This document shows, in pieces, positions 1-64,000 of a stretch of DNA of 64,000 nt. The translations under genes and the position numbers were made by a program. Origin of the DNA: Sphingobacteriales bacterium TSM_CSS. Its GTDB lineage: Bacteria > Bacteroidota > Bacteroidia > Chitinophagales > UBA2359. Each line of letters begins with the position of its first letter. Within the stretch, counting starts at the first letter, position 1. The notes below the pieces were generated by a model. The model was not told the origin of the DNA and did not search any database. It worked only from the letters and a program-made list of their open reading frames with translations. Where the stretch lies: positions 1 to 64,000 of the forward strand of contig NBMY01000100.1 of NCBI GenBank assembly GCA_002212985.1, written 5' to 3'.

Positions 1-1
1 C

Positions 2-883
2 CGCTGTAAACGTATAATGGTGGGCTTAGATTTCACCCTATTGGATAAAACGCTTATTGCGTATGCGGGTTTTGTAAGCACACTTATTAAAGCCGAAAAG
101 GTATATTTTGTAAACATTCAAAAAAGCCTTGACATACCACCCGATTTATGGAGCGACTTTCCGGAGTTTCTGATTCCACGCGATGAGCAATTGCGGGCAA
201 AAATGCGCGAGGAAATAGCGGCTAATTTTGGCGACCAGAAAAACATTGAAATTGATTATATTATTGCAGAAGGCTCGCCGCTGAAAGAAATGACGCATTT
301 GGCGCGCATTAAAAACATTGATCTGCTGATAGTAGGCCGAAAAAACGAATTGAAAGGCAAAGGTATATTGCCCAACCAACTCATGCGCAGCGTGCCTTGT
401 TGCATTTTGTTTGTTCCGGAAACAGCCACTAAACGGCTGAATGAAATTATGGTGGACGTTGATTTTTCCGATGCATCAAAAGTGGCCTTGGAGGTAGCCT
501 ACAGTCTTAGCGAAGATAACCCCGACGTTACCATTCATTGCCAGCATATTTACCACGTTCCGGCGGGTTACTACTTTACCGATAAGGGCAAAGAAGAGGT
601 AAACCGGGTGGTAAAATCATACCATGTACTTCAATACAACCGCTTTATTGACAAACTAAATGTGGAAGGCATTCACCTGAACCCAATTTTTACCCTTGAT
701 GAAGAAGGTGATATGGTGCACGCCGCCTGTAATACAGCCTTAAAAAAAGGCGCCGATTTAATTGTGGCAGGCTCAAACGGTAAAACCACATTCGATACGT
801 TTATTTTGGGCAGTTTTACGGAAAAAATAGTACAACTCAATGTTTCCATACCTTTGCTTATAGTAAAGCAAAAACAATTGTAA
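2..883 (+). CDS. Universal stress protein, two tandem Usp domains, 5' end outside window
   Basis: This is a cytoplasmic UspA-superfamily protein with two Usp alpha/beta domains in one chain. The frame is open to the left edge, and the residues before the first ATG (base 17), read as CKRI, continue the first beta strand usual in this family, so the true start probably lies upstream of the window. The second domain ends with the nucleotide-binding signature G-x2-G-x9-G-S (GSNG, then GS nine residues later). The first domain has a degenerate version (GRKN). It leads a run of three similar genes, 19 bases before the next. Usp proteins of this motif type usually bind ATP; the stress that induces this one cannot be read from sequence. 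Confidence 0.9.
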   Translation, partial: RCKRIMVGLDFTLLDKTLIAYAGFVSTLIKAEKVYFVNIQKSLDIPPDLWSDFPEFLIPRDEQLRAKMREEIAANFGDQKNIEIDYIIAEGSPLKEMTHLARIKNIDLLIVGRKNELKGKGILPNQLMRSVPCCILFVPETATKRLNEIMVDVDFSDASKVALEVAYSLSEDNPDVTIHCQHIYHVPAGYYFTDKGKEEVNRVVKSYHVLQYNRFIDKLNVEGIHLNPIFTLDEEGDMVHAACNTALKKGADLIVAGSNGKTTFDTFILGSFTEKIVQLNVSIPLLIVKQKQL

Positions 884-902
884 CCCATAAAATACATATT
901 TT

Positions 903-1745
903 ATGAACCACTTTGTTATACCCCTCGATTTTTCGGTTGCTTCGCAAAATGCCCTGCAATATGCCTGGCAAATGGCCCTGCAAATGCATGTGCGCCATAT
1001 TAGTTTGTTTCATGCTTTCCACATGCCGGTAGGCGATTGGATTACCAGCTACGAACAACTTGACCAAACCGCCAGCGCCCTGAAAGAAGCCAAAATTAAG
1101 CGCATGAAAGAGTTTGTGCACGATACGCTTGGGCATTTATCGCAGAGCAAACTCATTCATATAGAATATGTAGCCAATGAAGGCGAAGTATCGGAACAAT
1201 TGGCGCAGATTACCAACACCAACCAGCTTATTGTAATGGGTACGCAGGGGCAGCCCCATGCCAATACCTCAACCGGCGGCAGCCATACCTCGGAGGTAAT
1301 GCTGAAACTCAGTGCACCGGTGCTGGCCATACCGGCAGGGGTAAATTATATACCGCCCCGCAAAATTGTATATGCCATAGATTACGAAAAATACGACCAT
1401 CAGGTTTTGCTGTCGCTTAAAGCCTTTGCCGATACTTTTGAAGCAAATATTACCTTGCTGCATATTAACCCCACCCACGGGTACTTCGACGATCATCAAA
1501 TGGCCAATTATCGCAAAACCATACATGAAATAATACAATACGAAAACATGACGCTTGATTTTATCAACGGCGAAGATGTGGAAGAAACCATGCACCGCTA
1601 CCTCAATGAAAAAATGCCCGATTTGCTGGTAATGCTAAGCCGTAAAGGAAGCATCAGATACAATAAGTATGCAAACAGTTTCAGCAGACAAATGATTATG
1701 CATACGCATATTCCGCTGCTAATTTTTCATCAGCAGGCGGGGTAA
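903..1745 (+). CDS. Universal stress protein with two tandem Usp domains
   Basis: A 280-residue double-domain UspA-family protein, cytoplasmic, with no signal peptide. The first domain carries G-x2-G-x9-G-S (GTQG, then GS), and the second domain has lost it (SRKG, then NSFS). This is the reverse of the preceding gene, where the second domain keeps the motif. It starts at an ATG 19 bases after the previous stop, so co-transcription is likely. The two share architecture and length but have diverged widely, as expected of an old tandem duplication. Confidence 0.92.
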   Translation: MNHFVIPLDFSVASQNALQYAWQMALQMHVRHISLFHAFHMPVGDWITSYEQLDQTASALKEAKIKRMKEFVHDTLGHLSQSKLIHIEYVANEGEVSEQLAQITNTNQLIVMGTQGQPHANTSTGGSHTSEVMLKLSAPVLAIPAGVNYIPPRKIVYAIDYEKYDHQVLLSLKAFADTFEANITLLHINPTHGYFDDHQMANYRKTIHEIIQYENMTLDFINGEDVEETMHRYLNEKMPDLLVMLSRKGSIRYNKYANSFSRQMIMHTHIPLLIFHQQAG

Positions 1746-1761
1746 ATTGGTTTTTAAACCT

Positions 1762-1769
1762 TACCTTTG
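1762..1769 (+). promoter_or_regulatory. Possible -7 box (TAnnTTTG) before third Usp gene
   Basis: TACCTTTG matches the Bacteroidota -7 consensus TAnnTTTG and lies 44 bases before the third Usp gene. No convincing -33 TTTG is seen at 19 bases spacing. It suggests that the third gene also has its own promoter. Confidence 0.35.
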
Positions 1770-1812
1770 CAGCGGGTTGCCAGAAAAATTGCAGCTTTAA
1801 AACCGAACAATC

Positions 1813-2658
1813 ATGAAACAAATTTTGGTTCCTACCGATTTTTCACAAAACGCACTCAATGCTTTCCATTTTGCCCTGCAAGTGGCAGATAAATTAAATG
1901 CCAGTATTACTACGTTGCACACCTATGTGCTGCGCTTTATTACCCCGTCTGATACAGACCTCTCTGCACTGCAAGATATGATTGACCACGAAGTGGATAT
2001 TGAGTTTGAACAATATAAACAAGAAACTGCCAAACTGCATCAGTTTGCCGAAGAAAAAGGATTGGGTCATGTAAGCATTACCCATGAATTGCGCAAGGGC
2101 TTTATTGCCGATGAAATAGAAGAAGTAACCAAATCACTCAATATTGAACTGGTGGTAATGGGCACCAAAGGCGCAAGCGGGCTAAAAGAAGCCTTGCTGG
2201 GCAGCAATACCGCCGCCGTATTGGAAAGGGTAAAATGCCCTGTAATGGTGGTTCCCCACAAAGCAAATTTTTCAGGTATTAACAAAGTTGCCTACGCCAC
2301 CAACTGCGATGAACACGACGAAGAAATTATTCCGAAGGTAAAGGCTTTTGCGCAACTCTTTGGCGCAGAAATGCGCTGCGTACATGTAACTTTTCTTGAC
2401 GAAGCATGGGACAAACGCAAATTAGAAGAGTTTGAAGAACTCAATAATAAAATGATTGAAACTACCGGCTCCAAACTCGATATTATGGAGAGCGACGGCG
2501 TAGTGGAAGGGCTTAACCAATACATTGACCAAAACGAAATATCGGTTATTGCCATGCACACGCATAAAAGAAACCTGCTCGAAAAAATTTTCCTCTCCAG
2601 CTATACGCACCGCATGGCGTACCATACCCATGTTCCGCTGCTTTCTTACTGTAAATAA
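1813..2658 (+). CDS. Universal stress protein with two tandem Usp domains
   Basis: A 281-residue UspA-family protein, third in the array. The first domain opens with the typical KQILVPTDFS strand and holds a canonical nucleotide-binding motif, GTKG followed nine residues later by GS, then the VPHK strand. The second domain is degenerate at the same place (THKR, then SSYT) and probably structural. The gap from the second gene is 67 bases and contains a -7-like box, so it may be transcribed both with the array and alone. Confidence 0.93.
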   Translation: MKQILVPTDFSQNALNAFHFALQVADKLNASITTLHTYVLRFITPSDTDLSALQDMIDHEVDIEFEQYKQETAKLHQFAEEKGLGHVSITHELRKGFIADEIEEVTKSLNIELVVMGTKGASGLKEALLGSNTAAVLERVKCPVMVVPHKANFSGINKVAYATNCDEHDEEIIPKVKAFAQLFGAEMRCVHVTFLDEAWDKRKLEEFEELNNKMIETTGSKLDIMESDGVVEGLNQYIDQNEISVIAMHTHKRNLLEKIFLSSYTHRMAYHTHVPLLSYCK

Positions 2659-2678
2659 CAGGGCTTCGGCAGTTTTTA

Positions 2679-2717
2679 CCTGCCCCGCTTTCTTTTGTAG
2701 GGCGGGCAGGCTTTAGT
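2679..2717 (+). terminator. Possible terminator after the Usp array
   Basis: An imperfect GC-rich inverted repeat (CCTGCCC / GGGCAGG with an internal bulge) lies 20 bases after the third Usp stop, followed only by a weak T-rich stretch. It may end the Usp transcript. Confidence 0.4.
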
Positions 2718-2731
2718 TTCCCAAAACTCCT

Positions 2732-2739
2732 TAACTTTG
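2732..2739 (+). promoter_or_regulatory. Possible -7 box for hldD
   Basis: TAACTTTG fits TAnnTTTG and lies 37 bases before the hldD ATG, just after the putative terminator of the Usp array. The -33 region is not clear. Confidence 0.4.
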
Positions 2740-2776
2740 CCCCAAAACCATTCAGCAAGGTTAACCATAAAAATTT

Positions 2777-3742
2777 ATGCTTGTTATTACAGGAGCAGCC
2801 GGCTTTATTGGCAGTTGTTTAACCGCTCTATTAAACGAAGCCGGCAGAAATGACCTGATTCTGGTGGATGATTTTTCGGACTTTGCCAAAAGAAAAAACG
2901 TTGATGACAAACAATACATTGGCTGGGTACACCGCGATGCTTTTTTTGGATGGATTAAAGCCAATCATCAACATATTAACGGCATTTACCACTTAGGCGC
3001 CCGAACCGATACCACCAATTTCAATACCGAAATTTTTGACCGCCTTAACCTTGGCTACTCCAAAAAAATGTGGCAGGTTTGTACCGAATACCAAATTCCG
3101 CTGGTATATGCCTCTTCGGCAGCAACCTACGGCAACGGCGAACTGGGATACGACGACAACCACCTGCTACCCCCGAAACTTAAACCCCTTAACCCCTACG
3201 CCCTTTCTAAAAATAATTTCGATATTTGGGCATTGGAGCAGCAAAATACCCCGCCGGCCTGGTTTGGACTGAAATTTTTTAATGTTTACGGCCCGAATGA
3301 ATACCACAAAAAACGAATGGCATCGGTAATTTTTCATGCCTTCAACCAAATACGGCAAACAGGCAGGGTAAAACTGTTTCGCTCGCACCGCCCCGATGTG
3401 GAAGACGGTAAACAACTGCGAGATTTTGTGTATGTGAAAGACGTTGTTAGCGTTTGCCAATGGATGATGCAAAACCGCCCCGAAAACGGACTATACAACG
3501 TAGGTACCGGTACGGCCCGCAGCTTTACCGACCTTGCCAACGCTGTTTTTATGAGCCTGAACCTAAACTCAAACATAGAATTTATTGATATGCCGGAAGA
3601 CATCAGAGAAACTTACCAGTATTTTACCGAAGCCAATATGACCAAACTTACCCTGCAAGGCTACTACCACCCGTTTACCACCATAGAAGAAGGAGTGCAA
3701 GATTATGTAGCCAACTACCTGCTTGGCAACGGTTATTGGTAA
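2777..3742 (+). CDS. hldD: ADP-L-glycero-D-manno-heptose 6-epimerase
   Basis: An extended short-chain dehydrogenase that converts ADP-D-glycero-beta-D-manno-heptose to the L,D form for the lipopolysaccharide inner core, in the cytoplasm. Seen: N-terminal dinucleotide-binding GAAGFIG at residues 6-12, the active-site YALSK, the family stretches YASSAATYG and FFNVYGPNE, and RDFVYVKDV. Its length (321 aa) is close to that of E. coli HldD. It begins with ATG after a -7-like box, and the deoxynucleoside kinase gene follows 68 bases after its stop. The match along the whole length, not just the Rossmann fold, separates it from other sugar epimerases. Confidence 0.93.
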   Translation: MLVITGAAGFIGSCLTALLNEAGRNDLILVDDFSDFAKRKNVDDKQYIGWVHRDAFFGWIKANHQHINGIYHLGARTDTTNFNTEIFDRLNLGYSKKMWQVCTEYQIPLVYASSAATYGNGELGYDDNHLLPPKLKPLNPYALSKNNFDIWALEQQNTPPAWFGLKFFNVYGPNEYHKKRMASVIFHAFNQIRQTGRVKLFRSHRPDVEDGKQLRDFVYVKDVVSVCQWMMQNRPENGLYNVGTGTARSFTDLANAVFMSLNLNSNIEFIDMPEDIRETYQYFTEANMTKLTLQGYYHPFTTIEEGVQDYVANYLLGNGYW

Positions 3743-3810
3743 ATTGCCCCCCTCCCACCCTGTTCCCTCAGCAAAACACACAACCACCACACCTGAATTA
3801 GTGCTATTAC

Positions 3811-4452
3811 ATGAACCTGTTAAAATATAAACTTATAACCGTTGAAGGCAACACCGGCGCCGGTAAAACATCTTTGGCGCAAATGCTGGCCGATGAATAT
3901 AGCGCTCAGTTGATATTGGAAGAATTTGCCGACAACCCATTTTTGCCCAAATTTTACGCCGAACCCGAAAAATATGCCTTTCATACCGAAATGCACTTTA
4001 TGCTTGACCGATACCACCAACTTACCGCATTTCTGAAAGACTGGAACGCCGGAAACATTTTAGCCATTTCTGACTACATTTTCCGAAAATCTTTGCTCTA
4101 TGCAGAGGTAAACCTGCTGCCCGAAGAATACCGGCTGTTTGAACGCCTGTTTGACACCGTGTACCCCAACCTGCCCCAACCCGATTTAATAGTGTATGTT
4201 CATGCCACCGTGCCCCGGCTGCTTAAAAACATACAAAAACGCGGCCGGGATTTTGAACAGCAAGTGCGCGAATCGTACCTGCATCGGGTAGAAAAAATTT
4301 ATTTCGATTACTTTAGAAGCAATCCACACCTTCGGGTTTTAATCATTCATGCCGATAATCTGGACTTTGTGCATAACCCGCAACACTACCGGCAAATTCT
4401 TAATTGGGTAACACAAGAATATCCACCGGGAATGCACGAAGTTTTCGGGTAA
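3811..4452 (+). CDS. Deoxynucleoside kinase
   Basis: A 213-residue cytoplasmic kinase of the dNK/dCK/dGK family, which phosphorylates deoxynucleosides with ATP in the salvage pathway. The P-loop GNTGAGKT is at residues 14-21, followed by the EEFADNPFL stretch and a DRYHQL segment typical of bacterial deoxyadenosine/deoxyguanosine kinases. The DYIFRKSLLYA segment corresponds to the substrate and lid region. Substrate preference cannot be fixed from sequence. It lies downstream of hldD, and the IS66-like end begins 12 bases after its stop, so that insertion respected the gene. Confidence 0.88.
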   Translation: MNLLKYKLITVEGNTGAGKTSLAQMLADEYSAQLILEEFADNPFLPKFYAEPEKYAFHTEMHFMLDRYHQLTAFLKDWNAGNILAISDYIFRKSLLYAEVNLLPEEYRLFERLFDTVYPNLPQPDLIVYVHATVPRLLKNIQKRGRDFEQQVRESYLHRVEKIYFDYFRSNPHLRVLIIHADNLDFVHNPQHYRQILNWVTQEYPPGMHEVFG

Positions 4453-4464
4453 AAGATATTTTTT

Positions 4465-4482
4465 GTAACTATTTAGGTACTC
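4465..4482 (+). repeat. Left terminal inverted repeat of IS66-family relic
   Basis: This sequence begins GTAACTATTTAGGTACTC. It starts with GTAA, as IS66-family ends do, lies about 195 bases before a partial IS66 transposase, and is identical over 18 bases to the reverse complement of the right end of the MITE at 39948-40143. A related but diverged end lies at 6517-6534. Confidence 0.75.
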
Positions 4483-4659
4483 CCCAGTATTTACAATTTA
4501 GCTAAAGCAAGAAAATACAAAATTAGCAGGTTATATAAGCGTTCAGATGTTTTGGTCTGTTTTTTGAGTGGGATAAGGATTTTTTGGTTTCCGAAAAAAA
4601 AGTTGTCCCAATATACCCAACCATTGGCAAAAAAGCCGAGATTTGAAAAAAAAAGTCTC

Positions 4660-5041
4660 ATGGAAATAAAACTGCCCGATACGATAGAAGCCTGCCATGA
4701 GATGATAAGGGAACTGCTGGCAATTATAGCGGCACTGGAAAATCGGGTAAGCAAGTTGGAGCGCAGGTTGGGTCAGAACAATGGTAACAGCCACCTGCCG
4801 CCATCGTCGGATGGTTTTAAGAAAAAGCCAGACCTTGTTGGCAAGCAACACAAGCGCTGGGGTCAGGAAGGTCATAAAGGCAATACGCTCAAAATGGTGG
4901 AGCAACCCGATAGGGTGGTTGTTTTAAAAGTGGAGGGTTGCAGTGGTTGCGGTCAGCAAGAAGACCTGCTATAGGCTGTTAAAACGCCGTCAGGTATTCG
5001 ATTTGCCGCCTGAGTTACGGCTTTATAGTACGGAATATCAA
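4660..5041 (+). pseudogene. IS66-family transposase, N-terminal fragment, frameshifted and truncated
   Basis: Only the N-terminal region of an IS66 transposase remains. The first frame (ATG 4660 to TAG 4977) encodes a leucine-zipper-like helix, then LGQNNGNSHLPPSSD, the GQEGHKGNTL region and the first zinc-finger CSGCG, all typical of the family. After a frameshift near 4974 the family stretch RRQVFDLPPELRL continues in the +1 frame to about 5041, where homology stops. The DDE catalytic domain is absent. An upstream ATG at 4552 is in frame, but its 36 residues do not look like the family. Non-functional. Confidence 0.88.
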
Positions 5042-5073
5042 CTTTATTTCTTAATTGCTTTAAACATTTGGCT

Positions 5074-6210
5074 ATGAAACCCTTTTTTGCATTGCTGTTT
5101 TTTTGTGCGGTAAATCTATATGGACAAAAAGTAGAGTATCCCTTACAGCACTTTTCCGGTTCGTATTATGGCGTAGTCACACTATTTGAATATGACCGCT
5201 ATGACAATAGCTCACTCAGTGCTTCAAAAGGTTGGATTTCTATATTTGAAACTGCATCGGGCAAAGAAATTATAAAAGAACAGATAGGTGACGATTCGAC
5301 AGAAGAAGATGGATGGGGCATGCAAGTGTATATGGAACTTACTGATGGACAGGTACAGGTAAATACCAGAGAAGATGCCTTTGATGGCTTTGTGATTTAT
5401 AAAGATTTAAACTTTGATGGAAACAAGGATTTATCTATTCTAGAGAGTGTGGACGGCTCCTATGGCTGGCATGCTTACAAAATATATTTATCCAATTCGG
5501 GCAATAGCTTTGTGTACAATAAAGCATTCACTTTAGTTCAAAACAATTACCTAGGTATGTTTGATGTAAATACTTCAACAAAGCGGTTAATAGGTTTTAC
5601 CAAAAGTGGCTGTTGCTATCATCAGGACGATGAGTATATAGTAGAGGGAAATCAGCTCAAAATGGTTAAACGCACCTACGAAGAAAGCTATTCGGAATTG
5701 TTTTACAGAGAGGTAACCCAAACAAAGACCGGCTCTAAAATTCAGAAAAACACAGCCATTAAATTGTATGAAGATGCAGAAAATGCTAAAACCCTATATT
5801 CTTTTGTGATGAAGGATAATGGTAAACAGGTAAAACTCATTAGTTCGGGCGAAACACTTTACTATATTTTTCAGAAAAAAAATGGCGAAGTGGAATTTCA
5901 TTACCCGGGCTTTGTATCAATTAAAGAGAGTAATAGTAATGATTGGGAAGAAGGCGGAAACTTTGTGGGAGGTTATGCAGATGAACAGCCTTTTACTTTG
6001 CAGCTCTCCTCCAATTCAAAAAAACTTAGCTTTGCTAATAAAAGCGCTACCTACACCATATATGAAACTAAAGATGAAACAGGGTCTCATGTTGGCATTG
6101 AAGTATATACCGGCGGTAAAAAATACAATTTAATTGGCGACATTAACACTTTGAAAGGCAGCTTGAACAATCTGAAAGCAATGCCATTGAGCAACATTAT
6201 GGTTAAATAG
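5074..6210 (+). CDS. Exported protein, tentatively XAC2610-related
   Basis: A 378-residue protein with an N-terminal signal peptide (MKPFFALLFFCAVNLYGQ). ATG 5074 is preferred to the TTG two codons earlier. A middle segment around DLNFDGNKDLSIL, then YKIYLSNSGNSF and a DDEYIVEGNQLKMVKR stretch, resembles the XAC2610-related family of exported proteins of unknown function; this assignment is tentative. The codon choice is visibly AT-richer than in neighbouring genes. It lies between the broken IS66 transposase and the IS66-like right end, so it may be a passenger of that element. Confidence 0.72.
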   Translation: MKPFFALLFFCAVNLYGQKVEYPLQHFSGSYYGVVTLFEYDRYDNSSLSASKGWISIFETASGKEIIKEQIGDDSTEEDGWGMQVYMELTDGQVQVNTREDAFDGFVIYKDLNFDGNKDLSILESVDGSYGWHAYKIYLSNSGNSFVYNKAFTLVQNNYLGMFDVNTSTKRLIGFTKSGCCYHQDDEYIVEGNQLKMVKRTYEESYSELFYREVTQTKTGSKIQKNTAIKLYEDAENAKTLYSFVMKDNGKQVKLISSGETLYYIFQKKNGEVEFHYPGFVSIKESNSNDWEEGGNFVGGYADEQPFTLQLSSNSKKLSFANKSATYTIYETKDETGSHVGIEVYTGGKKYNLIGDINTLKGSLNNLKAMPLSNIMVK

Positions 6211-6269
6211 CAGCGCGGGTAGTTTACAGCGTGAACTTGGGGTAAATGAGACAAAATCTATTTTCGGGC

Positions 6270-6383
6270 ATGAAAATAACACCACAGGAATTAAGCGACC
6301 GAGGTTATATGCTACTCGACAAGCTTAGCCATCAGATAATTATTCCTTTTGGTAATTGTTTAAATAATTTCGATTTCCAATGA
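6270..6383 (+). pseudogene. Short coding-like remnant running into the MITE
   Basis: An ATG at 6270 opens 37 codons (MKITPQELSDRGYMLLDKLS...) whose first two thirds have coding-like composition. From 6352 the frame runs into the MITE-like repeat and stops at 6381-6383. It may be the 5' part of a gene broken by that insertion; I do not recognise the protein. It could equally be a chance frame. Confidence 0.3.
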
Positions 6384-6534
6384 ACATTTCGATGCTTTCT
6401 GTTTAACAAAACAACATTTCTGTTGAAAATTTCGCAACAGAGAACGAAAATGTGCTTGATTTTTAATAATTACGATTACAAATAAAATAACAAATCACTG
6501 ATTATCAATCAATTAAGAACACCTAAATAATTAC
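6352..6534. repeat. MITE-like repeat, degenerate copy, IS66-type ends
   Basis: A 183-bp sequence related to the 196-bp element at 39948-40143. Shared blocks include about 27 identical bases beginning AATGAACATTTCGATGCTTT, the GAAAATGTGCTTG region, and 19 bases GATTATCAATCAATTAAGA near the right end. Its right end reads GTAATTATTTAGGTGTTC on the minus strand; the left end, GTAATTGTTTAAAT, is more decayed. The flanking 8-mers (TCCTTTTG and CAAAAATT) are not direct repeats, so either the duplication has decayed or this is the right end of a larger IS66 relic that begins at 4465. Confidence 0.7.
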
Positions 6535-6548
6535 CAAAAATTTAGCAT

Positions 6549-7046
6549 ATGAACGAACAGGAACGGCAGGAACTGCAAAAAAAAGCCAAAGATGCCGAAC
6601 CGGCAAATAAACGCCTGTTTAAGCAACTAAAACAAAAATCACCCAAAGACCTTGACCAAACCGTGCAACAACTGCACAACCAAGCCTTTGAACAGATTGA
6701 CTGCACCAACTGCGCCAACTGCTGCAAAACTACCAGCCCACGCTTTATACCCAAAGATATTGAACGGCTGTCTAAACATTTTCGCATAAGTCCCGGTGAT
6801 TTTACCCGCCAATACCTGAAAATTGACGAAGACAGCGATTATGTTCTGCAACAAACCCCCTGCCCTTTTTTGGGAACAGATAACCTTTGCCTTGTGTATG
6901 AACACCGCCCCAATGCCTGCCGCGAGTACCCGCACACCAACCAACGTAAGTTTCACCGCCACTTTGGCATAACCCTGAACAATACGTTTATTTGCCCGGC
7001 CGTTTACCAAATTGTGGCGCAGTTGCAGCAAGTGTATGGCAAATAA
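6549..7046 (+). CDS. YkgJ-family cysteine-cluster protein
   Basis: A 165-residue cytoplasmic protein with the cysteine pattern of the YkgJ/PF03692 family of putative zinc- or iron-chelating proteins. Seen: CTNCANCC near residue 55, CPFLGTDNLCLVYEHRPNAC in the middle, and a later CPAVY. The N-terminal 40 residues are a charged helix. The biochemical role of the family is not settled. The gene starts 14 bases after the MITE-like right end, so its promoter may lie within that repeat. Confidence 0.88.
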   Translation: MNEQERQELQKKAKDAEPANKRLFKQLKQKSPKDLDQTVQQLHNQAFEQIDCTNCANCCKTTSPRFIPKDIERLSKHFRISPGDFTRQYLKIDEDSDYVLQQTPCPFLGTDNLCLVYEHRPNACREYPHTNQRKFHRHFGITLNNTFICPAVYQIVAQLQQVYGK

Positions 7047-7169
7047 CCGTTGCTCCTTTTGGCCTGCAGTTGCAGCCGGCTTGTAAGTAAATGATTACTA
7101 CGGCTACTTATAAATAAAGAAAAATCTGCTGATTAGGTTTTATATTTTGTAACATAAAAACTATTTGTT

Positions 7170-8549
7170 ATGCCGGCAAGCAAAATACTGCCTCAAGTTC
7201 CGGTTTGGCGTTCGTTATATCGGGTTAATAAAATTGCCGATAATCCTATACCCTTTATGTCTGATGCCACCAAAAAATTAGGCGATATTTATGAAGCTTA
7301 TATCGGGCCAAGAAAAGTTGTCATCGTCAGCAACCCCGATTATATTCAACATATTCTGCAAAAAAACAACAAAAACTACCACAAATCAAAAGTGGTGAAA
7401 GAATTGCTGGGCAGTCAGTTGGGGCAAGGTTTGCTTACCATAGACGGCGATTACTGGCTTAAACAGCGCCGCCTTATTCAGCCCGGCTTTTACAAGCAAC
7501 GCCTGGCCGAACTCATTGGCATCATGACTAATGAAACCGAAGATTTTTGCGCCGAACTTGACCTCCAAATTGCCCAAAATCCCGAAGCAGATGTGCTGAA
7601 ACTAATGATGCACCTTACCTTTCGAATTGTGAACAAAGCTTTGTTCAGCACCGGTTTACAGAAGGAGCAACTTAAACGGGTTGACTATATTGTAACCAAC
7701 CTACAGAAGTATGTTATTACCATGGCACGCCAACCCTACCTGTACCCATGGCTTAAACTAACCGGAAAAATAAAATTTTACGAATCGTTGCGCCGCGAAA
7801 CCGATGATATTGTGTATGGCATCATTAAGGAACGGCGGGAACAAAAATCGGGCTACAACGATCTGCTCGATATGCTCATTAACTCGCGCTATGAAGATAC
7901 CGGTGAGGGCATGAACGATAAACAACTGCGTGATGAAAGTATGATTTTAATTGTTGCAGGGCACGAAACATCGGCCAATGCGCTGGCATGGGCGCTGTAT
8001 CTCATTTCGCAACGTCCCGATGTGGAACAGAAACTGTTGCAGGAAGCAGAAGCAGTATTGGGCAACAGAACACCCACCTTTGAAGACCTGCCCAACCTGC
8101 AATACACGCGGCAGGTAATTCAGGAAACCATGCGCCTGTACCCGCCCGCCTGGATTATTGACAGAATGGCACTGGAAGATGATGAAATTGACGGCTATAA
8201 AATACCGAAAGACAAGGTTATACTGCTGTTTATTTACGGAACCCACCACAGCCCCAAATACTGGTCAAACCCCGAAACCTTTAACCCCGACCGTTTTGCC
8301 AAAGAAAACATGAAAGATCTGCCAAATTATGCCTATTTTCCGTTTGGCGGCGGGCCAAGGTTGTGCATTGGCAACAACTTTGCGCTGTTTGAAATGCAGA
8401 TTGTACTGGCTACCCTGCTGCGGCGGTTTACCTTCTCCTTGCAACCCAACCATGTTATTGACCTGCAGCCGCTGGTTACGCTGCGCCCGCGCTACGGGGT
8501 AAAAATGAACATTGCCCAAAGAGTTGGCGCTGTGGCCAAACCGGTTTAA
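7170..8549 (+). CDS. Cytochrome P450
   Basis: A soluble 459-residue cytochrome P450 mono-oxygenase. Seen: the oxygen-binding I-helix AGHETSANALAW, the K-helix ExxR as ETMRLYPP, the NPETFNPDRF stretch, and the heme loop FPFGGGPRLCIG with the thiolate Cys at residue 399. There is no signal or membrane anchor. No ferredoxin or reductase gene is adjacent, so electron donors must be encoded elsewhere. The substrate is unknown; the overall look is of the CYP102/CYP4-like bacterial class that often acts on fatty acids, which is inference only. Confidence 0.95.
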   Translation: MPASKILPQVPVWRSLYRVNKIADNPIPFMSDATKKLGDIYEAYIGPRKVVIVSNPDYIQHILQKNNKNYHKSKVVKELLGSQLGQGLLTIDGDYWLKQRRLIQPGFYKQRLAELIGIMTNETEDFCAELDLQIAQNPEADVLKLMMHLTFRIVNKALFSTGLQKEQLKRVDYIVTNLQKYVITMARQPYLYPWLKLTGKIKFYESLRRETDDIVYGIIKERREQKSGYNDLLDMLINSRYEDTGEGMNDKQLRDESMILIVAGHETSANALAWALYLISQRPDVEQKLLQEAEAVLGNRTPTFEDLPNLQYTRQVIQETMRLYPPAWIIDRMALEDDEIDGYKIPKDKVILLFIYGTHHSPKYWSNPETFNPDRFAKENMKDLPNYAYFPFGGGPRLCIGNNFALFEMQIVLATLLRRFTFSLQPNHVIDLQPLVTLRPRYGVKMNIAQRVGAVAKPV

Positions 8550-8566
8550 GAACAACCACGTGCATA

Positions 8567-8604
8567 AAAAACGCCCCGCCTGCCATACCGGTATGCGGGG
8601 CGTA
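8567..8604 (-). terminator. Terminator between convergent P450 and SnoaL-like genes
   Basis: The perfect 8-bp stem ACGCCCCG / CGGGGCGT encloses a second small stem (CATAC/GTATG). On the minus strand it is followed by six T, so it mainly ends the SnoaL-like transcript. It can also serve the P450 gene, which stops 23 bases away. Confidence 0.8.
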
Positions 8605-8623
8605 ATACAGTGTAATATAATTC

Positions 8624-9019
8624 CTAAAATGCATTATTAATACTGCTGAAATCACCGGTGCCTTTCCAGTCGGTTACCTGTCCGGCTTCGTTAAAAGACC
8701 AGGTAAACAACGCCATAACACTAAAAGGTTTTCCGGTGGGGGTAACGATTCCGTTGTGGAGTACATCATTTACAATTTTGCCGCCCTCTTCCCTAAAATT
8801 TGACGGTTCAAAATGTGTTGTTTGGGTAGTTACGCCCAAATTTTGGAAAAACTGCAGCACTCCATCCTTACCCCTGAAAGTGCCGCCAAAAGGCGCTACG
8901 GCTGGGTTTGAGCCATTAAAAAACGTTACATTGTCTGCTAATTTAGCAAGAATGCCGGGAATGTCGCCTTGTGCAAAACAGGCATAAATTTGTTGTACGG
9001 TTGCAAGATTGTTTGACAT
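8624..9019 (-). CDS. SnoaL-like (NTF2-fold) protein
   Basis: A 131-residue cytoplasmic protein of the SnoaL/ketosteroid-isomerase-like cone fold. Seen: the opening helix VQQIYACFAQGDIPGILAKLADNV, PFGGTFRGKDGV, and the closing strand FTWSFNEAGQVTDWKGTGD. No catalytic identity can be assigned, since the fold hosts isomerases, cyclases, hydrolases and binding proteins. It is the last of three SnoaL-like genes on this strand, all divergent from an ECF sigma factor. Confidence 0.85.
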   Translation of the reverse strand: MSNNLATVQQIYACFAQGDIPGILAKLADNVTFFNGSNPAVAPFGGTFRGKDGVLQFFQNLGVTTQTTHFEPSNFREEGGKIVNDVLHNGIVTPTGKPFSVMALFTWSFNEAGQVTDWKGTGDFSSINNAF

Positions 9020-9125
9020 GATAAATTTTTTTTAATTCGAATTGTATATACTTTTACATTTGTTTTTCTTAACTATTGCTGAGGCTTTTGCTGGTGCGTG
9101 TATAAAAGCAGTTGATACAGGATTG

Positions 9126-9170
9126 AAAGTAAACTGGGTGGAGATTAGTTATCATCACCCAATTTACTTT
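9126..9170 (-). terminator. Long imperfect hairpin after exported SnoaL-like gene
   Basis: AAAGTAAA-c-TGGGTG pairs with CACCCA-a-TTTACTTT around a 14-base loop, 125 bases beyond the stop of the gene at 9295-9759. A weak T-rich tail follows on the minus strand. It may end that transcript, or it may be a leader structure of the 8624-9019 gene, whose upstream region is about 110 bases away. Confidence 0.45.
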
Positions 9171-9294
9171 GAGTGAGTTTACCGTGCTACAACATTGTAA
9201 AGAGCGTAAACAGCCGGAGGCATTTGTGTGGAGATAAAAAAAGCGTGGTTTTTACAGCGCTAAACCGGTTATTGCCTTGTACAATTTGCAGTAT

Positions 9295-9759
9295 CTATTT
9301 TGAAGATAATGCTGATTCCAATGCAGCGGTATCTACATTTACCTTATACGATGTAACCATGCCGGCATCGTTAAAACTCCAGCGCATTTCGGCTGTATTT
9401 TCAAACTCTTTACCCGTGGCTACGCCTTTACCCTTAATAAATACTGAGGTAATAACGGTATTCCCTTCCTCGCCTACAATTTTGGGCGAAAATTCAAGTA
9501 TTTGAATAGCAGCCGGTATTACCCCAAAAAACTTGTTGCCAATGGCATCGGGTCCGGTAAAAGTACCGGCAAACGGAACAATATCGGGGTTGCCCGGGTG
9601 CGACCAAACACAATCGGGGCTAAGTGTGGCAAGTATGGCGGCAATATCTCCTTTACCAAAAGCGGCGTAATTGTTCATTACGGTTTGGGCATTTTTACTT
9701 TGTGCAAAAACGGCAGTGTAAGCAAACAACAATACAATAATTAATTTGAAGGCTTTCAT
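9295..9759 (-). CDS. Exported SnoaL-like protein
   Basis: A 154-residue SnoaL-like protein with an N-terminal signal peptide (MKAFKLIIVLLFAYTAVFAQ), so probably periplasmic. The fold signature follows: NYAAFGKGDIAAILATLSPDCVW, PFAGTFTGPDAIG, and MRWSFNDAGMVTSYKVNVD. It is clearly a paralogue of the 8624-9019 product (same PF.GTF.G.D and F.W/RWSFN.AG.V pattern), but exported. It lies 57 bases downstream of the double-domain gene at 9817-10704. Confidence 0.85.
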   Translation of the reverse strand: MKAFKLIIVLLFAYTAVFAQSKNAQTVMNNYAAFGKGDIAAILATLSPDCVWSHPGNPDIVPFAGTFTGPDAIGNKFFGVIPAAIQILEFSPKIVGEEGNTVITSVFIKGKGVATGKEFENTAEMRWSFNDAGMVTSYKVNVDTAALESALSSK

Positions 9760-9816
9760 GGAGGTAAGTGATTTGAAATGAAAAAATTATTAAAAATTTG
9801 ATGTGTGAAGTAACAG

Positions 9817-10704
9817 TTAGTTGGCTACCACTTCGGCTGCCAAGGTTTCGCCTTTCAGTTGGCTCATTAGGGCTGCAGTATCCATTTCAACCCAAGCTTC
9901 GGTAACCTTACCCTCGTTGTTAATTTTGTAAACGCCCAATACCGATACATTAATTTTATTGCCCGTGGCGGGTTTACCCATAAACATGCCGGTGTTGGTG
10001 CCGGTTACGCTACCCTTACAGGTAACAACGTTGTTGCCAAAAGACAAAACCTCTATGGTTCGGTGAATATCGGGGAAAGCAGCTTTGAAGCCTGCCACCC
10101 GCATTTTGAGCTCCTCATTGCTGTTGGCAACTCCGCCAAAATAATGTTTTGCATCGGGGGTAAAGTATGACATTACGGCATCGCCATTACCGGCATCGGC
10201 AGCGCGCATTATGCCGTTTACCAACGCTTCGGCGGCAGCGTTCGGGTTTATGCCGGCCATTAGTTGGGCTTCAAAAGATTTCTGGTCAAACATAATGTTT
10301 AACGAAGTGATTTTTTCTTCATCATCAAATTCAAAAATGCTGATGTACGGAAGCTCAACCGCATTGCCCGTAGCAGGATTTCCCATGTTTGGACCGGTAT
10401 TTGTTCCTTTGAATAGGCCCTGAACTGCAACCTTCCCATCTTTTTCAAAATAGTTCAACAATTGGTGTTGCATGTCGGGGAAAGCTGTTTTAAAACCGTA
10501 TCCAACACCCTTCCAACCCTGTTTGTCAAACGGAACAGGAGAAAAAGGCGCTACAGCCACAAATCCTTCTGACAGCAATTTGCCAACAACTTCTATTTCG
10601 CCGGCATCAACTTTCGAAAAGTAGTCAATTACAATTTTCTCACCGGTTTTAGGAGAACCGAAGAAAACCGCTGCAAGATTGATAGGGAAAAAAGCTTTTT
10701 TCAT
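9817..10704 (-). CDS. Double SnoaL-like (ester-cyclase type) protein
   Basis: A 295-residue protein holding two SnoaL-like domains. The first is residues about 20-145, with KTAFPDMQHQLLNYFEKDGKVAVQGLFKGTNTG, and the second about 160-285, with KAAFPDIHRTIEVLSFGNNVVTCKGSVTGTNTG. The aligned repeats show an internal duplication. The FPD and G(T/S).TGTNTG patterns are those of the ester-cyclase branch of the superfamily, whose substrates are mostly unknown. It is the first gene after the divergent intergenic region shared with the ECF sigma gene at 10858. Confidence 0.85.
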   Translation of the reverse strand: MKKAFFPINLAAVFFGSPKTGEKIVIDYFSKVDAGEIEVVGKLLSEGFVAVAPFSPVPFDKQGWKGVGYGFKTAFPDMQHQLLNYFEKDGKVAVQGLFKGTNTGPNMGNPATGNAVELPYISIFEFDDEEKITSLNIMFDQKSFEAQLMAGINPNAAAEALVNGIMRAADAGNGDAVMSYFTPDAKHYFGGVANSNEELKMRVAGFKAAFPDIHRTIEVLSFGNNVVTCKGSVTGTNTGMFMGKPATGNKINVSVLGVYKINNEGKVTEAWVEMDTAALMSQLKGETLAAEVVAN

Positions 10705-10857
10705 TTTTTAATGTTTTTTTGGTTTAAAGATTTATTTTTGTGCTGATTTAGCTATGATACGAGGCCGGTTTAGGTTTGGATTATGCGCCCCTAAAAATTT
10801 TTTGATAAAAACCAGATTTGGCACCCAAAACCCTAAGCAGCCCGGAGGGCAGGGATT

Positions 10858-11409
10858 ATGAATTCGGTTGTTCGAAACTCAGAGGAAGAATTGGCATTGG
10901 TGGAAAGGCTTAAACAGCACGATGAAAAAGCATTTGCAATCTTGTATGATGCCTACGCACCCATACTCTATGGGTTAATTGTTCGCATAGTACGAAATTA
11001 TGCCGATGCCGAAAACCTTTTACAAGACAGTTTTGTTAAAAGTTGGCTTCATATTGACCAATTTACCCCCGAAAAAGGCTGCTTTTCTACCTGGCTTATA
11101 AACATTGCCAGAAATACCGCTATAGATTTTACCCGCTCAAAATATTATTTAACTAGGGATGCAAACCAAAACCTCGAAAAAATCGTATTCAATGAGTTAG
11201 GTCCAAAAACCACCGGAATTGTAATAGAAACCATCGGTTTATCGGGGCATTTGGAAAAATTATCGCCGCAGGCACGGCAAATTATTGAATGGATGTACTT
11301 TGAAGGTTTTACACAACAGGAGATATCAGAAACCCATGGCATACCCCTTGGAACGGTTAAATCACGAACCAGACTTGCTTTAAAAGAACTTAGGGAAATT
11401 TTTAGTTAA
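10858..11409 (+). CDS. ECF-type RNA polymerase sigma factor
   Basis: A 183-residue sigma-70 family factor of the extracytoplasmic function group. Region 2 is seen as KAFAILYDAYAPILYGLIVRIV then AENLLQDSFVKSW and CFSTWLINIARNTAIDF. Region 4 is the C-terminal helix-turn-helix GFTQQEISETHGIPLGTVKSRTRLALKEL. There is no C-terminal SnoaL fusion, unlike ECF41 proteins. The gene is followed after 22 bases by a cupin-type putative anti-sigma gene and lies divergent from three SnoaL-like genes, which are the obvious candidate targets. Confidence 0.93.
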   Translation: MNSVVRNSEEELALVERLKQHDEKAFAILYDAYAPILYGLIVRIVRNYADAENLLQDSFVKSWLHIDQFTPEKGCFSTWLINIARNTAIDFTRSKYYLTRDANQNLEKIVFNELGPKTTGIVIETIGLSGHLEKLSPQARQIIEWMYFEGFTQQEISETHGIPLGTVKSRTRLALKELREIFS

Positions 11410-11431
11410 CTGGAATTAAAAAAAAGATACC

Positions 11432-12019
11432 TTGAATAATAAGTTTGACATAACCAAACAGGAATTAGAAAAGTTGCTTGCAACAAAGGAAAACACCCCT
11501 GCTTCCTCTGAAACCGAAGCAACCGAAGATGCTTTGCTTGCACTGGCATCAGATTTTGCGCTTGCCCCGCCGCCCGACCTTAAAAGCAAAATACTTGGCA
11601 AATTAAGCTTACTTAAAAACAGGGCTTCCCCACACGAAAAACTTGATATAAATAACCTGCCTTTGCTGACCGAAAAAGCCGATTGGTTTGCATGGCAAGA
11701 GGTGGTAAAAGGAATAGAGCCGCCCGATGATTACGACAATATTTACCTCCATACCCTTGAACTCACCGAAAAACGCGAACTATCCATTGTTTGGGTAAAT
11801 GAAATGGTGCCCGAAGAAGTGCATCATGATTTGCTGGAAAGTTTTCTTATTCTGGAGGGCAGTTGCGAGTGCGATATTACAGATGCCGAAGGCAATACGC
11901 GCAAAGTACGCCTTGCCGAAGGCGATTTCATTACCATGCCAACTGGCGAAACCCACAATATTATCATTACTTCGGCAAAACCTACCAAAGCAATTCTGCA
12001 ATGGCTTAAAGTTGCCTGA
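11432..12019 (+). CDS. Cupin-domain putative anti-sigma factor (ChrR-like), TTG start
   Basis: A 195-residue protein. Its C-terminal half is a cupin: HHDLLESFLILEG supplies first-motif ligands (H, H, E) and PTGETH the second. The N-terminal part has the ALxxLASDFALAPPPDLKSKILGKL pattern that in anti-sigma factors precedes the sensor domain, but the usual zinc-binding HxxxCxxC is absent. There is no ATG in the first 60 codons and an in-frame stop lies 15 bases before the TTG at 11432, so TTG is the probable start. Placement directly after an ECF gene supports an anti-sigma or co-sensor role; this is inference. Confidence 0.75.
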   Translation: MNNKFDITKQELEKLLATKENTPASSETEATEDALLALASDFALAPPPDLKSKILGKLSLLKNRASPHEKLDINNLPLLTEKADWFAWQEVVKGIEPPDDYDNIYLHTLELTEKRELSIVWVNEMVPEEVHHDLLESFLILEGSCECDITDAEGNTRKVRLAEGDFITMPTGETHNIIITSAKPTKAILQWLKVA

Positions 12020-12071
12020 TATTGTTTTCTGGCTGCACAATTAAGCACACCTACTTCAGCCGCAAGAGCAG

Positions 12072-12731
12072 CTATGCCAGCATAACCCCGTCTTTAATTA
12101 CCAGTTTTCGGTCCGACATATTGGCCAATTCTTCGTTATGGGTAACAATAACAAAGGTTTGCTGAAACTGGTCGCGCAGTTGAAAAAAGAGCCGATGCAA
12201 TTCCCGCGAGTTGTCCGAATCAAGGTTGCCCGACGGTTCGTCTGCCAGCACCACATCGGGGCGGTTTATGAGCGCCCGCGCAACGGCTACCCGCTGCTGT
12301 TCACCGCCCGATAATTGGGAGGGTTTGTGGGTTAACCTGTCGGCCAAGCCAAGAAATTGGAGCAATTCAGTAGCATCTCGGGTGGCATCGGTTTCGGCTC
12401 TGCCAAGCAGGTACGCCGGAATACACACGTTTTCGAGAGCGGTAAATTCGGGTAGCAAGTGGTGAAACTGAAAAACAAAACCAATATGTTTGTTGCGAAA
12501 GCGCGCCAGCTCGCGTTCCGAAAGGCGGCTTACTTCCTTTCCGCCAACAGTAAGTTGTCCCGAATCGGGGCGGTCTAATGTGCCTATAATGTGCAGTAGC
12601 GTACTTTTACCCGCTCCTGATGCACCCACAATAGATACAATTTCGGCTTTTTGTACCGCTATATCCACACCTTTAAGCACCTGTAAACTGCCGTAAGATT
12701 TAATTAGTTTCTTTCCGCTTATGATCTCCAT
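12072..12731 (-). CDS. lolD: LolD-like ABC transporter ATP-binding protein
   Basis: A 219-residue ABC ATPase of the LolD/MacB group, which in Gram-negatives drives release of lipoproteins from the inner membrane to LolA. Seen: Walker [11 protein letters not shown]-loop [10 protein letters not shown], signature [15 protein letters not shown], Walker [13 protein letters not shown] and the H-loop VTHNEEL. The ATG at 12731 is preferred to a TTG two codons earlier. No LolC/E-type permease is adjacent, so a role in another MacB-like exporter remains possible. A LolA-like gene lies 16 kb away. Confidence 0.85.
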
Positions 12732-12915
12732 TTGCAACCATCATTGTAGGGTTATGCAGCTATTGCAGTGCAAATATCTGTTTTTCCGCGTCTATTTCTA
12801 ACAAAAAGCAACATTTTGCGTCTTCACTGCGTCATTGTTCTTTTTTAATGGTATTTGTTTCATCTTTGCAACCGCAAACAACCACTACCAAACAGTACCG
12901 CCACACCAACAAACC

Positions 12916-13632
12916 ATGACCGTATCAAAACTTAGCATTGTCATTCCGGCATACAACGAAGAAAAAACCATTGCTGCCATCTTAGATAAAGTAATGGCCG
13001 TAAACCTGCTTAACGGCATAGCCAAAGAAATAATTGTGGTAAATGACTGCTCTACCGACAACACACGGGAGACAGTGCTGCAATATATACAACAAAACCC
13101 GCAGGCAAACATTTGTTTTTATGAACACGCGGTAAATAAGGGTAAGGGCGCTGCCCTGCACACCGGAATTGCCAAAGCCACCGGCAACTACCTCATTATA
13201 CAAGATGCAGACATGGAATACGACCCGCAAGAATACAACCTGTTGCTGCAACCGGTAATCAACGGGTTTGCCGATGTAGTGTATGGCTCACGTTTTATGG
13301 GCGGCAATCCGCACCGCATTATGTTTTTCTGGCACACCATCGGAAACAAACTGCTCACTTTCCTCACCAACATGTTTACCAACCTCAATTTGACCGACAT
13401 GGAAACATGTTACAAACTATTCAAAACCGACATCATTCAGCAAATTAAACTCAAAGAAAACCGCTTTGGCTTTGAACCCGAAGTAACGGCCAAAATAGCC
13501 AAAGTACCCAATATACGCATTTACGAAGTGGGCATTTCGTACTACGGGCGCACGTATGCCGAGGGTAAAAAAATTAATTGGAAAGACGGTTTCAGGGCTA
13601 TTTACTGCATTCTTAAATACAGCATTTTTTAA
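12916..13632 (+). CDS. GT2 glycosyltransferase, dolichyl-phosphate mannose synthase-like
   Basis: A 238-residue family 2 glycosyltransferase without membrane segments. Seen: the opening LSIVIPAYNEEKTIAAIL, the NDCSTDNT loop, NKGKGAALHTGI, and the metal-binding QDADMEYDP. These are the hallmarks of DPM1-like enzymes that transfer a sugar to a polyprenyl phosphate. The ATG at 12916 matches the family start; the open frame extends further left but without family sequence. Its stop codon overlaps that of the convergent hutI gene. Confidence 0.88.
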   Translation: MTVSKLSIVIPAYNEEKTIAAILDKVMAVNLLNGIAKEIIVVNDCSTDNTRETVLQYIQQNPQANICFYEHAVNKGKGAALHTGIAKATGNYLIIQDADMEYDPQEYNLLLQPVINGFADVVYGSRFMGGNPHRIMFFWHTIGNKLLTFLTNMFTNLNLTDMETCYKLFKTDIIQQIKLKENRFGFEPEVTAKIAKVPNIRIYEVGISYYGRTYAEGKKINWKDGFRAIYCILKYSIF

Positions 13633-14891
13633 CCTTTAGCGGTTGTTTCCACTACTTTTCCTTTTAAAATAACGGTTTCAATTAAGTTGCTGCCAAAGGC
13701 GTATGGCAAAAACGCCACCGATGGCATAGGTTTGGTAATAAACACATTGGCTACTTTGCCGCGGCAAATACTGCCGTGGGTTTGCTGCAGTTCCATGGCA
13801 CAAGCGCCGTTAATGGTGGCGGCATGAATGGCTTCTTCGGGCAACATTTGCAATTTAAGACAGGCAAGCGACAAAACAAACGACATTCGGCCCGATGGGG
13901 TTGAACCCGGGTTATAATCAGATGCGAGGCAAACGGGCAGCCCGGCATCTATCATTTGCCTTGCCGGCGCATAGGGTATGTTGAGAAAAAAAGCTGTTCC
14001 GGGCAGCAGGGTAGGCATAGTTATGGGAGAGCCAAGCAGGCAATCAATTTCTGCCTGCCCTATTTGCTCAAGGTGGTCAACAGATATTGCGCCGCGTTGC
14101 ACCCCCACCTGTACGCCGCCGCTTACGGCCAACTCATTGGCATGTATTTTGGGTTTTAAGCCAAACAGGCCGCCGGCTTCCAGTATTTGTTCCGTTTCTG
14201 CTACGGTATAAAAACCGGTATCGCAAAACACATCAATATAATCGGCCAAACCTTCAAGGGCAATGGCCGGCAACATGCGTTGGATAATTTCGGCAATATA
14301 GGCCTGCCGATTTGCCTTATACTGTAGTGGTATGGCATGAGCGCCCAAAAAAGTAGCTTTTATTTCAACATCGGTATGCTTTTTCATTTCCTTTATTACC
14401 CGCAGCATTTTCAATTCACTGTCAAAACTAAGGCCGTAGCCGCTTTTTATTTCTACGGCGCCGGTGCCGTATCGGGTAATTTCAGCAAGTCGCTCCATGG
14501 CGCTGTTGTACAGTTCCTCTTCGGGTGTTTGCTGCAAGAGCCGGGCCGAATTGAGAATGCCTCCCCCCTGCCGGGCAATTTCCTCATAGGTCATGCCTTT
14601 AATCCGATAGACAAACTCCTGCTCCCTGCTGCCGGCATATACCAGATGAGTATGAGAATCGCACCAGCATGGAAATACCATTTTCCCCTTTGCATCAATC
14701 ATGGAAGCACTTTCGGATACTGAAGGACATTCGTCCATCGGGCCAAAATCGGTTATGCGGCCGCTTTCCATCAACAAAAAGGCATTTTCCAAAACAGGCA
14801 GTTGTTGCATGTTTTTTCCGGCAATGCGCAGTGCGGGCGGCCCTTGTTCAACCTGCACAAGTGTGGCAATGTTTTTGATTAATAATTGCAT
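13629..14891 (-). CDS. hutI: Imidazolonepropionase
   Basis: A 420-residue amidohydrolase-superfamily enzyme that hydrolyses 4-imidazolone-5-propanoate to N-formimino-L-glutamate in histidine breakdown. Seen: the metal-binding DSHTHLVYAGSREQEF, the ARQGGGI loop, EIKSGYGLSFDSELKML, KIHANELAVSGG, SVDHLEQIG and ASDYNPGSTPSG, all in HutI order and spacing. No other hut gene is nearby, so the pathway is scattered in this genome. It ends 4 bases inside the convergent glycosyltransferase gene. Confidence 0.95.
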   Translation of the reverse strand: MQLLIKNIATLVQVEQGPPALRIAGKNMQQLPVLENAFLLMESGRITDFGPMDECPSVSESASMIDAKGKMVFPCWCDSHTHLVYAGSREQEFVYRIKGMTYEEIARQGGGILNSARLLQQTPEEELYNSAMERLAEITRYGTGAVEIKSGYGLSFDSELKMLRVIKEMKKHTDVEIKATFLGAHAIPLQYKANRQAYIAEIIQRMLPAIALEGLADYIDVFCDTGFYTVAETEQILEAGGLFGLKPKIHANELAVSGGVQVGVQRGAISVDHLEQIGQAEIDCLLGSPITMPTLLPGTAFFLNIPYAPARQMIDAGLPVCLASDYNPGSTPSGRMSFVLSLACLKLQMLPEEAIHAATINGACAMELQQTHGSICRGKVANVFITKPMPSVAFLPYAFGSNLIETVILKGKVVETTAKG

Positions 14892-15315
14892 AAATGGAAT
14901 TTTTCTGATGCAAAAAGTGTTTGTTAATTGTTTTGCCCAATATAAAAATAGTTGCCAACTTATAAAAAGGTTTTTTAAATAAAACCGTTTTAAATAGAAA
15001 AAAGCATGTATTTTTACAAAAGCAGAAGATTTTTTGTTTTTTTGCTTAATTTATACAATGAAAAGACTTTTTTTAAAAGCATTTGGCATTAATGTTGCGC
15101 AGTCAAAGTAGTCAAGATTAAATTAAACTGTCTTTTTGCCTGTATTAGATGGCGCGAATATCCGTCTTTAAAACACAGATTTTTTAGTTAAAGGCAAAAA
15201 AATTGTTTTTATCTTTCAATATTTTCCTTATCTTGGCGGTGTTTTACCCAGCCAAATTAATTAACCAATCTGCATTGGCAGTAAATTGGCAGCAAAAAAC
15301 GAAAAAACCTTTATT
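14892..15315. other. AT-rich intergenic region
   Basis: A 424-base gap between the divergent hutI and papain-like protease genes. It is strongly AT-rich with several runs of A or T and must contain both promoters. TATCTTTC and TATCTTGG near the right end resemble the -7 consensus with one mismatch each. I see no RNA gene or coding frame in it. Confidence 0.5.
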
Positions 15316-16833
15316 ATGCCTCTAAATTACTTAATTCGGGCAGTATTTTTTGTATTATTGGCAGCCCTTGTTACATTTGAAAATACAAGCGCCCAAAACA
15401 ACCGTTTTGGCGGCGGCGTAATACTTGATGATGAAAAGTATGCCGAAGTACCCTTGGCAACCCCCCTCACTACCAAAAATTACGACAACATACCCTACGA
15501 GCATTCACTCAAAAAATACTGCCCTATTCCGGGTGACCAACTTGGAACAGGTACTTGTGTGGGCTGGGCAGCCGCCTACGGCGCCCGCACCATTATTGAA
15601 GCCCTTGGCAACGGCTGGGATAATGTGCGCAAAAAAAATGTGGTAAATACCAATGCTTTTTCACCCTCTTTTGTGTATCGGCAGGTGCTGGCCTTTGAAG
15701 GGCAGGATTATGACTGCTACATTGGTGTTCATATTTCCGATGCACTGAACGTAATGAAAAGAGTAGGCAATGTAAAATTTAACGATTACCCGTTTGATGA
15801 AAACTGCCAGTTTACCCCGTCGGGCGACCAAATTCGCGACGCAATACGTTTCAGAATTAGAGATTACCAAAGGCTTAGCTTTGTAAAAGACGACAATACT
15901 AAAGTGGCTAAAGTGCGCCACAGCTTAGCCAACGACCTGCCCGTTATTGTGGGAATGCAGATTTTTGAGAACTTCAAAGAACTGCAACACGAAAACAATA
16001 CATGGAACCCCAACCGGGGCGAAAAAGGACAACCCAGCATACATGCCATGCTGGTTGTTGGCTACGACGACCAAAACCAAACCTTTGAACTGATGAACAG
16101 TTGGGGAACTGAGTGGGCTAACGAAGGTTTTATTTACGTAAAATACGACGACTTTAACAAGTATGTAAAAGAGGCTTACCAGGTTATTTACGAACTTCCT
16201 GCGGGTGAACCGGTAAACAATTTTGCCGCTACTTTAGACTACCGCGAATTAGCCATGCAACCCGACGGCAATGAAATGAATTGCACCCCCGAAATAATTG
16301 GTTCTATGCGGGCAGCCCAAAGCGGACCGGTATATGCCATGCACAATGCCTATACCCCATGGACAGGGTATCAGGTGTTGCTGACCATGGGCAGCAAAAA
16401 CATGAACGTGTATGCCTTTAGCTTTGACGATAACAATCAGGTGGACCTGTTGTACCCATTTCAACCCGATGTAATGGCTATGTACACCACCGAAAGTACC
16501 AATACTGCCACCGTTTCGCCAATGGTTCCGTATGCGAGAAGCACAATGGCGCTGCCGCACGAAGATTATTGTATGCAACTCGACAACGGTACAGGAACCG
16601 TAAACTGTTTTCTGTTTACCAAAGAACCCATAGATTTGCAACAACTTACCACCCAATTACCCCAACTTACAGGCAACCTGTACAGCAGGCTGCAACTCAT
16701 CTTGGGCCCGCGCATAACCAGCCCCGGCGAAGTAACCTACGACGCCTCAAAAATAGGCTTTGAAGCCAACCTCGACAATGACCGCATTGTTCCGGTTATT
16801 GTGGACATGAACCACTTTGTAAAAAAACCCTGA
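15316..16833 (+). CDS. Exported papain-like (C1) cysteine protease
   Basis: A 505-residue exported protein with a signal peptide (residues 1 to about 27, ending SAQ). A C1 peptidase domain occupies residues about 55-300: GTGTCVGWAAAYGA holds the nucleophile Cys81, IHAMLVVGYDD holds His243, and LMNSWGTEW holds Asn261. No inhibitory propeptide is evident before the catalytic Cys. The C-terminal 200 residues are of unrecognised type and no sorting domain is seen. ATG 15316 is chosen because it places the signal peptide at the N-terminus. The next gene, 26 bases on, encodes a caspase-fold protein. Confidence 0.87.
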   Translation: MPLNYLIRAVFFVLLAALVTFENTSAQNNRFGGGVILDDEKYAEVPLATPLTTKNYDNIPYEHSLKKYCPIPGDQLGTGTCVGWAAAYGARTIIEALGNGWDNVRKKNVVNTNAFSPSFVYRQVLAFEGQDYDCYIGVHISDALNVMKRVGNVKFNDYPFDENCQFTPSGDQIRDAIRFRIRDYQRLSFVKDDNTKVAKVRHSLANDLPVIVGMQIFENFKELQHENNTWNPNRGEKGQPSIHAMLVVGYDDQNQTFELMNSWGTEWANEGFIYVKYDDFNKYVKEAYQVIYELPAGEPVNNFAATLDYRELAMQPDGNEMNCTPEIIGSMRAAQSGPVYAMHNAYTPWTGYQVLLTMGSKNMNVYAFSFDDNNQVDLLYPFQPDVMAMYTTESTNTATVSPMVPYARSTMALPHEDYCMQLDNGTGTVNCFLFTKEPIDLQQLTTQLPQLTGNLYSRLQLILGPRITSPGEVTYDASKIGFEANLDNDRIVPVIVDMNHFVKKP

Positions 16834-16859
16834 TTACCCACTTTTACCCGGCCTACCCT

Positions 16860-19166
16860 ATGAAAATACAGTTAAACCTCTGCAACCTTATGAGAAACCT
16901 GCACCTCGCCGGCATTTTTCTGCTGTTTGCCACAGTTGCTTTTGCTCAAAACGAACAAACACTGCTTATTGCCCCCGTAAAAGACAACGGTAAATGGGGG
17001 TATATTAACGATGCAGGAAAATTTGTGGTATTCCCTAAATACGAATTTGCCAACGATTTTTCCGAAGGACTGGCAGCCGTTAAAGTAAACGGCATCTGGG
17101 GCTTTGTAAACGGCAACGGAAAATATGTAATAGAGCCACAATTCGACGATGCCTATAATTTCAATTCGGGCGTTGCCCGCGTTAAACAAAACGGGCTTTG
17201 GGGATTTATTGATAAACAGGGTAAGTTTGTTGCCGAACCCTACTATGAGCAAGCCGGCGATTTTTCAGACGGATTGGCGCCCGTTTCCATTGGTGGAAAA
17301 TTTGGCTACATCAACATACATGGCGATTATGTACTCGTTCCGCAGTTTGACGATGCCTACGATTTTTCGGAAGGTTATGCGCTGGTTTCGCTAAACGGAA
17401 GTTGGGGATATATAGATATTTCAGGCAGTTTTGTTGACCTGCCTGCCTTAGAAGACCTTTCAAACTTTACCACAGAAGGGCTTTCGGTTGCAAAACTCAA
17501 CGGCAAATACGGCTACCTCAATACACAGGGAGGGTTTGCCATTAACCCGCAGTTTGAAGATGCCCGCCATTTTTCTGAAAACATGGCCGCTGTTGCCCGT
17601 AATAAAAAGTACGGCTATATTGACCATACCGGCGCCTATGCCATTAACCCGGTGTACGAAGATGCCGATTATTTTAAAGAAAAACTGGCAGCAGTAAGGT
17701 TTAACGGGCACTACGGCTACATTAATACCACCGGCGCTTTTGTGATCATTCCGCAGTTTGAAGATGCACAACCTTTTTGCGAAGGATTGGCCAAGGTAAA
17801 ATTTGAAGGCAGGTTTGGATTTATCAACAACCGCGGCGAGTTTGTGGTGGCGCCCGAATACAAATGGGCCAACGATTTTTCGGAAGGCCTGGCATCTGTT
17901 GAGTGGAACGGGCAATACGGCTTCATCAGTTCTTTGGGCTGGACAGTTATTGAACCTCAGTTTGAAGATGCCGGCTCTTTCAAAAAAGTGCCGCTCATTA
18001 ACTCTACCGAAAAACCGATTATTACCATGGAAGCCCCGGCCGAACCGGTTACTACTGTACAACAGGGCGAATATATGGTAAAAGCCTACATCAACTCATC
18101 TACCCAACTGGCAGATTACCTGCTGGTGGTAAACAACCAACTGCACGATTTACAACCGGGCATTAAAGGAACCCGCATTAAAAAAATTGCTAAATCTGAC
18201 AATGAAAATTTTGACGTAGCCATAGAAACCACCATACAACTGCAGGAAGGGGTGAACGAAATTTATATAAGGGCCGTAAACAACAACGGCAGTGCCAACT
18301 CCGATGTGCGGAAAGTGCTGTACTACGGCAATGAATTTGCTCAAAAACCCAACCTCTACCTGCTTACCGTTGGTATTGCAAAGTACGAACAAAGCCAGTA
18401 CAACATTAACTTTGCTGATGACGACGCTACCGACTTTGCCGATATGTTTTATAAACAAAGCAAATTGCCCGAAGAACAACGCCTGTTCAAAAATATTGTA
18501 ATTGAAAAACTCATTAATGAAGAGGCAACTACCCAAAACATTAAAAAAGCCATATATGATATGAAAAAAATGGCTGTAAAGGGCGACCTGTTTGTGCTGC
18601 ATATCTCCTCGCACGGCGAAATTGACACGCAAGGCGATTTCTATATTCGCACCTATGATAGCGATGCCGGCATAGACTACCTCTCTATTTCTGCCCTTTC
18701 AAACAAATGGCTGGCAGAGCAAATACGGGAGTTTGACTGCACGGTGGTACAGCTCTTTGATGCCTGCCACAGCGGTTCGGGCAGCAGCGACCTTATAGAC
18801 GGGCTGGCCCTGAAAGGAAGTTTAAGTACCGATGTAGCGGTGCGCGAACTTAAAGAAGCCCTGCAATCAAAGGCTATGTATTTCTTTGCCTCCAGCAGCC
18901 GTATGCAAATGTCGCAAGAGCGCAAAGAGTGGGAAAACGGCGCATTCACCGAAGCCATGCTCAACTGCTTTGCACAAAAACCCTATACCACTTTTAACGG
19001 GCAACCCATAGTGGCCGACCTGAACAGCGACGGTTTTATTAACACCACCGAATTGAGCGAGTATGTGTCTAAGGTGGTAAAAGTGCTTACCAACGGGCAG
19101 CAAACGCCAAAAGCCACTATTGAAAACGGCGAACCCATTAACATTTACGTGCTTCCCAGTAAATAA
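16860..19166 (+). CDS. Exported WG-repeat protein with C-terminal caspase-like domain
   Basis: A 768-residue protein with a signal peptide (to about residue 30, ending AFAQ). Ten WG-type repeats of about 34 residues (pattern NGxWGYIN..GxFVIxPQFEDA..FSEGLAAVK) span about 38-375. An Ig-like linker follows, then a peptidase C14 (caspase/metacaspase) fold from about 500: LTVGIAKYE, SSHGEI with His585, and FDACHSGSG with Cys636. DLNSDGFINTTE near the end is an EF-hand-like loop, hinting at calcium dependence. It is probably co-transcribed with the papain-like protease 26 bases upstream and ends at a strong terminator. Confidence 0.9.
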   Translation: MKIQLNLCNLMRNLHLAGIFLLFATVAFAQNEQTLLIAPVKDNGKWGYINDAGKFVVFPKYEFANDFSEGLAAVKVNGIWGFVNGNGKYVIEPQFDDAYNFNSGVARVKQNGLWGFIDKQGKFVAEPYYEQAGDFSDGLAPVSIGGKFGYINIHGDYVLVPQFDDAYDFSEGYALVSLNGSWGYIDISGSFVDLPALEDLSNFTTEGLSVAKLNGKYGYLNTQGGFAINPQFEDARHFSENMAAVARNKKYGYIDHTGAYAINPVYEDADYFKEKLAAVRFNGHYGYINTTGAFVIIPQFEDAQPFCEGLAKVKFEGRFGFINNRGEFVVAPEYKWANDFSEGLASVEWNGQYGFISSLGWTVIEPQFEDAGSFKKVPLINSTEKPIITMEAPAEPVTTVQQGEYMVKAYINSSTQLADYLLVVNNQLHDLQPGIKGTRIKKIAKSDNENFDVAIETTIQLQEGVNEIYIRAVNNNGSANSDVRKVLYYGNEFAQKPNLYLLTVGIAKYEQSQYNINFADDDATDFADMFYKQSKLPEEQRLFKNIVIEKLINEEATTQNIKKAIYDMKKMAVKGDLFVLHISSHGEIDTQGDFYIRTYDSDAGIDYLSISALSNKWLAEQIREFDCTVVQLFDACHSGSGSSDLIDGLALKGSLSTDVAVRELKEALQSKAMYFFASSSRMQMSQERKEWENGAFTEAMLNCFAQKPYTTFNGQPIVADLNSDGFINTTELSEYVSKVVKVLTNGQQTPKATIENGEPINIYVLPSK

Positions 19167-19211
19167 CAAACATACACGATTGCACATAATCAAAGTGCCA
19201 TAACCAAACTC

Positions 19212-19255
19212 AAAAAAGCTGTTTCAATACAATATCTGAAGCAGCTTTTTTGTTG
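19212..19255 (+). terminator. Rho-independent terminator after the caspase-like gene
   Basis: AAAAAAGCTGTTTCA pairs along 15 bp with TGAAGCAGCTTTTTT around a 10-base loop and ends in a T run, 46 bases after the stop codon. Confidence 0.88.
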
Positions 19256-19336
19256 TTATACCCCGCTTGCATTTTCTTGCTGCACAGCGAACTCAACTGA
19301 AATTTTATTCTTTTACGCCCAAAAACAAGTTTTTCC

Positions 19337-20008
19337 ATGTTACGAGCCACATTCATTTTTTTATTGTTCACCACAAATTATTTATTATTAATGGCACAAC
19401 CCGAAGCCAAATCTCAAAAAGAGCCTATGGTACTTATTGCTACCAAATACGGCAACATGAAAGTTAAGTTGTATAACCAAACGCCCTACCACCGCGACAA
19501 CTTTGTGAAACTGGCAAAAGAAGGCTATTTTAACGATTTGCTGTTTCACCGCGTTATCAAAGACTTTATGATTCAAGGAGGCGACCCCAACTCGCGCAAT
19601 GCACAACCCGGCCAACAATTAGGCATGGGTGGACCGGGTTATACGCTTCCGGCAGAAATTAATCCCGACCTGTTTCACAAAAAAGGCGTGCTTTCTGCAG
19701 CCCGAACCGGCGACCAGGGCAACCCGCAACGCCGTTCATCGGGAAGCCAGTTTTACTTAGTACAGGGTAAACCCGCTACCGATGCCGAATTAGACCAACT
19801 CACCCAACGAGGCTTTGTTTTTACCCCGCAACAGCGCGAAATATATAAAACCGTTGGCGGAACCCCTTTCCTCGATGCGCAATATACCGTTTTTGGCGAA
19901 GTAGTAGAAGGGCTTGATGTGCTGGATAAAATAGCCGCCGTTGCTACCCAACCCGGCGACCGTCCGGTAGAAGATGTAAAAATGACCGTTACCCTTATTT
20001 CGGAATAG
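19337..20008 (+). CDS. Peptidyl-prolyl cis-trans isomerase, cyclophilin type
   Basis: A 223-residue exported cyclophilin that would catalyse proline isomerisation in the cell envelope. It has a signal peptide (MLRATFIFLLFTTNYLLLMAQ), then the family core: NFVKLAKEGYFNDLLFHRVIKDFMIQGGDP, with the catalytic Arg in FHRVI, GSQFYLV, and YTVFGEVVEGLDVLDKIA. An insertion of about 35 residues (TDAELDQLTQRGFVFTPQQ...) between GSQFYLV and the last core strands is common in Bacteroidota homologues. It lies alone between two hairpin terminators. Confidence 0.93.
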   Translation: MLRATFIFLLFTTNYLLLMAQPEAKSQKEPMVLIATKYGNMKVKLYNQTPYHRDNFVKLAKEGYFNDLLFHRVIKDFMIQGGDPNSRNAQPGQQLGMGGPGYTLPAEINPDLFHKKGVLSAARTGDQGNPQRRSSGSQFYLVQGKPATDAELDQLTQRGFVFTPQQREIYKTVGGTPFLDAQYTVFGEVVEGLDVLDKIAAVATQPGDRPVEDVKMTVTLISE

Positions 20009-20028
20009 TATTTTTTTTATTACAGGTT

Positions 20029-20089
20029 AATGGGCAATGTTTTCCGTTTTCATTTGGGGAAACGGCCACAAACATTGCCCATTTTGTTT
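20029..20089. terminator. Bidirectional terminator between cyclophilin and GT9 genes
   Basis: AATGGGCAATGTTT and AAACATTGCCCATT form a perfect 14-bp stem that encloses a smaller CCGTTTTC-type stem. T-rich sequence follows in the plus direction, and the A-rich left flank serves as a T tract on the minus strand. It separates convergent genes. Confidence 0.85.
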
Positions 20090-21090
20090 TATATTGCATT
20101 TGCCCAATCAGCAATATCGTTTTCGTTTATCATTTCCATACAGCGGAAATGCTTTTGAGGGCAGGTTTCATAACCAATTTTTGAGCATGGCCGACAGGGC
20201 AGCCCTTTTACCTCGGCAAGGGTAAACGGGTTTTGTGTGTTGGCAGGCAGGTACGGATACATGCCAAATTGCGGAATTGTATTGCCCCAAATGCTCATTA
20301 TTGGCTTGTTAAAAGCTGCGGCAATATGCATTAACCCTGTATCGGGCGAAATTACCTTTGCTGCCTGTTTTATGACCGATGCCGACTGCCCCAACCGCAA
20401 CTGCCCGCAGGCATTTACCACCTGCCTGCTAAACCTTCGGGCTATTTGCTCACCGGTTTCGGCATCTTCGCGTCCGCCAAGCAAAATTAACGGCTGTTTT
20501 ATGAGTTCGCAAACGGTAAGCAGTTTTTTGAGCGGCAACTTTTTAGTGGCGTGGGCAGCGCCTACCGCCAGAGCAATAAACGGCTGTCTGCCAATTTGCG
20601 GAAACATGTCGGGTATTTGTACCTCATCATCGGGCGAAATAAAAAAATCAAGTCCGCATCCGTCATTCTTTACCCCCAAAAAACTCACCGTTTCAAGATA
20701 GCGGTCAACTATATGTTTATTGGGCAGCAAGTTCCATTTAAAACGCACCATCAACCATTTTTCAATATTAATTTTATTGAAGGAATGAGAAGGGACTCGC
20801 AATGCCGTTTTTAACCCCAATGTGCGCAAATTGTGATGCAGGTCAATTACATAGTCAAAATTTTCCGAAGCAAGTACTGCTGCCGTTTGTCGGGCGTTGT
20901 TTTGCCAAATATGCACTCTGCTTACATATGGGTTAGGCGTTACAATGCCCGCAAACTGTACTTTGGTAAGGTAATGCAGTTCAAATTGCGGAAACTGCGT
21001 TTTAAGGCAACGCAAAACAGGGGTTGTCAGTACAATATCGCCAATAGAACTAAGGCGCACAAGGAGCAGTTTCGGTTGTGGGTTTTTCAT
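20089..21090 (-). CDS. Glycosyltransferase family 9, heptosyltransferase-like
   Basis: A 333-residue GT9 enzyme of the ADP-heptose:LPS heptosyltransferase group, which adds heptose to the lipopolysaccharide core on the cytoplasmic face. Seen: the start KLLLVRLSSIGDIVLTTPVLRCLK, the VIDLHHNLRT stretch, the nucleotide-sugar region FIALAVGAAHATKKLP, and SPDTGLMHIAAAFNKPIMSIWG. The presence of hldD in the same window is consistent with ADP-heptose as donor. Which heptosyltransferase it is cannot be settled from sequence. Confidence 0.88.
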   Translation of the reverse strand: MKNPQPKLLLVRLSSIGDIVLTTPVLRCLKTQFPQFELHYLTKVQFAGIVTPNPYVSRVHIWQNNARQTAAVLASENFDYVIDLHHNLRTLGLKTALRVPSHSFNKINIEKWLMVRFKWNLLPNKHIVDRYLETVSFLGVKNDGCGLDFFISPDDEVQIPDMFPQIGRQPFIALAVGAAHATKKLPLKKLLTVCELIKQPLILLGGREDAETGEQIARRFSRQVVNACGQLRLGQSASVIKQAAKVISPDTGLMHIAAAFNKPIMSIWGNTIPQFGMYPYLPANTQNPFTLAEVKGLPCRPCSKIGYETCPQKHFRCMEMINENDIADWANAI

Positions 21091-21159
21091 TGGTTAGGTT
21101 ACAATTCTTAAATTAAACATTGCGCATCAATAAAAGGAGGCAAAATTGGTCTAACCATC

Positions 21160-22059
21160 TTACGAGCAAAAGCGTAAAAATATACCCAACGGCAATTTAA
21201 TTTGGGCGTGGTCTGGAAAATAAAGTTCCACGAACTCTGCCTGTCGGGCGTGAGGAAAATGCAATTTGCAAAAATTTTCCAGAATAAGCCCCGATAACCC
21301 CAAAGAATACAGGTTCATAACCAAAAACCCATCGGGCAATAACAACCTGCTGCACAGGTGCAACAAGTAATCAATTTGTTTTTCGAGCAGCCATTTTTCG
21401 CCATCGGGCCCTCGACCGTATGCCGGCGGGTCTAAAATAATGCCGTGGTATTGGTTGTTTCTTCGGGTTTCTTTTTCGGTAAATTTAAGGGCATCTTCTA
21501 CTACCCAACGTATGCCGGCAAGGCCGGATGCCTCCATGTTTTCACGTGCCCATGAAATAACCTGTTTTACCGCATCAACATGTACCACATCGGCACCGGC
21601 AGCTTTTGCGGCAAGCGAAGCGCCGCCTGTATAGGCAAACAGGTTTAACACGCGGGGCTGCTCATAAGGAAGTTGTAAAACTGCATCGTAAATATAATTC
21701 CAGTTATCGGTTTGTTCGGGAAAAATGCCTACGTGTTTAAATGCGGTTAGCCCCATTCGCATTTTAAGGTGCATTTGTTTGTATTGGTAAGTAACCCACC
21801 ATTGCTGCAGCATATTGGGTTTAAGCTGCCAATGACCTGCCTCGTTGCCATCGGGGCGGTTGGCCGTTGCTGCTGTTGATTGTCTGGTAAAATGTGCATG
21901 GCAAAGGGTTTCCCACTGTGGTTCGGGCAATGATTTTTGCCACAAGGCCTGTGGTTCGGGCCTTCGCAAAATAAATTGCCCAAACCGTTCCAGTTTTTCA
22001 AAACCGCCGGTGTCTATTAACTCATAATCGTGCCATTCGGCAGGCGTAAGTAGTTTCAT
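21160..22059 (-). CDS. Class I SAM-dependent rRNA methyltransferase, RlmI/RlmK-like
   Basis: A 299-residue methyltransferase. Seen: GVFPEQ-type substrate region as HVGIFPEQTDNW, motif I VLNLFAYTGGASLAAKAAGA, VHVDAVKQVISWARENMEASG, and the catalytic-type ILDPPAYGRGPDGEKW. This set is characteristic of 23S rRNA m5C/m7G methyltransferases of the RlmI/RlmK-like family. The usual N-terminal PUA domain is missing or reduced, as the first 90 residues do not show it. ATG 22059 gives the natural MKLLTPAEW start. Confidence 0.85.
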   Translation of the reverse strand: MKLLTPAEWHDYELIDTGGFEKLERFGQFILRRPEPQALWQKSLPEPQWETLCHAHFTRQSTAATANRPDGNEAGHWQLKPNMLQQWWVTYQYKQMHLKMRMGLTAFKHVGIFPEQTDNWNYIYDAVLQLPYEQPRVLNLFAYTGGASLAAKAAGADVVHVDAVKQVISWARENMEASGLAGIRWVVEDALKFTEKETRRNNQYHGIILDPPAYGRGPDGEKWLLEKQIDYLLHLCSRLLLPDGFLVMNLYSLGLSGLILENFCKLHFPHARQAEFVELYFPDHAQIKLPLGIFLRFCS

Positions 22060-22118
22060 TGCAACCGCAAAGTAACGCAATTTATGCTGTTATGCCAACA
22101 ATGCCCTTGAAAATGCGG

Positions 22119-22712
22119 CTATTCTGCCTGTTCATTAAGCAATACATAATGAAAATGATCTTCCCAAATGCCGTTAATTTTTAGGTATTTGCGGGCCAAC
22201 CCTTCATTTTGAAACCCCAGCTTTTCGGCCACCCGCACCGATGCCCGGTTTCCGGGCATAATGTTGGCTTCTATACGGTGCAAACGCAGTGTGGAAAACA
22301 GCCATGGTATAGCAGTTTGCAGCGCTTCTGTTATATAACCTTGTCCGGCGTGGCTTTGTGCAATTTTATAGCCCAAAAAGCAAGACTGAAACGCCCCGCC
22401 AATAATGTTTGAAAAATGAATATCGCCAATAATTTGCTGTGAATTGTTCTGCAGGAACAGGTAAAACCGAATACCCGCACCTGCAAGCAATTGCTCTATT
22501 TCATTTTTTAACTTTTCGCGCTGATAGGACACGGTAAAAAACTTTGGCGGCGGTACAGGCGACCATTCTCGCCAAAAAGGCTCATTTTGAGCTGCATATC
22601 TAAGCAATTCTTCCGTGTTGATACCCTTTAGCACGCTAAGGATAAGCCTTTGCGTACAGAGTTGTAAATATGCCGCCTGTTGATTCACCTGTTTGATGTT
22701 CTTCAATTCCAT
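22119..22712 (-). CDS. GNAT N-acetyltransferase, RimJ/RimL-like
   Basis: A 197-residue GNAT enzyme. Seen: LCTQRLIL at the N-terminus, IGDIHFSNIIGGAFQSCFLGYKI, the acetyl-CoA loop QSHAGQGYITEAL, and RIEANIMPGNRASVRVAEKLGFQNEGLARKYLKINGIWEDH, as in RimJ, which acetylates the N-terminus of ribosomal protein S5. The real substrate may differ, since the family is broad. ATG 22712 is preferred to a TTG eight codons earlier. It lies 59 bases upstream of the methyltransferase on the same strand. Confidence 0.88.
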   Translation of the reverse strand: MELKNIKQVNQQAAYLQLCTQRLILSVLKGINTEELLRYAAQNEPFWREWSPVPPPKFFTVSYQREKLKNEIEQLLAGAGIRFYLFLQNNSQQIIGDIHFSNIIGGAFQSCFLGYKIAQSHAGQGYITEALQTAIPWLFSTLRLHRIEANIMPGNRASVRVAEKLGFQNEGLARKYLKINGIWEDHFHYVLLNEQAE

Positions 22713-22811
22713 AAGTTGCTCTATAAACAATGGCAATCCATATTTCTGTATGGTAAGAAAGAGGTACTATGCCATTTCAGGCATGTCATCTGTAAGCGCA
22801 GAGGCAACGGG

Positions 22812-23918
22812 TTATTCCTCTGACGGCAGGGCGTTCATATAGCGCCGCCATTTGTCTAATACCTGTTGCATATCATGAGGTATAGGCGCTTCAAAAAGCA
22901 GGGGTTTTGCGGTTTCGGGGTGAGTAAAACCCAGTATTTGCGCATGGAGGGCTTGTCTGGGCAGCAGAGCAAAGCAGTTATCAATAAATTGCCGGTACTT
23001 GGTATAAACGGTACCTTTTACAATTCGGTTGCCGCCATATTCGGGGTCGTTAAACAGCGGGTGGCCTATATGGCTAAAATGCACTCTTATCTGGTGAGTA
23101 CGTCCGGTTTCGAGGCGGCACTCTACCATTGTAACATAGCCTAAGCGTTCCAATACGCGGTAATGCGTTACAGCATGTTTACCACTCTCACCATCGGGGT
23201 AAACCGACATGATTTGCCTGAAACGCCGGTCGCGCCCAATATGGCCGGTAATGGTGCCGGTATCGGCGGGCAAGTCGCCCCAAACCAAGGCAATATAACG
23301 CCGTGTAACGGTATGGTTAAAAAATTGCCGGGCTAAGTGCGTAAGCGCATAATCGGTTTTGGCTATAACCATTAACCCCGATGTATTTTTGTCAATGCGG
23401 TGTACCAACCCGGGACGCAGGGCGTTTTCTTCGTTTTCCAAACCGTGTGGGTTTTGGCTTTGGGGCAGTTGTTCAAAATGGTAGAGCAACCCATGTACCA
23501 GTGTACCTGTGTAGTTTCCGCAGCCGGGGTGTACCACCAGCCCGGCGGGTTTGTTTACCACCATCAGGTCGTCATCTTCATAAACCAGTTCAAGCGGTAC
23601 AGGTTCGGGTTTAAGCATATACCGTTGCACCGGTTTGGGCAGCACCAGTACAATTTCGTCAGACGGTTTTACTTTGTAGTTGGGTTTTACCGAAATACCG
23701 TTTACCAAAATGGCACCCGCACGGGCGGCGTTTTGTATGCGGCTTCGGCTTGCTTTTTCCATTCGCAAAGACAGAAATTTGTCAATGCGCAACGGGGCCT
23801 GCCCGCGGTCTATGGTAAGGCGGAAATGCTCATAGTGTTTCTCCTCATCTTCCTGCAGCAGGTCGTCTTCTTCGGGCAGCAGGTCATCATCGGTAAAAGC
23901 GTTTAAAATATCAGACAT
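22812..23918 (-). CDS. RNA pseudouridine synthase, RluD-like
   Basis: A 368-residue pseudouridine synthase. An acidic N-terminal tail (residues 1-30) is followed by an S4 RNA-binding domain (RIDKFLSLRMEKASRSRIQNAARAGAILVNG) and the catalytic domain with LVHRIDKNTSGLMVIAKTD, whose Asp is the conserved nucleophile. ETGRTHQIRVHFSHIGHPLFNDPEYGG is the second family block. RluD in E. coli modifies 23S rRNA helix 69; the position targeted here is inferred from resemblance only. Confidence 0.92.
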   Translation of the reverse strand: MSDILNAFTDDDLLPEEDDLLQEDEEKHYEHFRLTIDRGQAPLRIDKFLSLRMEKASRSRIQNAARAGAILVNGISVKPNYKVKPSDEIVLVLPKPVQRYMLKPEPVPLELVYEDDDLMVVNKPAGLVVHPGCGNYTGTLVHGLLYHFEQLPQSQNPHGLENEENALRPGLVHRIDKNTSGLMVIAKTDYALTHLARQFFNHTVTRRYIALVWGDLPADTGTITGHIGRDRRFRQIMSVYPDGESGKHAVTHYRVLERLGYVTMVECRLETGRTHQIRVHFSHIGHPLFNDPEYGGNRIVKGTVYTKYRQFIDNCFALLPRQALHAQILGFTHPETAKPLLFEAPIPHDMQQVLDKWRRYMNALPSEE

Positions 23919-23987
23919 ATAATTTTTGACAATAAAGTTAGTTTTGGCGTTATCAAACCCTCGCGGGTTGTGAACCAGTAGTGTTGT

Positions 23988-25565
23988 TTAGCATTTATAT
24001 ACGGTTTTGCCCCCCAGCAAGGTAAGTAACACTTTAGCCTGTGGTATTTGTTCAAGCGGTGCGGTCATCAGGTCGGTATCCAATACAGTAATATCGGCCA
24101 GTTTACCGGTTTGCAGGCTGCCTCGCTCGTGTTCTTCAAAGGCGGCAAAGGCGGCCCAAATGGTCATGGCTTTTAAAGCTTCCAGACGGGTAAGGGATTG
24201 TTCGGCAAAAAAGCCATCGGGTGGCCGGCCGTGTACATCTTTCCGGGCGGTGGCGGCATAAAATCCCAAAAGCGGGTTTATATGTTCTACCGGAAAGTCG
24301 CTGCCGGCGGCCAGCAAGCCCGATGCCTGCAATAACCGCCGCCAGGTATAGGCATTTTGTATTCTGTTGCCTAAGCGCTGGTGTACCCAATACATATCGG
24401 AAGTGGCGTGTGTAGGCTGCACCGATGGTATGATGCGGTATTTTGTTATAAGTTCAATATCTTTCGGCGTTATAATTTGGGCATGTTCCAGCCGCCAGCG
24501 CAGGTTGTTGTCGGGCGGAAGCACTTTGGCATAGGCATTTAGTACAAAGTGGTTTGCGGCATCGCCTATGGCGTGGGTAGCTGCCTGAAACCCATGTTGT
24601 TTTATGCGTGCCAACTGGTTGGTAAACGCCGGTTCGTGCAGCAACTGCAAGCCGCAGGTATCCGGCGCATCGGAATATGGGTGGTGCAGCCAAGCGCCAC
24701 GCGAGCCAAGTGCGCCATCGGCAAAAAATTTAAAAGTTCTAAGGGTTAGCTGCCCCGAAATGCTTCTTCCGCGTTCAAAGCAAAACTGCATATTATCTTC
24801 GGTGGCCAGCATCATGGCATACATTCTCAATTGCAGCAATTGCTCTAGGTACAAATTTTCAAGCAGGCGCACATCGGGCGGCGTTACCAGTGCATCGGCA
24901 ACGGAGGTTAGCCCATATTGAAAACAATGTTGTTGTGCCAGGGCGAGTTGGTTGGAAAACTCCTGTTCCGATGGGGAAGGAAGCGCTATTTCTACCCGAT
25001 GCACAGCGTTGTCGATGAGCAAACCCGATGTTTGCCCGTTTACCACCTCCACTATACCGCCGTCAATTTGGGTATGCTCGTCAATGCCGGCTAAGGCTAA
25101 GGCTGCCCTATTGGCCACTGCGGCGTGCAGGTCAATTCGGGTAAGCAATACAGGCACATGAGGAAAAAGGGCATCTAACGCTTGCCGGTTGGGCATTTGG
25201 GCCGGTTGCCACAAGTTTTGGTTCCAGCCGCGCCCTATAATTGCTTTGCATTGGGGGTTTTGCAGGTGGTATTGTGTGATACGGTACAATACTTCGGTAA
25301 AAGAGGGGGCGCCAAACAAATGCGCCTCGCCCAGTTGACGGGCATAGCGAAGGAGGTGGCAATGGGCATCGTAAAAACCCGGATACGCAAAAGCCCCCTC
25401 CAGATTGATGATATGGCGGGCGGCATATTTTTGTAAAATATAGGCATTGTTGCCGGTTTCCAAAATCCGTTCGCCGGCAATGGCCATGGCCTGAGCGGTG
25501 GTAAAACCGGCATCAACAGTATAAATGCTGGCATTGTGCAACACTACATCAGCCGGGGTTTTCAT
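23988..25565 (-). CDS. YtcJ-like metal-dependent amidohydrolase
   Basis: A 525-residue amidohydrolase-superfamily enzyme. Seen: ADVVLHNASIYTVD, the metal-binding GFYDAHCHLLRYA, IIGRGWNQN, FFADGALGSRGAWLHHPYSD, QAATHAIGDAANH, RLEHAQIITPKDI and GSDFPVEHINPLLGFYAA, in YtcJ order. The family hydrolyses amide or related bonds in varied small substrates and the substrate here cannot be told. No signal peptide is apparent, so it is probably cytoplasmic. It lies on the same strand as ppk1, 55 bases downstream. Confidence 0.9.
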   Translation of the reverse strand: MKTPADVVLHNASIYTVDAGFTTAQAMAIAGERILETGNNAYILQKYAARHIINLEGAFAYPGFYDAHCHLLRYARQLGEAHLFGAPSFTEVLYRITQYHLQNPQCKAIIGRGWNQNLWQPAQMPNRQALDALFPHVPVLLTRIDLHAAVANRAALALAGIDEHTQIDGGIVEVVNGQTSGLLIDNAVHRVEIALPSPSEQEFSNQLALAQQHCFQYGLTSVADALVTPPDVRLLENLYLEQLLQLRMYAMMLATEDNMQFCFERGRSISGQLTLRTFKFFADGALGSRGAWLHHPYSDAPDTCGLQLLHEPAFTNQLARIKQHGFQAATHAIGDAANHFVLNAYAKVLPPDNNLRWRLEHAQIITPKDIELITKYRIIPSVQPTHATSDMYWVHQRLGNRIQNAYTWRRLLQASGLLAAGSDFPVEHINPLLGFYAATARKDVHGRPPDGFFAEQSLTRLEALKAMTIWAAFAAFEEHERGSLQTGKLADITVLDTDLMTAPLEQIPQAKVLLTLLGGKTVYKC

Positions 25566-25620
25566 AGAATTTCGGAACTTTTGTTGTTGCGGTGAGAGTG
25601 GCAGATTAATTTATAACGAG

Positions 25621-27690
25621 CTAATATGTTAATTCTTGTTTAAAGTAATGGTATATGGCATTTTGGGCATTTACGGGTTTTTGCTTGTTTCTTACAAACA
25701 CATTGTTATCGGGGTGGTTAAGGTATCGGGCCTTTTGATTATCGCTCAATTGAATGTCAATAATTTTGCGCAGTTCCTGTTGAATTTTAGGGTCGTAAAT
25801 GGGGCAGGCTACCTCTATACGGTGTCGCAGGTTGCGCTCCATCCAGTCGGCCGAAGCAATATAATATTTTTCGTTACCTCCATTGGCAAAAATGAGAACT
25901 CTGGAGTGTTCGAGGAATTTATCTACAATGCTAATGGCTTCAATGTTGTGGTGAAGTTGCTCCAAAAAAGGGTTAAGGCAGCAAATGCCCCGAACAATAA
26001 GTTTAATTTTTACACCTGCTTCGGCAGCTTCGTAGAGTTTGTCAATCATAGCTCGGTCGTTAAGGCTGTTGAGTTTGGCAAAGATGTAAGCGGGCCGGCT
26101 TTGGCGGGCATTTGTAATTTCCTGGTCAATGAGTGCGCACAGTTGGTCTTGCATAAAATAAGGCGAAACAAGCAGATGCTGAAACTGGCGCACATAGGTT
26201 TTAAGCTCAACTACATCAAAAACTTGTTTAATATCTTTAATAATGCCGGTATGGGCGGTAAAGAGGCTGTCGTCGGCGTATATGCGGGCAGTATCTTCAT
26301 TAAAATTGCCGGTAGAAATGTAGGCGTACTCTCTATGGCTGCCATCAGGCAATTGACGCCCTACGAGGCATAATTTAGCGTGTATTTTCAGATCCTGCAA
26401 CCCGTGGAGTACAATAATGCCGTTTTCCTGCATTTGTTTAGCCCATCTTATGTTGGCTTCTTCGTCAAAACGCGCCTGCAATTCCAGTACCGCGGTTACT
26501 TCTTTACCGTTTTTACGGGCATTAATAAGGGCTTCTACCACGTTTGAGTTTCGTGCAAGGCGGTAGAGAGTAATTTTAATATATTTTACGCGCGGGTCAA
26601 TGGCGGCTTCTCGGAGGAAATCAATTACGGTATGGTAAGAATGATAAGGAAAATGCAGCATAATATCCTGCCGGTCGAGTAGTGAAAACAGGCTATGCTT
26701 GGGGTTGGTTGCCGGGTGAGGCAGCGGGGGCAGTTCTATGCTGTTAATATCGGATATGCCAAGGCGCGGAAACTTCATAAAGTCCTTAAAGTTGTGGTAA
26801 CGCCCTGCAGGCAGCATATTATCATCGGCATCTATATCGAGCCTTGAGGTTATATAGGTAAACATTTCGGGGTGCTCATCGGGCATTTTTTCTTCATAAA
26901 TAAACCTTACGGGCTGCCCGAAAGAACGGCGTTTAATGCTGTTGTCAATGAGTTCGAGGAAGCTTTTAGATACATCAGTATCTATATCAATTTCGGCATC
27001 TTTGGTTATTTTAATGGTATAGGCATGATACTCATCGTACCCGAAAATGGCAAAAATATCTTCGAGGCAGTATCGTATTACATCATCGAGTAAAATGATA
27101 TAAGTTTTACCTTTTGCCTGCTCCATTACATAAAATCGGGAAAGTTTATGGGTGGGTATTTCTATGAGCGAAAATCGCTGCCGCTTGGTACCGTCGAGTT
27201 TGCGCAGGCTTACAGCCAGATAAACGGAGCCGTCTTTCAGGTGGGGAAACTCGGTATTGGCATCTAACATAAGCGGCACTAATGCTGGCCGCACTTTTTC
27301 GTGGAAATAATTTTTTACCTCCAGCCCCTGTTTTCGGGTAAGTTTTTTTTCGTTTATGATAAAAATTTTCTTTTGCGCCAGACTGCGTTTAATTTCGTTG
27401 TATATACGTTCAAACTTGTTTTGTTGTTTAAACACAATTTCCTGTATTTGCTCCAGGGTTTTTTTGGGGCTAAACCCCATGTTCATTCTGGCTTCTTTGT
27501 TTACGTTGGTTATTCTTTTAAGAGTAGCCACCCGCACCCGGAAAAATTCGTCTAAGTTATTGGAAAATATTCCCAAAAACTTAATGCGCTCTAAGAGCGG
27601 CATTGATTCATCTTCGGCCTCTTGCAATACGCGGTCGTTAAATCCAAGCCAACTTATTTCGCGGTTGATATACTTTTTTTTAGTGCTCAT
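25621..27690 (-). CDS. ppk1: Polyphosphate kinase 1
   Basis: A 689-residue PPK1, which polymerises the gamma phosphate of ATP into inorganic polyphosphate. Seen: the N-terminal INREISWLGFNDRVLQEAED, NLDEFFRVRVA, the catalytic region FPYHSYHTVIDFLREAA, ITLYRLARNSNVVEAL, and DLKIHAKLCLVGR, whose His is the phosphorylated residue type of the family, then STGNFNEDTARIYAD. Length agrees with the family. ATG 27690 is used rather than a TTG three codons upstream. Confidence 0.96.
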   Translation of the reverse strand: MSTKKKYINREISWLGFNDRVLQEAEDESMPLLERIKFLGIFSNNLDEFFRVRVATLKRITNVNKEARMNMGFSPKKTLEQIQEIVFKQQNKFERIYNEIKRSLAQKKIFIINEKKLTRKQGLEVKNYFHEKVRPALVPLMLDANTEFPHLKDGSVYLAVSLRKLDGTKRQRFSLIEIPTHKLSRFYVMEQAKGKTYIILLDDVIRYCLEDIFAIFGYDEYHAYTIKITKDAEIDIDTDVSKSFLELIDNSIKRRSFGQPVRFIYEEKMPDEHPEMFTYITSRLDIDADDNMLPAGRYHNFKDFMKFPRLGISDINSIELPPLPHPATNPKHSLFSLLDRQDIMLHFPYHSYHTVIDFLREAAIDPRVKYIKITLYRLARNSNVVEALINARKNGKEVTAVLELQARFDEEANIRWAKQMQENGIIVLHGLQDLKIHAKLCLVGRQLPDGSHREYAYISTGNFNEDTARIYADDSLFTAHTGIIKDIKQVFDVVELKTYVRQFQHLLVSPYFMQDQLCALIDQEITNARQSRPAYIFAKLNSLNDRAMIDKLYEAAEAGVKIKLIVRGICCLNPFLEQLHHNIEAISIVDKFLEHSRVLIFANGGNEKYYIASADWMERNLRHRIEVACPIYDPKIQQELRKIIDIQLSDNQKARYLNHPDNNVFVRNKQKPVNAQNAIYHYFKQELTY

Positions 27691-27763
27691 GCAATACAAA
27701 CAATTTTATTTTAAAAATCATCATCAATAATCGGGAAAAACAGTTTTGCCGGGGGTGCTGTGC

Positions 27764-28492
27764 TTATAAATTGGTATTGTATTTTTTCATTTCAAGATGA
27801 CGAGCTTTGGCATCGGGCATTTTGGCTTGCAGAAGGTTCCAGAAATCGGCGCTGTGGTTTTTTACGACGGTATGTACCAGTTCATGCACCAGCACATAGT
27901 CTATGAGTTTTTCGGGCAGCCGCATGAGGTGCAGGTTAAGGTTTATATTGTTTTGGTGGGAGCAGCTACCCCATTTGCTTTTCAGGTTTTTAATAAAAAC
28001 GCCGTTATACACAAAGCGGTGCAGTATGGCCAATTCGTTAAGGCGTTGGGGCAAGTAAAGTTTAGCTTCCATGCGCAGTGCTTCGGTAATGCCTTTTTTA
28101 ATAAAATCCTGCAATTTGGGGTTGCTTATGGGCAAGGTATGCGGATACTTAACCAAAATAAGTCCGTTGCCAATTTTTATAGTTGCCTGCGGTGTAGGAT
28201 GAGCTATAATCTGCAGGCGGTGAAACCGGGTATTAAATTCGGTTTGCTCGGTAAAAAGCTGAGGCAATGCCGCAGCCCCCGGGTTTTGAGCTATTTTTGA
28301 AAGTGTTTGCAAAATCCACTCTTTTTTGGTGTGCAGCATATCGTAAACATATTCTGCGGGAGTATGCCAGGGTATGGTTACTTTTACCTCGGCAGCCGCA
28401 TTAATGCTAATGCGCATATAGCGTGCATTTTTGCTTCGTATGAGTTGCAGGGGCTTTTGAATGCCCTCTACGGTAAGGAGTTGTTTATTCAT
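27764..28492 (-). CDS. YgjP-like (M48/SprT-related) metallopeptidase
   Basis: A 242-residue protein of the YgjP/DUF45 family of zinc-dependent proteins. HELVH near residue 206 supplies the HExxH zinc site, followed by NHSADFWNLL, the usual third-ligand region. LKSKWGSCSHQNNINLNLHLMRLP is the family block before it. No signal peptide. Its role is not known, though family members are widespread single genes in bacteria. The C-terminal end is highly basic. Confidence 0.88.
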   Translation of the reverse strand: MNKQLLTVEGIQKPLQLIRSKNARYMRISINAAAEVKVTIPWHTPAEYVYDMLHTKKEWILQTLSKIAQNPGAAALPQLFTEQTEFNTRFHRLQIIAHPTPQATIKIGNGLILVKYPHTLPISNPKLQDFIKKGITEALRMEAKLYLPQRLNELAILHRFVYNGVFIKNLKSKWGSCSHQNNINLNLHLMRLPEKLIDYVLVHELVHTVVKNHSADFWNLLQAKMPDAKARHLEMKKYNTNL

Positions 28493-28554
28493 GTTGTTAC
28501 AATAAACAGGGCAGGTAAGCGGTAAAGTGTAAATTTCCTATTATTACCACAATA

Positions 28555-28596
28555 AAACAAGAAAGCCGGCATTTGTTGTGCACAAGTACCGGCTTT
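28555..28596 (-). terminator. Terminator after the LolA-like gene
   Basis: AAAGCCGG and CCGGCTTT form an 8-bp stem with an inner TTGTGCACAA palindrome, and on the minus strand a T-rich stretch (CTTGTTTTATT) follows. It lies 20 bases past the lolA-like stop. Confidence 0.7.
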
Positions 28597-28615
28597 AGAC
28601 GAAAATTTTTTCTTT

Positions 28616-29272
28616 TTACCGAAGGTCAACCACTTCTACGCCAGGATGTTTGGCGCTGTCAAAAATAAAAAATTTGCTTTCTAAGGGTTGAGCGCCCGTT
28701 TGGTTGAGTATTTCATAGGTATAACGGGTGCCGTTTTTTTCAAAAACAACCGCCTTTTTAATAAGGTTGGTTTTGGTGTTAACGGTAAGGCGTATTTTAT
28801 AGAAGGCAATGTTGCGGTTAAGCGGGGTCAGGTCTATTTCGGTATTGCCTTTTGTGTCAACAGAACCGTTTCGCATCGTGTACTTGTAATCTTTGGAATT
28901 AATGTTGAACAACTGTGCGGGAGAAATTTCGCCCGATTCGGGGTCCACCTCGTTAATCTGTACTTCGCGCTCCTGCTTAAAAAAAGTCCATACCGATGCT
29001 CCATCGCAATAGCGTTCAAAATCGGCGGTTTCTACCTTGTATTTATCGTTGCTAAGGAATAATTTTCCGCTTTGGGCTTCGTTTACCTTGGCATCGGGGT
29101 TGGTAATGCGAAGCGAAAATTCGGCTTTCACCGATTTAAATGATTTGTATTGCCGGGCAACTTTGTCTAAAATTGATTTGGCCTGTGGGTCAAGCGCATC
29201 GTTTTGAGCATAAGTAGCCAAAGGTTGTAACATTGTAAGCAAACAAATAAGTAGGGCAACTGCTTTTTTCAT
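28616..29272 (-). CDS. lolA: LolA-like outer-membrane lipoprotein carrier
   Basis: A 218-residue exported protein with a signal peptide (ends LATYAQ). It follows the LolA/LolB lipoprotein-carrier fold: SILDKVARQYKSFKSVKAEFSLRI, SGKLFLSNDKYKVET, YCDGASVWTFFKQEREVQINEVD, and a late KKAVVFEKNGTRYTYEI strand. LolA shuttles lipoproteins across the periplasm. With the LolD-like ATPase at 12.1 kb it suggests a Lol route in this organism; the genes are not linked. Confidence 0.88.
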   Translation of the reverse strand: MKKAVALLICLLTMLQPLATYAQNDALDPQAKSILDKVARQYKSFKSVKAEFSLRITNPDAKVNEAQSGKLFLSNDKYKVETADFERYCDGASVWTFFKQEREVQINEVDPESGEISPAQLFNINSKDYKYTMRNGSVDTKGNTEIDLTPLNRNIAFYKIRLTVNTKTNLIKKAVVFEKNGTRYTYEILNQTGAQPLESKFFIFDSAKHPGVEVVDLR

Positions 29273-29444
29273 AATAAAAAATGTTTTTCGGTAGTTTTGT
29301 CAGATTTTATCTAAATTGAACTTCTTTTTGACAAAGAACACCCCGCCGGGTTTAATAGTTGTAATTTTTTTACATTTTCCAATTAGCAAATATACACCAT
29401 TTTGTAAAAAACGTCCCGTCGTTTTGCCATTATATTTACCAAAA

Positions 29445-31070
29445 ATGATGAACTGCCATTTAAAACCCTTTTTTTTTGTTGTTGCCGCATGGTTGTTGCT
29501 GCTGCTTTTCTCGTGCACAAGCCCTTCAAACAAAAAAGAAGGCGCCGTATTCCGTTACAACCAGCCCGGCGGCATTACTTCTTTAGACCCCGCTTTTGCC
29601 AAAGATCAGGCCAATATCTGGGCGGTCAATCAGTTGTACAACGGGCTGGTGCAGTTAAACGACAGCCTGCAAATTATGCCATGCCTTGCAAAAAGCTGGA
29701 ACATAAGCCCCGACGGGCTTACCTACACATTTACCCTGCGCAACGATGTATATTTCCATGACCACGAGCTCTTTAACAACGGTAAAGGTGAAAAAATGAC
29801 TGCCTTTGACGTTGCCTACAGCTTAGGCCGGCTGCTTAATGAACAGGTGGCATCGCCCGGCGCCTGGCTGTTTAATGGTAAAGTTGATGAACAACAACCT
29901 TTTAACGCCCTGAACGACACTGTTTTTCAACTGCGGTTGCAACAACCCTACCGCCCGTTGCTCAATATTCTTTCCATGCAGTATTGCTATGTGGTGCCTC
30001 AAAAAATTGCGCAGCATTATGGCAAAGAATTCAGAAACCATCCGGTTGGCACCGGCCCCTTTCGGTTTAAAACATGGCTTGAAAACGAAGCCCTGATTCT
30101 TGCCGCTAACCGCAACTATTTTGAAACCGATGCCCAAAACAACCCACTGCCGTATATTGACGGCATTAAGATTACCTTTACCGAAAACAAACGCACCGCA
30201 TTTTTGCAATTTCTGAACGGCAACCTCGATTTAATTTCGGGTATTGATGCCACTTACAAAGACGAAGTGCTTACCCCCGACGGACAATTGTTGCCCGCCC
30301 TTAATGGCAAAGTGCAGCTGCTGCGCTCGCCTCAACTCATTACCGAATACCTTGGTTTTTTGCTTGGAACCGGCGGAAACCCGGCACTGCAAAACAAAAA
30401 AGTGCGTCAGGCAATAGGCTATGGCATTGACCGCCCCCGCCTTATTCGATACCTGCGCAACAATATTGGCGCGCCGGCAACACAGGGTTTTATCCCTAAA
30501 GGAATGCCCGCTTTCAGCCCCCAAACACCGGGTTTTACCTTTCAGCCCGACAAAGCCCGCCAATTGCTGAAAGAAGCCGGCTTTGAGGGCGGTAAAGGGT
30601 TGCCGACAATTACCCTTGAAATGACACCTGCTTACCAGGATTTATGCACCGCCATACAAAAACAACTTTCGGAATTGGGTTTTAACATTGCGCTTGAAAT
30701 GAACCCGCCTTCTTTGCTGCGCGAAAAAACCGCCAAAGGAGAAGCCGCCTTTTTCAGAGCTTCCTGGATTGCCGATTATGCCGATGCCGAAAGTTACCTC
30801 GCAGTAATGTACGGCAACAACCCGGCTCCGCCCAACTATACCCGATTTAACAACCCGAAATATAACCAGCTCTACCAGGCAGCACTTGCCCAAAACAACC
30901 CCGAAGAACGCTACCGTATTTACCGGCAATTAGACCAACTCATTCTGGAAGAAGTTCCCGTTATACCGCTTTTCTATGACGAAGTGCTGCGCTTTACCCG
31001 CCCCAATATTGAAAATCTGGGCATCAACCCGCTTAACCTTTTAAACTGCAAACAGGTTAAAATAAAATAA
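29445..31070 (+). CDS. Oligopeptide-type ABC transporter substrate-binding lipoprotein
   Basis: A 541-residue solute-binding protein of family 5 (OppA/DppA type). The lipoprotein signal is MMNCHLKPFFFVVAAWLLLL with lipobox LFSC, so it is membrane anchored. Seen: GGITSLDPAFAKDQANIWAVNQLYNGLVQ, the hallmark LAKSWNISPDGLTYTFTLR, the VGTGPFRFKTW loop, and the C-terminal DQLILEEVPVIPLFYDE. Two adjacent ATGs (29445, 29448) are possible; the frame further left lacks family sequence. No permease or ATPase genes are adjacent. A peptide ligand is probable, not proven. Confidence 0.92.
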   Translation: MMNCHLKPFFFVVAAWLLLLLFSCTSPSNKKEGAVFRYNQPGGITSLDPAFAKDQANIWAVNQLYNGLVQLNDSLQIMPCLAKSWNISPDGLTYTFTLRNDVYFHDHELFNNGKGEKMTAFDVAYSLGRLLNEQVASPGAWLFNGKVDEQQPFNALNDTVFQLRLQQPYRPLLNILSMQYCYVVPQKIAQHYGKEFRNHPVGTGPFRFKTWLENEALILAANRNYFETDAQNNPLPYIDGIKITFTENKRTAFLQFLNGNLDLISGIDATYKDEVLTPDGQLLPALNGKVQLLRSPQLITEYLGFLLGTGGNPALQNKKVRQAIGYGIDRPRLIRYLRNNIGAPATQGFIPKGMPAFSPQTPGFTFQPDKARQLLKEAGFEGGKGLPTITLEMTPAYQDLCTAIQKQLSELGFNIALEMNPPSLLREKTAKGEAAFFRASWIADYADAESYLAVMYGNNPAPPNYTRFNNPKYNQLYQAALAQNNPEERYRIYRQLDQLILEEVPVIPLFYDEVLRFTRPNIENLGINPLNLLNCKQVKIK

Positions 31071-31184
31071 AAATGTACCAAAGCATACAACCTGCTGTTT
31101 TTACCCCTAACTTTATTGCAAACCACCCAACTAAGGAAACTTTAATACCGAAATTCCCGTTTAAACGGTAAACTTGTAACCGAT

Positions 31185-32051
31185 ATGAGGCAGATTAAAA
31201 TTACCACTTCCATTACCAGCCGCGACAGCCTTTCGCTTGAGAAATATCTTCAGGATATTTCCAAGGTAGATTTACTTACACCGGAAGAAGAGGTAGAACT
31301 TGCCCGGCGCATTAAACTGGGCGATGAAAAAGCCCTTGAACAACTTACCAAAGCCAACCTGCGGTTTGTAGTTTCGGTTGCCAAACAGTACCAAAACCAG
31401 GGTATTTCGCTAAGCGACCTCATTAACGAAGGGAACCTTGGACTCATTAAAGCCGCCCGCCGATACGACGAAACCAAAGGGTTCAAATTTATATCGTATG
31501 CCGTTTGGTGGATTAGGCAATCTATCATGCAATCATTGGCAGAACAATCGCGCATGATACGGCTGCCGCTTAACAAACAGGAGGCTTACCAGAAACTGCA
31601 CAAAGTGCTGAACCATTTTTTGCAGGAAAACCAACGCGAACCCTCTGCCGACGAACTGGCACAACTTACCCAAATGGATGAAAAGGAAGTAAGTGAACTG
31701 CTGAAACTGAACAGCAAAATTAAATCTATTGATGTGCCTTTAGACGAAGACAATTCCGATTCTGCCTCCTACTCCGAAACACTGGCCGATGAGGGCGGCG
31801 AACCCGATACTCAACTCAACACCGCCTCACTGCACGACGAGTTGTTAGATGCCTTATCTGTTCTCTCAAAACAAGAGGCTAATATCATTATTTGGTTTTA
31901 TGGGCTGGGTGATAAAGCGCCCATGTCGCTTGATGATATTGCCACCAATATTAAACTCACCCGCGAACGAGTAAGGCAAATCAAAGAGCGCGCCATCAGG
32001 AGGCTTCGCAAAACCTCGCGAAGCCATTTTTTAAAGTCGTACCTTGGTTAG
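31185..32051 (+). CDS. rpoD: Primary RNA polymerase sigma factor, RpoD/SigA type
   Basis: A 288-residue sigma-70 factor of the primary group, which directs RNA polymerase to housekeeping promoters. It is short because region 1.1 and the non-conserved region are absent, as is usual in Bacteroidota. Seen: region 1.2 LEKYLQDISKVDLLTPEEEVELARRI, region 2 LRFVVSVAKQYQNQGISLSDLINEGNLGLIKAARRYDETKGFKFISYAVWWIRQSIMQ, and the region 4 HTH SLDDIATNIKLTRERVRQIKERAIRRLR. The TAnnTTTG boxes in this window would be its promoters. Confidence 0.96.
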   Translation: MRQIKITTSITSRDSLSLEKYLQDISKVDLLTPEEEVELARRIKLGDEKALEQLTKANLRFVVSVAKQYQNQGISLSDLINEGNLGLIKAARRYDETKGFKFISYAVWWIRQSIMQSLAEQSRMIRLPLNKQEAYQKLHKVLNHFLQENQREPSADELAQLTQMDEKEVSELLKLNSKIKSIDVPLDEDNSDSASYSETLADEGGEPDTQLNTASLHDELLDALSVLSKQEANIIIWFYGLGDKAPMSLDDIATNIKLTRERVRQIKERAIRRLRKTSRSHFLKSYLG

Positions 32052-32060
32052 TTGCTTTAT

Positions 32061-34685
32061 TTATTGCCCCACTACCAGCCTTGCCGGGTAAGTTTTGCTG
32101 CCCGCCGTTAATTGCAATATATACAAACCGGGTTTCAGTTGTCCTGCCGGCAATGTAACACGTGCACTATTTACCGGTTGCGCCGGCTGTTGCAATACCA
32201 GTTGCCCCATTGTGTTAAATACCTGCACCATACCGCCGGCAGTAGGCTGCGGCAAATTGTTTGGCAATACAAGCGTTATGGCTGAGCCTGCCGCCACCGG
32301 ATTGGGATACAGTTGTAAACCGGTTTGTGCCCTTATGCCGTTTTGAGCAATGCCAACAGGCGGCTCCTGTGGCAAAACAAGTAAAGAGTCTATTGGAAAT
32401 GTCATCATAGAACGGGCAAAAGTGCCGGCAATAATTTGGCGGTTTACCGGGTCAAGGTCAATGTCGTAAACGGTAACAAAGGGCATATTGCTGCCGGCAC
32501 GCTGCCATTGCAGCCCGTTGTTGAGCGTAACATACACACCAATATCTGTGGCAACCACCAGGCCAGAGTCGGCCGGAACATCGGGCAAAATTAAAATATC
32601 GTTTACTCCTACTTGCGGCAGGTTGCCGCTAATGCTTTGCCAGGTGTTTCCATTGTTGTCTGAACGGAAAACGTGGGGCAAATCGCCGTTGCCCTTATAC
32701 CCCGAAATGGTTACAAATACAGTTTGTTCATTCTGGGCCGAACCTTGCAGGGCTGTAACATAGCGGTCGGGCAGGTTGTTGTTAATGTTTTGCCAGTTGA
32801 GTCCGTCATCTTCGGTACGCCACACATTGCCGTCTGAGGTGCCGGCATATAAAAAGTTGGGGTTGGCGGGCGACTCTGCCAGGCAGCTGATGGTATGAAA
32901 CCTGTCGCCAAAAATGACTCCGTCTGTTAGGTCGGGGCTTATGGGTTCCCAAAAAGCAAACGGTCCCGATGAGTTTTTATAAATGCGATACGTTCCCCGG
33001 TACAGCACATCTGGGTTAAAGGCGCTCATGATATAAGGCGAATCCCAGTTGGTTCTGTCTGCGGGGTCAACACCGTCATCGGCCCCCTGAAAATTAATAC
33101 CGCCATCGGTAGTTGCGGCAATGTTGCCAAACTGGGTTTCGACATAAAAAACATTGGGGTCGGTTGGGTGGTAAACGGGCTGAAACCCATCTGCGCCATA
33201 GACTCGAGTCCACTCATTTAGTCCGGTAAAATTGCCCGATGTGGTTCCGTTGTCTTGTGCTCCGCCGGTATAAAAGCCGGGCTGATGCGGATTGTAGGTA
33301 ATGCGGTAAAACTGGGTGTTTGGAATGTTTTCGAGGTCGGTCCAGGAAACTGCGGCATCGACAGATTTATACATTCCGCCGTCGGTGGCAAGTAACATGG
33401 TATTTTGGTCAATAAACCGCAGGCAGTGTTTATCGGCATGAACATCGTACAGCCACCAATCGGGGGTGGCAGGCAGCCATTCTGCCCCGTTATTAACGGT
33501 TCGGTATAAATCTACACCCAGCAGGTAAATTTCCTGGTCGTTCCAGGGGTTTATGTTTACCTTGCCAAAGTACCAGCCAAAGCTTCCTAACGGGTCGGCG
33601 GCAATTAAATCAGGAGTGGCAATGGGGTACCACCATTCGCCGGCGTTGTCGGTACGGTAAATATTGAGTAGTTGACTGTTAACATCTACCACCGTTGCCA
33701 CCACAATATCGGGGTTGGGCGGGTAAATATCCAGCCCAATACGGTTCAGTTCGCCGGTAGGCAATCCGTTGGTCATAACCTCCCATGAGGCGCCGCCGTT
33801 GGTTGTTTTCCATATTTTGGCATCTTCACCGGCTACAATGCTTTCCTGGTTATTTCTTATGCGGTTCCAGGAGGCGGCGTAAAGCACATTGGGGTTTTGG
33901 GGGTTTATAACCATATCTATAATGCCGGCATCGTTGTCAATATACAGCACTTTTTCCCAGGAGGCGCCTCCGTTGGTGGTTTTATACAAGCCACGGTTTT
34001 CGTCGCGCTCCATTGGATTGCCCATACAACCCACATAAATTTCATCGGGGTTTTGGGGGTTAATACAAATAGAAGAAATGATACGTCCTTCGGCCAGTCC
34101 AATGTTTGTCCAGGTTTGTCCGGCATCGGTACTTTTGTACAACCCGTTGCCGGTGGCAAAAGAAATAGAAATGTTTTCGTCGCCGGTTCCAACATACACC
34201 ACGTTGGGATTGGTGGGGTGCAGGGCAATATGCCCTATGGGCAAAAACGGCTGCTCATCAAAAACGGGTATCCAGTTATTGCCGCCATCGGTGGTTTTAA
34301 ACACGCCGCCTTTGGCGCAACCGGCATATATTTCATTGGGGTTAAGCGGGTTTACGGCAATGGTGTTAATGCGGCCGCCAATGTTGCCGGGTCCTTGCAA
34401 GGTCCAGGGGGTGTTTAGCCCGTTATTATCTTTGGCAGGCAGGTTTTCCTGTTTACGGGCTTTTTCTATGGTTTTGGTATAAGCCTGGAGGTTTAGGGTA
34501 AAATCGGGATAGGTTCGGGCAATGAAGAATTGTTCATCGGGGAAAAATTTATCTTCAGCCTGCCGAAATTCTGTATTATTGGCAAAAGCGGTGCTTTTCA
34601 GGTGCGATTCAGGCGCGGTAAATTTACCGGTAAGCAGCAATGCAATTATCAGCGCAGAAAGAACAATTGCCAGTTTAGGTTTCAT
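32061..34685 (-). CDS. T9SS-exported BNR/sortilin-like beta-propeller protein
   Basis: An 874-residue exported protein with a signal-anchor-like N-terminus. It carries many Asp-box (BNR) repeats such as KTTDGGNNW, KSTDAGQTW and KTTNGGASW, which build a sortilin/VPS10-type or photosynthesis-factor-like beta propeller. The C-terminal 75 residues (LQLYPNPVAAGSA..., VQVFNTMGQLV, LKPGLYILQL) are a T9SS type A sorting domain, so it is carried across the outer membrane and anchored or released. The ligand or enzyme activity is unknown. It lies 41 bases downstream of the NUDIX gene on the same strand. Confidence 0.92.
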   Translation of the reverse strand: MKPKLAIVLSALIIALLLTGKFTAPESHLKSTAFANNTEFRQAEDKFFPDEQFFIARTYPDFTLNLQAYTKTIEKARKQENLPAKDNNGLNTPWTLQGPGNIGGRINTIAVNPLNPNEIYAGCAKGGVFKTTDGGNNWIPVFDEQPFLPIGHIALHPTNPNVVYVGTGDENISISFATGNGLYKSTDAGQTWTNIGLAEGRIISSICINPQNPDEIYVGCMGNPMERDENRGLYKTTNGGASWEKVLYIDNDAGIIDMVINPQNPNVLYAASWNRIRNNQESIVAGEDAKIWKTTNGGASWEVMTNGLPTGELNRIGLDIYPPNPDIVVATVVDVNSQLLNIYRTDNAGEWWYPIATPDLIAADPLGSFGWYFGKVNINPWNDQEIYLLGVDLYRTVNNGAEWLPATPDWWLYDVHADKHCLRFIDQNTMLLATDGGMYKSVDAAVSWTDLENIPNTQFYRITYNPHQPGFYTGGAQDNGTTSGNFTGLNEWTRVYGADGFQPVYHPTDPNVFYVETQFGNIAATTDGGINFQGADDGVDPADRTNWDSPYIMSAFNPDVLYRGTYRIYKNSSGPFAFWEPISPDLTDGVIFGDRFHTISCLAESPANPNFLYAGTSDGNVWRTEDDGLNWQNINNNLPDRYVTALQGSAQNEQTVFVTISGYKGNGDLPHVFRSDNNGNTWQSISGNLPQVGVNDILILPDVPADSGLVVATDIGVYVTLNNGLQWQRAGSNMPFVTVYDIDLDPVNRQIIAGTFARSMMTFPIDSLLVLPQEPPVGIAQNGIRAQTGLQLYPNPVAAGSAITLVLPNNLPQPTAGGMVQVFNTMGQLVLQQPAQPVNSARVTLPAGQLKPGLYILQLTAGSKTYPARLVVGQ

Positions 34686-34726
34686 GTTTTCATGTTTTAA
34701 AGGTTACGGCGGATACGGTAAGCGGT

Positions 34727-35377
34727 TTAATGGCTGACAGTTGCCGAGGCAAGCACATCGCGTATGGAGGGATAGGTATTTTGCAGATACCCTTTTTGCA
34801 GGTTTTGGGGCGCTACCCATTCCAATGCGGTTATACCCTCTTCCTGCTGTGGTGCCATATTGCTGCAATCTGCACAGCGCATTTCATACCAATAAGTAGC
34901 TTTGAGAATGCGCAGTTTTTTAGAGTCGTGGTAGGTATGAAAAGTAATATTGCCTTGGCTGTCGGCAATAACTATGGGCTGTTGCACAATTACATCTGTT
35001 AATCCGGTTTCTTCGGCAACTTCTCGCAATGCGGCTGTTTCAAGGGGTTCCTGAATTTCTACCTTTCCTTTGGGTAAATCCCAGCGGCCTTTTCGGTAAA
35101 TAAGCAGAATTTCGCCGTTTGGGTTATACACTACGCCACCGGCGGCATCAATAAGTTCGTAGTTTCGGGCAAAATCTGCCTGTACCTGATTGAGGTTAGC
35201 GCCCCATAAATACACTTCGGTAAGTGAAGCAGTATTCTGTTCCACAAAGCTGATAATATCTTTCAGTTCGGCATTGTTTTTATAGGTAACCTGCAATATG
35301 TCTTTGCGTTGCGGTAAAGAGGGAATTGGGTTGTTGAGCAGATATAAGGGGGTTCCGTTAATGAATATTTTATGCAT
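34727..35377 (-). CDS. NUDIX hydrolase
   Basis: A 216-residue protein with a NUDIX hydrolase domain from about residue 75. The Nudix box GKVEIQEPLETAALREVAEETG holds the metal-binding glutamates. The 70 residues before it are an extra domain (MHKIFINGTPLYLLN...) often seen in Bacteroidota members and of unknown role. Substrate class (nucleotide diphosphate derivatives) is known only at family level. ATG 35377 is used instead of a non-ATG start 24 bases earlier. Confidence 0.88.
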   Translation of the reverse strand: MHKIFINGTPLYLLNNPIPSLPQRKDILQVTYKNNAELKDIISFVEQNTASLTEVYLWGANLNQVQADFARNYELIDAAGGVVYNPNGEILLIYRKGRWDLPKGKVEIQEPLETAALREVAEETGLTDVIVQQPIVIADSQGNITFHTYHDSKKLRILKATYWYEMRCADCSNMAPQQEEGITALEWVAPQNLQKGYLQNTYPSIRDVLASATVSH

Positions 35378-35559
35378 TGGCAAAGAGTTGAAACAGCTCA
35401 AAAAAAGGAGGCGCTAAAAATCAGGTAAAATTAGCAAAACTTTGTGTAAATAGCGACTTTTGTGCTGCTTTCTGCCAAAAGAACAAAGAACGGGCTTGCC
35501 CTGTTATTGCCTTTGGTCATAAATTAGCGGCTTTTAAAAAGCATAAAACAGCCCTTTGC

Positions 35560-36156
35560 ATGGTTTATACACTTCCGTTTATTGCTGCATTTATAGGTTG
35601 GTTAACCAACTGGATTGCGGTAAAGATGTTGTTTCACCCGCAGGAAAAAGTAACCCTGTTGTTTTTTGAATTTCAGGGAGTTTTTCCGAAACGCAAAACG
35701 TTGCTGGCTGAAAAACTGGGTCAAATTGTATCGAAAGAACTCATTTCTTTCGCCGAAATAAAAAACCGCCTCAATCAGCCCAACACCTTAACCGAAGTAG
35801 AGGAAGTGGTAAACCGCAAATTAGATGAATTTTTGTGGATAAAACTACCCGCACTATATCCTATGATGTCGCTTTTTTTAACCGAAAACCTGAAGCAACA
35901 GTTTAAATCGGTTGCTATGGCCGAAATTGAAGAAATGCTGCCGCGGTTAATTGAAGGGTATATTGCCAAAGCTGAAAAAAATTTAGACATAGAGCGAATT
36001 GTCTATAATAAGGTGTGCAACTTCTCCAATGAAAAGTTAGAGCAAATTCTTTTTGCTATCTTGTCTAAAGAATTCAGGTTTATTGAACTGGTGGGCGGTG
36101 TGCTGGGGTTTCTCATAGGCCTTGTACAATTATTGCTTGCCCAATGGTCGTTTTAA
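35560..36156 (+). CDS. DUF445 family membrane protein
   Basis: A 198-residue DUF445 protein. It starts with a hydrophobic membrane segment (YTLPFIAAFIGWLTNWIAVKMLFHP, with the family motif GWLTNWIAVKMLF), continues with a helical domain, and ends with a second hydrophobic segment (GGVLGFLIGLVQLLL). The large middle part of longer family members is shortened here. Function unknown. Its 3' end is 50 bases before the AlbA_2 protein's preferred ATG. Confidence 0.88.
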   Translation: MVYTLPFIAAFIGWLTNWIAVKMLFHPQEKVTLLFFEFQGVFPKRKTLLAEKLGQIVSKELISFAEIKNRLNQPNTLTEVEEVVNRKLDEFLWIKLPALYPMMSLFLTENLKQQFKSVAMAEIEEMLPRLIEGYIAKAEKNLDIERIVYNKVCNFSNEKLEQILFAILSKEFRFIELVGGVLGFLIGLVQLLLAQWSF

Positions 36157-36206
36157 ATAAAAAGCGGGCGTTTTCACCCATTACCCATAATTGCGCCAAT
36201 TTTACC

Positions 36207-36830
36207 ATGACAACACGCACTAAAATAAACCAATGGCTGCTGGAAGGCGAAGGCCCATTGCTCGATTTTAAACAAAACATTACCTCTGCCCCTAAAATTG
36301 CCCGCGCAATTGTGGCATTTGCCAACAGCCGGGGCGGCACTTTTTTGGTGGGCGTGGGAGACAAAGGCCATATTATTGGCGTTGATGCCGGCGGCGAAAT
36401 GTATGAACTGGAAAAAGCCGCTTCCAAATACTGCACGCCACCGGTAGCGCTTGAATTTGAAGAGTTTGAAATAAACGGTAAAACACTGTTGATTGTGCAG
36501 GTGGCCGAAAGCAACCAAAAACCGCATTATGCCATAGATAAAAATGGCGATAAACAAATTTTTGTGCGAATTGGCGATAAATGCGTTATTCCGCCACCGC
36601 TTATTACCAATACACTGCTAAACGGCGACCTGAACGGGCTAAAACGAAGCAACCACTACCAACAAAGAAAAAAAGAACTGCAACAATACCTTAAACAAAA
36701 CAAAACCATTTCATGCGCCCAATATGCCAAACTCTGGCATACTTCTGAACGTAGCGCTTTACGCACGCTGCTCGACTTTATGTTTGAAGGAGCTATTCAA
36801 TTGCAGGAAGAGAATCTTTTTACCCTTTAG
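36207..36830 (+). CDS. AlbA_2 (Schlafen-like) domain protein with C-terminal winged helix
   Basis: A 207-residue cytoplasmic protein. Its N-terminal AlbA_2 domain includes LDFKQNITSAPKIARAIVAFANSRGGTFLVGVGDKGHIIGV, the nucleic-acid- or ATP-binding core named after divergent AAA-4. The remaining 60 residues (QQRKKELQQYLKQNKTISCAQYAKLWHTSERSALRTLLDFMFEGAIQL) look like a winged helix. The helicase-like central part of larger family members is absent. A small DNA-binding regulator is the likeliest role. ATG 36207 is preferred to 36144, which overlaps the DUF445 gene. Confidence 0.82.
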   Translation: MTTRTKINQWLLEGEGPLLDFKQNITSAPKIARAIVAFANSRGGTFLVGVGDKGHIIGVDAGGEMYELEKAASKYCTPPVALEFEEFEINGKTLLIVQVAESNQKPHYAIDKNGDKQIFVRIGDKCVIPPPLITNTLLNGDLNGLKRSNHYQQRKKELQQYLKQNKTISCAQYAKLWHTSERSALRTLLDFMFEGAIQLQEENLFTL

Positions 36831-36997
36831 TCATCTTTTACAATATGGCTTTTCATTAAAGCCGGCTCCTTTGAAAAAAACTGTTGTAAATTTTAAGCAC
36901 AAATACTGCCTTTACCGAAGGTAAACCGTGTGTATTGCGTCTAAAGCATTGCAATTCTGCTCATTGCTTTTTTCGTTTTAGTAATATTGCACCACCT

Positions 36998-38671
36998 ATG
37001 CACCATTTTTTACCCCTCTGCCTGCTATGGCTTTGTTGCCTGTTTGCCCCGCCGGTTTGCCTTGCACAAATGCCCATAGACAGTACTTTTGCCAACAACG
37101 GGTTGCTTGAAATAGATATAGATTACTTTGACCAACCGGTTAAAACACTCACCCTGCCCAACGGCAAACTACTGTTGCTGGCCAACACGGGTAAAACAGA
37201 TACTGTGTGGGGATATGATGCAGATGCTGCGCTGCTTGGTATTAACAGCAACGGTATTGCTGATGCAGATTTTGGCGCTAACGGGGGTAAAACTGTGTTT
37301 GATTTTACCAACCTCGGGTTTTCCGAAGCCAAAGATATGGTTTATGCCCCCGATGAAACCATATGGATACTTGGACAAGCCTATAACCCCGACAGCATTG
37401 CTTATCGCCCGTTTTGCCTTGCTAAATTTTTGTCCAATGGCTTGCCCGATACCGCTTTTGCCAACCGGGGAACCCGTACCTTTAGTTTTTCGGGCGGCAC
37501 CGAACTGCCCTATGCCCTTGCCCTGCAACCCGACGGGCGCCTTATTGCCGCCGGCGGAACCATTGCCGCAAACGGACTACATCAGGAATTGCCGGCAATT
37601 GCACGTTTTTTACCAAATGGCAGCATTGATACTACCTGGGGGCAAACCGGCAAAATTGTGTATAATTTTACTGCCGGTATTGTTAATCCGCTATTGACCA
37701 CTACCACGCACCCTACTGCGGAAAAAAACGTGCGCCACTCAAACAGTGGCTTCTTTACTACTGTGCTGACCTTACCTGACGGAAAAATACTATGTGCCGG
37801 TGCTTACAGCCCTGTGCTTAACTACCAATGCCTGCTCATGCGCTTTAACGCAAACGGAACCATTGACAGCACCTATGCCCAAAACGGTATTGCCGCCTTT
37901 GATATTGAACCGGGCTATAACAACTATATTCAGAAAATGCTGCTGCAAAACAACGGGCAGGTAATTTTAGCCCTTTCTGTTGATTACAACCTGTTTACCA
38001 AAGATTTTTACCTCATGACCATAGATTCATCGGGGCAGTTGCCGGTGCTGAACAATACTTTCGATTTTAACGGAAATGCCGATTATTTACAAGATATTGT
38101 TCTGCAAAGCAATGGTAAAATTATTTGTGCAGGACGATCGGTTAAACCTTTGAATGATAACCCCGCTTACCTGTCTGACTTTATAGCTCTTTGCCGCCTT
38201 GATTCTACCGCTTCCGCTTTCGACCTGCCTTTTTCCGATGCCCAAAACCGCGTTTTCAGTTATGATACTACTCTGCAAATGGGCGCTTATAATGTTACCC
38301 TGCAACCAAACCAACAAATAGTGTTATCGGGCTTGGTAACCACCCACAACCCCGCCAATTATAGCAATTTGCTTCTTTGCCGTATCTTAAACAACGAAAG
38401 CTTTTCCACTACTGTCCAACCTGTAATGCCTTCCAACCAAACAATTATTGCTTTTCCAAACCCTACCCAAGGGTTGTTAACCGTTTACAACCCAGCCAAA
38501 AATGCCGCAACCCTGAAAGTATTTACCACACAAGGCATCGGGGTATATACACAGGTTTTATTTGACCAATACAACACTGCCGACCTTTCTTTTTTACCCG
38601 CAGGTGTGTATATCCTTAACATCAGCCGGCAGGGTTGTAATTTTACACAAAAAATCATTAAAAGCAAATAA
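36998..38671 (+). CDS. T9SS-exported delta-60 repeat protein
   Basis: A 557-residue exported protein with a signal peptide ending PPVCLAQ. It consists of delta-60 type repeats, seen as LPDTAFANRGTRTFSF, DGRLIAAGG, SIDTTWGQTGKIV and TIDSTYAQNGIAAFDI, which form a beta-propeller-like structure in many environmental bacteria, function unknown. The C-terminal part (IIAFPNPTQGLLTVYNP, LKVFTTQGIGVY, FLPAGVYILNI) is a T9SS type A sorting domain. ATG 36998 places the signal peptide at the N-terminus. Confidence 0.9.
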   Translation: MHHFLPLCLLWLCCLFAPPVCLAQMPIDSTFANNGLLEIDIDYFDQPVKTLTLPNGKLLLLANTGKTDTVWGYDADAALLGINSNGIADADFGANGGKTVFDFTNLGFSEAKDMVYAPDETIWILGQAYNPDSIAYRPFCLAKFLSNGLPDTAFANRGTRTFSFSGGTELPYALALQPDGRLIAAGGTIAANGLHQELPAIARFLPNGSIDTTWGQTGKIVYNFTAGIVNPLLTTTTHPTAEKNVRHSNSGFFTTVLTLPDGKILCAGAYSPVLNYQCLLMRFNANGTIDSTYAQNGIAAFDIEPGYNNYIQKMLLQNNGQVILALSVDYNLFTKDFYLMTIDSSGQLPVLNNTFDFNGNADYLQDIVLQSNGKIICAGRSVKPLNDNPAYLSDFIALCRLDSTASAFDLPFSDAQNRVFSYDTTLQMGAYNVTLQPNQQIVLSGLVTTHNPANYSNLLLCRILNNESFSTTVQPVMPSNQTIIAFPNPTQGLLTVYNPAKNAATLKVFTTQGIGVYTQVLFDQYNTADLSFLPAGVYILNISRQGCNFTQKIIKSK

Positions 38672-38733
38672 ACCTAAATTTCACCAACTTTACGTTAATT
38701 ACTACTCCTTAACCATACACAACCCGCTATTTT

Positions 38734-39900
38734 ATGAAAACCAGAAATTTGCTTGCCCTGCTGTGCCTTATACCCACCTTATATGCACATGCCCAAACCG
38801 CCACCCCCGATTTATACAGTTGGTGGCAAAGTTCCGGCGTAACCGGTTTTAACGGTATAGCTGCCAATGTGCAACAGGTGCGCTACTCTGCCAATTACGT
38901 ATATGTAAACAGCACCAACATACCTTCTTATACCATAGGACCTTGGCCGGGCAACCCCAATACTGCCGCCAATCAAAACTTTGTTTTTAAAATTGCCCGA
39001 AATCCGCAGGTGCAAACCGGCACTAAAACAGCTACCCCGCTGGGGCATATCGGGTTATGGGTAAGCGGTGTAACTATTTACAATCCAAAAGATGCTTTTT
39101 CGTATAACAATCAAAACATTTGGTATCAAAATGCTGTATATGTAGAAGCCGGCAGTTTTGACGCCTGCAAAGGTCACCCAGCCCCCAACTCAGAGTATCA
39201 CCACCACCAAAACCCGTCTTGCCTCTATACCGCCGACCCCACCAAACACTCGCCTATATTGGGATATGCTTTTGATGGCTACCCCATTTACGGCCCCTAT
39301 GCCTATGCCAATACCAACGGAACCGGCGACATAACGCGTATGCGCAGCAGCTACCAGTTGCGAAACATAACCACCCGAACTACACTGGCCAACGGCACTG
39401 TACTAAGCCCCGCACAATACGGGCCACCGGTAAATGCCACTTATCCGTTGGGCTACTACCTGCAAGATTTTGAATATATAAGCGGATTGGGCGATTTGGA
39501 CCAATATAATGGCCGTTTTTGTATTACCCCCGATTACCCGAATGGCACCTACGCTTATTTTGTTACCATTGATGCCGCCGGAAACTCGGCCTTTCCATAC
39601 GTCATAGGACCCGAATATTACGGTGTTCTGGTAGCAGGCAATACGGGTCCGGGTTCGGGTCATGTTACAATAAGCGAAACAGTTACTACCTATACCTGCC
39701 TTACCAATTTACCCGTATATGGCACAGCCACAATATGCCAAAACCAATCGTCCTTCTACACTGCACCCTGCCTTACCGGTGCTACCTACAATTGGAGTGT
39801 TAGCGGGGGTACTATAACCGCCGGCCAGGGAACCAACACCATTACCGTACTTTGGAGTGGCCCCTCCGCCGGAACCGCACAGGTAACGGTAAACCGGTAA
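38734..39900 (+). CDS. Exported YHYH-domain protein with PKD-like C-terminus
   Basis: A 388-residue exported protein (signal peptide ends AHAQ). The YHYH domain is seen as SEYHHHQNPSCLY, followed by SPILGYAFDGYPIYGPYAYAN and a late PDYPNGTYAYFVTIDAAGNSAFPYVIGPEYYG. It is known from secreted proteins of many bacteria, function unclear. The C-terminal 75 residues (ATICQNQSSFYTAPCLTGATYNWSVSGGTI...) are PKD-like. It ends without a recognisable T9SS sorting domain, so it is either released otherwise or shortened at its 3' end. The MITE begins 47 bases downstream. Confidence 0.88.
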   Translation: MKTRNLLALLCLIPTLYAHAQTATPDLYSWWQSSGVTGFNGIAANVQQVRYSANYVYVNSTNIPSYTIGPWPGNPNTAANQNFVFKIARNPQVQTGTKTATPLGHIGLWVSGVTIYNPKDAFSYNNQNIWYQNAVYVEAGSFDACKGHPAPNSEYHHHQNPSCLYTADPTKHSPILGYAFDGYPIYGPYAYANTNGTGDITRMRSSYQLRNITTRTTLANGTVLSPAQYGPPVNATYPLGYYLQDFEYISGLGDLDQYNGRFCITPDYPNGTYAYFVTIDAAGNSAFPYVIGPEYYGVLVAGNTGPGSGHVTISETVTTYTCLTNLPVYGTATICQNQSSFYTAPCLTGATYNWSVSGGTITAGQGTNTITVLWSGPSAGTAQVTVNR

Positions 39901-39947
39901 ACAAACCAATCCCGCAGCCAAAAATTGTACAATTTGTTTGTTGTTTT

Positions 39948-40143
39948 GTAACTATTTAGGTGCCGTTTTTGATAATTTTGCATTTAAATGAACATTTCGA
40001 TGCTTTCTGTTTAAAAAAACAGTATTTTTGTTGAAAGATTCGCAACAGAAAAACGAAAATGTGCTTGGTTTTTAATAATTTCGACAACAAAAAATTTTAC
40101 AAAGCGTTGATTATCAATCAATTAAGAGTACCTAAATAGTTAC
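39948..40143. mobile_element. IS66-type MITE with perfect 8-bp target duplication
   Basis: A 196-bp non-coding element. Its ends are inverted repeats, GTAACTATTTAGGT on the left and the same 14 bases on the minus strand at the right. It is flanked on both sides by the direct repeat GTTGTTTT (39940-39947 and 40144-40151), the 8-bp duplication typical of IS66-family transposition. The right-end 18 bases are identical to the left end of the IS66 relic at 4465. A decayed relative lies at 6352-6534. No transposase is encoded, so it would have moved by an IS66 enzyme acting in trans. Confidence 0.88.
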
Positions 40144-40152
40144 GTTGTTTTT

Positions 40153-40160
40153 TACTTTTG
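40153..40160 (+). promoter_or_regulatory. Possible -7 box for truA at the MITE junction
   Basis: TACTTTTG fits TAnnTTTG and lies 45 bases before the truA ATG and directly after the MITE target duplication. Any -33 element at normal spacing would therefore lie inside the MITE right end, so the insertion may have replaced the upstream half of the promoter. Confidence 0.4.
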
Positions 40161-40205
40161 CAACTAAGCCGGCTTGTTTGAAGCCGAAACCCAAAATTTC
40201 ATGTT

Positions 40206-40988
40206 ATGCCCCGTTTTAAACTAACCCTGGAATACGAAGGTACGCGCTATGCCGGCTGGCAAACACAAACCGATGGCTCGCGAAGCATACAGGGCGAACT
40301 AGTACAAGCCGGGCGGCAATTGTTTAATACCACACAGCTAACCGTTTACGGCGCCGGCCGCACCGATGCCGGCGTACATGCCCTGCAACAGGTGGCCCAC
40401 TTAGAGGTAAACACAACATTACCCCCGCTCCAAATCCGCTACAGGCTGAACGACCTGCTTCCGGCAGATATTGCCATACTGCAAGTTGAAAAGACACACC
40501 CGCAGTTTCATGCCCGCCACGATGCCGTTGCCCGAAGTTACCTGTACCATATTGCCAAACGACGCACCGCTTTTGGCAAAAAACTGGTATGGTGGGTTAA
40601 AGACCACCTTGATACCGAAGCTATGGACAGCGCCGCCCAACTTATGGAAGGTTTTAAAGACTACCGTTCTTTTACCGACAACAGCCCCGAACAACCCTCA
40701 ACCATGGTAGAAGTGCATTGGGTTACGCTGCACGAATACCGAAATTCCTTGTTGATACACATAACCGGCTCACATTTTTTATGGAAAATGGTGCGTCGAA
40801 TGGTGGGTGTGTTGGTAGAGGTTGGACGCGGCAGGTTATCGGTACAACAGGTATCCGATTTTTTTACCCGCCTCTCGCGCGAACCGGCTACTTATACGGC
40901 CCCGCCATCAGGCTTGTATCTGGAGCGGGTTTATTACCCCTCACAACCCCTTCAACCCGATATACAGCCGTTGCTGTATTTATTGTAG
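40206..40988 (+). CDS. truA: tRNA pseudouridine synthase A
   Basis: A 260-residue TruA, which makes pseudouridine at positions 38-40 of tRNA anticodon arms. Seen: the opening RFKLTLEYEGTRYAGWQTQ, the catalytic GAGRTDAGVHALQQVAHLE, whose Asp is the nucleophile, ARHDAVARSYLYHI, DYRSFTDNS, and the late HFLWKMVRRMVGVLVEVGRG. Length and motif order match the family. It is the first gene after the MITE. Confidence 0.96.
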   Translation: MPRFKLTLEYEGTRYAGWQTQTDGSRSIQGELVQAGRQLFNTTQLTVYGAGRTDAGVHALQQVAHLEVNTTLPPLQIRYRLNDLLPADIAILQVEKTHPQFHARHDAVARSYLYHIAKRRTAFGKKLVWWVKDHLDTEAMDSAAQLMEGFKDYRSFTDNSPEQPSTMVEVHWVTLHEYRNSLLIHITGSHFLWKMVRRMVGVLVEVGRGRLSVQQVSDFFTRLSREPATYTAPPSGLYLERVYYPSQPLQPDIQPLLYLL

Positions 40989-41019
40989 CCCGGGCATGGG
41001 CTTATTGCTTTGCAGAGCT

Positions 41020-42426
41020 TTAAATATGCAAGGCCCGGTTGCCTGTAGCGGCTAAGCAGGCTTCTTTAAAAGATTCGGTAAAGGTGGGGTGGGCGTGGCT
41101 TATGCGGCCAATGTCTTCGGCGGCAGCGCGGTATTCCATAGCAACTACGGCTTCGGCAATTAAATCGGCAATTCGGGGTCCAATCATGTGTACACCCAAT
41201 ATTTCATCGGTAATGGCATTGGCCAATACTTTTATAAATCCATCGGTATCCATGCTGGCACGTGCGCGCCCGCTTGCTTTAAACGGAAATTTACCCGTTT
41301 TATAGGCAGTTCCCTGTTCTTTTAACTGTTCTTCGGTGTAGCCAACGCCGGCTGCTTCGGGCCAGGTATATACTACCCCCGGAATGAGCAGGTAGTTAAT
41401 ATGGGGCTTTTGTCCGGCTATGGTTTCGGCTACAAAAATGCCCTCCTCTTCGGCTTTATGTGCCAGCATAGCGCCTTCAATCACATCGCCAATGGCATAA
41501 ATACCGGGCGCTTCGGTTTCTAAATGCTTGTTTACCACAATTTGCCCGCGTTTGTTGGTGGTTATACCCACGTTTTCAAGCCCCAGTTTATCGGTATAAG
41601 GGCGGCGGCCAATGGCTACCAGGCAATATTGTGCTTCGAGGGTAACATCGGTATTGGTTTTATGGTTTCGGGCAGTAACTTTTACCATGTTTCCTTCATT
41701 CGAAACGGCAGTTACGCCGGTGTTGAGGTAAAACTGAATGCCTGTTTTTTTGAGCACTTTTTCCAGTTCGTGCCCAAGGTCGGCATCCATGCCGGCAATA
41801 AGGCGGTATAAATATTCTACAACAGTTACTTTGGTGCCCAATCGGGCATACACCGAACCCAACTCGCAGCCAATAACCCCGCCGCCAATAACTATCATGC
41901 TTTGCGGTATTTCGGGCAGTTTAAGCGCTTCGGTAGAGGTTATTATGCGCTGTTTGTCTATGGTTATAAAGGGCAGGGTTGCTGGTTTTGAGCCTGTGGC
42001 AATAATGGTTTTACCGGTTTCTATGGTTTGAGCGCTGCCATCGGGTTTTGCAATTTTAATGGTGTTTTTATCTATGAAAGAGCCATGTCCGGTAAATACA
42101 TCAATCTTGTTTTTTTTCATCAGAAAACTCACGCCGTCGCAGGTTTGTTTTACCACCTGATCTTTGCGTTTAAGCATTTGCTCAAAATCAACCTTTAAAG
42201 CGCCGTCTATATTGATACCGTGTGCTTTAAAATTATGCAGGGCATTGTGGTAATGCTCGGTACTGTCTAACAAAGCCTTGGAAGGAATACAACCCACATT
42301 GAGGCAGGTGCCGCCCAAGGTTGGGTATTTTTCAACAATAGCCGTTTTCATGCCTAATTGCGCACATCGTATGGCTGCTACATAACCACCGGGGCCCGAG
42401 CCAATTACCGTTACATCGTATTTCAT
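41020..42426 (-). CDS. lpdA: Dihydrolipoyl dehydrogenase
   Basis: A 468-residue FAD enzyme (E3) that reoxidises dihydrolipoamide in 2-oxoacid dehydrogenase complexes or the glycine cleavage system. Seen: FAD-binding VIGSGPGGYVAAIRCAQLG, the redox disulfide GGTCLNVGCIPSKAL, the NAD-binding IGGGVIGCELGSVYARLG, VYAIGDVIEGAMLAHKAEEEG, and the C-terminal catalytic HAHPTFTESF. The start MKYDVTVIG at 42426 fits the family; the frame is open further left. No E1 or E2 gene is adjacent. Confidence 0.96.
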   Translation of the reverse strand: MKYDVTVIGSGPGGYVAAIRCAQLGMKTAIVEKYPTLGGTCLNVGCIPSKALLDSTEHYHNALHNFKAHGINIDGALKVDFEQMLKRKDQVVKQTCDGVSFLMKKNKIDVFTGHGSFIDKNTIKIAKPDGSAQTIETGKTIIATGSKPATLPFITIDKQRIITSTEALKLPEIPQSMIVIGGGVIGCELGSVYARLGTKVTVVEYLYRLIAGMDADLGHELEKVLKKTGIQFYLNTGVTAVSNEGNMVKVTARNHKTNTDVTLEAQYCLVAIGRRPYTDKLGLENVGITTNKRGQIVVNKHLETEAPGIYAIGDVIEGAMLAHKAEEEGIFVAETIAGQKPHINYLLIPGVVYTWPEAAGVGYTEEQLKEQGTAYKTGKFPFKASGRARASMDTDGFIKVLANAITDEILGVHMIGPRIADLIAEAVVAMEYRAAAEDIGRISHAHPTFTESFKEACLAATGNRALHI

Positions 42427-42774
42427 TTCTTTGTTTTTTGCTTTTTTAAAAATACATGGTTTGCTTTGCACTATTGTGCCGCAAAGATAACAATCTGTAT
42501 CGGGGGTAAAAATGTTGAACAACAGAAAGGGTATTTTAGTTTTTCCCGATGTTGTTATGCCAACAATGCTGTTACTTACAACCGAACCTATTTGCCAATT
42601 GCAGGATTGGAGAAAAAATGGTTAATAAAACGAAAAAAATGTAGGGCGTGGAATAAGGATAACCTTGTTGGTGTCTAACCGCCATAAGTTCATTGCGCAA
42701 GTAAACTTATTTTACTCACAATCAGTCAATAACAAATTCTGTCAACTTTTAAAATTTTAATTTTTATGCTTACC
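42427..42774. other. Divergent intergenic region between lpdA and a lipoprotein gene
   Basis: 348 bases with promoters for both divergent genes. A reverse-strand -7-like box for lpdA is at 42482-42489. I see no RNA gene or open frame of interest. Confidence 0.5.
42482..42489 (-). promoter_or_regulatory. Possible -7 box for lpdA
   Basis: On the minus strand this reads TATCTTTG, a match to TAnnTTTG, 55 bases before the lpdA start. Confidence 0.4.
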
Positions 42775-43596
42775 ATGAAAAATCATCTTGTTCCTGCCGC
42801 AGTTATTGTTTTAATGGCGTTGTCCTTTAGTTTTACCGCCTGCCAGAAAGAAGAAACCAATCTTAACGAACAGGCAATTATTACCGCCGATAACGAAGGT
42901 ACCGGCGAAGACTTGTTTACCGATGCCGATGACATTTCTGATGTATATGCCGAGTCATTCCTTGGAAGCGGTAAAACATCAGACGAATGCCCTACCATTA
43001 CCACTACCGCCCCTGCCGGCACATTTCCCAATACCATTACCATTGACTTTGGTACCGAATGTGTTGGAGAAGGCGGGCGAACCCGTTCAGGGCAAATTGT
43101 TATTACCGTTTCAGACTCCATGCAAAACGTTGGTGCTACCCGAACCAAAACCTTTGTAAATTATTTTGTAAACGGCATTCAAATTGAAGGAACTTATACC
43201 GTGGTTAACAACGGACCCAATGAAAATGGCAACCCTACTTTTACCCATACATTAACCGGCGGCGCTATTACCCTTCCCGACGGCACTACCGCTACCCGCG
43301 AAGCTACCCATACCGTTACCGTAATTGAAGGCGCCAATACGCCCGGCCGTTGGGATGATGTGGTTGCCATTACCGGCAACAGCAGCGGCGTAAATAAAAA
43401 CGGGGTTGCTTATACCTGTGTCATTACCGAGCAACTCATTAAACGCCACAACTGCCGTTGGATAGTTAGCGGGGTGAAAGAAATTACCCGCAACGGCGAA
43501 GTTTCTACACTTGACTTTGGCGATGGCGACTGCAACCGCTTTGCCATTCTTACCACGCCCGATGGCGAAACTCATGAAATACGACTACCTAAATAA
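42775..43596 (+). CDS. Putative lipoprotein of unknown function
   Basis: A 273-residue protein (from ATG 42775; an ATG at 42766 is also possible). The signal peptide ends in a lipobox-like FTAC after a hydrophobic stretch, so it is probably a lipoprotein. An acidic segment (ADNEGTGEDLFTDADDISDVYAESF) follows. The rest looks like beta structure rich in T, G and N, with paired strands such as GQIVITVSDS and GTYTVVNNG. I do not recognise the family. It has a strong terminator just after its stop. Confidence 0.75.
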   Translation: MKNHLVPAAVIVLMALSFSFTACQKEETNLNEQAIITADNEGTGEDLFTDADDISDVYAESFLGSGKTSDECPTITTTAPAGTFPNTITIDFGTECVGEGGRTRSGQIVITVSDSMQNVGATRTKTFVNYFVNGIQIEGTYTVVNNGPNENGNPTFTHTLTGGAITLPDGTTATREATHTVTVIEGANTPGRWDDVVAITGNSSGVNKNGVAYTCVITEQLIKRHNCRWIVSGVKEITRNGEVSTLDFGDGDCNRFAILTTPDGETHEIRLPK

Positions 43597-43623
43597 ACCG
43601 CGGGCTTAATTAGTATGTTTTGC

Positions 43624-43662
43624 AAGAAAGGGTGCAGTTTTTCTACTGCGCCCTTTCTTTTT
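43624..43662 (+). terminator. Rho-independent terminator after the lipoprotein gene
   Basis: AAGAAAGGGTGCAG pairs with CTGCGCCCTTTCTT (one G-T pair) over 14 bp with an 8-base loop, followed by T-rich sequence. Confidence 0.88.
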
Positions 43663-44124
43663 ACCCCCAACACCCCAATCTTCAGGCGGTTAAAATTTGC
43701 TCTTATAACGAACCAATTTAATATCCTTCGCTTATAGAGGTATATACAAGTTCGCAAAGTCGGCATTAAATTGGGAAAAGCATTCAAAAAAATAGGGTTA
43801 CTTATTCTCATAACCAAATGTTGTTTCTTAAGCGAATATCCTTATAAAACAAGCACTCCAGATACCCTAAATACTCGGAACTGACAAGTAACGGTTGCAA
43901 CTACTTACAATAACCCATTTTCTCCGTTATTTCCCGTTTGTTCATAATGCTTTTGTGCTGTTAAGGTTGACTACAATCATAGAGGTATTACCGGTAAAAC
44001 CGGAGCGATTCGGGCAAAAATAACCTTTCATCAATAAGAAAGTTTCGCCCATTTCCAAGCAAGTACCTCAAATATTATTGCCTGCCTGTGGCTGCCATTT
44101 TTTGGGGTTACTGACAAACGGCGG
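43663..44124. other. Intergenic region without recognisable genes
   Basis: About 460 bases between the lipoprotein terminator and the convergent transglutaminase-like gene. It is AT-rich. Short related segments recur (TATAGAGGTAT and CATAGAGGTAT about 245 bases apart; AATATCC next to GCGAATATCC). I see no clear RNA gene; it may be a decayed gene remnant. Confidence 0.4.
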
Positions 44125-45321
44125 TTATTTATCAATAATGGTGTAAGCAGCATCTTCAAAACCAACAGGATAATCGCCGAGTTTGAGATGGGTGGCAGGG
44201 CCGGTAGGTTCGCAGATGGTGTATTCCTTGTTTTTGTAGAGAATAGGTTTGCCAGTTACCTGAGGCAAGGCTACGGCACAACTTACGTGTTCATCATTAA
44301 AATTGACCAATATCACATCATATGGCAAGAGTTGTTGCACTAAGTATTTAAACAAAACAGCCCGGTCTTCGCAATCGGAATTGGTATAAAAAAGTGTTTC
44401 TTCAGGACAAAATGCCAGATTGGGTATATTATATGCTTCCTGATCGGATTTGTAGGTAAATGCCGAGCGCGTAAAACTTAAAATCAGGCGCAGTGCATCG
44501 TTATTGGTTTTGTTGCGCAATAATTGTTTAAAGGCAGGAATGAGAGAACTATATGCTTCTTCGGATAGCGGAATATCGGACAAGTTTTTATATGACATTT
44601 GCGGGTAGCACCACCTTGTATATAAGAAACTCTTGTTAATTTTTACATCAAAAGAGTAGCTTTGGTTATCGTGTATAAAAGGCAGGTGTCTGGTAACAAT
44701 ATCGGGAGAGTTGAATTTGGGCAATTGTTTCATTTTAAATGAAAAAGGCACTCCAGATGACAGGTTGTTGAAAATAATGCGGGTGTTGCGGCTTATGTAC
44801 TTGTTATCGGTTTGTTTTTTAAGGGCGGCTGAAATATCTACGAACCAACCTTTACTTTCGGGCGATATCGGCAGTTCAAACACTTCATCATCTGAATAAA
44901 CAGAAATGGTTACCTCTTGCGGCGAATAATTGAGTTGTACACGGTAGCCCGACTTACTGAGAATAAACCAGTTAAAAAGGGTGCGGTAGGTTTCGCTTTC
45001 GTTTGGAAAAAGGGCATTAGACGTTTGGCAAATAAGGAGGTAGTAGAGCCAGTCGTTAAGAGCCATTGTTTGTTTATAGTAAAACAGGTTGCCCAATATT
45101 ATATGGTAGTTGGTTTCTGATAAATTTGTGTAGAAGCGGTAGAAATTAGTTTCGGTAAGGTCTTTTACCATCTCAATATGAATATCGGGGTCATATTCTA
45201 CGTTTAGTTTTTCCGAATAGAAGTTAACCGTCACACTGTTAGAGCCATTGTCGGCAAATGCACTTTGCTGACTGTAAACAAGCCCCAATATCAGCAACAG
45301 AAAGAGTAGCATTTGTTTCAT
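44125..45321 (-). CDS. Exported transglutaminase-like fold protein
   Basis: A 398-residue protein with a signal peptide (MKQMLLFLLLILGLVYSQQSAFA). The N-terminal half has no recognised domain. The C-terminal half resembles transglutaminase-like cysteine enzymes: TNSDCEDRAVLFKYLVQQL provides the Cys, and the later NDEHVSCAVAL and EPTGPATHLKLGDYP provide the His and a possible Asp region. The fold assignment is based on this triad pattern only. Codon use is AT-richer than that of its neighbours. ATG 45321 puts the signal peptide at the N-terminus. Confidence 0.72.
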   Translation of the reverse strand: MKQMLLFLLLILGLVYSQQSAFADNGSNSVTVNFYSEKLNVEYDPDIHIEMVKDLTETNFYRFYTNLSETNYHIILGNLFYYKQTMALNDWLYYLLICQTSNALFPNESETYRTLFNWFILSKSGYRVQLNYSPQEVTISVYSDDEVFELPISPESKGWFVDISAALKKQTDNKYISRNTRIIFNNLSSGVPFSFKMKQLPKFNSPDIVTRHLPFIHDNQSYSFDVKINKSFLYTRWCYPQMSYKNLSDIPLSEEAYSSLIPAFKQLLRNKTNNDALRLILSFTRSAFTYKSDQEAYNIPNLAFCPEETLFYTNSDCEDRAVLFKYLVQQLLPYDVILVNFNDEHVSCAVALPQVTGKPILYKNKEYTICEPTGPATHLKLGDYPVGFEDAAYTIIDK

Positions 45322-45573
45322 ATTAAAAAAATATTTACTTGAAAAGGAGTCCTTGTACAAAAATAGTCATAACAATATAGATAGACTATACTTTTTACAA
45401 TTTTTTTACCAAATTTACAATTTTTACATTAAACTGACAAAAATAAGTGCTTTTGCAAAGTTACATTAAATTTTACAATAGTCCATAATTCTTTAAATCT
45501 TTTTTAGAACGGTTTTACCCCCTTTCCGGGTGGAGCAGGTAGTCAAGTATTAAGCAGCAAAATGAGCAAAGAA

Positions 45574-46791
45574 TTAGCGAAGCAACTGCGGTACCAGCCT
45601 TCCGATGTTGGTTCTGAAAGTGGCAAAATCGGATAAGTTTACCTGCCCGTCGAAGTTTGCATCTTCGGGTTTATAAGCGGGTAAAATGCTGATGGCTGAC
45701 TTCCATTGATTATAATCGGCATAGGAAATGATGCCGTTATGGTCAAAATCGCCACAGGGCATTACCCCCCAATTATTGCTAAGGGCTATTAGCTGGCTGT
45801 TGCCGTAACGCACGTTGGCAGCATCGGTTAAATTGAAAGGGGTATCGCTGCCGATAGGTAATGTTATGGGCGTTTGGGTAATAATGGGTAAATGATTCCG
45901 GTGTTTTACGGCTATGTAGTAGGCTCCGGCAGCAATGCCGGTAAAGGTTACGCCGGCACTGCCGCCGACATCTTGCAAAAGTCCGTTGCTTAGGAGTAAA
46001 GCCGCTTTTCGGGAAACAATTATGGTATCGTTGGTGGCATTGCGAGCTTCCAGCAATACCCAATCGGTGGCATTGTCGGGAAAATTTTGCACCTCCTCAG
46101 TGCCGCTATAATTCCAGGGCGGTGTGTTAAAAGGTTGTTGCTGAGGTAAAAAGCCGCCTGTGTTAAGGTAGGTTTTCATGGTGGTATCTGTTTCCATGGC
46201 TCCCTGCAACAGCACCCTTAATTGTGCAGTTGGCTGCGGCACTACTTCTGTAATGGCAAGCGTATGGTAATAAATATAATCGCCGGTAGAGTTGTTGTTG
46301 CCATTGGCGGCATTTCCCACTGCATAAAAGGTAACATTGCCGGTTCCTGCTGTGGCTGGCGCTATCCAGCTAAAATTAAAGGTATAAGTGTCGGGCACAT
46401 TGTTGGGAGCGTTTTTATGCCCTATATGGGTGCTGCTTGAGTAAACCTTTGAGTCGGTGTTGGTTGGCACCCATATACCAACGTTTTGGTTGGCGCTGTT
46501 TCGGGCAACCATAGAAAAACCCCATCTTTTTTGCCCTGTTTGGCTTACCGTAACCGACATGCTGTAGGTTTGCCCTGCAATATATTGGTTTACCCCGCCA
46601 TTAAAACTAACAACCACCGCGCCGCTGCCGCCCGTGCCCGGGCTGTGGCAGGAGGTGCAGGCATTGGTAGTTCCGGGTGCGCCGGTCATGTTGGCAGGAG
46701 GCGTGCTGCTGCTTCCGCTTATAAATTCGGAGCTGTCGTAAAATGCCCATGTTAAAAACAGCAAAGTAAGCAGGGTAATTTTTATTTTCAT
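45574..46791 (-). CDS. Exported choice-of-anchor V (Reeler-like) protein with CxxCH and dockerin-like repeats
   Basis: A 405-residue exported protein. After the signal peptide comes GAPGTTNACTSCHSPG, a CxxCH cytochrome-type heme motif, then a Reeler-like/choice-of-anchor V beta domain of about 140 residues (YIAGQTYSMSVTV..., RWGFSMVARN). The C-terminal 60 residues hold two dockerin-like calcium loops, GDFDHNGIISYADYNQWKSA and DANFDGQVNLSDFATFRTNIG. There is no T9SS sorting domain. The CxxCH may bind heme or may be a structural pair; sequence cannot decide. Confidence 0.85.
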   Translation of the reverse strand: MKIKITLLTLLFLTWAFYDSSEFISGSSSTPPANMTGAPGTTNACTSCHSPGTGGSGAVVVSFNGGVNQYIAGQTYSMSVTVSQTGQKRWGFSMVARNSANQNVGIWVPTNTDSKVYSSSTHIGHKNAPNNVPDTYTFNFSWIAPATAGTGNVTFYAVGNAANGNNNSTGDYIYYHTLAITEVVPQPTAQLRVLLQGAMETDTTMKTYLNTGGFLPQQQPFNTPPWNYSGTEEVQNFPDNATDWVLLEARNATNDTIIVSRKAALLLSNGLLQDVGGSAGVTFTGIAAGAYYIAVKHRNHLPIITQTPITLPIGSDTPFNLTDAANVRYGNSQLIALSNNWGVMPCGDFDHNGIISYADYNQWKSAISILPAYKPEDANFDGQVNLSDFATFRTNIGRLVPQLLR

Positions 46792-46898
46792 AGAAACACG
46801 AATGGCGTAAAACTTAACCCAAAACAGGTATTAAATCATACAGTTTGTACAAAAAAGTGAGTTTGTGCAGGTAAAAACTTATTCAGCCAAACAAAATT

Positions 46899-46950
46899 AA
46901 CAGAAAAACGGGTAAAAGCATTGTATTTGCTTGCTTTTACCCGTTTTTAA
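46899..46950 (-). terminator. Strong, possibly bidirectional terminator
   Basis: AAAAACGGGTAAAAGC and GCTTTTACCCGTTTTT form a perfect 16-bp stem with T runs on both strands. It lies 47 bases past the stop of the 46997-47410 gene on the minus strand. Confidence 0.88.
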
Positions 46951-46996
46951 CGTTTAAACACCGATTCTGTTCGGAGAGAACTATAATTTAGAAATG

Positions 46997-47410
46997 CTAT
47001 TTAAATGTTTTTTTCAGAAATTTTACCATTGCCGGTGTCACCAATACAACGCGGCTAAAGGCAATCTTGTTTTTTTTGAGTTGTTTGGTAATCAAACAGG
47101 CGCCTTGGTCATCGCAGGGGTCAACTGCGCCTATACCTAATTGTTGCAATGCCTGCTTGTCTAAAATGGGGTCATTGGAACTAACGTTTATAGAATTACA
47201 GTTAGTGGTTCCGTCTTTTTTAAGGCAGCAACAGTTGCCTTTGTCATCTACAATAAGGGCACCGTCTGTACAAATCGGGCATACTTCTTTTATTAAATTT
47301 TGTTCTTTTACGGTAAATTCTGAAAGTGTATTAGCTATTTGGGCGTTGGCCTGCTGCAATATACACATCATACCAAAGACAAACAAAGCAAGAACTGTTA
47401 ACTTTTTCAT
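46997..47410 (-). CDS. Small exported cysteine-rich protein
   Basis: A 137-residue protein with a signal peptide (MKKLTVLALFVFGMMCILQQANAQ). The mature part has cysteines in the pattern CPICTDGALIVDDKGNCCCLKKDG, then DPCDDQGACL, suggesting disulfides or a metal site. It ends in a basic helix. I do not recognise the family. ATG 47410 places the signal peptide first. It sits in a run of minus-strand genes for exported proteins and has its own terminator. Confidence 0.72.
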   Translation of the reverse strand: MKKLTVLALFVFGMMCILQQANAQIANTLSEFTVKEQNLIKEVCPICTDGALIVDDKGNCCCLKKDGTTNCNSINVSSNDPILDKQALQQLGIGAVDPCDDQGACLITKQLKKNKIAFSRVVLVTPAMVKFLKKTFK

Positions 47411-47547
47411 AGGAAGTTGTGTTTTGGAGAAGTAATGAAAATTGATGGATTGGAACGACGAAAATGAAGCAATAAGTAATATTATTATCAAATTTTAAAA
47501 ACCCGAAGCAAAGCTATTTTGACAAATTGAACCGGCAATAGTTTAAT

Positions 47548-48171
47548 TTATAGGGTGCAGGTTTGCGAAAAAATGTTGTTGCTTTCGTTTCTTTCTTCTA
47601 CGGTGCTGCTGTTGCCGGTATTGGTGCGGCAGTTATCGGCATAAATGGTTAAATAGTATTGGCGGTTGTTTTGCGTGGTTAACCAGTTGTAATTATCGGC
47701 AGACAGGGTAATTTGGGTGCAAAAATGTATTTGCCCGCCGGCCGGTAAAGTAGGCACATCGGCACAGGAAGCCGTACTATTTCCCGAAACCACGCCCGAG
47801 TTTGCCGGAAATGCGCCGAAACGCTGCATTTCGTGGCAATCATAACCGGCAGTGCAACTAATGCTGAACGACATGGGAAAATTGCCGGTTGGGGTTTGCC
47901 CTGTATTTTGAACGGTAATATTGAGCGGTATGGCATAGCTGCCGTTGTATAAACGCACTGCTGCCTGTGCCTGCAATGCCGTAACAGCAATATCGGGCAA
48001 AAATGCCGGCAGCTTTACCGGTTTCAGTTTCAACAAGTCGGACTTGGTTACCGGTTTCAAATCTTTGTTTTTCAAATTGGGTTGCGCCATGATACAGGGT
48101 TCATTTACCAAAACAAATATACTGCAAATTGCGGCTAAGGCTAATATTCTAAAGCGAAATATGGTTTTCAT
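47548..48171 (-). CDS. Exported CARDB/APHP-like protein
   Basis: A 207-residue exported protein with a signal peptide (to about residue 30, ending MAQ). One Ig-like CARDB domain is seen: LPDIAVTALQAQAAVRL, LNITVQNTGQTPTGNF, SCADVPTLPAGG and the closing VEERNESNNIFSQTC, the family's typical E..E.NN end. Two cysteine pairs may stabilise it. Such domains usually bind carbohydrate or serve as surface spacers; no ligand can be inferred. Confidence 0.82.
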   Translation of the reverse strand: MKTIFRFRILALAAICSIFVLVNEPCIMAQPNLKNKDLKPVTKSDLLKLKPVKLPAFLPDIAVTALQAQAAVRLYNGSYAIPLNITVQNTGQTPTGNFPMSFSISCTAGYDCHEMQRFGAFPANSGVVSGNSTASCADVPTLPAGGQIHFCTQITLSADNYNWLTTQNNRQYYLTIYADNCRTNTGNSSTVEERNESNNIFSQTCTL

Positions 48172-48241
48172 GACAATTTTAATTTTGAAGTGGCGGAATG
48201 TGGTGAAAAAAGCGGGAAAAAAAATTCCCGATGTTGGGGGT

Positions 48242-48272
48242 AAAAAGGAGGACAGGACTGTAACCTGTCCTC
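48242..48272 (-). terminator. Terminator after exported protein gene 48351-49193
   Basis: GAGGACAGG pairs perfectly with CCTGTCCTC around a 7-base loop, followed on the minus strand by five T. Confidence 0.82.
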
Positions 48273-48350
48273 GCTGTTGATAACCCCAAAAAACAATGCA
48301 TATTTTTTATGCGGTAAACACGGTTTTGAGGCTTTAGGGTTTACATGTAT

Positions 48351-49193
48351 TTAGTTGCAGCTTACCGGGGCATACTCGCCACCGTCGGCGGCAGTGGTTC
48401 TAAACCAGCGTTCGCCATTGAGGTAGGTTTTACCGTTTTGGTAGCCCAGGTTGTATTGTGCGGCGCTGCCGTCGTTAAAGTTAAGTTGCAGTATGGCGCT
48501 GCCGTTGCCGTTGTCAATAACAGACCAACTGCCATCGCCGTTGTTGTTGCCGTAGCTGTAGCCGCTGGCTGCCGGTGCATCTACGCTAAAATTGCTGGTG
48601 CCGTTGTAGGTAAAAAAGCCCCTGCTGCACAATTCAATTTTGCGCTCAACCGAGTAGCCGCCGTAGTTGCTGCCGTAGCCCGAACTGTAAGAGTCCATAT
48701 AGGTAAGGCGCGTATTTGATAACAAATTTTTCCATTCTTTGGCTACTGCCGAATTAGAGCCGCCTATTCCGCCACTGCCCGATGTAGTTTGCCTTGCCGG
48801 CGCAGCAGCTGTGGTTTGCTGCAAAGCGGCCGCGCTGCCGCGGGTAAAATTAAGCGTTACCGGCGTGGTTTGATACGTATTGGGGTCAACAATTAAAAGG
48901 GTAAGGTCTAAGCGGTTGCCGCTAACGATGGCGGTGTAGGCGCTCATTTGTCCGTTGCCGTTGTCTTGAATTAAGCCTTCCGATTGTTTGCCGCTTACCG
49001 TGCCAAGCAAAGTTGCCGACTCGGCGCCTATTGTCAATTGTCCGGCTATACCACCTTCGTAAGGGGCAATTTGGAGGGTGGCAGTTTGCCCGTTTGCATT
49101 CATTACATAGTTGCCTTCAAATCCGGCGGTTTGAGCATTTACCATTGCCAAACCCATACAAACTGCTGCAAGAAGAAAAAGAACCTGTTTCAT
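48351..49193 (-). CDS. Exported protein of unknown function
   Basis: A 280-residue protein with a signal peptide (MKQVLFLLAAVCMGLAMVNAQ). The first 100 residues look like a small beta barrel (NYVMNANGQTATLQIAPYEGGIAGQLTI). A T/S/G-rich linker (AAAPARQTTSGSGGIGG) leads to a second domain rich in G, Y, N and S (SYSSGYGSNYGGYSVERKIEL... GSWSVIDNGNGSAILQL). I do not recognise either. Its promoter region shares a 69-bp module with the gene at 51153-52379, so the two are probably co-regulated. Confidence 0.75.
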   Translation of the reverse strand: MKQVLFLLAAVCMGLAMVNAQTAGFEGNYVMNANGQTATLQIAPYEGGIAGQLTIGAESATLLGTVSGKQSEGLIQDNGNGQMSAYTAIVSGNRLDLTLLIVDPNTYQTTPVTLNFTRGSAAALQQTTAAAPARQTTSGSGGIGGSNSAVAKEWKNLLSNTRLTYMDSYSSGYGSNYGGYSVERKIELCSRGFFTYNGTSNFSVDAPAASGYSYGNNNGDGSWSVIDNGNGSAILQLNFNDGSAAQYNLGYQNGKTYLNGERWFRTTAADGGEYAPVSCN

Positions 49194-49237
49194 TGTTTTT
49201 ACTTTTTAAGGGGTTGTGAATTTGTTTTTGTTTGTTT

Positions 49238-49306
49238 GATGAGGCAAAGATACCGGCGCCTTGGCTGCGCAGAAAACCATCTTTTTCCGAAACATAGCTT
49301 TCTGAG
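49238..49306 (-). promoter_or_regulatory. Promoter module A, shared with 52572-52640
   Basis: A 69-bp segment upstream of the gene at 48351-49193. It aligns without gaps to 52572-52640 with 52 of 69 bases identical, including the -7-like box TATCTTTG (49245-49252, minus strand) and an upstream block read on the plus strand as AAACATAG and TTTCTGAG. The conserved upstream block lies where an activator or -33 element would bind. Confidence 0.7.
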
Positions 49307-49451
49307 TGCAAAAACCCAATGTAACTTATTGATAATGAACTATTTGCAATTAAGTTCCGATACACGGATTCAGACGGTAAAAAAGCAGAAATAAAGCAAT
49401 TTCTGTTGAAACCCATAGCCCGATGTAAAAAACTGCAGGGGTGCTTCGGGG

Positions 49452-49511
49452 TAAAAACAGGGCGGCGGGGCAAGGGCTGTATATTAACGTATGAAGTATT
49501 GCCGCCGCCCT
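49452..49511 (-). terminator. Terminator after the subtilase gene
   Basis: AGGGCGGCGG pairs with CCGCCGCCCT over 10 bp with a loop of 33 bases, and on the minus strand the stem is followed by GTTTTTACC. It lies 16 bases past the subtilase stop. Confidence 0.72.
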
Positions 49512-49526
49512 TTTCTGCAAAGGGCT

Positions 49527-50741
49527 TTACCTTTTAGCAATTTTATTGCTGGTTCCTCCACAAATTACATTGCCTGCACTTACGGGCGCTCCTGTTTTGG
49601 AATGAATAATGCCCGCCACTACCGGCGCCGCCATAGAAGTACCCGACATGGTGGCATAAGCGCCGCCTTTGTAGGTTGAATACACATCGGACCCAACAGC
49701 TACCCAATCAACGGCAGGTGTGCCCCAGTTTGAAAACGATGAGCAGGTATTAGAACAGGTAATGGAGCCAACCGTATAAATTTTGGTACCGTTAATGCAG
49801 CCGGGTATGCTAAGGTTGGCGTTGCCGGCATCGTTGCCGGCGGCAATTACCACAAAAGTGCCGGCATTGCCCAAAGCCCTTATGGCATCGCGCAGGGCCG
49901 GGTTGGCATTTTCGCAGTTAAGAACGGGGTAAGAACCAAGGCTCATGTTTACCACATCGCCGGCAATATCGTACTGTGCCACATGGTTTACGCCCTGCAA
50001 AATTTGGGTAAACGACCCCGAACCCGAATTTGCCAGCACCTTAACCGGCACCACCGTAGCGCCCGATGATACGCCCACCACGCCAATAGTGTTGTTTTTG
50101 GCGGCGGCAATGCCGGCTACATGGGTTCCGTGCCCATGTCCGTCGTTTACGGTTTGCCCGCTTATAAAAGACTTGGCATAAGTGGCATCGGTTTGCACAT
50201 TCAAATCGGGGTGGGTAAGGTCTATGCCGGTATCTAAAATCCAAATCCAGGTGGGTTTACCGGCTCCGTTTACGGGGCCACCTGCTTTGGTAATGGCGCA
50301 GGTAGTGGTTTGTGCCCTAAAGGCTGCTTCGGGCATACATTCGGGGGTTATGCTGTTTGCCTCCAATTGTATCCTATAATCGGGGTAAACGCCGGCAACA
50401 TCGGGATTGGCTTTGAGGCGGGTTACTTCGGCATTGGTTAGTTTTGCGGTAAAGCCCACTACAACGTCGGCATACTCGGCAATAACGGCTGCGGTATTTA
50501 ATTTTGCTTTAGCGGCCACGTCTTTTACCTTACTTAAATTGGCCTGCCGTACCAGCCGGTTGAGTTGTTCTTTCTGTTTGCGGTCTATGCTGTTTTTTTG
50601 CTGTTCTATTACGGGTTTTGCGGCTTTGGGGGTTAATAAAACCATGTATTGACCGGGTATGGGGAGCGGCCCGTTTTGGGCATTTGTAAACTGAAGGCTA
50701 AAAATAACTGCTGCTGCAAGTGCAAAAATGAACGTTTTCAT
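49527..50741 (-). CDS. Exported subtilisin-like (S8) serine protease
   Basis: A 404-residue exported protease with a signal peptide (ends FTNAQ), an I9-type propeptide of about 100 residues (YMVLLTPKAAK..., VVVGFTAKLTNAEVTRLKANPDVAGVYPDY), and an S8 catalytic domain: Asp in WILDTGIDLTHPD, His in GHGHGTHVAGIAA, Asn in VIAAGNDAGN, Ser in SGTSMAAPVVAGI. It ends soon after the catalytic serine, with no sorting domain. Length is normal for a minimal secreted subtilase. It is the most clearly enzymatic member of this exported-protein run. Confidence 0.93.
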   Translation of the reverse strand: MKTFIFALAAAVIFSLQFTNAQNGPLPIPGQYMVLLTPKAAKPVIEQQKNSIDRKQKEQLNRLVRQANLSKVKDVAAKAKLNTAAVIAEYADVVVGFTAKLTNAEVTRLKANPDVAGVYPDYRIQLEANSITPECMPEAAFRAQTTTCAITKAGGPVNGAGKPTWIWILDTGIDLTHPDLNVQTDATYAKSFISGQTVNDGHGHGTHVAGIAAAKNNTIGVVGVSSGATVVPVKVLANSGSGSFTQILQGVNHVAQYDIAGDVVNMSLGSYPVLNCENANPALRDAIRALGNAGTFVVIAAGNDAGNANLSIPGCINGTKIYTVGSITCSNTCSSFSNWGTPAVDWVAVGSDVYSTYKGGAYATMSGTSMAAPVVAGIIHSKTGAPVSAGNVICGGTSNKIAKR

Positions 50742-51152
50742 AATACTGTTATTTATGGGGTTAAGAATGTTTAATGTTGATACTTTGACAAAGCCGGTTC
50801 GGGAATTTTTTTAAGGAAGTTGCACAACACACAGAAGATTAACTAAACAATTGTAAGAAGCTGGTTTACAGGTTTTATGTAGATTTCTGATGTTTAAATG
50901 AAGCAAGACCGGTTGAAAGTTTAGGTTTATTATTGTTATCGGGTAAGCCCTTAAAAGATGCCTGTTATTATGTAAAAAAAATCGGATTAAAAATTTGAAT
51001 TCTGGAGTTAAACTAAAATTTGAAATTTCATCAAAATTCATATCAAAACTGAAACAAGGCTTTTTATTGAAAAAGAAAAGGCGGGTACTGTATTTTGGCA
51101 ATACCCGCCTTTTTCATTTAGTGGTCAGGTTGTGCAGTCAAAGGCGTTATGG
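50742..51152. other. Intergenic region between two minus-strand exported-protein genes
   Basis: 411 AT-rich bases containing the upstream region of the subtilase gene and, at 51067-51115, the terminator of the 51153-52379 gene. No clear -7 box for the subtilase and no other gene is seen. Confidence 0.5.
51067..51115 (-). terminator. Terminator after gene 51153-52379
   Basis: AAAGGCGGGTA and TACCCGCCTTT pair perfectly, extended by TG/CA, around a short loop, with T-rich sequence following on the minus strand. It lies 38 bases past the stop. Confidence 0.85.
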
Positions 51153-52379
51153 TTAAAAACCTTTGTTGTTGTTGGTTTCGTTGCTTTCGCTTACGGTGTT
51201 TTGCGTGTCGGTGGCAATGGTAAAGGTTGATGGGTCTGCCCAGTTATATTCGGGGTTGGTGGCGTTATCCTGATGAGCGTGAACATCGTTGCCGCTGTTG
51301 CAAGAGAGTGAGCGCATGAGTTTCTTTTTAGATTTCGGGCGGGTATAGGTAAAGGTTTTGGTTTCGCCTGCGTTCATTCCGTTAATGGTTTGTTCCTGCA
51401 ATACGGTGTTGCCGCTTTTTAGTTGTACTTTAAAGGTGCCGCTTATGGGACCGCCTGAATTTTTAACTTTCCACTGTACGCTGGGCCAGGTAATTTCTTT
51501 TACCACTACTGCCTGACTGGTACCGGGTGTGCCTATAGCGATTTTTACAGTAGTAAGGGTGGCGTTGTCGCTGGTAACTTTACCCAAAGAACCTCCGCAG
51601 GAAGCTGCGCCGTCAACGCTGTATTTACCGGTTAAGCCATCGGGTAAAACATCGGGGCGCGGGTGCAGTACTATTGAGGAAATGCTTTTGCTGATGTCGT
51701 GGTGGCAGAATGTTTCATTTTCTTCAAACCTGATGGAAGTAAGGTTTACCTGCGATGAAGTGGAAAACACGGTGTTAAACGTTTTGCTGGAGCTGGTAGC
51801 GCCTGCGGTGGCGGTTGCGCTTTCTACGCGGGTGTCGTCAACATACAGGTCGTTTACATTGGTGCCGGTAATGGTAAGCTGGTAGGTTCTGCCCGATACC
51901 AGGAACGAGGGCGTAGCGCCGTTTTCTTTAATGCTGATGCCGCTGATAGAGGCTTTTTTGCGAATGTCTATTTTAAACGAGCAGGTAAGGGTGTTGGCAA
52001 CCCCGAAGAGGGAGATGGTAACGCCGTTTTGCTCTGCCGCACTGCTGCTTACGCTGATGTTTACATCTACCCAGGTGGCGCAGCCGCTGAAATCGCCAAT
52101 TCCGCCCGAGTGTTTTGCGCCAATGGTGGCCGATACTCCGCTTACACCTGCGCTGGCAGCGCCAACCAAATCGCCGAATTTTACGAATACGCGAATGGTT
52201 TGGGTTTCGCCGGTTAATACGTTGGGCTTGTCGGTGGCATCGTTATAGGTGTGACCACACATGGTGCGTTTGCAAATGGTTTCAACGGCAAACGAATTCT
52301 GAGAAAACAGCATACCAAAAAAGGTAATTACAAATGCCATAAAGAAATGGCGGGCAGAAAAAATGCTTTGTGCTTTCAT
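51153..52379 (-). CDS. Exported CARDB-like protein
   Basis: A 408-residue protein (from ATG 52379) with a signal peptide (MKAQSIFSARHFFMAFVITFFGMLFSQNSFA). The mature part is beta-rich. A central stretch (ISGISIKENGATPSFLVSGRTYQLTITGTNV) is Ig-like, and the C-terminal domain ends DTQNTVSESNETNNNKGF, the CARDB signature. The frame is also open to an ATG at 52496 that would add 39 polar residues and starts with the same MKAQS; the internal start gives a normal signal peptide and is preferred. Confidence 0.8.
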   Translation of the reverse strand: MKAQSIFSARHFFMAFVITFFGMLFSQNSFAVETICKRTMCGHTYNDATDKPNVLTGETQTIRVFVKFGDLVGAASAGVSGVSATIGAKHSGGIGDFSGCATWVDVNISVSSSAAEQNGVTISLFGVANTLTCSFKIDIRKKASISGISIKENGATPSFLVSGRTYQLTITGTNVNDLYVDDTRVESATATAGATSSSKTFNTVFSTSSQVNLTSIRFEENETFCHHDISKSISSIVLHPRPDVLPDGLTGKYSVDGAASCGGSLGKVTSDNATLTTVKIAIGTPGTSQAVVVKEITWPSVQWKVKNSGGPISGTFKVQLKSGNTVLQEQTINGMNAGETKTFTYTRPKSKKKLMRSLSCNSGNDVHAHQDNATNPEYNWADPSTFTIATDTQNTVSESNETNNNKGF

Positions 52380-52497
52380 GTTGAACATTGATTTTGGGAT
52401 TAAAGAATTGGTTAATTGATTTTGTTTTTGGTTTTGAACTAAACTTTGGTTGCTTACTGTGGCAAGTGCGGCGGGGTTGTTGCTTTGTGCTTTCATG
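52364..52497 (-). repeat. 17-bp direct repeat duplicating the start-codon region
   Basis: TGCTTTGTGCTTTCATG (plus-strand reading) occurs at 52364-52380 and again at 52481-52497, 117 bases apart, which is exactly 39 codons. Both copies carry an in-frame ATG followed by KAQS, so the gene has two equivalent-looking starts. Confidence 0.75.
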
Positions 52498-52506
52498 ATG
52501 ATTGTT

Positions 52507-52575
52507 TGTTTTGGGGTTGGTTAATAATGTTGTTTTGTTGTTTTGTTTGTTTGTTGTGTTTTGTTGTTGTTGATG
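52507..52575. repeat. T/G-rich low-complexity leader tract
   Basis: Interrupted TTG and TTTG units run through this stretch between promoter module B and the two possible starts of the exported-protein gene. On the mRNA it reads as AAC/AAAC units. A shorter similar tract lies in the leader after promoter module A. The polar reading frame over it is low-complexity and not a gene. Confidence 0.6.
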
Positions 52576-52640
52576 ATGCAAAAGTACAGGCGCTGCCCTT
52601 GCCCCGGAAACCAGCTTTTTTCAAAACATAGGTTTCTGAG
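52572..52640 (-). promoter_or_regulatory. Promoter module B, shared with 49238-49306
   Basis: The second copy of the 69-bp promoter module, upstream of the gene at 51153-52379. It holds the -7-like box TACTTTTG (52579-52586, minus strand) at the same place as the box in module A and the same AAACATAG...TTTCTGAG block. Transcription from here would give a leader of about 75 bases to ATG 52496, or about 190 to ATG 52379. Confidence 0.7.
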
Positions 52641-52740
52641 GCACTTTTTGATACTGTAATGCTTTGTGGAAAAGGGTTTCAGAAATTACAACACAAGGTG
52701 TCTGCGATTTGAAAAAAAGTGAAAATTGCCCGAAAATTTG

Positions 52741-52748
52741 TATTTTTG
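52741..52748 (+). promoter_or_regulatory. Possible -7 box before gene 52770
   Basis: TATTTTTG fits TAnnTTTG and lies 21 bases before the ATG of the helical protein gene, so the leader would be very short. Confidence 0.35.
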
Positions 52749-52769
52749 CTCTGCAACTCCCCCTAAGGT

Positions 52770-54305
52770 ATGGCAACAGATGATCTGTTCAGTTTGGTAA
52801 AGTCTCTTAATGCCGCCGAAAAGCGGTACTTTAAATTATATGCCCAAACCCATACATCGGGCAGCGAAGCCACCAATTACCTCCTGCTGTTTGATGCCAT
52901 TGACAAACAACCCGAATACGACGAAGAAGCCATCAAAAAGAAATTCAGGAAAGAAAAATTTGTGGCGCAGCTTACCTTTACCAAAAATGTGCTGCGAAAC
53001 AAAATATTAGACAGCCTGTGCAGCTACTTAGCCGGCGGAAAAGACAGCACTGTTGAGTTTGATTTCAGGCAGGCGCTTAACCACCTTACCGTGCTGTACC
53101 GTAAAGGCATTTACCCGCAAATGGAAAAAGACCTGAAACGGCTGAAAAAAATGGCACTCGACTACGAAATGCCGCAATATTCCCTGCATCTGCTGCAATG
53201 GGAACGCCGCCTGCTCTTAGACCAAACCGATAAAAACATTACCGCCCAATTAGAAGATATTATAGAAGAAGAAACCCGCGCGCTTGCCCTGCTGCAAAAC
53301 AACGCCTTGTTTAAACAACTGCACGACCGCCTGCTGGTTTCGCTTAAAGTACGCATAAGGGCTAAAGATATGCAGGCTGTTGCCGAAATGGAGCAACTGC
53401 TGCAAAACCCCATGCTCCAAACCGAAGATAACGCCCTTACCCTGCAAGCCAAACTCCACTACCACGAAATATGGAGTTTTTACCACTGGCGCACCGGCAA
53501 TTTTGAACAAATGTACCTCCACCACAAACGCCTTATTGCCCTTTGGGAAAGCAATGACGATATACGTCGCGAACTGAAACACGAATACCGGAAAGCCCTG
53601 TGCAATTTCCTGAACAGTTGCCACGCCTATAAACAATTTGCCGACTACCCCCCTACCCTCGAAAAAATTAATGCCCTTGCTTCCTCCGACTTACCCACTG
53701 AAATTAAAATATTTCACATCTCCTTTTACCACCAACTGCTCTATTACCTCAATACCTTTGCCATACAAGACGGGGTAAAAGCCATGGAGCAACGGTTTGC
53801 ACAATTAAACGAGTTTAAAGAACAGATACACACCTCGCGCCTGCTAACCATCTACTACAACATAACCCTGCTGTACTTTTTTGCCCACCAGTTTGCCGAT
53901 GCCCTTACCTGGCTGAATGAAATATTGTACCACCCCAGAGCCGATGCCCGAAAAGAAGTGCGCCAAACCGCCCAAATTCTGCAATTGGCCATTCATTATG
54001 AACTGAGCAACCAGGATATTCTGGAAAATCTCCACAGGTCGGCTTACAGGAGTCTTAAAAATGCCGATGATTTAGACCTTTTTGAGCGCACCCTGCTTAC
54101 CAATTTTAAAAAACTGGCCACCACCAACGAGTTTGACAAAAAAGCCCTGCAAAATTGCTTTATAAACTTTGACCGGGAACTGGAAGAACTGCTGCAACAA
54201 AACCCGCAGCAACACCTGTTGGGCTGGTTTGAAATTCATACCTGGCTAAAATCTAAAATTGCCCGAAAACCTATGCCCGAAATTCTGCCTGCCATGGTTG
54301 AGTAA
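52770..54305 (+). CDS. Conserved-looking helical protein of unknown function
   Basis: A 511-residue cytoplasmic protein made almost wholly of amphipathic helices, with no signal or membrane segment. The opening ATDDLFSLVKSLNAAEKRYFKLYAQTH and the later helix pairs (for example RTGNFEQMYLHHKRLIALWE and FAHQFADALTWLNEILYHP) have the spacing of TPR-like repeats. It looks like a protein-interaction scaffold. I do not recognise a named family. Its stop lies 17 bases from that of the convergent guaB. Confidence 0.75.
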   Translation: MATDDLFSLVKSLNAAEKRYFKLYAQTHTSGSEATNYLLLFDAIDKQPEYDEEAIKKKFRKEKFVAQLTFTKNVLRNKILDSLCSYLAGGKDSTVEFDFRQALNHLTVLYRKGIYPQMEKDLKRLKKMALDYEMPQYSLHLLQWERRLLLDQTDKNITAQLEDIIEEETRALALLQNNALFKQLHDRLLVSLKVRIRAKDMQAVAEMEQLLQNPMLQTEDNALTLQAKLHYHEIWSFYHWRTGNFEQMYLHHKRLIALWESNDDIRRELKHEYRKALCNFLNSCHAYKQFADYPPTLEKINALASSDLPTEIKIFHISFYHQLLYYLNTFAIQDGVKAMEQRFAQLNEFKEQIHTSRLLTIYYNITLLYFFAHQFADALTWLNEILYHPRADARKEVRQTAQILQLAIHYELSNQDILENLHRSAYRSLKNADDLDLFERTLLTNFKKLATTNEFDKKALQNCFINFDRELEELLQQNPQQHLLGWFEIHTWLKSKIARKPMPEILPAMVE

Positions 54306-54322
54306 ACAATGGCATGGCAGTC

Positions 54323-55867
<1,545 letters not shown>

Positions 55868-55929
55868 TCAAACGGCAGGCATTTCTTCGGCTTTTCTCAA
55901 ATTCATTTCCCTAATACAAGGCATTTGGT

Positions 55930-55937
55930 TATCTTTG
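55930..55937 (+). promoter_or_regulatory. Possible -7 box for gene 56008
   Basis: TATCTTTG is a full match to TAnnTTTG, 70 bases before the thiamine-binding-like gene. Confidence 0.35.
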
Positions 55938-56007
55938 CCGTTCTGAATGTTTATTGGCGTCAACGCCATACCTCTACACCATAACTGCTCACCCCATTCT
56001 ATTCACT

Positions 56008-56262
56008 ATGCAGGCAACTATAGAAATAAGTTACTATCCGCTTGGCAACCAACAGTATGAACAGGAAGTAATTGCCTTTATTGAAAAATTGCGCGATTAC
56101 CCCAATGTTACCGTAGAAACCAACGGCATGAGTACCCAACTTTTTGGCGAATACCATACACTCATGCACATTTTAACCGGAGAAATTGGCGAAATACTGC
56201 ACCAAAAACAGGCCATTTACGTCTTAAAAATAGGAAAGGGTGAACTGCGCTACCCTTCATAA
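56008..56262 (+). CDS. Small thiamine-binding-like (YkoF/MTH1187-type) protein
   Basis: An 84-residue protein resembling the MTH1187/YkoF-type family that includes thiamine-binding proteins. Seen: IEISYYPLGNQQYEQEVIAFIEKL, then VETNGMSTQLFGEYHTLMHIL and a final strand VLKIGKGELRYPS. Binding of thiamine is known for some relatives and not shown here. ATG 56008 matches the family start. It lies 40 bases before an SDR gene. Confidence 0.72.
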   Translation: MQATIEISYYPLGNQQYEQEVIAFIEKLRDYPNVTVETNGMSTQLFGEYHTLMHILTGEIGEILHQKQAIYVLKIGKGELRYPS

Positions 56263-56302
56263 CAACATAGTTGCCCTATTTTAAAAAAGTGCTTATCTCA
56301 TA

Positions 56303-57274
56303 ATGGAAAAAACCGCATTTATTACCGGCGCCACCGGCTTTTTGGGGTTAAATCTGACAGAACTGCTCGTTGGGCAGGGGTGGCAAGTAACGGCCCTGCA
56401 CCGACCTGAATCAAATATTGAAATACTTAAAAAAATTGCTCCGGGTGTGCAGTTGGCGCAGGGCAGCATTACCAACCTGCCTTCTGTTATGCAAGCCATA
56501 CCACAAGGCGTTGATGCCGTTTTTCATGTGGCTGGCAACACCAGCCAATGGAAAAAATACAATGCCCGGCAATACGAAGACAATGTAACCGGTACTGGAA
56601 ATGTGGTGCAGTCCGCTCTGGCTAAAGGTGCAAAAAAATTCATTCATACTTCATCGCACTCGGCTTTCGGAATTCATGAAGGAGTAGTTATAGATGAAAA
56701 CACGCCTTCTAACGCCTTAACCTGCGGCAGCAATTACGCCCTCACCAAATACCTGTCGGAGTTGGAGGTGTTAAAAGGCATGGAAAAGGGCCTGGAAACC
56801 ATCATTCTGAACCCCTGCAAAATTATGGGCAAGTACGATACCAACAATTGGGCACAACTTATTATAGCCGTAAAAAACAACAAAGTGCCCGGCATACCGC
56901 CCGGCGGCGGCATGTTTTGCCATGTAAAAGACGTGGCACAGGCACATATCAACGCCGTCAATATGGGGCAAAACGGGCATCGGTACCTGCTTGGCGGACC
57001 AAATGCCACTTTTTTACAGGTGTTTAACCTTATTCAAAAGAAGTTAGGTAAACCGCTCAGCCAAAAAGTTACACCTGCATGGGCGCTTCGGGTTGCCTGC
57101 TTTTTTATGGGCATGGCATCGGCTGTAACAGGTAAAGAACCGCAACTTACTCCCGAAAAACTGTCCATGCTCATCAGACACCCTGTTTGCAACTACCAAA
57201 AAGCAATGCGCGAACTGGAGTTTCAAACATCGGCTATTGAAACCATGATTGAAGACACCCTGTTAACCCTCTGA
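56303..57274 (+). CDS. NAD-dependent epimerase/dehydratase (extended SDR)
   Basis: A 323-residue extended SDR, dihydroflavonol-reductase-like. Seen: dinucleotide-binding ITGATGFLGLNLTELL, VFHVAGNTSQW, the catalytic TSSHSAFG and NYALTKYLSELEVL (YxxxK), and ILNPCKIMG. A hydrophobic patch near the C-terminus (VACFFMGMASAVTG) is likely part of the fold rather than a membrane segment. Substrate unknown: such enzymes act on nucleotide sugars, sterol-like or aldehyde substrates. Confidence 0.88.
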   Translation: MEKTAFITGATGFLGLNLTELLVGQGWQVTALHRPESNIEILKKIAPGVQLAQGSITNLPSVMQAIPQGVDAVFHVAGNTSQWKKYNARQYEDNVTGTGNVVQSALAKGAKKFIHTSSHSAFGIHEGVVIDENTPSNALTCGSNYALTKYLSELEVLKGMEKGLETIILNPCKIMGKYDTNNWAQLIIAVKNNKVPGIPPGGGMFCHVKDVAQAHINAVNMGQNGHRYLLGGPNATFLQVFNLIQKKLGKPLSQKVTPAWALRVACFFMGMASAVTGKEPQLTPEKLSMLIRHPVCNYQKAMRELEFQTSAIETMIEDTLLTL

Positions 57275-57310
57275 TATACTTTGTTTAACGCTTAAAACTG
57301 CTCCTGCCTT

Positions 57311-59548
57311 ATGCGCCTGTTCATTGCTGCGCTTTTTGTACTACTATTGTTACCCGCCAGGGCACAAAACCCATTTTACCGCAAAACCGATGTTGCGGTA
57401 ACTGCGGGCGGCAATCTGCTGCAGTATGCCTGGACGGGCGGGCTAAACAATCCGCAGTTTTCTGAAGCCGATATAAACAACGACGGCACTGCCGATTTGG
57501 TTATATTTGACCGAAGCGGCGAAATATTGCTTACATTCCTCAACGGCGGCACACCCAACCAAACAGACTATACCTACGCGCCCGAATATGAACCGGGTTT
57601 CCCGCAACTGCATAACTGGGCGCTGCTGCTCGATTTTAACTGCGACCAAATACCCGATTTATTTACCTCTGCCAACGGCGACGGCATTATGGTTTATACC
57701 GGCCAATATACCGAAACAAACCACCTTACCTTTACCCTGTTCGACACGCAACTTACCTTCCCGCCCGATGAAACCAATGTATATGTTGCCATTTACGACA
57801 TACCCGCCATTACCGATGTGGACAACGACGGCGATATTGATGTGCTCTCATTTGGCTCGGCAGGCGGGTTTGTGAAATATTACCGCAATAAAGCCGAAGA
57901 AAACGGCCAGCCTTGCGGCACCCTGCAATTAGAACTGGAAACAGATTGCTGGGGTAATTTTTACGAATCGGGCATCAATACCTCACTTTTTCTTGAAACC
58001 AGCTGTTTAGATGGCTTAGCCGGAAACCATCAACATTCCAATTCCGATAAAAGCGGACTGCACCCGGGTTCTACACTCCTGGCCATTGACCTTGACCCCG
58101 CTGAAACCAGCAATGGCGCCAAAGAACTTATTTTGGGCGATATTTCTTATGCCAATTTTGTAATGACCACCAACGGCGGCACCCTGCAAACTGCCAATAT
58201 GATTGCACAGGATACCCTGTTCCCCTCATACAATGCGCCGGTTTTGCTTACCACCTTTCCGGCAGGGTTTAGTGTAGATGTAAACAACGACGGACTGAAA
58301 GATCTCATTGCAGCTCCCAACACCGTAGCACAGTCTGAACACTACCGTTGTGCATGGCTCTATCACAACAACGGAAACCCTACCCAACAGTTTGAATGGA
58401 TAACCGACCGCTTTATGGCAGACAACATGATTGACGTTAGCCGGCTGGCAAACCCGGCCTTTTTTGATTATAATTCAGACGGACTGCTCGATTTGGTCAT
58501 CACCAACTTCGGGTATATGGACGAAGGAGGCGATTTCAGCACAGCGCTCTCGCTTTATCGCAACACCGGAACCCCCACCCAACCTGCCTTCGAACTGGTT
58601 TCCGATAACTATTCAAACATTGCCGCCCAATTTGCCATACCGCGCTTAGGGTTGCGCCCAACTTTCGGCGATTTGGATAACGACGGCGACCGGGATATGC
58701 TGCTTGGCGATAAAGACGGGTATATTCATTATTTTAAAAACAACCCCAACCCCGATGGCACGGCCAACTTCACCCTGTTTCAGGAGCAGTTTCAGGGATT
58801 GGATGTTTTCCAATACAGCACCCCGCAATTAGTTGATATAAACAAAGACGGCTTGCTTGATTTAATAATAGGGCATCACAACGGAGCATTGCGCTATTTC
58901 CAAAACAACGGCACACCAACTAACCCTGTTTTTAATGCCGCCACACCCACCAACAGTTTTTTTGGCGGCGTAGATGTAAAAGAAGTAGGCAGTCCAACCG
59001 GCTACTCTGCCCCGCAACTTATTGACTACAACGGAAGTTTTATGCTCTTTTGCGGTTCGGAAAGTGGTAAAATTCATGTTTACAACAATATCGAAGAAAA
59101 TATTGCCACTGGCGGCCTGTTTACCAAAATTACCGATGACCTGCTTGGCACTCATATAGGCATACGCGCTAACCCGGCCATTGCCGATTTAAACAACGAC
59201 GGATATTTAGATATGGTGGTTGGCACTTATAACGGCGGTTTATATTGGTTTTCCGAAGGTTTTCCCATAAACATTGCAGCGCCTGCCATGCAACAAAACC
59301 CGGTACTGGCATACCCCAATCCGGCAAACAACTTGCTTGTTTTACAGTGGCCGCAAACATCGGGGCAGCAAACACCTGCCCATATCTGGCTATACGACCC
59401 TGCCGGGCGGCAACTGCTGTACCGCTGCATAACGCCTGCTTCGCAGGAAGCCATACTTAACCTGCCTCAACTGCCTGCCGGACTGTACTTTGCAAAAATT
59501 GTACAGAACCGGCAAACCTTTACCGCAAAAGTGTACATAAAGCCATAA
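57311..59548 (+). CDS. T9SS-exported FG-GAP/VCBS repeat protein
   Basis: A 745-residue exported protein with a signal peptide ending PARAQ. It contains a series of FG-GAP/VCBS-type repeats built on D-N-D-G calcium loops (DINNDGTADLVIFD, DVDNDGDIDVLSFG, DVNNDGLKDLIAAP, DLDNDGDRDMLLGD, DINKDGLLDLIIGH, DLNNDGYLDMVVGT), expected to fold as an integrin-like beta propeller. The last 80 residues (VLAYPNPANNLLVLQW, IWLYDPAGRQL, LPAGLYFAKIV) are a T9SS type A sorting domain. Probably a cell-surface or released binding protein. Confidence 0.93.
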   Translation: MRLFIAALFVLLLLPARAQNPFYRKTDVAVTAGGNLLQYAWTGGLNNPQFSEADINNDGTADLVIFDRSGEILLTFLNGGTPNQTDYTYAPEYEPGFPQLHNWALLLDFNCDQIPDLFTSANGDGIMVYTGQYTETNHLTFTLFDTQLTFPPDETNVYVAIYDIPAITDVDNDGDIDVLSFGSAGGFVKYYRNKAEENGQPCGTLQLELETDCWGNFYESGINTSLFLETSCLDGLAGNHQHSNSDKSGLHPGSTLLAIDLDPAETSNGAKELILGDISYANFVMTTNGGTLQTANMIAQDTLFPSYNAPVLLTTFPAGFSVDVNNDGLKDLIAAPNTVAQSEHYRCAWLYHNNGNPTQQFEWITDRFMADNMIDVSRLANPAFFDYNSDGLLDLVITNFGYMDEGGDFSTALSLYRNTGTPTQPAFELVSDNYSNIAAQFAIPRLGLRPTFGDLDNDGDRDMLLGDKDGYIHYFKNNPNPDGTANFTLFQEQFQGLDVFQYSTPQLVDINKDGLLDLIIGHHNGALRYFQNNGTPTNPVFNAATPTNSFFGGVDVKEVGSPTGYSAPQLIDYNGSFMLFCGSESGKIHVYNNIEENIATGGLFTKITDDLLGTHIGIRANPAIADLNNDGYLDMVVGTYNGGLYWFSEGFPINIAAPAMQQNPVLAYPNPANNLLVLQWPQTSGQQTPAHIWLYDPAGRQLLYRCITPASQEAILNLPQLPAGLYFAKIVQNRQTFTAKVYIKP

Positions 59549-59555
59549 ACAGCCT

Positions 59556-59563
59556 TATATTTG
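59556..59563 (+). promoter_or_regulatory. Possible -7 box for the CoA-transferase gene
   Basis: TATATTTG fits TAnnTTTG, 49 bases before the ATG at 59613 and just after the preceding stop. Confidence 0.35.
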
Positions 59564-59612
59564 CCATGCCGGAAAAACGGCTATCTGCCCGAAATGAAAA
59601 AACAGAAACATC

Positions 59613-60308
59613 ATGAACAAAATAGTACAAAATGCCGATGAAGCCATACACGACATTCCGTCGGGTGCAACCATTATGCTGGGTGGTTTTGGGTTATGCG
59701 GCATTCCCGAAAACTGTATTGCAGCCTTGGTTCGCAAAGGCATTAACAACCTAACCTGTATTTCAAACAATGCCGGCGTAGATAATTTCGGGCTGGGTTT
59801 TTTACTCAAAACCCGGCAAATAAAAAAAATGATATCCTCCTACGTAGGCGAAAATGCCGAATTTGAAAGGCAGGTGCTTTCGGGCGAGTTGGAAGTAGAT
59901 TTAGTACCGCAGGGCACGCTGGCAGAGCGCATAAGGGCCGGCGGAGCAGGTATTCCGGCCTTTTATACCGCCACCGGCTACGGAACCGAAGTGGCCATTG
60001 GCAAAGACGTGCGCGAGTTTAACGGCCGCCTGTACATATTGGAACAAGCCCTTACTGCCGAATTTGCCATTGTAAAAGCATGGAAAGGTGATTATCTTGG
60101 CAATCTGGTATATCGTGCCACCGCCCGAAATTTTAACCCCATGATGGCCATGGCAGGTAAAATTACCATTGCCGAAGTAGAAGAACTGGTGCCGCCCGGC
60201 CAACTAAACCCCAACGAAATACATACGCCCGGTATTTTTGTTCAGCGTATCTTTCAGGGTGTAAACTACGAAAAACGCATTGAACAACGCACCGTGCGAA
60301 AGGGCTGA
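59613..60308 (+). CDS. scoA: 3-oxoacid CoA-transferase subunit A
   Basis: A 231-residue subunit A of succinyl-CoA:3-oxoacid CoA transferase (SCOT), which moves CoA between succinate and acetoacetate. Seen: [19 protein letters not shown], the [17 protein letters not shown] stretch, [40 protein letters not shown], and [12 protein letters not shown]. The catalytic Glu lies in subunit B, whose gene normally follows; here a MutT gene follows 21 bases later, so B must be encoded elsewhere. It has a -7-like box. Confidence 0.9.
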
Positions 60309-60329
60309 TAATTTTTTGATACATTAAAT

Positions 60330-60758
60330 ATGCTGCAGCCTGTATTGGTAACTGCCGCTATTCTGTGGCAAAACGGACGAATATTACTGGCACAACGCCC
60401 CGAAAACGACCGTATGGCAGGGCTGTGGGAATTTCCGGGGGGTAAAATTGAAGCCGGTGAAACTCCTGAAGATTGTCTTAAACGCGAACTGTTGGAAGAA
60501 TTGGGTATTGAAACCCAAATTGGCAGTTTGTTTATGGAAACCGGCTATCAGTACCCCCACATTAATATCATACTGCTGGCATTTCATGCCATGCCTGTTA
60601 AAGGGCAAATGACCCTGCATAGCCATGCCGCTATTACATGGGCATTGCCTCATGAATTGATGCATTACCCATTGGCCCCGGCCGATGTGCCAATTGCCGA
60701 AAAACTGCTGCACCATGCAACAGAACCTCAGATGCGCAAAAAAAAAGCAATGAAATAG
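60330..60758 (+). CDS. mutT: 8-oxo-dGTP-type pyrophosphohydrolase (MutT)
   Basis: A 142-residue NUDIX enzyme of the MutT type, which removes oxidised nucleotides such as 8-oxo-dGTP from the pool. Seen: AAILWQNGRILLAQRPENDRMAGLWEFPGG and the Nudix box from GKIEAGETPEDCLKRELLEE to LGI with its metal-binding glutamates. The C-terminal tail is basic (RKKKAMK). It lies 21 bases after scoA, so the two may be co-transcribed; the nucleotide specificity is inferred from family resemblance. Confidence 0.88.
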   Translation: MLQPVLVTAAILWQNGRILLAQRPENDRMAGLWEFPGGKIEAGETPEDCLKRELLEELGIETQIGSLFMETGYQYPHINIILLAFHAMPVKGQMTLHSHAAITWALPHELMHYPLAPADVPIAEKLLHHATEPQMRKKKAMK

Positions 60759-60864
60759 GTAAAACTCTGCTACACTTAGCATTAGTGACGGGCTTTTTGT
60801 GCATCCTCTTAGGTTACACTCCAAGTAATTGAGGTATATAATCACAGATTGAGCATTAAGTGCA

Positions 60865-60897
60865 TAAAAAAACCTTCCGTGCTGTAAGCAGGAAGGC
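60865..60897 (-). terminator. Terminator of the IS1595-derived gene
   Basis: CCTTCC and GGAAGG form a stem continued by TGCT/AGCA with one bulged base; on the minus strand it is followed by seven T. It lies 57 bases past the stop of the 60954-61616 gene. Confidence 0.85.
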
Positions 60898-60953
60898 TAT
60901 CCCAAATTATCCCAAACAACTATTAAATTTGTTTTTACGTATATTGTCTGCCA

Positions 60954-61616
60954 CTATTTGCGGTTACGGGTGGTTCTGTTCCATTCCGGGCTGTGGTGCG
61001 GCAAAATTTTGAGCACTAATTTTGAAAGATCGCGCCCGTTATTGTTAAATCTGAACTCCAGTTCTTTCAGATACAGGTAGGTATATTCCTCTTTTACCCC
61101 GTAAAATTTGATGAGTTTTTGCTTGGCATACAGAAAAAAGTTAAAAGCAGGCTCATTAATATGCCGCTCTTTATCGGCAGGCAGGACTTCTTTGGCCAAA
61201 GAGGCACTGCCGGGCGGAGCCTGTTGGGCTACTTCTGCATTAAAAATATGTTCGGGTCCGGCATTTTTTATTGAGGTAATTTCTGTATTGTCTCTCAGTT
61301 CACTCACTGTTTCCATTTTTATATACACTTTACCAACGTGTATGGTGAGCGAAAACATTTGCGCATCTTCCTGCGGGGTATAAATTAACCCCTCATTGGT
61401 ATGCCATCCGAAAAAGTATTTCTTATCGTTATTGTGCAAGCTTACTGCTCTTAACTGCACCTCCTGATAATCGGCAATGGCCTCCCGTATCATGCGGTAA
61501 TATTTGTTAATGGTATTGCGATTTATCCTTAATTTTTTTGATGTTTCGGTTGCCGTGATTTCCAGGGCAAAACATGTAATTATCTTCTTGATGTAGTATT
61601 TGCTCAATCCGTTCAT
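60954..61616 (-). CDS. IS1595-type transposase-derived protein lacking catalytic Asp residues
   Basis: A 220-residue intact frame. The N-terminus (LSKYYIKKIITCFALEITATETSKKLRINRNTINKYYRMIREAI) is the helix-turn-helix of IS1595/IS1016 transposases. The C-terminus (HINEPAFNFFLYAKQKLIKFYGV, then YLYLKELEFRFNNNGRDLSKLVLKIL) matches their last domain. Between them only GKVYIKM is recognisable: the usual xDExYFG with the first catalytic Asp is replaced by EVQLRAVSLHNN, and the second-Asp region (TDxxxxY) is gone. It has its own terminator and lies divergent from a giant surface-protein gene, so a DNA-binding role is more likely than transposition. Confidence 0.8.
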   Translation of the reverse strand: MNGLSKYYIKKIITCFALEITATETSKKLRINRNTINKYYRMIREAIADYQEVQLRAVSLHNNDKKYFFGWHTNEGLIYTPQEDAQMFSLTIHVGKVYIKMETVSELRDNTEITSIKNAGPEHIFNAEVAQQAPPGSASLAKEVLPADKERHINEPAFNFFLYAKQKLIKFYGVKEEYTYLYLKELEFRFNNNGRDLSKLVLKILPHHSPEWNRTTRNRK

Positions 61617-62242
61617 TTTAAAGCCAAAAAAAGAGTTAAGAAATGATAGAAATAGTCAAGAAAGAAAAATACGCGAACTAAAAATATGAATATATTTTGA
61701 CAATATCATTACATTTGAGGCGAAAAACGAGGCATTTTTTTGTTCAAGTTTCTAATACATTCAGGCATTAAGAAAAAAAGAACAATTACTTTACTTAGTA
61801 AAATATGCTGTTTGCAACTCTGTACAAAGTAGAGCAATTTTTGTGCCACAAATTAAAAGTCTAAAAAAATTTTACTTTTTTGTGGCAATTGTAAAAAAAA
61901 GCCTACTTTTATACGCATTTACATAGTGCCTTGTTTCTACACAGATGCAAAGCATTTCACCTGTCTTTCTGCTACGGTTTTGCGAAAAACAGCAATAGAA
62001 GGCAGTAATACGCCGGCAAACACCGGCAAAAAGATGAGTCGGTCAAGTAAAAGCAATTTCCGGAAAAAGGGCTGTTCATAGGTATGCAACAGCACTATGC
62101 GGCAGGCAAAATACAAAACCTGTACCGCCTTTTCATTTTAAAGGGAGTTGTAGTGGCCGTTCAGAAATAAATAAGGAAGAAGCACCAGTCGCCATAAACA
62201 ACCGAACAACAATTCTAAACCCTTTCATCCAAACACCAAATT
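61617..62242. other. Long divergent intergenic region with inverted repeat
   Basis: 626 bases between two divergent genes. The left part is very AT-rich; TACATTTG at 61710-61717 fits the -7 pattern, and TACTTTTA near 61904 differs by one base. An inverted repeat is at 61845-61886. From about 61925 the composition becomes ordinary, with three very short frames (17, 15 and 28 codons) and no recognisable gene, suggesting a long leader of the right-hand gene. Confidence 0.55.
61845..61886. repeat. Inverted repeat, possible operator
   Basis: GCCACAAATTAAAAGT is followed after 13 bases by ACTTTTTTGTGGC, its reverse complement apart from a three-base gap. It lies in the AT-rich divergent promoter region, about 230 bases from the transposase-derived gene start and 357 before the giant gene's ATG. 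Not followed by a T run, so an operator is likelier than a terminator. Confidence 0.5.
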
Positions 62243-64000
62243 ATGAATGGCTATTCTTACCATGCAAAACTACCCCCTTCTGCAAAGCTAAACTGCCTTG
62301 CAAGCCACAATCTGCCTTCTACTTATACGTTAAAGGTCTGTTTAAGTTTCGGAGTGCGGTTAAATTTTTTATTTTCTTTGCTCCTGTTGGCCGGCGCACT
62401 TTTAATATCGGGACGGGCAAGCGCCCTGACTGCTATTGACTGTGTAGAATCGCTCCCCATTGCCAACTCCGACTCGGTTGCCGTTTGTCCTCCAACCGAA
62501 GGTGTAAGCATTAATGTACTGGCAAACGATTTACCCACCGAAGCCCCTATACAGGGCATTTATCAAATCTTTTTTACCCCGGCCAATGTGGGTACGCTGA
62601 GTGTAAGCCCCGACTCGCTGTCGCTTATCTATTCGGTAAACAGCGCTTTTTCGGGGCAAGATGTATTTCAATACCAGATTTGGGATGTAAACGGGCTTGT
62701 TTCGGCACCGGCCACCTTAGTAATAACCGGCTTCTGCGACGATAATTCGGGATTTATTGCCGGTGTTGCCTTTTCTGATACCGATGCCGACGGGAGCCAA
62801 AATCCGGGCGAACCCGGACTTCAGGGCATCAGTGTGCAACTGTATAACAGCACGGGCACTTTGCTGCAAACCCTTGCCACCGATGCCGACGGATATTATG
62901 TTTTCTCTGCCCTGCCCGACGGGCAATATCTGGTACAAGTACCCGGCTGGACAGTGCCTGCGGGGCTTAGCCTCACCACTCCTGCACAATACGAAATTAC
63001 CATATCAGGCGGAGGCAGTTTTGTTTTTGCCGATTTCGGGTTTGCTGCCTGTAGCGGTGGCAACCTTCCGCCCGATTTTAGCGATATTTACCTCTGCTCC
63101 AACCCAATATCGCCCATTACCATCTGTATTGGCAGCACTGATGCGCAAGGCGACCCGGTTAGCATTACAGAGGTACACTCCTTGTTTGATTGCGGCATTA
63201 CCATTCTTAATGACACCTGCATACAATACATAGCCCTGCCCGCCTTTTTTGGTATAGATACCCTGCACATTGAAGTATGCGACCAGCATATCAATACCTG
63301 CTCTGGCGGCGGAAGCAGTTCGCTGTGCAGTACGGTAAATGCCATTATTACCGTGCCCTGCCCCAACGCCCAAAACGATGTGGTAAGTACGCCCCTGAAC
63401 ACGGCTATTGCGGTAAATGTACTTGCCAACGATGCCGGTGTGCCGCCGCTTGCAGTTTCTGTTATCGGGCAACCTTCCAACGGCAATGCCGCTACTGTCG
63501 GAAATCAGGTTTTATATACTCCCAACACCGGATTTACCGGAACCGATACCATTACCTACCAAATTACAGACCCAAACGGCAATACCGATGCAGCGCTGGT
63601 AATTGTATATGTTATTCCGGTTGGCGAATTGCCGCCCTCTGCCCAAAACGATAATATTCCCTGCCCGTTCAGCGTATCGGCAGACGGTACGCTTACCCCG
63701 GAACAGGTACTGTTGCCCGTTTTAAACAACGATACCGACCCCAATGCCAATCTATCGGGTATTGTGGCCGTGGGCAACCCTATTTACGGAGCAGCTTCCG
63801 TAGTTTCAGGCAACAGCATCTTATACATTCCCAGCAGCGCCTACCTGTTTGGCAGCATTACAGATGAATTTTACTACGTGGTTGCCGATGCTACCGGACT
63901 TACCGATACTGCCTGGATCACCATTTCCTGCTCGCTAACCCCGGCAACTGCCTGTGTAACGGCTTATCCCAACTTTACCTCTATACCCGCAGGCGGAAGC
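62243..64000 (+). CDS. Very large exported surface protein, 3' end outside window
   Basis: One frame stays open from ATG 62243 to the right edge (586 codons) with no stop, so only the 5' part is here. A hydrophobic signal-like segment (LNFLFSLLLLAGALLISGRASA) starts only at residue 40, after a polar 38-residue tail, so the signal is extended or the start is the GTG at 62354. Domains then follow: cadherin-like/tandem-95 type at about 70-168, SdrD B-like (AFSDTDADGSQNPGEPGLQG, then TDADGYYVFSALPDGQYLV) at about 170-265, and tandem-95 repeats at 375-458 and 466-562. It looks like a giant Bacteroidota adhesin. Confidence 0.85.
   Translation, partial: MNGYSYHAKLPPSAKLNCLASHNLPSTYTLKVCLSFGVRLNFLFSLLLLAGALLISGRASALTAIDCVESLPIANSDSVAVCPPTEGVSINVLANDLPTEAPIQGIYQIFFTPANVGTLSVSPDSLSLIYSVNSAFSGQDVFQYQIWDVNGLVSAPATLVITGFCDDNSGFIAGVAFSDTDADGSQNPGEPGLQGISVQLYNSTGTLLQTLATDADGYYVFSALPDGQYLVQVPGWTVPAGLSLTTPAQYEITISGGGSFVFADFGFAACSGGNLPPDFSDIYLCSNPISPITICIGSTDAQGDPVSITEVHSLFDCGITILNDTCIQYIALPAFFGIDTLHIEVCDQHINTCSGGGSSSLCSTVNAIITVPCPNAQNDVVSTPLNTAIAVNVLANDAGVPPLAVSVIGQPSNGNAATVGNQVLYTPNTGFTGTDTITYQITDPNGNTDAALVIVYVIPVGELPPSAQNDNIPCPFSVSADGTLTPEQVLLPVLNNDTDPNANLSGIVAVGNPIYGAASVVSGNSILYIPSSAYLFGSITDEFYYVVADATGLTDTAWITISCSLTPATACVTAYPNFTSIPAGGS

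Follow-up and report, generated by a model that had tools for sequence, protein, structure and literature searches.

The locus described here raises the question of what an intact gene of transposase ancestry is doing beside, and divergent from, a giant surface-protein gene. The gene, here assigned to group A, lies towards one end of the window (the whole stretch of 64,000 nucleotides that was analysed), and an earlier note on this DNA had described it as a full-length, catalytically degenerate IS1595-type gene that had been domesticated as a DNA-binding protein. The frame is indeed intact, with 220 codons and internal stops absent. The gene, its parts and the hairpin that follows it are listed below, by window coordinates.

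60954–61616, minus strand: group-A gene, 220 aa, an IS1595/IS1016-derived HTH protein that has lost the DDE triad (homology, tree, dN/dS)
61446–61616, minus strand: N-terminal HTH, residues 1–57 (dN/dS 0.013, model)
61158–61286, minus strand: low-confidence linker, residues about 111–153, replacing the half of the RNase-H core that bears D2 (models)
60957–61154, minus strand: conserved C-terminal helices, residues 155–220, KLIKFYGVKEEYTYLYLKELEFRFNN (dN/dS 0.008, alignment)
60866–60896, minus strand: intrinsic-terminator-like hairpin with a T7 tail, about 58 nt past the stop codon (fold)

The gene had also been credited with its own terminator. The hairpin (fold z = -2.3) and its T7 tail are evident by folding and by reading of the sequence, and are absent from the list returned by a consensus terminator scan. 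A sigma-70 scan gave promoter-like sites not above shuffles, sigma-70-type promoters not being the Bacteroidota type.

Descent and loss of the catalytic core

Single-model searches detect just a C-terminal IS1595 remnant, and this under the curated cut-offs. The DDE_Tnp_IS1595 domain (PF12762) matches residues 152–191 with 15.9 bits (cut-off 27), an intact relative scoring 96.6 bits for the same domain, and NF033547 gives 28.6 bits (cut-off 75). When an alignment of ten relatives was compared with seven intact IS1016-type transposases by profile-profile search (hhalign), the match covered 192 columns with a probability of 99.7 and E = 1.6e-25, so that descent of the group-A protein from IS1016-type transposases (IS1595 family) is not in doubt. 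The HTH and the C-terminal IS1595-like domain recognised in the earlier note are both kept. As in the IS1016 subgroup, the N-terminal zinc ribbon is absent and the protein begins at the HTH; it also shares with IS1595/IS1016 transposases the first strands of the RNase-H core and the C-terminal helices. Unlike them, it is without D1, D2 and N, has a linker where the half of the core with D2 would be, has no recognised IS ends, and is encoded by a single gene under purifying selection.

At the D1 column, intact enzymes carry DES[YF]FG and the window protein KKYFFG, and the D2 motif (Y[ST]D.W) is missing, just as had been read from the letters. The degeneracy goes further than had been claimed, since the third catalytic residue and half of the catalytic fold are lost as well. 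The N of the third position (HINGIE) is not kept across the clade formed by group A and its paralogues, group B; the window copy and the relative nearest to it (90%) retain the letters HIN near this position, and other members differ. At all three columns, every A/B member (11 of 11) lacks the catalytic residue.

Structure models were made of the window protein and of an intact relative (pLDDT about 72 for both). The latter has the HTH, three strands, a helix, a strand with D2, a helix, a strand and the C-terminal helices, while the former has the HTH (pLDDT >90 over most of residues 11–50), the first strands, the C-terminal helices, and a low-confidence stretch (117–153) where the D2 half stood. 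Alignment and models together show a catalytic core eroded to what is predicted to be a beta-hairpin remnant and a flexible linker. A PDB fold search with the model gave no match at E<=0.001; its top rows were retroviral integrases, with LuxR-type HTH proteins lower down, an outcome compatible with domestication and not evidence for it.

Selection and distribution

The survey covered 20 genomes of the GTDB family to which the window belongs, within Chitinophagales (G000 being the window's genome). A check of dN/dS had been proposed in the earlier note, and between the window and G002 it gives 0.069 (whole gene; NG86, one genome pair), with near-zero amino-acid change in the HTH (0.013) and the C-terminal part (0.008), and higher values in the beta part (0.081) and the linker (0.166). 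For comparison, the neighbouring CoA-transferase and MutT genes give 0.018 and 0.181, respectively. The window's own genome contains one paralogue (43% identical), and a search of it for an intact IS1595 match found none. Members of the IS1595 family produce an 8-bp target-site duplication (PMC8101967); around the ORF, no credible pair of terminal inverted repeats was recognised.

Genes of the A/B clade occur in 7 of the 20 genomes, spread over 5 genera: group A in G000, G002, G003, G004, G008 and G009, and group B in G000, G001, G002, G003 and G004. In the tree, A and B unite in a single clade with support 100/100, the values for A and B taken singly being 95/96 and 91/75. A scan of GTDB species with two conserved peptides, the outcome of which depends on the two patterns used, confined close relatives to genomes of this Chitinophagales group; further matches were to intact or otherwise different IS1595-type proteins. 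Matching genomes bear the names Chitinophagales, Sphingobacteriales and Bacteroidetes, and are mostly MAGs. With clade-wide loss of the DDE residues, intact frames, a low dN/dS and a genome free of intact IS1595 copies, the proposed domestication of this transposase-derived gene is well supported.

Pairing with a giant adhesin

61617–62242, no strand: divergent intergenic region, 626 bp (gene borders)
62243–64000, and on to the contig end at 66558, plus strand: giant surface-protein gene with SdrD_B and many Big_9 (domain search)

From 62243 onward the window's adhesin frame meets no stop before the contig runs out at 66558, which gives 1438 aa so far, and its readable portion holds SdrD_B and 12 Big_9 stretches; the contig stops inside the gene, which places the 3' end beyond reach in this genome. 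Whether the divergent arrangement recurs was a question raised by the earlier note, and it does: group A stands head-to-head with a giant SdrD_B/Big_9 adhesin gene in four of the five readable loci, in three genera, with gaps of 626 bp (G000), 623 bp (G002), 451 bp (G003) and 629 bp (G009). All four adhesins contain SdrD_B plus 12–18 Big_9 stretches. In G002, G009 and G003 the adhesin has a CHU_C T9SS signal (in G003 at the gene end) and is followed by a PorP/SprF gene. Genes outside this module vary from genus to genus. There are 27–43 CHU_C matches per genome, and those preceding a PorP gene must be far fewer, so that chance is an unlikely explanation for one partner recurring in three genera. 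The mere presence of PorP proved too unspecific to mark the adhesin operon (20 of 20 genomes) and was discarded.

The fifth readable locus is that of G008 (98% complete), where group A has no adhesin alongside; the neighbours, named from their sequences, are a dnaA-like and a polysaccharide-deacetylase-like gene. Conversely, G006 and G015 carry an adhesin-PorP pair with no group A upstream. The link to the adhesin is therefore not obligatory. The G004 locus is unreadable, as its contig terminates 26 bp upstream of the group-A gene; a separate contig of this genome carries an adhesin-PorP pair whose 5' end is open. Group B does not adjoin such adhesins. Two minor observations concern these loci. 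A palindrome, TGTCATGAAAAAATGACA, lies upstream of the G008 group-A gene (L018:2767-3164), and contig G002:C40 (L185:1-2002) carries a second adhesin end together with a PorP gene 94% identical to that of G002:C29; this contig may come from an organism closely related to that of the window.

Candidate operator sites

61653–61660, minus strand: CTTGACTA, candidate operator upstream of the group-A ATG (same offset in relatives)
61870–61887, minus strand: TGCCACAAAAAAGTAAAA, candidate site with 2 mismatches from the group-B motif TGTCATNNAAAAGTAAAA (motif scan)

The motif comparisons were made post hoc, on sequences already seen, and count as leads. A conserved CTTGAYTA precedes the group-A ATG at -44 in G000, -44 in G002, -43 in G009 and -44 in G003, in the form CTTGACTA in the first three and CTTGATTA in G003. 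In a set of 20,000 first-order shuffles, 10 did as well as the three independent lineages in the best agreement of an 8-mer at the same offset (P = 0.0005). By itself CTTGACTA is common (3 in the window vs 0.84 expected), and it is the position that counts. The CTTGAYTA near the group-A start is described here as a candidate operator.

A longer motif, TGTCATNNAAAAGTAAAA, is found upstream of four of the five group-B genes; at <=1 mismatch the family's 20 genomes contain it 47 times, vs 20 for the reversed pattern. The site at 61870–61887 is the window's sole match at <=2 mismatches (P = 0.007 vs shuffles of the adhesin intergenic region), and the corresponding region of G009 has a match within 1 mismatch (0 of 600 shuffles, P<0.002). 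As an operator for group A this motif is weak in G002, where the match has three mismatches (P = 0.058), and G003 has no match (P = 0.45). Unrelated promoters carry it too, as do genomes that lack both groups. A motif TGTCA[TC]NNAAAAGTAAAA was seen upstream of several genes, with four places conserved between G000 and G002 (L189-L203), one of which adjoins an OmpA/PorE-like gene.

Proposed function and alternatives

The group-A protein is probably a former transposase that now regulates transcription. The homology, the lost triad, the purifying selection and the conserved divergent pairing are observed, while DNA binding, a target and a direction of regulation are what we infer: the HTH, once the recogniser of transposon ends, would now bind chromosomal sites, and the C-terminal helices probably serve oligomerisation. 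Its most likely binding place is the long intergenic region, at CTTGAYTA close to the group-A start and possibly further in too. Binding would repress the group-A gene itself (autoregulation) and would switch the divergent T9SS adhesin-PorP/SprF operon, by either repression or activation. Given the conserved head-to-head pair and the long shared regulatory region, the simplest reading is autoregulation combined with control over the divergent operon, and we consider it reasonably likely; for the adhesin gene, control is suggested by the arrangement, by the site before the group-A start and by the shared intergenic motif.

Alternatively, the protein may be a domesticated DNA binder with other or global targets (nucleoid-like, or with a regulon elsewhere), the adhesin being merely an inherited neighbour. 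This would suit G008, which retains the gene without an adhesin, as well as group B, which has the same architecture in unrelated contexts, and the group-B motif, which turns up at a number of other promoters, four of which have it in both G000 and G002. However, the outer neighbours are different ones in each genus, and in three genera the adhesin pairing nonetheless persisted, and CTTGAYTA was retained right by the group-A start; this alternative is, in our judgement, rather unlikely.

A role in DNA transactions other than transcription has less in its favour. C-terminal helices conserved to the same degree as the HTH, and a partner gene rich in repeats, could fit a structural or recombination co-factor that pairs DNA sites without cutting, for example in shuffling or protecting the adhesin repeats, but the catalytic residues and any second nuclease are absent from the module and nothing observed requires recombination, which makes such a co-factor improbable. 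Even less credence, and a disfavoured place, is given to an IS1595 insertion in decay, or to a protein that represses IS1595 transposition in trans. The clear IS1595-type ancestry and the lost triad are what either would predict; against both stand strong purifying selection, conservation of the clade over 5 genera, a genome with no other IS1595 copy that might be the source of decay or the object of control, and the lack of recognised terminal inverted repeats around the ORF.

Relation to known systems

Exaptation of transposases as regulators is well known in eukaryotes. In a limited literature search, no described case was found of a domesticated IS1595 or DDE-transposase-derived regulator in bacteria. 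The preferred reading, an exapted transposase regulating its divergent adhesin operon, works most like that of the TldR proteins, TnpB-derived RNA-guided transcription factors (PMC13418256), in that a bacterial regulator has been exapted from a transposon protein. TldRs differ in being RNA-guided and phage-encoded and in controlling flagellin (PMC13418256), whereas the group-A protein is a DDE-transposase relative with an HTH and adjoins a T9SS adhesin gene. Another preserved IS1595-related transposase with no signs of mobility is the Merlin transposase of Perkinsela; this case is eukaryotic, and its authors suggest domestication, the target gene being unnamed (PMC8101967). In its plan, the partner operon resembles SprB-SprF of Flavobacterium johnsoniae, where a giant repetitive type B adhesin gene is followed by a PorP/SprF gene; PorP/SprF-like proteins retain the type B adhesin that they partner at the surface of the cell, and the portion of the source available mentions no transposase-derived neighbour for SprB-SprF (PMC9143113).

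A small conserved regulator tied to one operon would allow one to ask what the end-binding domain of a domesticated transposase recognises, and the pair would supply a new candidate regulator for T9SS adhesins.

Other IS1595-type relatives

An order-wide search recovered a second DDE-less IS1595-type clade (F) in another Chitinophagales family, f21, where it occurs in 25 of 150 genomes and 14 of 90 genera, as a single copy in all but one genome (L204-L226, L227-L242). Two neighbourhoods recur (gene names read from sequence): one after L25-PTH-FAH-BCKDH-like genes, the other between an MMPL-type transporter and SusC/SusD-like genes. A single origin of A, B and F is not favoured by the tree and not rejected by the AU test (p = 0.096), and for this reason independent domestication is not claimed; a single origin extended to Desulfovibrio-type proteins was rejected (p = 0.013). 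That a bacterial DDE transposase has come to serve as an autoregulated switch dedicated to a T9SS adhesin-PorP/SprF operon, and that the conversion of IS1595 proteins to regulators occurred more than once in Chitinophagales (A/B and F), is a combined proposal that we put forward only tentatively.

Other eroded relatives were also encountered. Zinc-ribbon IS1595 relatives, mostly from Desulfovibrio-like genomes (L047, L051, L056, L058, L074, L092), keep the D2 motif and lack DES[YF]FG and HINGIE, and a Burkholderiales MAG encodes an IS1595-type protein without catalytic residues (L040:868-1488). Genome G058 holds the remnant of a frameshifted IS1595-type transposase (L026:5150-5800), in which ESYFG, STDGW and HINGIE are still legible.
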